40,964 nucleotides of DNA from Deltaproteobacteria bacterium (GTDB lineage: Bacteria > Myxococcota_A > Polyangia > Polyangiales > Polyangiaceae): positions 1 through 40,964 of the forward strand of contig VGRJ01000033.1 in assembly GCA_016875405.1 (NCBI GenBank), in the 5' to 3' direction. Below are positions 1 through 40,964 of this stretch, piece after piece (within the stretch, counting starts at the first letter, position 1; the number at the start of each line of letters is the position of its first letter). The notes under the pieces were generated by a model. That model was not told the DNA's origin. It was given only the letters and a program-made list of their open reading frames with translations, and did no database searches. The position numbers and the translations under genes were made by a program.

Positions 1-354
1 CCCGCCGCCACCGCCGCCACCGCCGCCGCCACCGCCGCCGCCGAAGCCGCCACGGCCGCCGCGCGGGCCACCGCCGCCACCGCCGCCGAAGCCGCCAGAG
101 CGCTCACGACGCTCCTCGGCCTCGTTCACACGAAGCGGGCGCGAGTCGAGCATCGCGCCGTTCATCTGCTCGATGGCCTTGCGCGCGCCTTCCTCGGTAC
201 CCATCGACACGAAGGCGAAACCGCGCGAGCGGCCGGTTTCGCGGTCAAGGATGAGCTTGACTTCGGTGACCTCGCCGAACTGGGCGAAGGTGCTGTGGAG
301 GGCGTCCTCGGTGGTCTGGAAGGACAGGTTTCCAACGTACAAACGGTTGTTCAT
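1..354 (-). CDS. Glycine-rich RRM RNA-binding protein, C-terminus cut by window edge
   Basis: Small single-domain RNA-binding protein of the cyanobacterial Rbp / plant glycine-rich type, expected to bind single-stranded RNA in the cytoplasm. Reading the minus strand from the ATG at 354-352 gives an RRM with RNP2 (LYVGNL, residues 5-10) and RNP1 (RGFAFVSM, about residues 44-51), then ERRERSGG and a run of Gly codons broken by PRGGRGGFGG, an RGG-like tail. The frame is still open at base 1, so at least 118 residues are present and the stop lies outside the window. The tail is encoded by near-repetitive GCC/GGC triplets, prone to length change. No close neighbour lies upstream on this strand, so it probably has its own promoter and a long leader. 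Bacterial members are often cold- or stress-induced; here that is inference only. Confidence 0.93.
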   Translation of the reverse strand, partial: MNNRLYVGNLSFQTTEDALHSTFAQFGEVTEVKLILDRETGRSRGFAFVSMGTEEGARKAIEQMNGAMLDSRPLRVNEAEERRERSGGFGGGGGGGPRGGRGGFGGGGGGGGGGGGGG

Positions 355-465
355 CTCTGCTATCTCGGACTCGGCCTGGTTGCGCCGCGGGCGCGTGGAC
401 TTTCCTTCACTCGACGGGCCGTATCATTCGGGCGATGGTGTGGCAGCGGACAGCCGTGCCGTGAG

Positions 466-485
466 CGTTGCCTGGGAGCGCAACG
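466..485 (-). promoter_or_regulatory. Hairpin in the leader of the RRM gene
   Basis: CGTTGC (466-471) and GCAACG (480-485) form a perfect 6-bp stem with an 8-base loop, about 110 bases before the RRM start codon. It would lie in the mRNA leader if transcription starts near 543. No function is shown by the sequence. Confidence 0.25.
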
Positions 486-548
486 GTCAACCCCGCAGTC
501 GAAGCCGAGATGCAGAATCGAGACCGAGGACCAGTAACGAACTTTTGT

Positions 549-577
549 AGCCTATCCTGATTCAACGGCCTTGGCAA
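549..577 (-). promoter_or_regulatory. Possible promoter for the RRM gene
   Basis: Read on the minus strand, TTGCCA (577-572, five of six matches to TTGACA) is followed after 17 bases by TAGGCT (554-549, three of six to TATAAT), in the most AT-rich patch of the gap. It would give a leader of about 190 nt. The -10 match is weak, so this is tentative. Confidence 0.25.
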
Positions 578-674
578 TCTGCCCAAGCGTGCTAGCGGGT
601 GTGTGTCCGGCCGAGCGGGTCGCGGAGGGCGCGGAGGGCTCTGTCCGGCTCGATCCCGCGGGCCCCGACGCTCC

Positions 675-2549
675 TCAACCCGGACCACGGCGGGCGCGAG
701 CGAAGGACAGCAGCTCGGCGCGCCGAACTCCGAGCTCCTCGGCGATCGCCACCGGGTCTCCGTGGTCGCCGTAGCGCAGGGCCGCGTACGCGAGGAGGGT
801 CTGCGCGCAGTCCCGGCCGAGCTCAGGTGGCAGCCGCTCGTTCACGCGCCGAGCGAGCGACTCCAGGGTCGCGTCCTGCTCGACCGGAAGCCCCGCCCTC
901 TCGAGCGCCTCGACGAGCGCGACGAAGTTGGGGAGCGGGCCCGGCGCAGGCGCTTGCCGAGCGCCCCGACCGCGACGGCGCCCCCGCACCCAGCGCCAGA
1001 CCACCGAGAGGGCCACGACGAGGAGCGGGCTGATGAGCGCTTGGGCGAGGGTGAGTCCATCGAGCCAGACGAGGAAGTCAAACCCCAGCGCACCGAGGCC
1101 GTCGAGCACGGCAAGCGGGAGCGGGGTCCGCCTCGACTCGAGCAGCGCGCCGTCTCCGGCGGGGGTGGGATCGAAGGTCTTCCACCCGTCCAGCCAGGCC
1201 TCGACCCAAGCGTGAGCGTCCCGCTCTCGGACGATGAGGTCGCCGGTGAGCGGGTTTCGCTCGACAGCGCGATAGCCGACGACGACGCGCGCCGGGATCC
1301 CGAGCGATCGGGCGAGGAGCGCCATCGCGGCGGCGAAGTACTCGCAGTGACCTTCGCGCGAGCGGGTCAAGAACTCGAGGACCGGGTCACCGTAGGGGGA
1401 GCGCTCGAACTCAAGCGAGTAGCGGTAGTCACGCTTGAGGTGACGCACGATCGCGTCGAGCTTCGCGGCGTCGTCTCCTGCGCCTTCCGTCACGCGCCGA
1501 GCGTGGAGGAGGAGCGCGCGCGCGATCTTCTGCGGCACGCGAACGTCGTCGGGGCTCGGCTCGGAGATGGGCGCAACGCGACGCGAGCCGACGCGGTACT
1601 CGAGGCGTGCCGCGGGGTGGGCGTCGACGACCTCGAGGTTTCCGAGGGGATCGACGCGGCCAAAGCCGCTCGAGAGCGCGAGCTCACCGGCGTCGAGCGG
1701 GGCGAAGTAGCGCCGCGGCTCACCGTCGAGCCATTCGATCGTCACGCGCGGAGCGGGCCCGAGCGAGGTCGGCGTCGAGAGCGCCTCGAAGCGTGATTCG
1801 TCGCGCGACCAGCGCCCCGCATCGTAGCGCTGAAACACGAGCCCGCGGAGCAGGGTTGGCTCGCCGCGCACGCGCATCACTGCGTGTGGCGAGTCGAGGA
1901 GGCCACGCATCGAGCCGAGCCACAAGCGACCGCCGACACCAACTGCGGGAGGTCGACCCTCGACGATTCGCTGCATTGCCCAGGCGTGAGCGCCGGGCAA
2001 CGAGCAGACGAGCGCAAGCGTCGTCGCGACGCCGACGAACCCCACCACCGCGAGAGCCACCCCGTGACGCCGCACGATGAGGGCGACCGGTGCGGAGGTT
2101 CTCGAGGCGCTGCGGCGCGCCGCGAGCGCAGCGGCGACGAACGCGACGACCCCGGTCGGGTATCGCCATCCACTGTGGACTCCGCCGCACGCCATCAGCG
2201 CGAGCATCGCGAGGCCGAGCGTCGCAGGCTCGGCGCCGACCGGCGACGCGAGGTACGCCCGCCCGAGGACGACGACGAGGAGCGCGCCCGCGAACCCGGC
2301 CCACGGCGTCGGAAGCTCGTCGAGGGCGGTCGGTGCACGTGGGAGGAACGTGACGAGCAGCGAGAGGGCGGTGCCAAACGCAAGAATGGAAATAGCAACC
2401 TCGAGCGAAGGAGGCAGCGCAAGCCGCGCCCGCGAGAGCTGAGGAAACAGTAGGAGCACCGCGAACGAAGCCGCGAGCGCCACGCTCGGCCCGAGCATGC
2501 CGTAGAGGACGAGGACGACGAGCACCGGCAGAGGCGAGAGACGGCTCAT
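675..2549 (-). CDS. TgpA-like membrane transglutaminase (DUF3488 / transglutaminase core / DUF4129)
   Basis: 624-residue membrane protein. The N-terminal part (residues 1 to about 200) is a run of hydrophobic helices of the DUF3488/TgpA type. A soluble transglutaminase-like core follows with the Cys-His-Asp triad visible: GHCEYFA (Cys402), DAHAWVE (His446) and FDPTP (Asp460). A final membrane helix lies around 492-518, then an Arg-rich stretch and a cytoplasmic DUF4129-like tail. The start ATG (2549-2547) overlaps the DUF58 stop as ATGA, which fixes the start and implies translational coupling; in-frame codons further upstream lie inside the DUF58 gene. It is the last gene of a MoxR-DUF58-TgpA operon, a widespread arrangement thought to assemble or process envelope proteins. 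The natural substrate of TgpA proteins is not settled, and the sequence does not reveal it. Confidence 0.93.
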   Translation of the reverse strand: MSRLSPLPVLVVLVLYGMLGPSVALAASFAVLLLFPQLSRARLALPPSLEVAISILAFGTALSLLVTFLPRAPTALDELPTPWAGFAGALLVVVLGRAYLASPVGAEPATLGLAMLALMACGGVHSGWRYPTGVVAFVAAALAARRSASRTSAPVALIVRRHGVALAVVGFVGVATTLALVCSLPGAHAWAMQRIVEGRPPAVGVGGRLWLGSMRGLLDSPHAVMRVRGEPTLLRGLVFQRYDAGRWSRDESRFEALSTPTSLGPAPRVTIEWLDGEPRRYFAPLDAGELALSSGFGRVDPLGNLEVVDAHPAARLEYRVGSRRVAPISEPSPDDVRVPQKIARALLLHARRVTEGAGDDAAKLDAIVRHLKRDYRYSLEFERSPYGDPVLEFLTRSREGHCEYFAAAMALLARSLGIPARVVVGYRAVERNPLTGDLIVRERDAHAWVEAWLDGWKTFDPTPAGDGALLESRRTPLPLAVLDGLGALGFDFLVWLDGLTLAQALISPLLVVALSVVWRWVRGRRRGRGARQAPAPGPLPNFVALVEALERAGLPVEQDATLESLARRVNERLPPELGRDCAQTLLAYAALRYGDHGDPVAIAEELGVRRAELLSFARARRGPG

Positions 2550-3841
2550 GCTCGGACGGCCTCCCCTGCCATGATCGCGCGCGCCGACAGGACCCGCTCG
2601 GCCTCCTCGCCTGGAGCGACGCTTCGCCTGCGCGAGAGCCAACCGATGTCGTCGACCACTCGTACGACGCGAACCGCGGCGCCCGTCTGCGAGAGCACCG
2701 CCGCGAGCGCGCGAGAGCGCGTGGGGTCGCAGGTCGTGACGACGAGCACGACGGTGGCGCGCGCGAGCCACGGCCTTGTGTCGTCGTCGAGCTTCTTGAG
2801 CGGCACGAGCGGCGCGCGCGGGAGTACGGCGAGGCGATCGAGCGTCTCGTCGAGCGCCGCGCGACCACGAGGCGAGCGCATCGGGTAGACGACGCCGGCC
2901 GACGCGAGCCCGAGGTAGTCGAGATCGAGCGTCGCGGCTTGGGCCACGATTCCGGCAGTGAGCGACAAGAGCGCCTCGAAGGCCTCCTCGCTCACGAGGG
3001 CCGGATCGTAGTCGAGCACGAGCGCGAGGCGGCTCGAGGCGATCGGTCGATACTCTCGGATGTGCGGCTCGCCGAGGCGCGCCCACGTGCGATGGTGGAG
3101 CTCGCGGACGGGGTCGCCGTATCGGTAGGGGCGAACGCCGAGCAGCTCTTCATCCCCGCGCGCGTGCGCGACATGGTTTCCGATCGCCGAGGTCCCCTCG
3201 CGAGGCGTCGGCAGCTCGAGCCTCGCGACGTTTGCGATCCGGGGGACCACGAGGAAGCGCACCACCTCGCTCTCGATCGCTGGCCCGAGCGCGAGCCCCG
3301 AAGGGACGAGCCTCGACGCCTCGAAGACGTCGAGCTGATGCTCGCCCCGGGCCACGAACCGCGCCCTCGCCACGACGGATGCGCGCCCTTGGCCAGCCAC
3401 GACAGCGACCGATGGCGGCTGGGTCACCCAAGCCCCGTCCCAGGGCAAGAAGGGGTACGAGAGCCGCAGGTCATAGAGCGGATCGGAGCGCTCGTTCTCG
3501 AGCGCGAGCTCGAAGGTCACCGCCTGACCCACCGCGACCCGACGAGGCGCCCGCACCTGAAGCCGCGCGCCCTCGATGGCGAAGCTCCGCCGCGCGATGA
3601 GCACCCCGAGGGACAGACCGAGGAGCACGCTCCAGAGCACATGGATCTGCGTCGTGTCGACCGAGAGGCCGGCCGTACCGACGAAGAGCAGGAGGACGGA
3701 CAGCGCGCGACCTTCGCTGCTGAGGGCCCCGAAGAGCCACCCGAGGGGCGCGAGGAGCTTCCCGAAGGCGCTCCGGCGAACGCGCTCCCGCCCATCACGG
3801 GTCGCGGGGATCAAGATGTGATTCAGCCGCGCGAGGTTCAT
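2546..3841 (-). CDS. DUF58 protein of the MoxR-TgpA operon
   Basis: 431 residues. Hydrophobic segments near residues 30-85 probably give two membrane helices. A beta-rich region follows, then the DUF58 signature around residue 225 (VRPYRYGDPVRELHH followed by a Trp-Ala-Arg), and a von Willebrand A-like C-terminal region containing ALVLDYDP and VVLVVTTCD. DUF58 proteins are membrane partners of MoxR ATPases. The start ATG (3841-3839) overlaps the MoxR stop as ATGA, and its stop overlaps the transglutaminase start in the same way, so the three products are probably made in fixed proportion. A metal-dependent adhesion site is not obvious, so I name it by family only. Confidence 0.92.
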   Translation of the reverse strand: MNLARLNHILIPATRDGRERVRRSAFGKLLAPLGWLFGALSSEGRALSVLLLFVGTAGLSVDTTQIHVLWSVLLGLSLGVLIARRSFAIEGARLQVRAPRRVAVGQAVTFELALENERSDPLYDLRLSYPFLPWDGAWVTQPPSVAVVAGQGRASVVARARFVARGEHQLDVFEASRLVPSGLALGPAIESEVVRFLVVPRIANVARLELPTPREGTSAIGNHVAHARGDEELLGVRPYRYGDPVRELHHRTWARLGEPHIREYRPIASSRLALVLDYDPALVSEEAFEALLSLTAGIVAQAATLDLDYLGLASAGVVYPMRSPRGRAALDETLDRLAVLPRAPLVPLKKLDDDTRPWLARATVVLVVTTCDPTRSRALAAVLSQTGAAVRVVRVVDDIGWLSRRRSVAPGEEAERVLSARAIMAGEAVRA

Positions 3842-4770
3842 CGTGGGACGGGGACACGCGCGACGAGCTCGGCGAGGAGGGCCGCCGTGGTGCGGCCTCC
3901 GAAGCGGCTTCCCTCGGTCGGGATTACGCGATGCGCGAGCGTCGCCTCGACGAGCGCCTGAACGTCATCGGGTGAGACGAAGGCACGCCCTTCGAGGAAG
4001 GCACGCGCCTGGCTGGCGCGGTGCAGCGCGAGCGCGCCGCGCGTCGAGACCCCGAGCGCGAGCTCTGGATGACGTCGCGTGGCCTGCACGATCTCGAGGA
4101 GATATCGCACAACGGCCTCCTTGACGGGGACCGCTCGCACCGACGCCTGCAGCGCGAGGACGGTCGCCCCGTCGAGCAGCGGCTCGAGGGAGTCGAGCGG
4201 CTCGGCGGTCCGTCGATCGGCGAGGATCTCGAGCTCGTCCTCGAGCGACGGGTGCCCGACCACGAGCCGGAAGAGGAAGCGATCGAGCTGCGCCTCGGGC
4301 AGCGGGTAGGTGCCCTGGAACTCGATTGGATTCTGCGTCGCGAGGACGAGGAAGGGCATCGGCAGCGCGTGCGGCTTGCCGTCGATGGTGACGTGTCCCT
4401 CGTTCATCGCCTCGAGAAGTGCGGCCTGCGTGCGTGGCGAGGCGCGGTTGATCTCATCGGCGAGCACGACGCTCGCGAACACCGGACCGCGATGAAACGA
4501 GAGGGTGCCGGCCTTCGGATCGAGGAGCTCGGCGCCGAGGATGTCCGAGGGCAACATGTCGGGCGTGAACTGGACGCGCGCGAACGAGACCGCGAGGACG
4601 CGCGCGAGCGCCTTCGCGAGCGTCGTCTTGCCGACCCCCGGCACGTCTTCGAGCAGCACGTGGCCACCTGCGAGCACCGCGACGAGCAACCGCTCGATCA
4701 CCTGGGGCTTTCCGCGGATCACGCGCCCGAGGGCCGACTGGGCTGCACTCAACGCGGCTCGGGCGTGCAC
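3838..4770 (-). CDS. MoxR-family AAA+ ATPase
   Basis: 310 residues, normal length for MoxR. Walker A is GVGKTT within EDVPGVGKTTLAK (about 41-53), Walker B is VLADEINRA (102-110), sensor 1 is LATQNPIEFQG (from about 143), and the C-terminal lid ends at residue 310. MoxR ATPases act as chaperone-like remodelling machines on metal-binding or vWA-domain clients. Here the client is probably the DUF58 protein encoded immediately downstream with an ATGA overlap. The start chosen is GTG at 4770-4768, nine bases after the stop of the hydrolase gene; no strong ribosome binding site is visible, which fits coupling to the upstream gene. Confidence 0.95.
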   Translation of the reverse strand: MHARAALSAAQSALGRVIRGKPQVIERLLVAVLAGGHVLLEDVPGVGKTTLAKALARVLAVSFARVQFTPDMLPSDILGAELLDPKAGTLSFHRGPVFASVVLADEINRASPRTQAALLEAMNEGHVTIDGKPHALPMPFLVLATQNPIEFQGTYPLPEAQLDRFLFRLVVGHPSLEDELEILADRRTAEPLDSLEPLLDGATVLALQASVRAVPVKEAVVRYLLEIVQATRRHPELALGVSTRGALALHRASQARAFLEGRAFVSPDDVQALVEATLAHRVIPTEGSRFGGRTTAALLAELVARVPVPR

Positions 4771-4779
4771 GCGTCGACG

Positions 4780-5745
4780 CTAGCACGCGCCTAAGTGGGG
4801 CGTGGGAACAGCGGGGCGTGGGAACAGCGGCTCGAGCCAGGCGGCGAGATCCGTGAGGACGTCGGCGCGGTTGGTCTCTTTCAAGATCTCGTGTCGGCCG
4901 CCCGGGTAGAGCCGCTCGGTGACGCGACGGAGCCCGGCCGACCGGTAGCTCTCGACCAGCCGACGGACGCCCTGGCCCATGTCGCCGACCGGGTCCTGTT
5001 CGCCGGCGACCGCGTAGATGGGCAGGTCCTTCGGGATGCGCGCAAGGTTGTCGGGGCGCGTGAGCGTCGGTAGCGCATCGAGAAAATCGACCCACGTCTG
5101 CACCGACACCATGAAGCCACACAGCGGGTCGGCGACGTACGCATCGACGACGGCCTCATCGCGCGAGATCCAATCAAACGCCGTTCGATTCGGTCGGAAG
5201 CGCGCGTTGAAGTCCTCGAACGAGAGCTTGTTCAAGAGCGTGCTGCGACCGCGACGGCCGAGCCGCGCGCGCTCGAGTCGGGCCACGCCGCGACCGGCCT
5301 GCGCGAGAAGCGGTGGCCGGCCGTTCGACGCGACGAGCACGACGGCGACCACGTCCTCTGGGTGCGCGAACGCAAGGTTCTGCGACATGAACGAGCCCAT
5401 CGAGTGCCCGACCAGCGCCACGCCGAGGCCAGGGTGCTCGCGAGCCGCGAGGCGATTCACACGGTGGAGATCCTCGACGGCTTTGGCGAAGGCGTCCTCG
5501 TCCGCCATGTGCCCGGGCTCCTCGCCCGGCCGCATGCTGCGCCCGTGCCCGCGGTGATCGTGCGCAACGACGAGGTAGCCACGCGCCGCGAGAAACTCGG
5601 CGACCTCCGCGTACCGGAGCGCATGCTCAGCCATACCATGGGCGATCTGCACGATGCCGCGCGGCGCGTCGGACGGCTCCCAGCGGTAGCCGCGAAGGAC
5701 GAGGCCGTCCGCCGCGGTGAGCTCGAAGGTCTTGGGCTCGGACAT
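4780..5745 (-). CDS. Alpha/beta hydrolase, monoacylglycerol-lipase-like (Hydrolase_4)
   Basis: 321 residues from the ATG at 5745-5743. It has the oxyanion-side motif HGMAEH (36-41), the HDHRGHGRS segment (62-70), the nucleophile elbow GHSMG with Ser115, a likely acid in GEQDPVGD and a catalytic His in GGRHEILKE near the C-terminus. This is the layout of monoacylglycerol lipases and lysophospholipases of the serine-aminopeptidase-S33-like group. No signal peptide is visible, so it is probably cytoplasmic. It lies nine bases upstream of MoxR on the same strand and may lead that operon, which would tie lipid turnover to envelope processing; that link is inference. A longer in-frame reading upstream is Arg-rich and not protein-like, so I rejected it. 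Confidence 0.9.
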   Translation of the reverse strand: MSEPKTFELTAADGLVLRGYRWEPSDAPRGIVQIAHGMAEHALRYAEVAEFLAARGYLVVAHDHRGHGRSMRPGEEPGHMADEDAFAKAVEDLHRVNRLAAREHPGLGVALVGHSMGSFMSQNLAFAHPEDVVAVVLVASNGRPPLLAQAGRGVARLERARLGRRGRSTLLNKLSFEDFNARFRPNRTAFDWISRDEAVVDAYVADPLCGFMVSVQTWVDFLDALPTLTRPDNLARIPKDLPIYAVAGEQDPVGDMGQGVRRLVESYRSAGLRRVTERLYPGGRHEILKETNRADVLTDLAAWLEPLFPRPAVPTPHLGAC

Positions 5746-5836
5746 GCGAGCGACGCGTAGCGCCGCCTCGCCGCGGCGTCCACGCCGCCGTCGCGGATCG
5801 TCAGCCGCCGACGCGCTCCCGTGGCGCTTCCACCTC

Positions 5837-5843
5837 GGAGGGG
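5837..5843 (+). promoter_or_regulatory. Ribosome binding site deciding the GTG start of the PLP enzyme
   Basis: GGAGGGG lies 12 bases before the GTG at 5856. It supports that start for the downstream PLP-dependent enzyme and lies in the 110-bp divergent gap shared with the hydrolase gene. Confidence 0.5.
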
Positions 5844-5855
5844 TAGAGTCCTCTC

Positions 5856-7043
5856 GTGAACGCGCTCCCTCGGACGTCGGAGTCGAGCCTCGTCGTGACC
5901 ACGTCGCGTCGCCCCGTCTTCGACCTCGCACCGAGGCTCGCAGCGGCGGTACCGTTCGTGCCGCTCGCCGACCTGCCGACGCCGATCGTGCGCCTCGCCT
6001 CGCTCGAGCGCGCCCTCGGCGCCGGCGGCGAGCTCTTCCAGAAGTGCGACGACCGCACGTCTTCGGTCTACGGCGGCAACAAGGTCCGCACGCTCGAGGT
6101 GCTGCTCGGTGGCGCGCTCCGGCGCGAGGCGACGCATGTGTACGCGACCGGCGCCTTCGGCTCGAACCACGCGACGGCCACGGCGCTCCACGCGCCGCGC
6201 GTCGGCCTGTCCCCGGGTGCGATCCTCTACCCGCAGCCGGAGAGCGCCTCGTCGCGCGACAACCTGCGGGTCGTCCTGTCGCACGCCGGGCCGAACGTCC
6301 GCACGCTCCCCCATTGGTCCGCGCTCCCGCTCGGGGTCTTCATGGAGGCGCGCGCGGCCAAGGCTCGGGGCGAGCGGGCGGTCATCATGTGGCCGGGCGG
6401 CGCAACACCCCTCGGCGCGCTCGGCTACGTCTCGGCCGGGCTCGAGCTCGCCGAGCAAGTCGCACGCGGCGAGCTGCCGCGCCCCGCTCGCGTGGTAGTC
6501 CCCGTCGGTTCGAACTGCACGACCGCGGGCCTCCTCGTCGGGCTCGCGCTCGCGACCCAGCGCGGCCTCGGATTCACGGCCGGCGGGCTGCCGCGGCCGC
6601 CCCGCGTCGTCGCAGTTCGCGTGACGCCGTGGCCCATCACCACTCGAGGGCGCATCGTGGGGCTCGCACAACGGACCTCGGAGCTCCTCGCAGAGCTTGC
6701 AGCCGACGCCTCACTCGCGGTCGAGGCTCGCGCGCTCCACGCCATGCTGGAGCTCGAGCCGCGGGAGCTCGGCCCCGGCTACGGCTACGGCACGAGACGC
6801 GGTCGCGAGGCCGCGGACCTGTGGCGCGCTCACGAAGGGGCGCCGCTCGAGCTCACCTACAGCGCCAAAGCCGCGGCCGCCGCCCTCGGGCGCATGCGGG
6901 AGCGGGCCCAAGGACCGACGCTGTATTGGGCAACGAAGTCGAGCGCGCCGCTCCCATTGACTTCTGTCAATCATGCGCCGGGCGCCCACCCACGGGTGAC
7001 TCGCTGGCTCGAGCGAGCGGCCGCCGCGGAGCAAGGCTCGTGA
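5856..7043 (+). CDS. PLP-dependent enzyme, ACC deaminase / D-cysteine desulfhydrase-like
   Basis: 395 residues of the tryptophan-synthase-beta fold (fold type II). The PLP lysine is Lys76 in YGGNKVRTLE. GSNHATATAL carries the conserved Ser-Asn-His seen in ACC deaminase and D-cysteine desulfhydrase, and GSNCTTAGLLVG (about 217-228) is the phosphate-binding loop. The protein is longer than typical D-cysteine desulfhydrases (about 330), with extra sequence in the second half. The likely reaction is PLP-dependent elimination or deamination of a small amino acid; the exact substrate cannot be read from the sequence. The start is a GTG at 5856 with a clear ribosome binding site. It is followed after 61 bases by a gamma-glutamyltransferase, suggesting possible linked use of sulfur-containing amino acids, which is inference. 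Confidence 0.85.
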   Translation: MNALPRTSESSLVVTTSRRPVFDLAPRLAAAVPFVPLADLPTPIVRLASLERALGAGGELFQKCDDRTSSVYGGNKVRTLEVLLGGALRREATHVYATGAFGSNHATATALHAPRVGLSPGAILYPQPESASSRDNLRVVLSHAGPNVRTLPHWSALPLGVFMEARAAKARGERAVIMWPGGATPLGALGYVSAGLELAEQVARGELPRPARVVVPVGSNCTTAGLLVGLALATQRGLGFTAGGLPRPPRVVAVRVTPWPITTRGRIVGLAQRTSELLAELAADASLAVEARALHAMLELEPRELGPGYGYGTRRGREAADLWRAHEGAPLELTYSAKAAAAALGRMRERAQGPTLYWATKSSAPLPLTSVNHAPGAHPRVTRWLERAAAAEQGS

Positions 7044-7104
7044 GTGGGCGCGTCCGCCTCGAGCCTCCTCCGCGTCCTTCCAAAGCCGTTGTAGCGTGCG
7101 CGCC

Positions 7105-8907
7105 ATGCCCTCACCCGGTCCGTTCGGCACGTCGCTCGCCCACCTCGCGCGGCACGGGCTCGTCACGCTCGCGCTGCTCGCCGGGTGCCATCGTCGCGGG
7201 CTCGACGAGCCCCCCTCGGCCGCGCCGGCAGCCTACCTCGAGCCCCGCGCCGCTCGGGCGCGCCCGAGCGGCGCGGACGACCTGCCTCGGCTAGCCCTCG
7301 GAGCGCGCGGCGCGGTGGCTTCGCAGGAGCGCCTCGCGACGGAGGTGGGCCTCGCGACGCTGCGTCGTGGCGGCAACGCGATCGATGCGGCGATCGCCGT
7401 CGGCTTCGCGCTCGCGACGACCCACGCGCCCGCCGGCAACCTCGGCGGAGGCGGCTTCATGCTGGTGCAGCTCGCCGACGGCCGAAGCGTCGCGTTCGAT
7501 TTCCGCGAGACTGCGCCCGGCGCCGCGACGCGCGACATGTACCTCGATCCGAAGGGAAGCCCGACGAAGGACAGCGTGGAAGGCCCCCGCGCCGCCGGGA
7601 TCCCAGGCACGGTGTCGGGCTTTCACTTGGCGCACCACCGCTTCGGGTCCCTCCCGTGGCACACGCTCGTTGCCCCCGCGCTCGCCCTCGCGGAAGAACA
7701 CGAGGTCGATGCCTTCGAGGCGAAGAACCTCGAGCGGGGTCGGGCGGCGATGCGCGCCGCTGGCTTCGAAGCGAGCGCGCAGGTGTACGAGCGCCCCGAC
7801 GGGAGCGCCTTCGTCGCGGGCGATCGCTGGCGTCAACCCGAGCTCGCCGCGACGCTGCGCGAGATCGCCGCCGAGCCCGCCGCCTTTTACCAGGGCGCGC
7901 TCGCGAAGCGGCTCGTCGACGGCGTGCGCGCCGCAGGCGGACTCTGGACGATGGGCGACCTGGCCGGCTACCGAACGATCGAGCGCGAGCCGACGCGTTT
8001 TGCCTACCGCGGATACGACCTCGTGACCATGCCGCTCCCGTCCGCGGGTGGCATCGTGCTGCGCCAGATGCTCGTGGGCTGCGAGTCGCTCGAGATGTCG
8101 CGCTTCGCGTGGCACAGCGTCGACGAGCTGCACCTCTACGCCGAGGTGGCGCGTCGGGCGTACGCCGATCGCAACACGCTCCTCGGGGATCCCGCGTTCG
8201 TCGACGCGCCAGTCGCAGCCCTCACCGACGAGGCTTACATCCGCCGTCGGATGAGCGACGTCGACCTCACCCACGCCACGCCCTCCAGCCGCGTCGCGCC
8301 TGGCCTTGCCCCGCGGGCCGAGTCGCACGACACGACGCACTACTCGGTCATCGACGAGCGAGGCAACGCGGTCGCGACGACCTACACGCTGAACGCCTCG
8401 TTCGGCGCGAAGTTCGTCGTGCCGGGGACGGGCGTCCTCCTCAACGACGAGATGGACGACTTCGCGGTGAAGCCCGGCGCCGCGAATCTCTACGGACTGG
8501 TGCAAGGGGAGCCGAACGCCATCGCGCCGGGGAAGCGGATGCTGAGCAGCATGACGCCGACGATCGTCGTGAAGGGCGGTGACGTGCGCGCCGTGCTCGG
8601 CTCGCCGGGTGGGCCGACGATCACGACCACGGTGGTCCAGCTCGCGCGCGCGCTCATCGACTACGGACAGCCGCTCGACGTCGCGGTCGCCGCGCCTCGC
8701 CTTCATCACCAGTGGCTGCCCGACGCGATTGTCGCCGAGCGCGCCATGCCGACCTCGCTCCTCGACGGGCTCCGCGCCCGCGGACACGCCCTCGAGCTGC
8801 GCGAGCGCATCGGCAACGCCAACGTCATCGAGGTCGATCCCGCGACGCGTGGCTTCCGCGCGGTCGCCGACGTGGCGCGTGGCGGAGCGGCGGCGGCGGC
8901 GTACTGA
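7105..8907 (+). CDS. ggt: Gamma-glutamyltransferase, predicted lipoprotein
   Basis: 600 residues from the ATG at 7105; a GTG at 7096 in the same frame is possible. The N-terminus has a signal peptide ending in the lipobox LLAGC, so the protein is probably anchored in the outer or inner membrane facing the periplasm. The proenzyme is expected to cut itself before the first Thr of DTTHYSVID (Thr410 from this start), giving large and small subunits. The small subunit shows the family blocks YTLNASFG, NDEMDDFAVKPG, LSSMTPTIV, GSPGGP and LHHQWLPD. It would hydrolyse or transfer the gamma-glutamyl group of glutathione and related peptides. It lies downstream of the PLP enzyme on the same strand and converges with the SMUG1 gene. 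Confidence 0.95.
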   Translation: MPSPGPFGTSLAHLARHGLVTLALLAGCHRRGLDEPPSAAPAAYLEPRAARARPSGADDLPRLALGARGAVASQERLATEVGLATLRRGGNAIDAAIAVGFALATTHAPAGNLGGGGFMLVQLADGRSVAFDFRETAPGAATRDMYLDPKGSPTKDSVEGPRAAGIPGTVSGFHLAHHRFGSLPWHTLVAPALALAEEHEVDAFEAKNLERGRAAMRAAGFEASAQVYERPDGSAFVAGDRWRQPELAATLREIAAEPAAFYQGALAKRLVDGVRAAGGLWTMGDLAGYRTIEREPTRFAYRGYDLVTMPLPSAGGIVLRQMLVGCESLEMSRFAWHSVDELHLYAEVARRAYADRNTLLGDPAFVDAPVAALTDEAYIRRRMSDVDLTHATPSSRVAPGLAPRAESHDTTHYSVIDERGNAVATTYTLNASFGAKFVVPGTGVLLNDEMDDFAVKPGAANLYGLVQGEPNAIAPGKRMLSSMTPTIVVKGGDVRAVLGSPGGPTITTTVVQLARALIDYGQPLDVAVAAPRLHHQWLPDAIVAERAMPTSLLDGLRARGHALELRERIGNANVIEVDPATRGFRAVADVARGGAAAAAY

Positions 8908-8921
8908 GGGGCGGGCCTCAG
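8904..8921. terminator. Hairpin shared by two convergent genes
   Basis: CTGAGG (8904-8909) and CCTCAG (8916-8921) form a perfect 6-bp stem with a 6-base loop. The stem contains the stop codon of the gamma-glutamyltransferase on the plus strand and that of SMUG1 on the minus strand. There is no T-run on either side, so it may be a weak or factor-assisted bidirectional terminator. Confidence 0.35.
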
Positions 8922-9682
8922 AGCAGGCTCACGCCGCTCGCGACGAGATCGGCCTCGGCGGCGCCCGCCCAGTCGCGATTGGCGCGCGGGCTCGCGGGGC
9001 TCGGGTGCAGCATGCGCCCGAAGGCAACGCCCGTCCCGTCGAGCGCGCGCCGTGCCGCGGCCTCGGCGAAGGCTCCGACGCCGACGACCAGCGAAGGGGC
9101 GAGCGCGCGGGCCATGCCGCGGAGGGCGTCGTCGCAGCGGTCGAGCAAGGGCTCACGGTCGGCCGCGCACAGCTTGTCGGGCGTCAAGTTTCGCCCGGAC
9201 GCCTCGAGGAACGCGAGCGGGCAGTAGTTCAGGACGAAGAACCTCTCGAAGAAGCGCTCCGCGGAACCGAAGCGTGAGCGCGCCCAGCCCCAAAAGCGCG
9301 TGCCGCTCACCTCGGAACGCGCGCAGTCAAAGCCGAGCACCGGACGCTTTGGATGCTCGCGGGCTGGACGCTTCACGGGGGCCGAAACGCCGAGAAAGTC
9401 GCGCGCCATCGCGACGTCGCCGAACGGGACGCCGCACTGAGCCATGCCGAATGGCCCAGGGTTCATCCCGAGGAGCAACACGTCGCGCGTGCCGGATCCC
9501 CATTTTTCGAGGTACGCGCGATGCGGCTCCCAAGCGTAGGCGAGCGGGTTGTAGACGTAAGCGACGGGCGGGCGGAACTCGAGCCGGTCGAGATCCTTCG
9601 ACAGGTCGCGCGCGATCGAGACGAGCGACGGTGGGGTGGTCGACGTGCGTGGCACGGCAACGAGGTCGCAGAGCGCGCACAC
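8918..9682 (-). CDS. SMUG1-type uracil-DNA glycosylase (UDG family 3)
   Basis: 254 residues, similar in length to animal SMUG1. It removes uracil and oxidised pyrimidines from DNA in base excision repair. The family signatures are unusually clear: VYNPLAYAWEPH (about 43-54), motif A GMNPGPFGMAQCGVPFGD (72-89) with the Asn that positions water, and motif B HPSPASPRAN (from about 226) with the catalytic-loop His. SMUG1 is common in animals and patchy in bacteria. The GTG start at 9682-9680 is the longest option and gives a Cys-containing N-terminus (MCALCD), so the true start may lie some residues further in. It is divergent from the peroxiredoxin gene across about 60 bases, which places two oxidative-damage genes head to head. 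Confidence 0.92.
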   Translation of the reverse strand: MCALCDLVAVPRTSTTPPSLVSIARDLSKDLDRLEFRPPVAYVYNPLAYAWEPHRAYLEKWGSGTRDVLLLGMNPGPFGMAQCGVPFGDVAMARDFLGVSAPVKRPAREHPKRPVLGFDCARSEVSGTRFWGWARSRFGSAERFFERFFVLNYCPLAFLEASGRNLTPDKLCAADREPLLDRCDDALRGMARALAPSLVVGVGAFAEAAARRALDGTGVAFGRMLHPSPASPRANRDWAGAAEADLVASGVSLL

Positions 9683-9732
9683 GGCGGCAAGGGCCTCGCG
9701 ACGATGCTATGACTCAGCCGCACGAAGGACGA

Positions 9733-9737
9733 GGAGG
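9733..9737 (+). promoter_or_regulatory. Ribosome binding site of the peroxiredoxin gene
   Basis: GGAGG, five bases before the ATG at 9743, fixes the start of the peroxiredoxin gene. Confidence 0.7.
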
Positions 9738-9742
9738 CGACG

Positions 9743-10429
9743 ATGGCGAAGCTCGAAGCAAGTGACCAAGCACCGGCGTTCGCGCTGGAAGGAAACGACG
9801 GGCGCGTGCATTCCTTGGCGGACGCGCGTGGTGGCGCGCTGGTCCTCTATTTTTACCCAAAGGACGACACCCCTGGCTGCACCATCGAGGCGTGCGACTT
9901 TCGGGACCACCTCTCGCGGCTCACGGCGACCGGCGCCGCGGTGCTCGGCGTCTCCAAGGACTCGCTCGCGAGCCACGCGAAGTTCCGCGACAAGTACGGC
10001 CTGACCTTCCCGCTCCTCAGCGATCCCGACGCGAAGGTGCACGAGGCCTACGGCGCCTGGGGCGAGAAGCTCTTCTACGGCAAGAAGATCGTCGGGGTGA
10101 TTCGCTCGACCTTCGTCATCGACGCGCGCGGCATCGTCACCCACGCTTGGTACGGCGTGAAGGCGAAGGGACATGTCGAGCAGGTCTTGGCGGCGCTCCT
10201 CGGCGACGCGAACGACGCCCCCGTCGCGAGGAAGGCTGCCGCCGCGAAGAAGACGACGAGCGCGAAGAAGCCCGCAGCCACGAAGAAGACGACGAGCGCG
10301 AAGAAGCCCGCAGCCGCGAAGAAGACGACGAGCGCGAAGAAGCCCGCAGCCGCGAAGAAGACGACGAGCGCGAAGAAGCCCGCAGCCGCGAAGAAGACGA
10401 CGAGCGCGAAGAAGGCCTCCGGTCGTTGA
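9743..10429 (+). CDS. bcp: Bcp/PrxQ-type peroxiredoxin with a histone-H1-like Lys/Ala tail
   Basis: 228 residues. Residues 1 to about 160 form a complete Bcp-type peroxiredoxin that reduces hydroperoxides with thioredoxin as likely donor. DTPGCTIEACDFRD carries the peroxidatic Cys46 and resolving Cys51, and later blocks include FPLLSDPD and STFVIDARG. From residue 163 the protein changes to a basic tail of five 12-residue units of the type KKTTSAKKPAAA, encoded by 36-bp direct repeats. Such tails occur in bacterial H1-like proteins and usually bind DNA or RNA, so the enzyme may be held on the nucleoid; that is inference. A near-perfect ribosome binding site precedes the ATG. The NUDIX gene begins within three bases of the stop, so the two are probably co-translated. 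Confidence 0.93.
   Translation: MAKLEASDQAPAFALEGNDGRVHSLADARGGALVLYFYPKDDTPGCTIEACDFRDHLSRLTATGAAVLGVSKDSLASHAKFRDKYGLTFPLLSDPDAKVHEAYGAWGEKLFYGKKIVGVIRSTFVIDARGIVTHAWYGVKAKGHVEQVLAALLGDANDAPVARKAAAAKKTTSAKKPAATKKTTSAKKPAAAKKTTSAKKPAAAKKTTSAKKPAAAKKTTSAKKASGR
10247..10414 (+). repeat. 36-bp tandem repeat encoding the peroxiredoxin tail
   Basis: Units begin at 10247, 10283, 10319, 10355 and 10391 with a period of 36 bases. The last copy is shortened to 24 bases. Copies are nearly identical at the DNA level, including third positions; one copy has a Thr codon where the others have Ala. The period is a multiple of three, so gain or loss of a unit changes tail length by 12 residues without a frameshift. 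Confidence 0.9.
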
Positions 10430-10431
10430 CC

Positions 10432-11100
10432 GTGCCCGCGACGGCCGGCGCCGTTGAGCGACTCGCGTCGCCGAGCGCGCTCGAGGCACACCTCGCCACA
10501 CACCCACGGGTGGAGTTCCCCGCCCTGCCCGGTCGACGGAACCACCTCCGTGCCGGCGTGCTCGTCCCGCTCCTCTGGGACCCCGAGCCGCGCTGTCTCC
10601 TGACGGTGCGCGCGGGTGGCCTCAAGCACCACGCGGGCGAGGTCTGCTTCCCCGGCGGCCGCCCCGACGCGACCGATCGCGACCTCGAGCACACCGCGCT
10701 CCGCGAGGCACGCGAAGAGCTCGGGCTCGAACAGGCTCGAGTGCTCGGCGCGCTCTCGAGCGTTCCCCTCTACACCTCCGACTTCCGGCTGCATCCCTAC
10801 GTCGCCGAGGTGCCACGGCAGCCGCTCGTGGCGAGCCCCGACGAGGTGGCCGAGATCCTCGAGTTGCCCCTCCTACCGTGGATTGAGCGGGAGGCGATCG
10901 ACGCGATCGCGTGGGAGGCGGGCGAGCTGCGAGGCCTCTCGCCGGTGTTCACGCTCGGGACGCAGCGCATGTACGGCGCGACGGCGCACTCCTTCTACGA
11001 GCTCCTCTGCGTCGTCGCGAGTGCGAGCGGCCTCGAGCCGCCTCCGCTCGTCGCGTGCGCGCTCCGCTGGTCGGACGTGCTGCCTCGCGACGCGTCGTAA
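10432..11100 (+). CDS. NUDIX hydrolase, CoA diphosphatase type (NudL/NUDT7-like)
   Basis: 222 residues from the GTG at 10432. The CoA-pyrophosphatase signature is present: LLTVRAGGLKHHAGEVCFPGG (given here only as landmarks: LLTVR, HHAGEV, FPGG) about residues 50-70, followed by the NUDIX box ending in REAREELGL. The likely reaction splits CoA or acyl-CoA into 3',5'-ADP and phosphopantetheine derivatives with Mg2+. The GTG lies two bases after the peroxiredoxin stop; a TTG at 10426 overlapping that stop (TTGA) is an alternative that adds two residues. The coupling suggests both deal with damaged or oxidised metabolites, which is inference. The reading frame continues upstream through the repeat in the neighbouring gene, but that part is not protein-like for this family. 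Confidence 0.88.
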   Translation: MPATAGAVERLASPSALEAHLATHPRVEFPALPGRRNHLRAGVLVPLLWDPEPRCLLTVRAGGLKHHAGEVCFPGGRPDATDRDLEHTALREAREELGLEQARVLGALSSVPLYTSDFRLHPYVAEVPRQPLVASPDEVAEILELPLLPWIEREAIDAIAWEAGELRGLSPVFTLGTQRMYGATAHSFYELLCVVASASGLEPPPLVACALRWSDVLPRDAS

Positions 11101-11154
11101 GTGCTCGGAAGGGGGCTCGACCCTTGAGCGCGAGCGTGCCATGCTCGGCCGACC

Positions 11155-11412
11155 ATGTCGGTGCGACACCCCACGATCTCGGCCTGGCAGCGCGACCACC
11201 ACGACGGCGGCTACACGAGTGAGCTCGAAGGCTTCTCGCTGCGCGTGTCCTGGACTCCCAACACGCGCGAGGCTCGCGGCGCCTTCGCCTGGACCGTCGC
11301 GCGCGACGGCGCCAAAGCCCATCACTCGCACGAGCGCTTCGAAGAGATGGAAGCGGCGATGGCGGACGCCGAGGAGTTCGCGCGCACCGAAGCCGCGCGC
11401 GCCTCGCACTGA
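11155..11412 (+). CDS. Small conserved-looking protein of unknown function
   Basis: 85 residues, acidic to neutral, with no signal peptide or membrane segment. I do not recognise the family. The sequence begins with WQRDHHDGGY and ELEGFSLRVSW, a predicted beta strand pattern, and ends in a helical segment rich in Glu and Ala (FEEMEAAMADAEEFARTEAA). The mixed beta-then-helix pattern and balanced composition look like a real small domain rather than a shadow of another frame. It lies 54 bases after the NUDIX gene and 32 bases before the carboxylase, all on the plus strand. No ribosome binding site is obvious. Confidence 0.65.
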   Translation: MSVRHPTISAWQRDHHDGGYTSELEGFSLRVSWTPNTREARGAFAWTVARDGAKAHHSHERFEEMEAAMADAEEFARTEAARASH

Positions 11413-11444
11413 CGCGCGCCGCACCGAGGACGCCCGAGCGCGGT

Positions 11445-13426
<1,982 letters not shown>

Positions 13427-13430
<4 letters not shown>

Positions 13431-15064
13431 TCCTCGAGTCGAGCCTCGAGCCCTCGAGCCCCGAGTACGAGGGCAACGCGCGAGCGATGACCGAGTACGT
13501 CGCCAAGATTCGCGAGGCCGAGCGACGCCAGCTCCAGACCGAACTCGAGCACGGCCCCCGCGCACGCGAGAAGGGCAAGCTCTTGCCGCGCGAGCGACTC
13601 GCTCGCCTGCTCGATCGCGGCTCGCCGTTCCTCGAGATCTCATCGCTCGCAGGTTACGGCATGTTCGAGGACTCGGACGGCCGCTTCTCCGGTGGCAAGC
13701 TCGTCGCCGGTATCGGCCATGTGTCGGGTCGACGCTGCCTCGTCGTGGTGTGGAACTACGCGATCAAGGGCGGCACGATCGACTCGGTCAACGTGCAGAA
13801 GATGCTGCGCCTGCAGGAGATCGCGTTCCGCACGCGGCTGCCGCTCGTGTCGCTCCACGAGAGCGGGGGTGGCAACCTCGACAAGTCGGCGGCGGCCGAC
13901 CCGTGGGCCGCGCGGCTGTTCGTCGAGGGTGGTCGAATCTACGGGCAACAGGCGCAGCTCAGCGCCGCGGGGATCCCGCAAATCACGGTCTCTCACGGCA
14001 ACGCCACGGCCGGCGGCGCGTACCAGGTCGCGCTCTCCGATGTGATCGTCCTCGTACGTGGGCAGACACAGCTCTTCCTCGCCGGACCGCCGCTCCTCAA
14101 GGCCGGGACGGGCGAGGACGCCGACGCCGAGGAGCTCGGCGGTGCCGCGATGCACGCGACGGTCTCGGGGACCGGTGAGTACCTCGCGGAAGACGACGCC
14201 GACGCGATCCGCATCGCGCGGCAGGTCGTCGCGGAGCTTCCTCCCGACCCGGTGGTCGAGCCCACGCGCCCGGTCGAGCCGCCGCGCTACTCACCCGACG
14301 AGCTCATCGGCGTCTACCCGGACGATCGACGCCGGCCCCTCCGCATCCAGGAGGTGATCGCTCGCGTCGTCGACGGCTCGCGCTTCGACGAGTTCCGCGC
14401 GGAGATCGATCCGGCGACGGTGTGCGGAACTGCAGCGCTCGGCGGGCATCTCGTCGGCATCATCGGCAACAACGGGCCGATCACGCCCGCCGGCGCGAAC
14501 AAAGCCTCACAGTTTCTCGAGCTCTGCGATTTGAAGGGGCTCCCGCTCGTCTTTCTCCAGAACACGACGGGCTTCCTCGTCGGGACCGCGGTCGAGCAGA
14601 GCGGCCAGGTGAAGCACTCGGCGAAGCTCGTCCAGCACGTCGCGAACTACCGAGGTCCGAAGCTCACCATCCTCGTCGGCAACTCGTACGGCGCCGGCAA
14701 CTACGCGATGGCGAGCCGCGCGCTCGACCCCGACTTCGTGTTCGCCTGGCCCACGGCTCGGCAGGCGCTGATGGGCGGCGCGCAAGCGGCGAAGGTCATG
14801 CAGATCGTCGCCGAGCAGAAGTGGGCCCGTCAGGGCGTCGAGCCCGACGAGCGGACCCGGATGGCCGTCGCGCAGCAGGCGCAGATGATCGAGTTCGGCC
14901 TCGAGATGCTGTCCGAGTCGATGTTCTGCAGCGCGCGCCTGATGGATGACGGGCTCCTCGATCCGCGCGACACGAGGCGCGTCCTCATGTTGCTCGTGGC
15001 CGTATGCCTCGAGGCCCGCGCGCGTCGCGGCACGGGGCCGACGTACGGCGTGCAGCGCCTCTGA
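13427..15064 (+). CDS. Acyl-CoA carboxylase carboxyltransferase subunit, methylcrotonyl-CoA carboxylase-like
   Basis: 545 residues with the two crotonase-like halves of the carboxyltransferase family. The first half carries ESGGGNLDKS and GNATAGGAYQVALSD; the second has NNGPITPAGANKA, FLQNTTGFLVG and NSYGAGNYAMASRA. The NTTGFLVG loop resembles the methylcrotonyl/geranyl-CoA type (N-I-T-G-F-M-V-G) rather than the DVPGFLPG loop of propionyl-CoA carboxylases, so a branched enoyl-CoA substrate is favoured. However, leucine-degradation neighbours (isovaleryl-CoA dehydrogenase, enoyl-CoA hydratase, HMG-CoA lyase) are absent here, so I keep the substrate open. The ATG overlaps the partner stop. The N-terminal 20 residues are Ser/Glu-rich, and a Met at residue 21 could be an alternative start. 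Confidence 0.92.
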
Positions 15065-15105
15065 GGGCTCGCGGCGAGCGGCGCGGCAGCGGCAGCGGGC
15101 GCGCG

Positions 15106-15170
15106 GCCCGAAGCGCGCGGTGCGTCGTGGGCAGGTGACGCACGGTACGAAGTTCGGTTAATCTTCGGGC
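15106..15170 (+). promoter_or_regulatory. Competing inverted repeats before the lipoprotein gene
   Basis: GCCCGAAG (15106-15113) is perfectly complementary to CTTCGGGC (15163-15170), which ends three bases before the ATG at 15173. The same 3' arm can instead pair CTTCG (15163-15167) with CGAAG (15148-15152) across a 10-base loop. The two structures exclude each other and both lie at the ribosome entry region. No ribosome binding site is otherwise visible. Confidence 0.3.
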
Positions 15171-15172
15171 TT

Positions 15173-15988
15173 ATGAAACCCGCGCACCTGCTTCTCGCGT
15201 CCGGCATCGTCGCCGTCTGCGCCGCCTCGGCGTTCAGCTGCTCGAGCACTCCGAACACCGGCGATGAGCTCACCGTCACGTTCTCCGCGCAGAGCGCGGT
15301 CACGGTCGGCACGGGCGGTGCGGGCGGTGCGGGCGGTGCGGGCGGTGCGGGCGGTGCGGGCGGTGCGGGCGGTGCAGGAGGCTCGATGGGGATGGGCGGC
15401 ATGGGCCCTGCGAGCTCGTCATCCATGACGGCGTCCTCGAGCGCGTCGAGCGGCGCTGGGGGCGAGGGCGGCAGCGACCCGGTGCCCGTCGAGACGCCGG
15501 TGCACGGATGCCTGTTCGCGGACGCCTACGACCTCACCGGAGGCGGGCCGGCGGTCGTGCTCTCCCTGTCCGCGGTGACGAAGAAGTACTCTGCGACGAT
15601 CAACGGCGCGTCCTTCGAGATCCCGTGGCCGATGTGCGTGAAGATCAAGTTCAACCAGCGCTTGGTCGTTGGCGGTCCGGGCACGAAGAGCGACGCCAAC
15701 GGGACCAACCCGCTGGTCGTAGGCGGCAGCGTCGACAAGGACGGAATCGCCGTCTACGACAAGAAGAGCCCGATCCAGCCGAACTGCTACAGCGCGGGTG
15801 TGAACAGCTTCGACCCGAACGCGACGAATTGCTACAACGGCGGCTCATGGCCTTGCGGCCACCCGAGCGCGAGCACCGCCGGCCAGTGCACCCAAGACTC
15901 GCAGAAGTCGTTCGTCATCAAGGCCTACCCCTTCTACGACAACGGCCTGAAGGACCTGCGCAAGGGTGCGCTCTACATCGTGCCCTGA
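15173..15988 (+). CDS. Predicted lipoprotein with Ala-Gly-Gly repeat linker, function unknown
   Basis: 271 residues. The signal peptide ends in SAFSC (Cys23), a plausible lipobox, followed by SST. Residues about 47-105 are a flexible linker: seven Ala-Gly-Gly units, then Met/Gly and Ser-rich segments. The C-terminal domain (about 110-271) begins with PVHGCLFADAYDLTGG, has several strands and four or more Cys (such as NCYSAG, NCYNGG, PCGH and QCTQDS) that could form disulfides outside the cytoplasm, and ends KGALYIVP. I do not recognise the domain. The linker style is typical of myxobacterial surface lipoproteins. A second lipoprotein gene starts 40 bases downstream on the same strand and is probably co-transcribed. 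Confidence 0.85.
   Translation: MKPAHLLLASGIVAVCAASAFSCSSTPNTGDELTVTFSAQSAVTVGTGGAGGAGGAGGAGGAGGAGGAGGSMGMGGMGPASSSSMTASSSASSGAGGEGGSDPVPVETPVHGCLFADAYDLTGGGPAVVLSLSAVTKKYSATINGASFEIPWPMCVKIKFNQRLVVGGPGTKSDANGTNPLVVGGSVDKDGIAVYDKKSPIQPNCYSAGVNSFDPNATNCYNGGSWPCGHPSASTAGQCTQDSQKSFVIKAYPFYDNGLKDLRKGALYIVP
15311..15382 (+). repeat. 9-bp tandem repeat coding for Ala-Gly-Gly
   Basis: Six perfect copies of GCGGGCGGT run from 15320 to 15373, flanked by one diverged copy on each side (15311-15319 and 15374-15382). The period keeps the frame, so copy-number change would alter only the linker length of the lipoprotein. Confidence 0.92.
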
Positions 15989-16028
15989 GCCTCGCAGGCT
16001 CACGCATCCCGACGAGCGCCACACCCGC

Positions 16029-17789
16029 ATGACCGTCCGCGCGCTCGTCGCCGCGCTCGCGCTCGTGGCCTTCGGCTGCGGCACCTCGAGCGGCGCCACA
16101 TTCGGGGCGGGCGCGTCCTCCACCGCTGGTACGGCATCGGCCGGCAGCGGTGGCTCGTCGGCCGTGAGCTCCGGCAGCGGCGGCGCGACCGTGAGCAGCT
16201 CGGGCGGAGACGCCGTCGCATCGACGGGCTCGGCGGGCGGCGGCGAGCCCGAGACCGGCTGGCGCAGCGCGCTCTACCCCAAGGACTGGGCCCCGGGCTT
16301 CGCGAGCGCCGATGGCCTTCGGGTGCAGGATTACTCGTACGCCGGCTATCGTCGCGGCGAGGCACCGATCGGCGCGCCCGCGGTCGCGACCATCTTCGAA
16401 GTGGCGACCTTCGGCGCGGATCCGAGCGGCGCCAAGGACGCGACCGGCGCGTTCCAGGCCGCGCTCAACGCCGCGAAGGCCAACGGCGGGGGCGTCGTTC
16501 ACGTCGCCGAGGGGACCTATCGCCTCGACGGGACGCTCGCGATCAACGCGTCGAACATCGTGCTGCGCGGCGAGGGACCGACGAAGAGCCGACTCGCGTT
16601 CCGGAAGAGCGCCGGCATGTCGTTCCTCAGCCACATCACCTTCGCGGGAAACGTGAAGGACTCGGGCGAGGCGCTCCTCACCGAAGACGCCGCGCCCTTC
16701 TTGACACAAGTCAAGGTCACGGACGCGAGCGCCTTCGCTCCGGGCGACGACGTGGTGGTCGGCTTCACGATCACCGGGGACTTCATCGCCGAACACCAGA
16801 TGGTCGGCACCTGGGATCAGGCGACCAACGCCTTCAAGGGCAAGTGGCAGCCCTTCTTTCGGCGCGAGGTGGTGAGCGTCGACACCTCGAGTACGCCGCA
16901 CACCGTGACGCTCGACGTGCCGCTTCGCTACCCCGCGAAGCTCCGAGACGGGGCGAGCCTCAAGAAGCAGACAGGGTACCTCTCGGAGGTGGCGGTCGAG
17001 TCGCTCGGCCTCGCCAACGCCGTGAGCTGGGACGAGGCGTGGGCCGAGAAGCAGGTGCACGTCCTCGAGCTACGCGGCGTCAAGGACTCGTGGATCCGCG
17101 ACGTCGCGTCGTTCTCTCCGCCGAGCGCTCCGACGTCCGGCCTCGGAGTCGGGGCGCACCTCGCGTCGAGTGGGCTCCTGCTGCTCGACGCGAAGCGCGT
17201 GACGGTGGCCGACAGCGGCATGCACAAGGCCGAGAACCGGGGCAGCGGAGGCAACGGTTACCTCTACGAGGTGCGCCAGTCGAACGAGATCCTCTTCCGT
17301 GATCTCGTCGCGACCGAGGGCCGCCACAACTTCATCCAGAACTGGGGCTTCGGCGTCACCGGCTGCGTGTGGGTGCGCGTGACGAGCCAGGGCGGCGTCG
17401 CCTGGGTCTCCAAGAATTTTCCGGGCCTCACGGGCGCGAGCGAGTTCCATCACTCGCTCGCCCTCGGCAACCTCATCGACTCGAGCCGCTTCGACGACGG
17501 CTGGGCCATCGTGAACCGCGGCAGCGAGAGCACGTACTCCGGCCACACCGGGACCGAGAACGTGGTCTGGAACGTATCGGGCACCGGCACCCTGCGCTCG
17601 CGCCAGTTTGGTCACGGCTACGTGATCGGCTCGAACGGCATCAACGTGCAGACGACGCTGCAAGGCATCGTCCTCGACGGGGCGGGCACGGCCCCGGAGG
17701 ACTACACCGAGGGGCTCGGCAAGGGCGCCGAGCTCGTGCCGCAGTCGCTCTACGAGGACCAGCTGGCGCGCCGCCTCGGCGCCAACTGA
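16029..17789 (+). CDS. Lipoprotein with pectate-lyase-3-like parallel beta-helix
   Basis: 586 residues from the ATG at 16029. A short signal peptide ends in the lipobox VAFGC (Cys17), then comes a Ser/Gly/Ala linker to about residue 80. The body starts with the Pectate_lyase_3 pattern: EVATFGADPSGAKDATGAFQ, then GGGVVHVAEGTYRL and NIVLRGEG, which begins a right-handed beta-helix running to about residue 560. Proteins with this start include polysaccharide lyases, epimerases and phage-tail-like depolymerases. I cannot identify the catalytic residues, so substrate and even activity are open. It would act at the cell surface on a polysaccharide. The start is chosen because it gives a proper lipoprotein signal; the frame is open further upstream into the previous stop region. 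Confidence 0.85.
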   Translation: MTVRALVAALALVAFGCGTSSGATFGAGASSTAGTASAGSGGSSAVSSGSGGATVSSSGGDAVASTGSAGGGEPETGWRSALYPKDWAPGFASADGLRVQDYSYAGYRRGEAPIGAPAVATIFEVATFGADPSGAKDATGAFQAALNAAKANGGGVVHVAEGTYRLDGTLAINASNIVLRGEGPTKSRLAFRKSAGMSFLSHITFAGNVKDSGEALLTEDAAPFLTQVKVTDASAFAPGDDVVVGFTITGDFIAEHQMVGTWDQATNAFKGKWQPFFRREVVSVDTSSTPHTVTLDVPLRYPAKLRDGASLKKQTGYLSEVAVESLGLANAVSWDEAWAEKQVHVLELRGVKDSWIRDVASFSPPSAPTSGLGVGAHLASSGLLLLDAKRVTVADSGMHKAENRGSGGNGYLYEVRQSNEILFRDLVATEGRHNFIQNWGFGVTGCVWVRVTSQGGVAWVSKNFPGLTGASEFHHSLALGNLIDSSRFDDGWAIVNRGSESTYSGHTGTENVVWNVSGTGTLRSRQFGHGYVIGSNGINVQTTLQGIVLDGAGTAPEDYTEGLGKGAELVPQSLYEDQLARRLGAN

Positions 17790-17862
17790 TCGTCGTCAAT
17801 TCCACGGGGTGACGTCGACCCGTCTCCGCCGAGCGTGCAGCAGGGCATGCCGGGCGACGTCG

Positions 17863-19233
17863 TCACCAGGCCGGGCCGCCCGACCCGCGCAGGCTCTGCG
17901 GCTCGGGACGACGCCCGGGGGACCACTCCGGGTTCTTCTCGCCGCGCGTCTCGAGGAAGCGCGCGAGCCGGTGGAAATCGCTTCCGGTTCGGATGAACCG
18001 CACCTCGGTCGTCAGGGTCTCCTGGTTGACGATGTCGGAGAACGGGACGTACATCAGATCGAGCTGCCCGGTAGCGCTGACCATGTGTCCGCTGAGCCCC
18101 TCTTCGACCAGCGCTCGGTAGGCCCCGATGCCGAGCTGGCTTCCGAGCATGACGTCGAACGCATGGGGCGGCGCGCAGCGTGACTCGTACCCGAGCTGAA
18201 CGCCGGTGACCTTCTTCTTGCGGCCCGTGCGCGCCTGGTGGCGATCCATCACGACCTGCGCCATGAGCTTGCCGAGATCGAGCCGACCGAGCGAAATGTG
18301 GCCGTGCTCGTCGCGAGGTAGCCCAGCGAGGAACGACTCGGGCAGCATCTCGCCAAGCCCCTCGGCGAGCACGATCGTCCCGTAGTGCTTACCGCGCTTC
18401 TCGCGAGTGAGGATGAGGTCGACGATCCGGTCGGCGAGGGCGTCGATGTGGACGCGCCGCTGCATGCGACGCTCGCCGGTCTTGGGATCGACGCTCTCCT
18501 CGTCGAGCGCGAGGGCGCCCTCGACGTCCTCCACCCCGACGACGAGGTTCGATTCACCCGCGATCGCCACGCCGTAAGAGAGCCAGCCGGCCTTGCGGCC
18601 CATCGTCTCGACGATGAAGTAGCTGTGCGTCGCCATCGCGTCCGCGCGGAGGTTCTGGACCTCCTTCGCCATGAAGTCGACGGCCGTGAAGAATCCGAAG
18701 GTGAAATCGATCCCTCGGTAGTCGTTGTCGATCGTCTTCGGCAAGTGCACGACGGCGACGCGCTTCGCCTCGGGCGGCAGGCGCTTCTGGTACTCGTGGA
18801 GGAAGTTCGCGGTCTTCAGGGTATCGTCGCCGCCGATCGAGATCAACGCGTCGATCTCGAGGTCGATCAGCGCGTTGTAGACGTTCTGAAGGAGCCGAGT
18901 CTTCGCAGGATCCTCGAGATCCGCGGGCTTCGTGATGCCCTTGCCGGGGTTTGCACGCGCGGTCCCGATCAGGATGCCGCGGCTGTTGGCGATCCCGCGC
19001 ACGTCCTTGTCCGTGAGGATGCGGTAGTGCTCGTCCGGCAGGAGTCGCTTCGTGACGGGATGGTAGTCCTGGAGCGAGGAATAGCCGTGAAAGAAGCCGA
19101 CCACCTCGCGGCCGTCCTCGATGAACGAGATCGCGGCGGCGGAAATGACCGCGTTCGCCGCGGGGGCTGGACCTCCCGCGAACACGATGCCGACGCGCTG
19201 GATGGATTGCCCCTGCTTGGTTTCCTGGCTCAT
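17863..19233 (-). CDS. 6-phosphofructokinase, probably pyrophosphate-dependent
   Basis: 456 residues. The substrate loop is GGDDT (134-138) and PKTIDND (165-171), followed by ETMGRKAGW (209-217). In this family the second Asp of GGDD and the Lys of PKTIDND mark enzymes that use pyrophosphate, because they block the ATP alpha-phosphate site; ATP enzymes usually have GGDG and PGTIDND. The expected reaction is the reversible phosphorylation of fructose 6-phosphate with PPi, so it can serve glycolysis and gluconeogenesis. The C-terminal 20 residues are rich in Pro, Gly and Arg and are not part of the fold. It lies last in a minus-strand group after EF-G and a small Rossmann-like protein, 45 bases downstream of the latter. 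Confidence 0.93.
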   Translation of the reverse strand: MSQETKQGQSIQRVGIVFAGGPAPAANAVISAAAISFIEDGREVVGFFHGYSSLQDYHPVTKRLLPDEHYRILTDKDVRGIANSRGILIGTARANPGKGITKPADLEDPAKTRLLQNVYNALIDLEIDALISIGGDDTLKTANFLHEYQKRLPPEAKRVAVVHLPKTIDNDYRGIDFTFGFFTAVDFMAKEVQNLRADAMATHSYFIVETMGRKAGWLSYGVAIAGESNLVVGVEDVEGALALDEESVDPKTGERRMQRRVHIDALADRIVDLILTREKRGKHYGTIVLAEGLGEMLPESFLAGLPRDEHGHISLGRLDLGKLMAQVVMDRHQARTGRKKKVTGVQLGYESRCAPPHAFDVMLGSQLGIGAYRALVEEGLSGHMVSATGQLDLMYVPFSDIVNQETLTTEVRFIRTGSDFHRLARFLETRGEKNPEWSPGRRPEPQSLRGSGGPAW

Positions 19234-19278
19234 GGTGGTGATCTCTCGGGTCGTTCGGTCAGTCGAGCGGGAGCCCCG

Positions 19279-19686
19279 TCATGAGGGGCTGCCGAAGGTT
19301 CGCGTGAAGAGCGGCTCGATCGCCGCGCGTCCGGCGCTGGTGAGGCGCGTCGTGCCGATCCCCGCGAAGTTGGGCCGCGCGATCGACAGCTCGGCGCACG
19401 GCTCCCACCGGGTGATGTCCCAGCGGTACCAGGCGCCGCGCTCCTGATCGAAGATCGCGACCGGCTTGCCCCAGAGGCGGGCGAGCTCGGCGCCCCAGCC
19501 CGTACCACCTCGCACCGTGCCGTCGTCTTGCAGCGCCCCCACGACGAACACCTCGTCGGCGTGGGTCACCTGATGCCAGACGGTTTGCAGGATGCGCTTG
19601 ATGTTGGGGATGTCGCTGAGCGGACGACGCAGCCGATGCGAGGCATACACGAGCGAGAAGTCTCCCTTGGCGAGCTTGGCGCTCAC
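19279..19686 (-). CDS. Small Rossmann-like protein (SLOG / deoxyribosyltransferase-like), function unknown
   Basis: 135 residues from a GTG at 19686-19684. The core HADEVFVVGAL, then GGTGWGAELARLWGKPVAIF, has the pattern of nucleotide-handling Rossmann-like folds: a strand ending in a polar segment, a Gly-Thr-Gly loop with Glu three residues on, and a Gly-Lys-Pro-Val strand. That resembles nucleoside 2-deoxyribosyltransferase and SLOG/LOG proteins, which bind nucleotides or nucleotide-derived signals. The N-terminus (FSLVYASHRLRRPLSD) and the C-terminal segment (IGTTRLTSAGRAAIEPLF) are unfamiliar. It lies between EF-G (17 bases away) and PFK (45 bases) on one strand, an unusual place that suggests a housekeeping or metabolite-sensing role rather than defence. 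Family assignment is by pattern only. Confidence 0.7.
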   Translation of the reverse strand: MSAKLAKGDFSLVYASHRLRRPLSDIPNIKRILQTVWHQVTHADEVFVVGALQDDGTVRGGTGWGAELARLWGKPVAIFDQERGAWYRWDITRWEPCAELSIARPNFAGIGTTRLTSAGRAAIEPLFTRTFGSPS

Positions 19687-19703
19687 ACCCCGAGCGGCCC
19701 GCG

Positions 19704-21851
<2,148 letters not shown>

Positions 21852-21898
21852 GACAGTGCCGTCGAGGCTCCCGGTCCTGAGGGAGGCTGTGCGCGCGG

Positions 21899-21928
21899 CG
21901 TATACACGCACCTGGGCCCGCGTTGGAA
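21899..21928 (-). promoter_or_regulatory. Possible promoter for the EF-G gene
   Basis: On the minus strand, TTCCAA (21928-21923) and TATACG (21904-21899) are spaced by 18 bases and would start transcription about 40 bases before the EF-G start codon. The -10 is reasonable (TATA match), the -35 is weak. Confidence 0.35.
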
Positions 21929-21970
21929 CCTTTTCTTTCCTGGCGGCCTCCGCGCATGGGAAGGATCGAG

Positions 21971-21976
21971 TATTCT
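21971..21976 (+). promoter_or_regulatory. Possible -10 box just before nadA
   Basis: TATTCT (four of six to TATAAT) lies ten bases before the nadA ATG, followed by AAAA. If used, the mRNA would have a leader of only a few bases. No clear -35 and no ribosome binding site at normal spacing are visible; GGAAGGA (21959-21965) is about 21 bases from the ATG, too far for normal use. Confidence 0.25.
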
Positions 21977-21986
21977 AAAAGTCGTC

Positions 21987-23426
21987 ATGGCCGCGTTCCC
22001 CTCGCTCACGATTCGCGCCGATGCCCTGGTGCCGCACGGGGCCTTCGCCGAGGCGCAGGCCGCCTTCCTCGCGCCCGACCCTGCGACGGTCGCCGAGCTC
22101 GACGCGCTGCTCGAGCGTCTCGGCGTCGGGGTCGTCGCGCACTTCTACATGGATCCGGAGCTCCAAGGGGTGCTCGCTTCGTGCGCCGCGTCACGCATCC
22201 GCATCAGCGACTCGCTCATGATGGCCGACGCCGCGGTGAAGATGGCGGACGAGGGCGCGCGCTCGATCGTGGTCCTCGGCGTCGATTTCATGGCCGAGAA
22301 TGTCCGGGCGATGCTCGACGTGGCCGGGCACGCGTCGGTACCCGTCTACCGGGTCGCCGTCGAACCGATTGGCTGCTCCCTCGCCGAGGCCGCGAGGTCG
22401 CCCGCTTATGCCGCGTACCTCGACGAAGCGTCCCGCACCCCGCGGTCGCTCCACGTCGTCTACATCAACACGAGCCTCGACGTGAAGGCGCACGCCCACG
22501 CGACGGTCCCGACGATCACCTGCACCTCGTCGAACGTGGTGGCCACGATCCTTCAGGCCTTCGCGCAGATCCCTGACGTGCACGTGTGGTTCGGCCCGGA
22601 CACCTACATGGGGCACAACGTCGAGGAGCTGCTCCGCGGGGTGACGGAGCTCGACGACGACACGGCGCGCCGCCTCCACCCTTCCCACGACCGGGCGAGC
22701 CTTCGCTCGCTGCTCCAGCGCTTCCACACCTTCGAGCAGGGCGCGTGCGTCGTGCACCACCTCTTCGGCGAGCAAGTCGTGGCACAGGTCGAGCGTGACC
22801 ATGGCGACGCGTTCGTCACGGCGCATTTCGAGGTTCCCGGCGAGATGTTTCGCCTCGCGCTCCGAGCCCAGCGCGCAGGGCGCGGCGTGGTGGGCTCGAC
22901 CTCGAACATTCTCGACTTCATTCGACGCAAGCTCGCCGCGCGGCTCTCCGGCGCCGACGCGGGTACCGGCCCGCTCCGCTTCGTGCTCGGCACCGAGGCG
23001 GGCATGATCACCTCGATCGTGCGCGACATGCAGCGGGCGCTCCGCGACGCGGGCGCGGTCGAGCTCGAGGTCGAGATCGTTTTTCCGGTCGCGGCAGACG
23101 CCGTCGCTCGCACGGGCGACGAGGCGCTCCCGATCGTGCCGGGCGTCGCGGGGGGTGAAGGGTGCTCGACCGCGGGAGGCTGCGCGACCTGCCCGTTCAT
23201 GAAGATGAACTCCCTCGACGCGCTGTACGAGCTGCTGCGCGGTGTCGACGCTCGCGAGGCAGGGCTCGCGCGCTTCCATCCGCGGCTCTACGGCCGGCGC
23301 CTCGATGGGAGGTCCGTCGCGGAGCTCGGCGGCGAGCCGATCCTTCACATGCGCGCCTTTGGCGAGACCGGGCGGCTCTCCGAGGCCCTCGTCGCGGACG
23401 TCCTCGGTCGACGTGGAGCCGCGTGA
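21987..23426 (+). CDS. nadA: Quinolinate synthase, long plant-type NadA
   Basis: 479 residues. It condenses iminoaspartate with dihydroxyacetone phosphate to quinolinate, the precursor of NAD. The [4Fe-4S] cysteines expected for NadA are Cys130 in GCSLAEA, Cys254 in GACVVHH, and one from the block GCSTAGGCATCPFMKMN (Cys393, Cys399, Cys402). That last block and the length match plant-type NadA rather than the roughly 350-residue E. coli enzyme. HFYMDPELQG near residue 52, SDSLMMAD near 75 and TSSNV near 180 line the substrate pocket. Neither nadB nor nadC is nearby. It leads a plus-strand group with an SDR and plsX, with 24 bases to the next gene. Confidence 0.95.
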   Translation: MAAFPSLTIRADALVPHGAFAEAQAAFLAPDPATVAELDALLERLGVGVVAHFYMDPELQGVLASCAASRIRISDSLMMADAAVKMADEGARSIVVLGVDFMAENVRAMLDVAGHASVPVYRVAVEPIGCSLAEAARSPAYAAYLDEASRTPRSLHVVYINTSLDVKAHAHATVPTITCTSSNVVATILQAFAQIPDVHVWFGPDTYMGHNVEELLRGVTELDDDTARRLHPSHDRASLRSLLQRFHTFEQGACVVHHLFGEQVVAQVERDHGDAFVTAHFEVPGEMFRLALRAQRAGRGVVGSTSNILDFIRRKLAARLSGADAGTGPLRFVLGTEAGMITSIVRDMQRALRDAGAVELEVEIVFPVAADAVARTGDEALPIVPGVAGGEGCSTAGGCATCPFMKMNSLDALYELLRGVDAREAGLARFHPRLYGRRLDGRSVAELGGEPILHMRAFGETGRLSEALVADVLGRRGAA

Positions 23427-23450
23427 GTCTCTGCTAGGATTCGACGCGTC

Positions 23451-24509
23451 ATGGCGAGAAACGACGACGCAGGTGAGCTCGCGCGCGGGCGCATCCCCGA
23501 GCCCGTCGCGGTGACCGGCGCGACCGGCTTCATCGGGCGCCGGCTCGTCGCGCGACTCGTCGCGGACGGCTATCGCGTGCAGGCGCTCGCGCTCCCGGGC
23601 GACCCGATCCCGATCGAGTGGGCGTGCGATCGCGTGACCGTCCGACGCGCCGACGTCACGCGCCGTGGCGAGGTGGTCGACGGCCTTGCCGGGTCGCGCT
23701 TCGTCTTCCACCTCGCGGCGCTCGTCAGCGACTGGGGGAGCTCCGGTGAGCACCACCGCGTGACCGTGCTCGGCACCGAGAACGTGTTGGCCGAGGCGGC
23801 CAGCCGAGCTCAGCGTGCTCTCCTCGTCTCGAGCATCGCCGCTTATGGGAACAAACTCGGCACCACGCTCTGTGACGAGGACACCGACCCCGGCCTCCCG
23901 CTCGGCCCCTACGGCGCGGCCAAGCAGGCGCAGGAGAACGTGGCGCTCCGACTCGAGGGCGAGCGCGGGCTACAGGTGACCATCGTACGCCCCGCGAACG
24001 TGTTCGGCCCTGCGAGCGGCCCCTGGGTCGACCTCCTTTGCAAGCAGCTCTCCGCGGGTGCACCGACGCTCGTCTCGGGCGGAGACTTCGCGGCGGGCCT
24101 CATCTACGTGGACAACGTCGTCGACATCCTGGTTCGCGCGGCCGAGCGCGTGGGCGCCGTGGGGCGCATCTACAACGCAAACGACGATCACGGTGTCACC
24201 TGGCGACGATACGTCACCGCGCTCGCCGAGCTCATCGGAAGCCCCGCACCCCGCTCGATTCCGAGAGCGCTCGCCGGCGTCGCCGCGCGGCTCTCCGAGT
24301 CGACATCGCGCGCGCTGCGACGGCGGGAGCGACCGGGCGTGACCCGCGAAGCCCTAAACCTGTGCCAGGCCCCCCTGCGCGTCCCGGTCGACCGCGCGCG
24401 ACGAGAGCTTGGATACGAGCCCCCCGTATCGTTCGACGAGGGCATGGCCGCCGTCGCCGACTACCTGCAGCGGCTCGCTCGGTCGGACGGTCGAGGAGGC
24501 AGCGCGTGA
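23451..24509 (+). CDS. NAD-dependent epimerase/dehydratase-family (extended SDR) protein
   Basis: 352 residues. The dinucleotide-binding motif is TGATGFIG (22-29), the catalytic pair is in the YxxxK motif within GPYGAAKQ with Ser in LLVSSIAAYG, and RPANVFGPASG is typical of nucleotide-sugar epimerases, 3-beta-hydroxysteroid dehydrogenases and related enzymes. The substrate is not predictable from this. Its stop overlaps the GTG start of plsX as GTGA, and nadA lies 24 bases upstream, so the three genes are probably one unit. Residues 1-20 form an unconserved lead-in; no signal peptide or membrane segment is seen. Linkage to plsX makes a lipid-related substrate plausible, but this is inference. 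Confidence 0.88.
   Translation: MARNDDAGELARGRIPEPVAVTGATGFIGRRLVARLVADGYRVQALALPGDPIPIEWACDRVTVRRADVTRRGEVVDGLAGSRFVFHLAALVSDWGSSGEHHRVTVLGTENVLAEAASRAQRALLVSSIAAYGNKLGTTLCDEDTDPGLPLGPYGAAKQAQENVALRLEGERGLQVTIVRPANVFGPASGPWVDLLCKQLSAGAPTLVSGGDFAAGLIYVDNVVDILVRAAERVGAVGRIYNANDDHGVTWRRYVTALAELIGSPAPRSIPRALAGVAARLSESTSRALRRRERPGVTREALNLCQAPLRVPVDRARRELGYEPPVSFDEGMAAVADYLQRLARSDGRGGSA
24493..24499 (+). promoter_or_regulatory. Ribosome binding site deciding the plsX GTG start
   Basis: GAGGAGG lies six bases before the GTG at 24506, inside the end of the SDR gene. It supports a plsX start that overlaps the SDR stop codon. Confidence 0.65.
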
Positions 24510-25522
24510 TCCGGGCCGCGCTCGACGCGATGGGCGCCGACGCGGGCCTCGAGCCGACGGTCCTCGGGGCGGCGCTCCTGTCGCTCGAGCCCGTCGAGGT
24601 CACGGTGGTGTTGGTCGGCGACGCAGCCGCGATCCGTGCGCTCCTCGCGCGGACGCCTCACGATCCGAAGCGCCTCGAGATCGCGAACGCGCCGGAATTC
24701 GTCCGCATGGACGAGAAGCCCGCTGCCGCGCTCGACGCGCGTCCAGACGCCTCCATCCTGTGCGCCGCGAGGCTCGTCGCCTCGAGAGAGGCCGACGTCC
24801 TCGTCGGAGCCGGCAACACCGGCGCGGTCATCCACGCCGCGGCGCGCTCGTTCTCGCGCCTCGAGGGGGTGCGTCGCGTGGCACTCTGCGCGGTCCACCC
24901 CACGCTCGAGCCGCACGGCCCCAAGGGCGACCCGTTCGGTCTTATGCTCGACGTCGGCGCGACGCTTCAGTGCAGCGCCGAGGACCTCGTCGCCTTCGCG
25001 CGAATGGGAAGCTGCTACTCGCGGCTCGTGTCCGACATCGCGCGGCCGAGCGTTGGACTCCTGTCGAACGGCAGCGAGCCGACGAAGGGGACCGACGCCA
25101 TCGTCGCCGCGCACGCCGCGCTCGCGTCCTCGGCCGACCTCGCGTTCGCTGGAAATGTCGAGGGCCTCGACGTCCCGAAGGGCCGCGTCGACGTGGTGGT
25201 GTGCGAGGGCTTCGTCGGCAACATCGTCCTCAAGATGCTCGAGGGCGTCGCGGATGCCGCGCGCGATCTCGCACGGCACGCGCACGCGACCAAGCTGCGC
25301 TATCGCCTCGGCCTCGCGCTCCTTCAGAGCGGGCTCGAGCGCGTTCGCGAGGTGACGGACTGGAAGCAGTACGGCGGAGCGCCGATCCTCGGCTTCGACC
25401 GCGCCGTCATCAAGGCCCACGGGCGCTCGACTCCTCGAGCGGTTCGCAACGCGCTCCGGCTCGCCGCAAAGACGGTCGAGCGCGGGCTCGTCCCCGAGCT
25501 CCAGAAGAGCCTCGCCTGCTGA
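24506..25522 (+). CDS. plsX: Phosphate acyltransferase PlsX
   Basis: 338 residues from the GTG at 24506. PlsX makes acyl-phosphate from acyl-ACP for phosphatidic acid synthesis. Landmarks are ALDAMGADAG at the N-terminus (the usual form is IDAMGGD), ADVLVGAGNTGA, SNGSEPTKG, FAGNVEGLDV, VVVCEGFVGNIVLK and YGGAPILGF near the C-terminus, in the proper order. The first motif is altered (Gly-Asp changed to Ala-Asp followed by Ala), a divergence also seen in other lineages. PlsX is often next to fabH or rpmF; here it follows an SDR and nadA and faces a membrane protein gene converging from the right. A strong ribosome binding site supports the start. Confidence 0.94.
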   Translation: MIRAALDAMGADAGLEPTVLGAALLSLEPVEVTVVLVGDAAAIRALLARTPHDPKRLEIANAPEFVRMDEKPAAALDARPDASILCAARLVASREADVLVGAGNTGAVIHAAARSFSRLEGVRRVALCAVHPTLEPHGPKGDPFGLMLDVGATLQCSAEDLVAFARMGSCYSRLVSDIARPSVGLLSNGSEPTKGTDAIVAAHAALASSADLAFAGNVEGLDVPKGRVDVVVCEGFVGNIVLKMLEGVADAARDLARHAHATKLRYRLGLALLQSGLERVREVTDWKQYGGAPILGFDRAVIKAHGRSTPRAVRNALRLAAKTVERGLVPELQKSLAC

Positions 25523-25553
25523 CTTGCTCCGACCCGACCTCGAGCGAGACGAC

Positions 25554-27248
25554 TCAGCCGTCGTCCTCTTCAACGATGGCGCCGAGCACCGACGGGCGCG
25601 ATGTCGTGAACGCCGCGGCGTCGAGCGAGCCGTGGGCGTCGTGATGGTCGTGAGCGTCCGCGAAGAGGCCGTGACCATCGTGGTGCTCGTCGTGAGCGTG
25701 CTCGTCGTGAGCGTGCTCGTCGTAGTGACCGTTACCGATCAACTCCTCGGCGAGTGCGCGGATCCGTCGGCGACGCGCCTTGTCGGTCCACTCGATGTTG
25801 ATCGCGCGGTCGGTGACCTCCCAGTAAGCCCGCTTCTGGATCGACACGAGGTGCTGCGCCGCGGCCGCGAGCTCCGCCATCGGAACCTCGGCGAGGTCGC
25901 GCTTGACCAGGGCGAGCTGCTCGTCGAGGCCTTGCTCGGCTAAGAACGCCGCCGCGATGAGCTTCGCGCGGACCCGCGCGGGCGAGACCTTGCCGTTGCG
26001 AACCGTGGGGAGCGAGAGGAAGTGCTTGAGGAGGTCGTCCGCGGCCTCGGCCTTCTGCAGGTATGCGGTCTCGACCACGTGTTCGAGGTCGAAGCTCGCG
26101 AGGTCGGCGGCGAAGGCGCAATCGAGATCGTCTGCGAGCTTGGCGTAGACGACGAAGAACGCCCCAATCCGACGCGCGAAGCGCGGGTCGCCGCAGAGCT
26201 CCCCGGCGAGCTGACGGTACTGGTAGAAGACGTCGAACGCCGCGCCGTGCTTCCGGGTGTTCAGAGCCTCGCGGATGAACGTGTTGAAGACGCGGATCGA
26301 GAGCGAGACGACATGCCGGTCCTCGCGACGCTCGGCTTCGACGGCGATGCGCCGGTTGACGTTCGTGATCGTGCTGATCTCATCGGGTGCCTTCTGGAGC
26401 GCGTGCCGGTAGCAGAGCACGAGCTGATAGAGCACGTGCATCTCGAGCCAGGTGCGCTTCTGATTGATCATCTGGATGGCGTGGTGGCTCATCCCGACGA
26501 AGTCGCTGCGCCCGACGAGGAACCACTCGTCGCCCATGCGCGGCTTCACTTCGCCGTAGGCGCGAATGATCTGTCGCAGCGCCCACACCCCTTCGTGCGC
26601 GACGCTGCGATCCGCGCGGTCGAACGCCTTGATGACGATCGTCCCGATCTGAAAGAGGAGATCCTGGATCTCGTCCTGCGCGACGTCGGGTCGGCGCTTG
26701 CCGTTGGCGACCGCTTCAAGCGTGCTCGTAATCTCGTTTTGGAGGCGACGGATGATCACCGACGGATCGAGGAATCGGACGACGTAGAAGAAGTAAGGGA
26801 TGAGGATGACCCACCCCGCGAGCGCTCCGAACACCGACACGCCGTAAGCCCAGACCGGCACGAAGTTGGGGCCGATGATGAACGACGTCCAGAGGACATG
26901 CGCCGCACCGATGGCGCCGATCGTGAGCACGGTTCGGTTGATGCGGTCGCGGAGGAAGAGTTCGATAAGCTTCGGCGTGTGCATGTTCGCCGTGAGCGGG
27001 ATCGCGAGGCCGATCGTGGCGAGGAGCATCGACAGCACGTTGTTGTACGCGCGCGCCATCGGGCTCAGCGTCGCGAGCAGCTGCGCGTTGTTCGTGCCCT
27101 CCCACGAGAGCGAGGCGAGCGAGGGGAACCCGTGCTCGCGAAGCTCGAAATAGAACTCGAGGCTAAACAGCACCAGGAGACCGATCGCGATCGCCACGAT
27201 GCCGCGGGTGAACTCGGTCTTCAGCTCGTCGGACGATCGCTCTCTCAT
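25554..27248 (-). CDS. Four-helix membrane protein (DUF2254-like) with His/Asp-rich C-terminal tail
   Basis: 564 residues. Four hydrophobic segments lie near residues 14-35, 66-86, 108-128 and 132-157. The segment HTPKLIELFLRDRINRTVL between the second and third matches the layout of DUF2254 predicted membrane proteins. The rest (about 160-505) is a soluble, mostly helical cytoplasmic region with no known catalytic motif. The last 60 residues hold a His/Asp/Glu cluster (HYDEHAHDEHAHDEHHDGHG, then DAHDHHDAHG), encoded partly by 15-bp tandem repeats, which would bind Zn, Ni, Co or similar metals. Function is unknown; a metal-responsive or metal-storing role is inference. It lies 23 bases downstream of the rRNA methyltransferase gene on the same strand and converges with plsX. 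Confidence 0.82.
   Translation of the reverse strand: MRERSSDELKTEFTRGIVAIAIGLLVLFSLEFYFELREHGFPSLASLSWEGTNNAQLLATLSPMARAYNNVLSMLLATIGLAIPLTANMHTPKLIELFLRDRINRTVLTIGAIGAAHVLWTSFIIGPNFVPVWAYGVSVFGALAGWVILIPYFFYVVRFLDPSVIIRRLQNEITSTLEAVANGKRRPDVAQDEIQDLLFQIGTIVIKAFDRADRSVAHEGVWALRQIIRAYGEVKPRMGDEWFLVGRSDFVGMSHHAIQMINQKRTWLEMHVLYQLVLCYRHALQKAPDEISTITNVNRRIAVEAERREDRHVVSLSIRVFNTFIREALNTRKHGAAFDVFYQYRQLAGELCGDPRFARRIGAFFVVYAKLADDLDCAFAADLASFDLEHVVETAYLQKAEAADDLLKHFLSLPTVRNGKVSPARVRAKLIAAAFLAEQGLDEQLALVKRDLAEVPMAELAAAAQHLVSIQKRAYWEVTDRAINIEWTDKARRRRIRALAEELIGNGHYDEHAHDEHAHDEHHDGHGLFADAHDHHDAHGSLDAAAFTTSRPSVLGAIVEEDDG
25683..25724 (-). repeat. 15-bp tandem repeat in the His-rich tail
   Basis: Two exact copies of a 15-base unit (25683-25697 and 25698-25712) and a partial third code for Asp-Glu-His-Ala-His units on the minus strand. 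The period keeps the frame. Confidence 0.75.
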
Positions 27249-27271
27249 GGTCCGCGTCGGAAAGCTTGAGG

Positions 27272-28588
27272 CTAGCGCGAACCGCGGCGCGCGTGGAGCG
27301 TCGCGACGAGCTCGACGTGAGGCGTGTGCGGAAGGGTGTCGTAGGCGCGGAGGCTCGAGAGCTCGAACGCCGGGGCGAGCCTATCGATGTCGGAACGAAG
27401 GCCCGCGGGTCCACAGCTCATGATCCGGAGCTCCGCGAGCCCGGCAGCGGCGAGCCGCACGAGGGCGCCGCACACCTCGGAGCCGAGGCCGGCACGGGGC
27501 GGGTTCGCGACGACGAGCCCAGGCACGAGGCCATCGGCGGCGCTGCGCGCGAGGAAAGCCTCGGCCGTCTCTGCGGCGATGCCGAGGCGGGCGGCGGACT
27601 CGGGGTACGCCTCGCAGGCGAGAACGCGTACGCCGGCACGGCGGAGCAGCTCGGTCGTCACGCCCGCGCCGGCGTAGAGGTCGAACACGAGGGGCGGGAC
27701 GGGGCTCGCGCACAAATGCGAGTAAGCAAGCTCGGCGACCCGCGGGTTCGGTTGCAAGAAGCCGAGGGGGCCGACCTCGACGCGCACGCCGGCGAGCTCG
27801 ACCTCGAGCGAGGCTCGCCCGCGCAAAATCACGATGTCCTCGCCGCGGATGGCGTTTCCGTCGCTCGCCTGGACGCACCACGCGACGCCAGCGAGGTCCG
27901 GGAGGGCCTCCGCCAGCTCGCGCGCACGCGAGGTCTCGCTCGCCGTGATGAGGGTCACGAGCACCGCGCCGTTCCCGTCGGTCTTCAACCAGACGTAGCG
28001 CAAGTCGCCAGTGCGCTTCCGCTCGTCCCACGCCTCGATGCCGAGGAAGCTCGCCACTGCTCCGACGTCGCGCGCGGCCGCGGCGATGTCGGGGTGATCG
28101 ACGAGGCAGCCGTCCATGTCGGCGACCTGATGCGTCCCGCGACGAAAGCTGCCGAGGTGGAGGCGTCCGCCGTGGGTCCGGGCCACCCGCTTGCTCGAGT
28201 AGCGGTAGCCGAGCGCGTCCGACGACGAGCGTACCTCCGAGACCTCGAGGCCGTGCGCCTCGGCGAGCATGCGCTGCTTCCAGCTCCGCTGCGCCACCAC
28301 GTCGAGGTGCATGACGGCGCAGCCGGTGCACCGCCCCTCTCGCGCCTCGTGATCGAGGCAGGGCGGTTCGACGCGCTCAGGCGCCGTTCGCGTAAGCTCG
28401 ACGAGGCGCCCGTGGGCGCGACGCGCGCGGTGAGGCGCGTGACGCCCTACGTGCTCGAGGAGGACGCTCCCCTCCTCCCCCGGAAGGAGTCCCGGTACGA
28501 ACACCTCAGCGTCTTCGACGGCGCCGACCCCTTCGCCTTCCCGCCCGAGCGCAAGAGCCTCCAGTACGACGCGGTCGCCTTCCTTCAC
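27272..28588 (-). CDS. rlmD: 23S rRNA (uracil-C5)-methyltransferase, TrmA/RlmD-like
   Basis: 438 residues from a GTG at 28588-28586. An N-terminal TRAM-like domain (KEGDRVVLEALALGREGEG) is followed by candidate [4Fe-4S] cysteines Cys77, Cys87, Cys90 and Cys161, a spacing close to E. coli RlmD. The methyltransferase half has GFLQPNPRV, the SAM-binding VFDLYAGAG, NPPRAGLG, the catalytic Cys in SCGPAGLRSD, and PHTPHVE at the C-terminus. It would methylate C5 of a uridine in 23S rRNA; which position, or whether it acts on tRNA, cannot be told. The longer in-frame reading upstream is Arg-rich and runs into the divergent DUF2169 gene, so I chose the GTG before the TRAM domain. The membrane protein gene follows after 23 bases. 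Confidence 0.9.
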   Translation of the reverse strand: MKEGDRVVLEALALGREGEGVGAVEDAEVFVPGLLPGEEGSVLLEHVGRHAPHRARRAHGRLVELTRTAPERVEPPCLDHEAREGRCTGCAVMHLDVVAQRSWKQRMLAEAHGLEVSEVRSSSDALGYRYSSKRVARTHGGRLHLGSFRRGTHQVADMDGCLVDHPDIAAAARDVGAVASFLGIEAWDERKRTGDLRYVWLKTDGNGAVLVTLITASETSRARELAEALPDLAGVAWCVQASDGNAIRGEDIVILRGRASLEVELAGVRVEVGPLGFLQPNPRVAELAYSHLCASPVPPLVFDLYAGAGVTTELLRRAGVRVLACEAYPESAARLGIAAETAEAFLARSAADGLVPGLVVANPPRAGLGSEVCGALVRLAAAGLAELRIMSCGPAGLRSDIDRLAPAFELSSLRAYDTLPHTPHVELVATLHARRGSR

Positions 28589-28639
28589 GAGCGCACCATA
28601 CCCTTGACGACGCCGGTCGTCGCGGTTGTGCTGCGAGCG

Positions 28640-30301
28640 ATGTCGACGATCGATCGGTCCTGGCCGGTAGCGACGGCGGTGGTCGGCGCGACGAGCGCGG
28701 GCACGATGGTGTGGCGCTTCGGGGGCCACCTGATGGTCAGCGTCGTGGCGAAGGCGACCTTCGGGCTCGTGCCGGACGGGCCGATGACGCGTCTCGCGCC
28801 TGAGCCGATTCAGCGCTCCGAGCGCGCCGATCGAGGACCGATGGGCAGCATCACCCGCACGAGCGAGCTCGCGCCGCCGCTGCGCGAGGTCGACGTGCTA
28901 ATGACCGGCCACGCCTACCCCCCTCACCCCGGCGCGACCGAGGCCGCGGTCCGACTCACGGTGCAGACCGAGAGCGCGATCCTCCTCGACCGGCTCGTCT
29001 ACGCGGTGGGCGACCCCAATCCGTCAAACGGAGGCCGAGCGGCCCTGCGCCGGACCTCGCTGGGCTACGAGCGAGCCTACGGCGGGATCGGCTTCTCCGA
29101 AAATCCGCTCGGGATCGGCTACGGCGCGAACGCCAACGAGGCCCCGAACCTGATCGATCCGCGCTCGGCGACCGGGGTCGCGAGCTTCTCGCCCGTACCG
29201 GCGAGCTTCCCGAGCCGTAAGCAACTGCTCGGCGAGCTGCCGCGGAGCGCGCTCGGCGAACGCATCGTCGAGTTCCCCGACTCGTTCGATTGGCGCTACT
29301 TCCAAGCGGCGCCGCCGAGCCAGCGGCTCGTCGGGACGCGCGGCGGCGAGTGGTTGACGCTCGAAGGCGTCTTCCCGGCCTACGCGCGAATGCAGACGCA
29401 GCTCCCGAACCTCAGCGCGTCGGCGTGTGTCCTCTCGTACCACGACCGCGCGCTCGACGTCCCCGAGCTGGTGGCGCTTCGGCTCGACACCGTGCATGTG
29501 GACGCGGACGAAGGCACCTGCCAGCTCGTCTTCCGCGGGAGCTTTCCGCTCGCCGACGCGGAGGCCCTCGACGCGCTCCTCGTCGTGGCGGCGATCGAGG
29601 CGGCCGGTGCCCCCATCGCGTGGCCTCCGGCCTCGGCCTTCGACGCCGCGGCCCTCCGCGGCGCAGACGGCCTCGCGATGCGCGTTCCGGAGGGCGCGCG
29701 CTTGACGAGCGAAGATGCGGTCGCCGAGACGATGGCGGCCGACGCCCTCGCAGCGCGCCACGAAGGGACGGTCGCCCTCGGGCCTGGCTCGCCCATCCCA
29801 GGGCTCGGCGCCAGCGCGCCCTTCGCCATCACGCGACCGGGCGGCTCGAGCGCGCAGCCCCTGATCCCCGGTGCCCCCTGGGCACGGGCGGAGGCGCTAC
29901 CCGTCCCGCTGGCTCCGGAGGCGAGCCCCGTCACGGGTGAGACGACGATGCCCATCGAGCCACCGTCGGTCGTTCGTGAGCGTGAGCTGCGCCGAAAGCG
30001 CGAAGAAGAGCGTGAGCGACGCGAGCAAGAGCTCGCTCGCCAGCGCCTCGAGGCCCAAGAGGCCGCACTCGAGCGGGAGCGCATCGACGCGGAGGAGCGC
30101 CGCCGCGCGACCGAGGAGGCTCTGCGCGCGCGGCAAGAGGCCGAAGCCCGACGCGAAGCCCAGGCCGAGCAGTTTCGCCTCGAGCAAGAGGCCGCCAAGC
30201 GCGACGCCGAGCAGCGTGCGGCCCAGAAGGCCGCCGAGCGACGCGACCAGGCCGAACAGGTGAAGCGCAACCTCTACGGCGCCTTTAGGAGAAAAGACTG
30301 A
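28640..30301 (+). CDS. DUF2169 (T6SS adaptor-like) protein with charged coiled-coil tail
   Basis: 553 residues from the ATG at 28640. Residues 1 to about 300 match DUF2169, seen in T6SS islands next to VgrG and PAAR-like proteins: VVAKATFGL, VDVLMTGHAYPP, ERAYGG, ENPLGIGYG, FDWRYFQAAPPSQR, then RLDTVHVDADEGTCQLVFRG. A Pro/Ala-rich linker follows (about 300-435). Residues about 438-545 are an uninterrupted Arg/Glu/Gln/Ala heptad-like helix, a strong coiled coil, ending YGAFRRKD. DUF2169 proteins are thought to help load effectors onto the spike. No VgrG or PAAR gene is next to this one. Its TGA overlaps the ATG of the GH31 lipoprotein gene (TGATG), which argues for coupled expression. The upstream open frame is a shadow of the methyltransferase gene. 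Confidence 0.85.
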   Translation: MSTIDRSWPVATAVVGATSAGTMVWRFGGHLMVSVVAKATFGLVPDGPMTRLAPEPIQRSERADRGPMGSITRTSELAPPLREVDVLMTGHAYPPHPGATEAAVRLTVQTESAILLDRLVYAVGDPNPSNGGRAALRRTSLGYERAYGGIGFSENPLGIGYGANANEAPNLIDPRSATGVASFSPVPASFPSRKQLLGELPRSALGERIVEFPDSFDWRYFQAAPPSQRLVGTRGGEWLTLEGVFPAYARMQTQLPNLSASACVLSYHDRALDVPELVALRLDTVHVDADEGTCQLVFRGSFPLADAEALDALLVVAAIEAAGAPIAWPPASAFDAAALRGADGLAMRVPEGARLTSEDAVAETMAADALAARHEGTVALGPGSPIPGLGASAPFAITRPGGSSAQPLIPGAPWARAEALPVPLAPEASPVTGETTMPIEPPSVVRERELRRKREEERERREQELARQRLEAQEAALERERIDAEERRRATEEALRARQEAEARREAQAEQFRLEQEAAKRDAEQRAAQKAAERRDQAEQVKRNLYGAFRRKD

Positions 30302-32772
30302 TGCATCCTCGTTGCGTTCTCGTCATCGTCGCGGCGCTCCTCCTCGGGTGCGGCGACACTGCGAAGCCTGCCGCCCCCATCGACGTGTCGGCCGCGGGCG
30401 GCCTGCGGGCCACCCTCGAGGAGGGGCGGCTCGTCCTGCGCGCGAGCGATGGGCGCGTGCTCCTCGATGGTCTGCCGCCCGGCGACGTCCCCGAGGAGGC
30501 GCCTCCGCTCGTGGGGTTCGCGGTGCGCGACATCACCACGCGCTACGAGATGAACTTCGGCTCGTTCAAGCCGACCGAGGAGCCCGCCGGGCCCTGGCTC
30601 GTCGCCAGAAAGCTCGTGGTCGACGGCGAGGGCAAGCTCGCCCTCGAGGACGGCGCGGGCACAGCGCTCGCGACGCTCTCGTTCGCTTCCCCACGACCTG
30701 GCGCGCTCGTCGTCACGACCACCGCGAAGGGGTCGGCGAAGCGGATTTCATGGGGCATCCGATGCGACGCCGACGATCACTTCGCGGGCTTCGGCGCGCA
30801 GACCTGGGACGTCGATCACCGAGGTCAGACGGTCTTCACCTGGGTGCAGGAAAACGGCATCGGTAAGTCGACGACCGACGACTACACCGGCGCGTGGTTC
30901 GTGCAGGGGCGGCGCCACTCGAGCCACCTCCCCATCCCGCAGTTCCTCGCGCGGCGCGGGTACTCGCTCGCGGTGCGCACCGACGAGCGCGCGGTGTTCG
31001 CGCTGTGCAGCGAACGCGAGGACTCGGCACGCCTCGAGTTTGAGCTCGGCTCGACCATCGAGCTCTTCGACGGCCCCACGCCTGCCGAGGCGCTCGAGCG
31101 CGCCGGGGCCTCGTTCGGTCGGCCACGGCTGCCCCATCGCGTCGCCTTCGCGCCCTGGCTCGATGCGATCCGCGGGAGCACGGAGGTGCGGCGCGTGGCC
31201 AAGAAGCTTCGCGACGAGAAGGTCCCGTCGAGCGTCCTCTGGACCGAAGACTGGAAGGGCGCGAAGCAAGACGGCGACGGCTACGTCCTGTCGGAAGAGT
31301 GGACGGCGGACCCGGTCCTCTACCCCGACTTCAAGGGGCTCACGAAGGACCTCCACGACTCCGGCTTCGCGTTCCACGTTTACTTCAATTCCTTCGTGTA
31401 CAAAGAGACGCAGGCATTCGCCGAGGCCGCCCCAAAGGATTTTCTCGTCAAGCGCGAGGACGGCGAGGACTACCTCTTCATCGGCGCGAAGTTCAGCGAG
31501 ACGGGCCTGCTCGACGTGTTCGACGAGGGCGCTCGCGCATGGGCGGTAAATAAAATGCGCGACGCGATCGCGCTCGGCGCCGACGGCTGGATGCACGACT
31601 TCGCGGAGTGGCTGCCGACCGATGCGGTCACCGCCGCGGGGAGCGGCGCGAAGGTCCACAACCGATACCCCGTGGCGTGGCAGGAGATCGCTCGCGAGGC
31701 GCTCGACGGCGTCGAGGATGGCGCGCCTCGACTGTTCTTCGCGCGCTCGGGTTGGTTCGGGACACCAGCCCTCGCCGACGTGATCTGGGCCGGCGATCAG
31801 CGAACGTCGATGGCGCCCGACGACGGGCTCCCGACGATCCTCCCGATCGGCATCGGCCTCGGGCTCGTCGGGATCTCCACCTACGGGCACGACATCGCGG
31901 GGTATCAATCGGGCACGAACCCCGGCTCGACGCGAGAGGTCTTCTACCGGTGGACCGAGCTCGGAGCGTGGTCGCCGGTGATGCGTACGCATCACGGCCT
32001 GCAAGCATCAAAAAACTGGAGCTGGGAGAAAGACGCCGAGACCATCGCGCACTTCCGCCGCTACGCCGCGCTGCACATGTCGCTGATGCCCTGGCTCGAG
32101 GGGCTCGCGGCCGTCGCGCACGACACGTCGTTGCCGATCTGGCGCGGCATGTTCGTCCACTTCCCCGAGGACGCCGAGACGTGGCCCGTCACCGATCAGG
32201 TGCTCGTCGGCTCGCACGTGCTCGTCGCACCGATCCAGGTCGAGGGCGCGACGTCGCGCGTGGTCTACTTCCCGTCGGGCACCTGGTACCCGTGGGCCGG
32301 CGGCGCATCGCTCCTCGGAGGCACCCGCGTCGACGTGAAGGCACCGCTCGAAGAGATCCCGGTCTTCGCGCGCGCCGGTGCGGTGATCCCGATGTTCCCC
32401 GACGGCGTGATGACGGCGGCGTACGCCTCGGCTGAGGTGCCGGGCCCGGAGAGCGTCGGCGACGATCGCGTGCTCGCGGTCTTCCTCGGTGACTCGGGCT
32501 CGTTCACCGAGAGGGGCGGCCTCGCTTACGACCTCGAGCACCTCGCGCCCGCGGTAGGCCCGCTCGCCTTCTCCTTCGCCGGCTCGAAGCTCACGACGTG
32601 TGCGAGCCCTCCGGTCGCCCCCTGCGCAGACCCCACGAAGGACGGGCTCACGGTCGTGCGCCTGGTCGGACCGGGGACGCTCGCCATCGAGGGCACCGGA
32701 CCGGTGGCGCGCCTCACCCTTCAAGGCGGCGCCGCCAGTCGCGCCGTCGAGGTTCGGCTCCGCCAGCCCTGA
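30301..32772 (+). CDS. GH31 alpha-glycosidase, predicted lipoprotein
   Basis: 823 residues. A short signal peptide ends in the lipobox LLLGC (Cys17), so the enzyme is probably anchored outside the cytoplasm. The body is a GH31 beta/alpha barrel: WTEDWKG at the start of the barrel, the nucleophile Asp433 in DGWMHDFAEW, and the likely acid/base Asp499 in WAGDQRTS, 66 residues apart as in YihQ-type enzymes. HDIAGYQSG and a C-terminal beta-sandwich (WYPWAGG, IPVFARAGAVIPM) follow. It would release alpha-linked sugars from an oligosaccharide. The Arg-x-x-Trp residues that bind sulfonate in sulfoquinovosidase are not seen, so I do not call that activity. The ATG overlaps the stop of the DUF2169 gene. 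Confidence 0.9.
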   Translation: MHPRCVLVIVAALLLGCGDTAKPAAPIDVSAAGGLRATLEEGRLVLRASDGRVLLDGLPPGDVPEEAPPLVGFAVRDITTRYEMNFGSFKPTEEPAGPWLVARKLVVDGEGKLALEDGAGTALATLSFASPRPGALVVTTTAKGSAKRISWGIRCDADDHFAGFGAQTWDVDHRGQTVFTWVQENGIGKSTTDDYTGAWFVQGRRHSSHLPIPQFLARRGYSLAVRTDERAVFALCSEREDSARLEFELGSTIELFDGPTPAEALERAGASFGRPRLPHRVAFAPWLDAIRGSTEVRRVAKKLRDEKVPSSVLWTEDWKGAKQDGDGYVLSEEWTADPVLYPDFKGLTKDLHDSGFAFHVYFNSFVYKETQAFAEAAPKDFLVKREDGEDYLFIGAKFSETGLLDVFDEGARAWAVNKMRDAIALGADGWMHDFAEWLPTDAVTAAGSGAKVHNRYPVAWQEIAREALDGVEDGAPRLFFARSGWFGTPALADVIWAGDQRTSMAPDDGLPTILPIGIGLGLVGISTYGHDIAGYQSGTNPGSTREVFYRWTELGAWSPVMRTHHGLQASKNWSWEKDAETIAHFRRYAALHMSLMPWLEGLAAVAHDTSLPIWRGMFVHFPEDAETWPVTDQVLVGSHVLVAPIQVEGATSRVVYFPSGTWYPWAGGASLLGGTRVDVKAPLEEIPVFARAGAVIPMFPDGVMTAAYASAEVPGPESVGDDRVLAVFLGDSGSFTERGGLAYDLEHLAPAVGPLAFSFAGSKLTTCASPPVAPCADPTKDGLTVVRLVGPGTLAIEGTGPVARLTLQGGAASRAVEVRLRQP

Positions 32773-32818
32773 CGCCACGAAGAGCGCTCGTCGTCCAGCT
32801 GCGCTAGGATACGTTGCG

Positions 32819-33208
32819 ATGCTTACCTCACAGGCCGTCACGCGAGGCGTCCAGGTCCACGTCGAGTCGCGCTACCTCCAGGAGCGGTCCTCTCCCGAGC
32901 GCGGCGGCTGGTTCTTCGGCTACACCGTGACGATCTCCAACGTCGGGATGGAGACGGTGCAGCTCCTCTCGCGGCACTGGATCATCACCGACGCCCATGG
33001 CCGCATCGAAGAGGTGCGCGGCCCCGGCGTCGTCGGCGCTCAGCCTCGCCTGCGACCAGGCGAGTCCTTCGAGTACACCTCAGGCTGCCCGCTCCGTACG
33101 CCCTTCGGGACCATGCGCGGCACGTACCAGATGGTCACGAGCGAGGGCGCGACGTTCGACGCCACCATCGCCCCCTTCACCCTGACGACGCCGGAGTCCT
33201 TGAACTGA
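32819..33208 (+). CDS. apaG: ApaG domain protein
   Basis: 129 residues, typical for ApaG. The immunoglobulin-like fold signature is visible: FFGYTVTISNVG, VQLLSRHWIITDAHG, EEVRGPGVVGAQPRLRPG, and the end GTMRGTYQM with FTLTTP. ApaG proteins bind Co2+ or Mg2+ and, in other bacteria, nucleotides; the role is still unclear (linked to ApaH and magnesium in enterobacteria). apaH is not in this window. The ATG at 32819 lies 46 bases after the GH31 stop. The coding end runs into a 13-bp periodic repeat. Confidence 0.92.
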   Translation: MLTSQAVTRGVQVHVESRYLQERSSPERGGWFFGYTVTISNVGMETVQLLSRHWIITDAHGRIEEVRGPGVVGAQPRLRPGESFEYTSGCPLRTPFGTMRGTYQMVTSEGATFDATIAPFTLTTPESLN

Positions 33209-33271
33209 GTCGACGCACGGAGTCGTCGATCGGCATCGTTGACCTGAGTCGCTGACCCGAGTCGCGAGAGC
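33194..33271 (+). repeat. Degenerate 13-bp tandem repeat across the apaG stop
   Basis: Units start at 33194, 33207, 33220, 33233, 33246 and 33259. Five of six begin GAGTC and four begin GAGTCG; a rough consensus is GAGTCGNTGACCN. The first copy is coding for apaG and the rest are intergenic. The period is not a multiple of three. It may be a decayed minisatellite or an array of protein sites. Confidence 0.55.
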
Positions 33272-33298
33272 GGCCCCTCCTCGGGGAGCGCCGCGCAA

Positions 33299-33325
33299 TT
33301 GCCGCCCGGCAGGTCTCGGGATAAG
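33299..33325 (+). promoter_or_regulatory. Possible promoter of the unknown lipoprotein gene
   Basis: TTGCCG (33299-33304) and GATAAG (33320-33325) are separated by 15 bases, slightly short. Transcription would start within a few bases of the ATG at 33335, and no ribosome binding site is visible, so the message would be nearly leaderless. Tentative. Confidence 0.25.
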
Positions 33326-33334
33326 TGCGGTCGC

Positions 33335-34240
33335 ATGTCCTCGAGGTGGAGCCTCTTCGCCGTCGGTCTCGTTGCGCTCACCGGTTGCAAATCGGAGAGC
33401 CCGCCACCGGAAGCGCCCGCCACCCCGAGCCTCGTGAGCTACGCGCTCGGCTACCCCGGCGAGCTCGCGCGCACCACGAGCGCCTACGACGAGGGGCGCG
33501 GCGAGGCGCTGCAGCGATGCGGGGAAGCGATGGAACTCGCGTCGAGCATCAAGGATCCGGTCGACGCCGAGGTCTGGGCCGCGCTGGTCGCCGCGGCCGA
33601 GAAGTCCGGCAAGAGCGGGCTCTACGCCGGTCGAGCTCGCGACAACGCGGCGTTCCAGCGCATGCTGCGCGAGCGCGACGACGAGATCGCGAAGCGCACG
33701 GCGGGGACCGCGCAGTACACCGCCGAGCAGAAGGGCTGCGGTGGTGCCGCGGTCGATGTCGGCAGCGCGGCGGCGAGCGGCTTGAGGCGCTCCGCGGAGA
33801 AGCGCCTCGAGGATCGGCTGCACGATGTCAACGAGGCCCACGACATCCTCCAGCAACGCCGCGACGCCATCGGCAAGCCGAACCTCGCACCGCTGGGTCG
33901 ACAAGCCGACGCCATCGCCTACGCGACCTACCTCACCGAGGTCGCTCTCCCTCGGCTCGCGTACGAGCGGGTCACGCTGTCCGCCGCGAGCAGCAAGGTT
34001 CGGCAGACGCTCGAGAGCGCCATCTCCTCAGAGGAAGAGGCCCGCGGCGGCGAGGCAAACGCGAAGGCCAGCGAAGAGCGGCTCCGCGCCCTCAAGGCCG
34101 CGCTCTCGGAGCTCGCGACGCTCGAGCCGAAGCTCGTCACGGTCCCCGAGAAGCTTCAGGACGAGCTCCGCGACACCCGCGACGGATGCGAGGAGATCCT
34201 CTCGGCGCTCCGCAAAGACATGAAGAAGCGCGCGAAGTGA
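33335..34240 (+). CDS. Predicted lipoprotein, helical, function unknown
   Basis: 301 residues from the ATG at 33335. The signal peptide ends in the lipobox ALTGC (Cys18), followed by KSESPPPEAP, a Pro-rich spacer. The mature part is mostly helical and charged, with heptad-like stretches (EKRLEDRLHDVNEAHDIL and RLRALKAALSELATLE) and a few Cys. I do not recognise the family. It converges with the last gene of the VgrG island with only 26 bases between the stops, so it could be a neighbour by chance; a role such as periplasmic protection against the T6SS payload is conceivable but has no sequence support. A start 12 codons upstream (33299) would spoil the signal peptide. Confidence 0.8.
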   Translation: MSSRWSLFAVGLVALTGCKSESPPPEAPATPSLVSYALGYPGELARTTSAYDEGRGEALQRCGEAMELASSIKDPVDAEVWAALVAAAEKSGKSGLYAGRARDNAAFQRMLRERDDEIAKRTAGTAQYTAEQKGCGGAAVDVGSAAASGLRRSAEKRLEDRLHDVNEAHDILQQRRDAIGKPNLAPLGRQADAIAYATYLTEVALPRLAYERVTLSAASSKVRQTLESAISSEEEARGGEANAKASEERLRALKAALSELATLEPKLVTVPEKLQDELRDTRDGCEEILSALRKDMKKRAK

Positions 34241-34243
34241 GCG

Positions 34244-34279
34244 GCTCGCCGCGTGAAGCCCCGCGCTCAGGCGGCGAGC
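34244..34279. terminator. Perfect 9-bp inverted repeat between convergent genes
   Basis: GCTCGCCGC (34244-34252) and GCGGCGAGC (34271-34279) are exact complements with an 18-base loop. It lies between the unknown lipoprotein stop and the DUF4150 stop (the right arm is inside the end of the DUF4150 gene). Its place suggests a bidirectional terminator ending the VgrG operon. No T-run is present. Confidence 0.45.
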
Positions 34280-34665
34280 AGGAGCACCTTCAGCTGGCTC
34301 GGCACGATGCGGAGCCCGATCATATTTGTCGAATTTTGAAGTGAAATGCTGGTGAGCCGCGTCGCCGGCAGCCCGCCCACGAGCACCGTGAACGCCGCGG
34401 TGAGGTGGCGCGCTGGCCCCATCACCGTGCCTGACGCGACGCCTAACGCGACCCCGGGCTGATCGCCGAGGGTGAGCGGGATCATGGTCGCGAGGTTGTG
34501 CGCCGGCATGCACATCCAAAGAACCTTTGGATAAAAGAGGATCGCCGTCGGGCCGAGCCCGAAGTTTGGGTACGGGATCGGCACCGGCACCGGCGTCGGG
34601 GTGAGGCAGACGTCGGGGAAGGCGAAGTCGAGCCCGGGGAGCGGTCCTTGCGCGTTGGCGAACAT
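34267..34665 (-). CDS. PAAR-like DUF4150 protein, T6SS spike tip
   Basis: 132 residues. The DUF4150 hallmark is PDVCLTPTPVPVPIPYPNFG (about 18-37), followed by a beta-rich region with GPARHLTAAFTVLVGGLPATRL. DUF4150 proteins are PAAR-like and are thought to cap the VgrG trimer. The protein is only the bare domain; there is no C-terminal toxin extension of the kind often fused to PAAR or DUF4150. It is the last gene of the island, nine bases after the DUF3540 gene, and is followed by an inverted repeat. No metal ligands of classical PAAR domains are recognisable. Confidence 0.88.
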   Translation of the reverse strand: MFANAQGPLPGLDFAFPDVCLTPTPVPVPIPYPNFGLGPTAILFYPKVLWMCMPAHNLATMIPLTLGDQPGVALGVASGTVMGPARHLTAAFTVLVGGLPATRLTSISLQNSTNMIGLRIVPSQLKVLLLAA

Positions 34666-34674
34666 ACGACCTCC

Positions 34675-35322
34675 TCAGCCGACCAGGATCTGAGCGCCGT
34701 CAACCTTCACGACCTCGGCGGCGGTGACGACCGCGTTCTCTCCATGAAGGTTCAGCGTACGAGACGCCGTGTAGTCGATGCGCTCGGCGCGGACGTGATC
34801 CGCCTCCTCAATGAAGCGGTAGGAGCGCTTCACCCGCTGGCTCAGGCGCTCGAACACCGAGTCGACGCTGGTGGCGAAGGCCTTCACCCGATCGAGTTCG
34901 GCGCGCACGTGGCGCCCGACGAGCGCGAGGTCCTCGGCGACGACGCTCGCCTGAAGCGCCTTCATCGAGACCGAGCCGGCGACGAGCTCGAGGGCCTTCG
35001 CCGAGAGCACCGACACGCCCTCCGCCCCGCGGAGCCGTAGCTCTCCGCGTGGGGTCGCGACCTCGAGATCGCCCTCGGCCACGAGCCTCGTCGGCTGCGA
35101 GCCCGAGCGCTCGAGGATGGCGAGCACGTAGCTCGTTCCGCGCGGAGTCGACGCGACGAGGGCCAGGTCTCCCTCCTCCGGCTCGACGAGGCAGCTCGTC
35201 GCGCGGCGCGCGCGGTAGTCGCCCGACGAGGTCCGCACGACGAACAGGTCGCCGTCATGCCGGACGACGAGGCCTTGCTCCTGGGTGATGTCAGTGGCGA
35301 GGGATTCGGCGAGGAGGGTCAT
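34675..35322 (-). CDS. DUF3540 protein of the VgrG island
   Basis: 215 residues from the ATG at 35322-35320. The family is known from T6SS islands beside VgrG, DUF2169 and pentapeptide genes; its job is not established. The N-terminal half is strand-rich (GLVVRHDGDLFVVRT, CLVEPEEGDLALVAS, YVLAILER), reminiscent of the OB-fold/gp5-like part of a spike protein. It continues with a beta-solenoid-like segment (DLEVATPRGELRLRGAEGV) and then a helix of about 60 residues (VRAELDRVKAFATSVDSVFE) before TLNLHGENAVVTAAEVV. It may act as a small spike-like adaptor beneath the DUF4150 tip; this is inference. The longer in-frame start 22 codons upstream is not needed. Confidence 0.85.
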   Translation of the reverse strand: MTLLAESLATDITQEQGLVVRHDGDLFVVRTSSGDYRARRATSCLVEPEEGDLALVASTPRGTSYVLAILERSGSQPTRLVAEGDLEVATPRGELRLRGAEGVSVLSAKALELVAGSVSMKALQASVVAEDLALVGRHVRAELDRVKAFATSVDSVFERLSQRVKRSYRFIEEADHVRAERIDYTASRTLNLHGENAVVTAAEVVKVDGAQILVG

Positions 35323-35384
35323 GGCGATGCTCCGTGATTCGGTTCGGTCGGGTCCGTGATGGTAGCGCGGCCTCGAGGCGCGCC

Positions 35385-36437
35385 TCACGCCTTCGGGGTG
35401 AAGTCCTCGGCCGCGGCGAGCTCAGGGTCGTCCCCGAGGGCGAGCAGCCGATGCGTGAAGGTGGCGTCCTTGTCATTCGTCCGGTGAAAGCGCGTGCGGA
35501 AAAGCGTAGCGTCCGTGAAGTCCGAAGCCGTGACGTCCGCGTGCGAAAAGTCCGCGTACGAAAGATCGGCCCCTCGAAACGACGTCGCGAGCGCGCTCGA
35601 CTTCTGGAACATGCACTCGCGCAGCTCGGCCTCGGCGGCGTCGACGCCCTCCAGGACGCACTCGTTGAAGACCGAGCCGCGGAGTCGAGCGCGCGTGAGG
35701 CGCGTGCGCGCGAGCCGGGCGCCGAGGAACATGACGTGCAGCCCCGTGGCCTCCTCGAGGTTCGCCCCCGAGAGATCCGCCTCATGGAAGTTGCACTGCG
35801 TGAGGTCGGCCCCCCCGAGATCCGCGTCGACGAGCTTCGCCTTCGAGAACTGCGTCAGGGCGAGCCGCATGCCGGCGAGTCGCTGCTTCCTCAGGTCGCA
35901 CTCGTTCAGCACGGCAAGCTCGAGCGTCGCGCCCGTGAATCGAGCCGTCCGCAGGTCGGCGCCGACGAGGATCGTCTGTACGAGGCGCGCACCCGCGAAG
36001 TCGACGTCTGCCGACGACGCTGGCTTCAGGACCGAGAAGCGGTCGAGCATGGCCTCCGCGAAGGAGGCCCGATCGAGCCGACACTCGATGATCTGCGCGA
36101 CGGTCAGCGTCGCGCCACGAAAGCTCGCACCCGTGAGCCCGCATCGAAGGAGCTTCGCCGCCGTGAGATCGACGCCCACCATCGAGGCGTCCTCGAGCTC
36201 GCAGCCGGTCATCGTCACGTGACGCATCGAGGCTCCGTCGAGCCGCGCGCGAGCGAGCGAACAGTCGTTGAAGATCGCCTCGCGGAGTCGCGCCGCGCCG
36301 AGGTTCGTGCCGCCGAACGAGCATCGCTCGAAGATCCCGCCGCCGAGATCGAACCCCGCGAGGTCGAGGCCGTCGAGCCGCTCGCCCTCGAAGACCTCTC
36401 CGCCGCGGACACGCTGCAAGAGCACCTCACGGTCCAT
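35385..36437 (-). CDS. Pentapeptide-repeat protein of the VgrG island
   Basis: 350 residues from the ATG at 36437-36435, overlapping the upstream gene by 11 bases. Almost the whole length is made of A(D/N)LXX-type pentapeptides, for example RLDGLDLAGFDLGGG, DLTAAKLLRCGLTGASF and GGADLTQCNFHEADLSGANL, which build a right-handed square beta-helix. Cys recurs in several repeats. It ends with a short non-repeat tail (AAAEDFTPKA). No enzymatic domain is seen. In this kind of island such proteins accompany DUF2169 and are thought to be structural or adaptor parts of the loaded spike. The overlap with the upstream fusion gene indicates translation in fixed ratio. Confidence 0.9.
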   Translation of the reverse strand: MDREVLLQRVRGGEVFEGERLDGLDLAGFDLGGGIFERCSFGGTNLGAARLREAIFNDCSLARARLDGASMRHVTMTGCELEDASMVGVDLTAAKLLRCGLTGASFRGATLTVAQIIECRLDRASFAEAMLDRFSVLKPASSADVDFAGARLVQTILVGADLRTARFTGATLELAVLNECDLRKQRLAGMRLALTQFSKAKLVDADLGGADLTQCNFHEADLSGANLEEATGLHVMFLGARLARTRLTRARLRGSVFNECVLEGVDAAEAELRECMFQKSSALATSFRGADLSYADFSHADVTASDFTDATLFRTRFHRTNDKDATFTHRLLALGDDPELAAAEDFTPKA

Positions 36438-39111
36438 CGGCGCGAGCCTCCACGTAGAGCGCGTACGAGAGGTTCGCGTCGTCGAGGCGCGTCTCGGCCG
36501 AGACGCGACAGCGCGCAAGGCTCGCGCGGAAGAGGTTCGCCCCGCGAAGATCCGCGCCCGACAGGTCGGCGTTCGGGAGCAGCCCCTCCATCAGGTTGGC
36601 GCCCGCGAGCACGGCCCCGCGCAGGTTCGCGCGCGCGAGCGAGGCCCGCGGAGCCCGGATGCGGAGGAGGCTCGCTCCCTCGAGGTTCGCCTCGCCGAGC
36701 TCAGCGCCCTCGAGCGTCGCGTCGTCGAAGCATGCGCCGCAGAGGTTCGTGGCGCGAAGGTTGGCCTTCGTCAGGGTCGCGCCGACGAACGACGCCCGGG
36801 CGAGGCTCGACCCGTGAACGACGCGCAGGTTGGTGGCGTCCGCCCCGGTGAAGTCGGCGTCGTCGGCATGGACCGCTGTCAGCAGGCTCTCGCGCAGCGT
36901 CGCCCCGCGAAAATTCGCGCCCACGAGTCGGACGTGAAGGAACGAGACCTCCTCGAGCAGCGCCTCGGCGAAGCACGACCCCGAGAGCTCGATCGGCCGC
37001 TCCGCGGCGCCGATGAGCTGGACTGCGCGAGCCTTGATCCCTCGAAAGTCGCAGCGCTCGAAGGTCGCGTCGAGGCAGTCGTTGCCCTCGAGCCGCGCCC
37101 CGCGCAATCGGAGCTCGACGCAGCGGCTCTTCGCGAACGTGACGCCCGTCAAGTCGAGATCCGAGAGCTCGGTGCGTACGAGCGTAGCCTCACCCAGGTT
37201 CGCGCCCCGCACCCGCGCCCCTTCGAGCGTCGCGTCGGTGAGATCGGCGCGCACGAGGACCGCGTCGGTAAGATCGGCCTGCCCGAGGTCGCAGCCGACG
37301 AGCCTCGCGCCCTCGAGGAACGCCCCGCGAAGGTCGGCGCCGACGAGCGAGAGCCCGGCCAAATCGGCGCCGGTGAGATCGCGCCCTGCGAGCGAGACTC
37401 CGGACAGAACGGCGGCCTCGACCTCCCCTCGGACCCTTGCGTTCGCCTCTGCGCCGAGCGCACGGGCCGGCGGGAACAAGTGGCCGTAGCGCCGATACGC
37501 CGTCATGACGTTGTGCTCGGCGAACTCGAGCCGCCTCGGGTACTCGGGATCGGCGAGCTTCGCCTCGGCCTCGACCATCGGCACGCCGGCGTTGCGTCCG
37601 AGCTCGACCATGTCGCGCAGCTTCCTCAGCTCTTCGGAGGCGCGGAAGGTGGGCGGGCCGCCTTGCTCCGAGGCCTTCTCCGCGACGAGGGCGTCGTAGT
37701 TCACCCCCGCCCGCTCGCAGTCCTTGCGGGCCTCGGCCACTGCCGCCTCCACGCGCCGCGCGGCATCGCCCTCGGCCGCCTCCGCTTGGTCGAGCTGGTC
37801 GTCGAGCGCGACCGCGAGCGCGTCGGGATCGTCGGGCACGTCGAGCGGTGGCGGAGGCTCCGGCGGCAGCTGGTGAGCCGATGGGTCGACCCCCTCGCGC
37901 GCGAGGTCGGCGCGGAGGCGCTCGAGCTCGGTACCCGCACGGCGGCGCTGATTGGCCTCGGCGAGCCCTTCGGTCGCGAGCTCTCCCTTCGCGTCCGCGA
38001 GGGCCTCCCCCGCGACGAGCGGGATCGCGGGATGGCGCGGCGGCATGAGGTCGGCCTCGCGCAGCGCGTGGAGGTGCCCCCGCTTTCTGTCGAGCCTGCG
38101 CGCGAGGGCGCTTCGGTAATGGTCGATCGGGCGCTCGCTCCCGCGGCGGTCGCAGCCCACGAGCAGCACACCGAGATCGTGCGCGTCGTCCTCGTAGACC
38201 TCGAGCACCCCGCGAAAAATCGCGGTGGCTCGCATGCGGTGCGGCACCACGTGGAGCGTGTCGAGGCGAAGAGGCACCTCGACGAGCGCGTCGCTCGCCG
38301 CCCCGGCATCGAACGATGACCTCGACGCGACGAAGGCCCGGGCGACGAGATCCGTGATGCGCGCCTCGATCGTCGCGCGCTCCGGGTGGAGGTTCTCGAG
38401 CACGAACGCCTCATCGCCCCGGAAGAAGTCGGGGAGCCATTGGTCTTCGGGGGCCACGTTGAAGCTGCGCCAGTCGATGTCCTCGGGCAGCCCCGGGAAG
38501 CTCTCGGCGAGCCACCTCGAGTCGTACGTGCCGGCGCGCGCGCGCCGCTCCGGGCGCGTCGTGTCGAGAGCGCCAAAGCCAACGGCGGGGGGGCGCTGCG
38601 AAGGCGAGGTGACGAGGTGGTCGGGGTGCTCGACGTTGGGCAGCGGCTGCACGTCCTTGCCGTCGCGACGAACGAGGCTCGCGCCCTTGCCCTGAGGGTT
38701 CGGCTCGTGGCCGGCGCCCCCGAAGGCGTTCGCCCAGGTGAGCGGCAGCTCTCGAAACGGCGCGGGCTCGGTCGGCACGCCGCGTCGCCACACCCGATCG
38801 CCCACGGCGACGAGGCGCTTGTCGATGGTGCCGAGGCCGACGCGCACCGCGCACACCGGCGCGTCGCCGCCCGGTGGGTAGGCTCGCGCGGTGACGAGCA
38901 GCTCGCCCGTGGCCTTGGGCATGCCCTCGTCGAACACCGCCTCCTTGCCGAGGTCCTCGACGATCGAGGCCCAGACGACCGCGTCCTGGAGGGCGATCGA
39001 GGGGTGCTCGAGCGAAAAGTGAACCATCACGCTCGGCGTGAAGAAGAAGCGCCGACGATGCTCGAAGGTCCGGTAGAGGACCCCGAGCTTCAGCGGCTTG
39101 ACGACCTTCAC
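36427..39111 (-). CDS. DUF2169 adaptor fused to a pentapeptide-repeat domain
   Basis: 894 residues from a GTG at 39111-39109, with GGAG eight or nine bases before it. Residues 1 to about 335 are DUF2169 (FTPSVMVHFSL, ELLVTARAYPP, NAFGGAGHEPNPQGKG, IDWRSFNVAPEDQWLPDFF, LRLDTLHVVPHRMRA). Residues about 350-560 form a helical, charged linker with a Pro-rich break (PPEPPPPLDVPDDPD). From about 590 to 885 the protein is pentapeptide repeats. DUF2169 proteins are T6SS-linked adaptors; fusion to a long beta-helix suggests a fixed scaffold that bridges the VgrG and PAAR-like ends. It starts 11 bases after the VgrG stop and overlaps the next gene by 11 bases. Confidence 0.9.
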   Translation of the reverse strand: MKVVKPLKLGVLYRTFEHRRRFFFTPSVMVHFSLEHPSIALQDAVVWASIVEDLGKEAVFDEGMPKATGELLVTARAYPPGGDAPVCAVRVGLGTIDKRLVAVGDRVWRRGVPTEPAPFRELPLTWANAFGGAGHEPNPQGKGASLVRRDGKDVQPLPNVEHPDHLVTSPSQRPPAVGFGALDTTRPERRARAGTYDSRWLAESFPGLPEDIDWRSFNVAPEDQWLPDFFRGDEAFVLENLHPERATIEARITDLVARAFVASRSSFDAGAASDALVEVPLRLDTLHVVPHRMRATAIFRGVLEVYEDDAHDLGVLLVGCDRRGSERPIDHYRSALARRLDRKRGHLHALREADLMPPRHPAIPLVAGEALADAKGELATEGLAEANQRRRAGTELERLRADLAREGVDPSAHQLPPEPPPPLDVPDDPDALAVALDDQLDQAEAAEGDAARRVEAAVAEARKDCERAGVNYDALVAEKASEQGGPPTFRASEELRKLRDMVELGRNAGVPMVEAEAKLADPEYPRRLEFAEHNVMTAYRRYGHLFPPARALGAEANARVRGEVEAAVLSGVSLAGRDLTGADLAGLSLVGADLRGAFLEGARLVGCDLGQADLTDAVLVRADLTDATLEGARVRGANLGEATLVRTELSDLDLTGVTFAKSRCVELRLRGARLEGNDCLDATFERCDFRGIKARAVQLIGAAERPIELSGSCFAEALLEEVSFLHVRLVGANFRGATLRESLLTAVHADDADFTGADATNLRVVHGSSLARASFVGATLTKANLRATNLCGACFDDATLEGAELGEANLEGASLLRIRAPRASLARANLRGAVLAGANLMEGLLPNADLSGADLRGANLFRASLARCRVSAETRLDDANLSYALYVEARADGP

Positions 39112-39122
39112 GGGCGCTCCGC

Positions 39123-40964
39123 TCAGAAGAAGATCGTGAGCGCGGCGCTCTCGAGCTTCACGGTGGCGATGTCGACCGACACGAGGTGGTTCTCGATGTT
39201 GACCATCGTCTTGTCGATCTTGATCGGGCGATTGCGAAGGTCGACGGAGCCGTCGAACTCGAGCTTCGCGCCCGCGGCGAATTTCAGTTTGAGGCCGAGC
39301 GCCGCCTCGAACTTCAGGCCCGCGAAGAGCTCGATCTTCGCGCCGACCTGGTTCGAGTTGCGGACGCCGACGAAGGTCTCGCTCGTCGCGCCGCCGTTGA
39401 AGCTGGCCGAGACGCTCAAGAACTTCTTCAGCGTCGTGCCGACGACCGTCTGTCCGTAGCTGGCCGAGAAGTTCTCGATGACGTCGCCGGAGACGGCCCT
39501 GTCGGTGGCGCCGAGGACCTTCACGCTTTCGTTACCGTTGATCGTCTTCGTGACGTTCCCCGAGACCGTCTCCGTCAGATCGCCCGCGACGTCGACGAGG
39601 ATGTTCGCGTTGTAGGTCTCCTTCGCGTCGCCGACGACGTGCAGCTGCGAGAGCCCGGACACTTCGGTGAGCTGGTCGCCGAGCACCGTCGTCTTCCACA
39701 GCCCGTCGAAGTCGTACTGCGTGTCGCCGACGACGTGCAGGCTCTTCGTCCCGAACATCTCGACGGCGCTGTCGCCGGTCACGTTCATCGCGTAGTTCGA
39801 GAGGTAGTGGTTCGCGACGTCACCGATGACCTTCTCGGTGAGGGTTCCGCAGACCTCGACGACCTGCTTGCCGCCGAAGGTGAACAGGCCGTGCCCATGG
39901 GTCGACAGGAGCGCATTGAACCCGTCCTTCAGGACACCGAGGTAGAGCGACGTCGTCTCGATCGGGCAGTACATGTACATCGACTGCTCGCCGAGTTTGT
40001 CCTCGAGCCGGATCAGGTTCTCGTGGGCGGTCTGAATGACGTTCTGGGTGTGGTTCTTTGCGACGACCGGGCTCGGCGTCTTGGCGTTCGGGACGACGCC
40101 GGCGATCACCGGACGGTCAGGGTCCCCGCCGAGGAAAATCAGCGTCACCTCGGTGCCCTTGAGGAGCGGGAAGTGGAAGCCCTCGGTGCTGCCGCCGTAG
40201 GGTTGCTGCTGCCGCACCCATGCCGATGCCTTGCCGTCGCCGAGCTCGCTCTCGTCGAACATCACGCGGACCTTGTAGCGGCCCTGCTCGTCGAGCTGCG
40301 CGTAGGGACTCTCGGCCTCGCCGCACACGACCGCGGACTCGTAGCTCGATATGCGCGGCCACGGCGTGCGATCGATCGGCGTGCGGTAGGTGAGGTCGGA
40401 CGCGATCGCGCGGACTTCGCAGGCGTACTCCTTGTCGAGCTCGATGCCGAGCGCCGACATGACCTCTGGCAAGTCCGCTGCCTGATTCCCTTCGTGGGAG
40501 ATAGAGACCGCGAGGTACTTGCGGTTGAGCTCGCCGCGCGGGTGGTCGTCGAGCGAGAAGAGCCGTCCGGCCTGCAGGTGGAAGACGCGTCCGCGCGCCT
40601 CGAGCACACGCTGCTGCGCCTCGAGCGACTGCATTCGGATGCGGGCGAGCGCCTCCCCCTCGGTCGGCGTGGCGAAGTGGTCCTCGGCGAAGCGGCTCAT
40701 CGTGCCGCGCTTCGCCTTCCCGAGCTTCGAGAGGCCGCGGACCTCGAGGGTCGGCTTCAGATAGTCGTAGTCGTGAAGCGCGACCTCGTGCGGGACGGCG
40801 CGGGAGCGCGAGCGGACCCACTCGAAGGCCTCGAGCGCCATCGAGTCGCCTTCGGAGAGGGGCCGGTACTTCACGACGCCAGGTCCGTGCAGCGCGTCGT
40901 ACTGAGGGCCATCGACGATGACCACGCGCTCCTTCTTCTCGCCCTGCTCGAAGTAGTAGAAGAG
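39123..40964 (-). CDS. vgrG: VgrG spike protein, N-terminus beyond window edge
   Basis: 613 residues are visible; the frame is open at base 40964 and the start, probably some 150-200 codons away, lies outside. The visible part begins in the gp27-like region (LFYYFEQGEKKERVVIVDG), then the gp5-like OB fold (YKVRVMFDES, WVRQQQPYGG, FHFPLLKGTEV, GDPDRPVIAGVVPN). It is followed by a long C-terminal stem of strand repeats with recurring V-x-G-D patterns (VIGDVANHYL, NVTGDSAVEM, VVGDTQYD, VLGDQLTEV, VVGDAKETY, DVAGDLTETV), a triple-stranded beta-prism needle. The very end (about 60 residues) is hydrophobic strands with no toxin domain. It forms the puncturing tip of a T6SS with the DUF4150 cap encoded downstream. 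The other T6SS genes are not in this window. Confidence 0.93.
   Translation of the reverse strand, partial: LFYYFEQGEKKERVVIVDGPQYDALHGPGVVKYRPLSEGDSMALEAFEWVRSRSRAVPHEVALHDYDYLKPTLEVRGLSKLGKAKRGTMSRFAEDHFATPTEGEALARIRMQSLEAQQRVLEARGRVFHLQAGRLFSLDDHPRGELNRKYLAVSISHEGNQAADLPEVMSALGIELDKEYACEVRAIASDLTYRTPIDRTPWPRISSYESAVVCGEAESPYAQLDEQGRYKVRVMFDESELGDGKASAWVRQQQPYGGSTEGFHFPLLKGTEVTLIFLGGDPDRPVIAGVVPNAKTPSPVVAKNHTQNVIQTAHENLIRLEDKLGEQSMYMYCPIETTSLYLGVLKDGFNALLSTHGHGLFTFGGKQVVEVCGTLTEKVIGDVANHYLSNYAMNVTGDSAVEMFGTKSLHVVGDTQYDFDGLWKTTVLGDQLTEVSGLSQLHVVGDAKETYNANILVDVAGDLTETVSGNVTKTINGNESVKVLGATDRAVSGDVIENFSASYGQTVVGTTLKKFLSVSASFNGGATSETFVGVRNSNQVGAKIELFAGLKFEAALGLKLKFAAGAKLEFDGSVDLRNRPIKIDKTMVNIENHLVSVDIATVKLESAALTIFF

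Follow-up and report, generated by a model that had tools for sequence, protein, structure and literature searches.

A histone-H1-like tail built from short repeats recurs on Bcp peroxiredoxins and may tether them to nucleic acid

The window, by which we mean the whole 40,964-nucleotide stretch of DNA analysed, is contig C33 of a 5.0 Mb genome. Its forward strand carries a complete bcp open reading frame (9743-10429; ATG start, 228 amino acids) predicted to encode a thioredoxin-dependent thiol peroxidase of the PrxQ/Bcp type that ends in a basic C-terminal tail. The first-pass annotation had recognised a complete Bcp enzyme here, which is borne out by PF00578 (AhpC-TSA domain; 133.6 bits for a cut-off of 26, E 4.6e-39), by NCBIfam PRK09437.1 (141.9 bits for a cut-off of 140) and by Bcp relatives in the PDB. 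Head to head with bcp, as had been noticed earlier, the reverse strand holds the gene of a SMUG1-type uracil-DNA glycosylase (8918-9682), whose best PDB match is Geobacter SMUG1 (5.2e-87) and which, taking its longest reading frame, is separated from the start of bcp by 60 bp. A NUDIX hydrolase gene (10432-11100, forward strand), weakly CoA-pyrophosphatase-like at a score below the cut-off for that assignment, starts 2 bp past the bcp stop and is likely to be co-transcribed with bcp; by tblastn it is found near bcp in genomes G000 and G001 and not near the tailless Bcp of G004. The promoter scan found no promoter at the window, and four terminator-like matches are the 36-bp repeat described below, read on the opposite strand.

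The folded core comprises residues 1-156 (9743-10210, forward strand), as delimited by AlphaFold, alignment and charge count, and has a net charge of -1. In the AlphaFold model, built from a 31-sequence alignment, block pLDDT values are 87-98 up to residue 150 and the last helix spans residues 144-156. The peroxidatic motif PxxxTxxC is present as PKDDTPGCTIEAC, with the resolving cysteine five residues downstream; Cys46 and Cys51 both fall within TPGCTIEAC. Both cysteines are invariant in the 31 aligned sequences (the window protein and 30 chosen among 80 named loci), a figure to be read knowing that the 80 named loci were retrieved with peptide patterns, one of which contained Cys51.

Beyond the core, residues 157-228 (10211-10426, forward strand) form a tail of 72 amino acids that is predicted to be disordered: block pLDDT drops to 46-57 from residue 161 and secondary structure is absent after residue 156. 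With 21 lysines, two arginines and a single acidic residue, the tail has a net charge of +22. Most of it is encoded by five 36-bp units (10244-10423, forward strand) that specify [A/T]KKTTSAKKPAA, the last unit diverging after 27 bp. Unit 1 (10244-10279) and units 3 and 4 (10316-10351 and 10352-10387) are identical over 36 bp and read AKKTTSAKKPAA; unit 2 (10280-10315), TKKTTSAKKPAA, departs from them at a single base, and the first 27 bp of unit 5 (10388-10423), AKKTTSAKKASG, are again the same. Five 12-residue units from nearly identical 36-bp repeats had been proposed from the first look at the sequence, and the array is indeed there, although it starts at 10244 and not at 10247, a trivial shift. 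Tandem Repeats Finder (TRF) reports 10225-10414 with period 36, 5.3 copies, 96 % matches and a score of 345; in 50 Markov-1 simulations of the window the highest score reached 77, which rules out a chance repeat. The tail type, likewise, is that of nucleic-acid-binding proteins, as had been suggested: C-terminal, disordered, rich in lysine, alanine and proline, made of repeats and histone-H1-like. Elsewhere in the window, TRF also detects seven perfect 9-bp repeats at 15312-15375 (CGGGCGGTG), one frame of which would encode a Gly/Ala-rich run.

The recurrence of such tails was surveyed with the Bcp core, stripped of its tail, as query. The core matched 58 of 59 relatives (E up to 0.001) and, within the class, 253 of 317 genomes (E up to 1e-30). 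One Bcp locus was taken from each of 173 genomes among the matches listed, namely 56 of the 58 relatives (the weakly matching G002 and G003 being left aside) and the listed best class matches except G219 and G223, and each match was prolonged to its stop codon so that the C-terminus beyond position 152 could be read. Under a lax rule (at least 18 residues beyond position 152 with at least 15 % Lys plus Arg), 41 of the 173 class orthologues are tailed, with tails of 20-151 residues, two of which (L170 and L260) reach contig ends, and net charges of +2 to +63. Absence of the tail from related Bcps and of the repeat from other assemblies had been named as evidence against the first interpretation; these counts show instead that the tail recurs. 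The remaining 132 Bcps, including one from the genus of the window, are untailed; six of the 173, all untailed, score below 125 bits and are possible paralogues. Not a single extension of at least 18 residues with less than 15 % Lys plus Arg occurs among the 173, the longest uncounted extension being 15 residues. Tailed Bcps are found in families f1 (26/73), f6 (4/8), f22 (9/22), f29 (1/15) and f16 (1/1) and in none of the 54 from other families; 24 of 92 genera have at least one, and four genera are mixed. A strict rule (last 25 residues with at least five Lys and at most two of ILMFWYCHND) is passed by 34 of the 173 class Bcps and, among the best 80 named Bcps of other lineages in the matches listed, by three, which come from metagenome-assembled genomes (MAGs) of Archangium (L081), Lysobacteraceae (L133) and Planctomycetota (L143).

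The 41 class tails consist of 35 % Ala, 25 % Lys, 14 % Pro and 4 % Arg; lysine makes up 25.6 % of tails compared with 7.8 % of cores and 0.4-2.3 % of four other proteins of the window. The longest Bcp tail, that of L191 in genome G083, has 151 residues, a net charge of +63 and about 20 units of 15 bp. The earlier description of the enzyme as two-Cys is right for the window protein (Cys46/Cys51) but does not extend to tailed Bcps at large: the resolving cysteine of GCTxEAC, the only position covered by this count, occurs in 4 of the 41 tailed class Bcps (missing from 37) and in 45 of the 126 untailed ones (missing from 81), kinship being uncorrected. The window Bcp is therefore atypical, and the tail trait may follow a Bcp sub-lineage or subtype.

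Is the tail specific to Bcp or a general habit of the genomes that bear it? Basic tails were found in none of 30 TrxA proteins (best match in each of 30 tail-bearing genomes), none of 30 Fe-SOD loci (28 tail-bearing genomes, with two second copies and one partial), none of 30 HU proteins (best HU in each of 30 tail-bearing genomes) and none of 20 Bcp-like paralogues from eight tail-bearing genomes, one of which has an Ala/Pro tail that is non-basic. Two of 540 background open reading frames, obtained with a crude gene caller from five tail-bearing genomes (400 kb) and the window's own genome (400 kb), pass the strict rule, one of them marginally. Nominal Fisher p values under this rule are 1.7e-8 for 34/173 against the controls (0/110), 3.4e-20 against the background and 0.027 against the Bcp-like paralogues alone; they serve as guides only, because related genomes are non-independent. 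A general tail habit is thus not seen in the four control families or in the background. HU, which had been included as a basic-tailed positive control, failed in this role; by eye, 19 of the 30 HU proteins (among loci L425-L445, e.g., L437, L441 and L445) have acidic, Asp/Glu-rich ends, the opposite of mycobacterial HupB.

Tail history was followed on a tree of the core alone with 247 rows (167 class and 80 named sequences, the six weak rows being omitted). Tail presence requires 17 changes on this tree, 16 on the FastTree version and 15-21 over 25 bootstraps; shuffled tail labels need a mean of 41 and a minimum of 36 (200 shuffles). With about 15-21 changes against a shuffled mean of 41, the tail is therefore inherited yet often switching, on a tree that is rough, as short-protein trees are, that leaves gain and loss indistinguishable and that allows for gene transfer. 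Within the genus of the window, 76 (G000), 23 (G001) or 5 (G004) residues follow position 152, so that the length change that had been suggested among strains is seen here between species. Best-scoring repeat periods vary among genomes from 11 to 60 bp, and in nine of 44 tails TRF detects no repeat, the composition being kept nonetheless; five of these nine are shorter than 30 residues, a size at which TRF has low power. Taken at the level of the sequences, these data support the view that tail composition is retained while the repeats are rebuilt. The other two forward frames of the tails would give an Arg/Pro-rich, basic product (46 % Arg) and an Arg/Glu/Gly-rich one; since one alternative frame is also basic, a basic product is in itself no proof of selection. 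A copy of the window tail from another gene of its genome was considered and set aside, as a DNA search revealed no near-identical stretch among the 40 of 142 candidates that were scored, a sample that makes the evidence weak. The search did return nine other Lys-rich stretches of 71-82 % identity, and the corresponding protein search two weak matches. Of the 55 plasmid records matched, none covers 80 % of the query.

Other Lys-rich proteins of tail-bearing genomes were sampled with a codon pattern for KK[APTS]3KK, whose backward control gave no match. The window's own spacing is not matched by this pattern, and its matches for this reason represent a sample rather than a full count. The window's own genome has 15 sites at six places: the C-terminus of topoisomerase I, two tiny H1-like reading frames, an unknown protein of about 154 residues and two secreted-looking or low-complexity proteins. 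Genomes G303 and G281 contain 33 sites, three of them without a locus; the matches lie in tiny H1-like reading frames, receiver domains with HC2-like tails, an OmpA protein, a lipoprotein-like protein and unknowns, and in G281 also in Bcp itself. From the DNA search of the own genome come, in addition, a ribosomal protein L25 with a Lys-rich tail (L040), a repeat-rich reading frame (L037) and one cut by a contig end (L036). Several of these deserve mention in their own right. The topoisomerase I of the own genome (L378, contig C2) has a Lys-rich C-terminal tail, as in actinobacteria. Single-receiver response regulators of two genera (L395 in G303 and L411 in G281) end in a long H1-like, HC2-like C-terminal tail that matches HC2 at or below its cut-off. 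Very small H1-like reading frames (L373 and L380 in the own genome, L389 and L392) consist mostly of Lys/Ala/Pro repeats and have no Pfam match. A TfoX-like reading of L405 and L406 was dropped as Pfam gives it no support.

We consider it somewhat probable that the window Bcp is a cytoplasmic peroxidase whose H1-like tail acts as an electrostatic tether to nucleic acid, most likely DNA. A flexible and strongly cationic tail would contact the phosphate backbone independently of sequence, the most likely partner being chromosomal DNA, and the tethered enzyme would remove peroxides beside the nucleoid and thus protect DNA locally. Selection would then act on charge and flexibility rather than on the exact sequence, which would allow the tail to be rebuilt from varied short repeats and to be often gained or lost. 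An electrostatic tether is favoured because composition is kept while repeats are rebuilt, because the controls are 0/110 and because lysine amounts to 25.6 % of tails versus 7.8 % of cores. Against it count the KK-rich proteins that are not DNA-related (the OmpA protein, the secreted-looking ones and unknowns), the best HU, which lacks a basic tail in 30 of 30 tail-bearing genomes, the tailless state of most Bcps (132/173, one of them in the window's genus), the basic alternative frame and the lack of the GCTxEAC resolving cysteine in 37 of 41 tailed class Bcps. The SMUG1 neighbour had been taken as support for local protection of DNA; this argument fails, because adjacency of bcp and SMUG1 is seen at 3 of 253 loci, all in the window's own genus, and one of the three Bcps (G004, L007) is tailless. 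In the flanks covered, at most 1.5 kb for class loci and 5 kb for named loci, no SMUG1 gene was found near tailed Bcps of other genera, and the pair is thus not conserved together with the tail.

The same tail would attract RNA, ribosomes, polyphosphate or acidic membranes. A cationic anchor for a polyanion other than DNA (RNA, ribosomes, polyphosphate granules or acidic membrane lipids), with protection local to that structure and not to DNA, is a less likely explanation that nonetheless deserves weight: the own-genome ribosomal protein L25 ends Lys-rich, and AlgP, whose tail is similar, is associated with granules of polyphosphate (PMC9239181), but the same tail type is found on the own-genome topoisomerase I and tiny H1-like reading frames, and some Bcps are reported to be DNA-binding (PMC8945050). 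The patchy distribution of the tail, its fast turnover, the near-identical units of the window, the tailless G004 of the same genus, the four genera with both states and the basic Arg/Pro-rich alternative frame would all suit a near-neutral expansion of repeats in the 3'-terminal part of an extension-tolerant gene, without function or serving solubility only. We regard this as rather improbable, given that every class extension of at least 18 residues has at least 15 % Lys plus Arg, that lysine is preferred over arginine (25 % versus 4 % of tail letters), that the third forward frame is Arg/Glu/Gly-rich, that composition is kept in the nine of 44 tails in which no DNA repeat is detected and that TrxA, SOD, HU and Bcp-like paralogues have no such tail (0/110). 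Finally, the tail could tune the enzyme and not its location, by recruiting thioredoxin or clients or by offsetting core charge. Tailed Bcps have the lower core net charge (mean 2.4 versus 4.2, nominal p 0.002, kinship uncorrected), but the difference is non-significant within family f1 (p 0.20), and we think such tuning very unlikely.

One may tentatively go further and propose that Bcp has repeatedly become chromatin-bound by means of a cheap H1-like tail, several times in the class, in parallel to the nuclear yeast Dot5; tails are present also in the one MAG each of Archangium, Lysobacteraceae and Planctomycetota. Local peroxide removal at DNA would in this case be a selected trait, switched on and off via repeat expansion, and tailed Bcps would clearly exemplify how a disordered tail can evolve convergently on an enzyme. 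Bcp and the H1-like tail are each known, and their recurring and rebuilt combination was not found in the literature searched: among the matches listed, the titles and abstract openings of the openly accessible literature contain no Lys-rich tail on a Bcp. Whether antioxidant enzymes need to sit near DNA is hard to test with a diffuse enzyme. Pairs of closely related orthologues, one tailed and the other tailless, occur naturally (for example L048/L051 with a core identity of 0.83, L006/L007 with 0.82), and the need for DNA proximity therefore becomes directly testable.

The PrxQ/Bcp structures (PDB 5enu, 3gkn, 5iiz and others) share with the window protein the sequence family, the peroxidatic motif and the Cys46/Cys51 spacing, but the 21 matched PDB sequences (153-179 residues, and one fusion of 322) cover the core only, alignments ending at or before query residue 156. 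Yeast Dot5 has a basic N-terminal extension. Dot5 (nTpx, 2a4v) is matched by the window Bcp (phmmer, E 3e-12) and differs from it in being eukaryotic and nuclear; it is described as a nuclear atypical 2-Cys peroxiredoxin that contributes in a minor way to genome stability (PMC2688748). Tailed Bcps would also bear on reports of DNA binding by Bcp. According to PMC8945050, which cites Hicks 2010 and Lee 2016, some Bcps bind and protect DNA in vitro, and an archaeal 1-Cys peroxiredoxin likewise protects DNA (PMC4416765). The Coxiella burnetii Bcp (Hicks 2010) is reported to be a DNA-binding peroxiredoxin, whereas the window Bcp is a putative one; the simplest reading would be that a DNA association already present in some Bcps is reinforced by the tail.

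Chlamydial Hc2 is a histone-like protein that is not known to have an enzymatic domain. It shares with the window Bcp its Lys-rich repeats, which are of variable copy number in Hc2 (PMC2848022). HupB, Streptomyces TopA and AlgP share a Lys-rich, H1-like and repeat-built C-terminal tail with the window Bcp: the HupB tail is required for nucleoid association (PMC5676037), the Lys repeats of actinobacterial TopA are tied to processivity (PMC7398561), and KPAA-repeat peptides bind DNA while the AlgP tail is needed for positioning polyphosphate granules (PMC9239181). In these accounts, the tails of HupB and TopA sit on DNA-acting proteins and AlgP is DNA-binding and granule-associated, whereas the window tail sits on a peroxidase.
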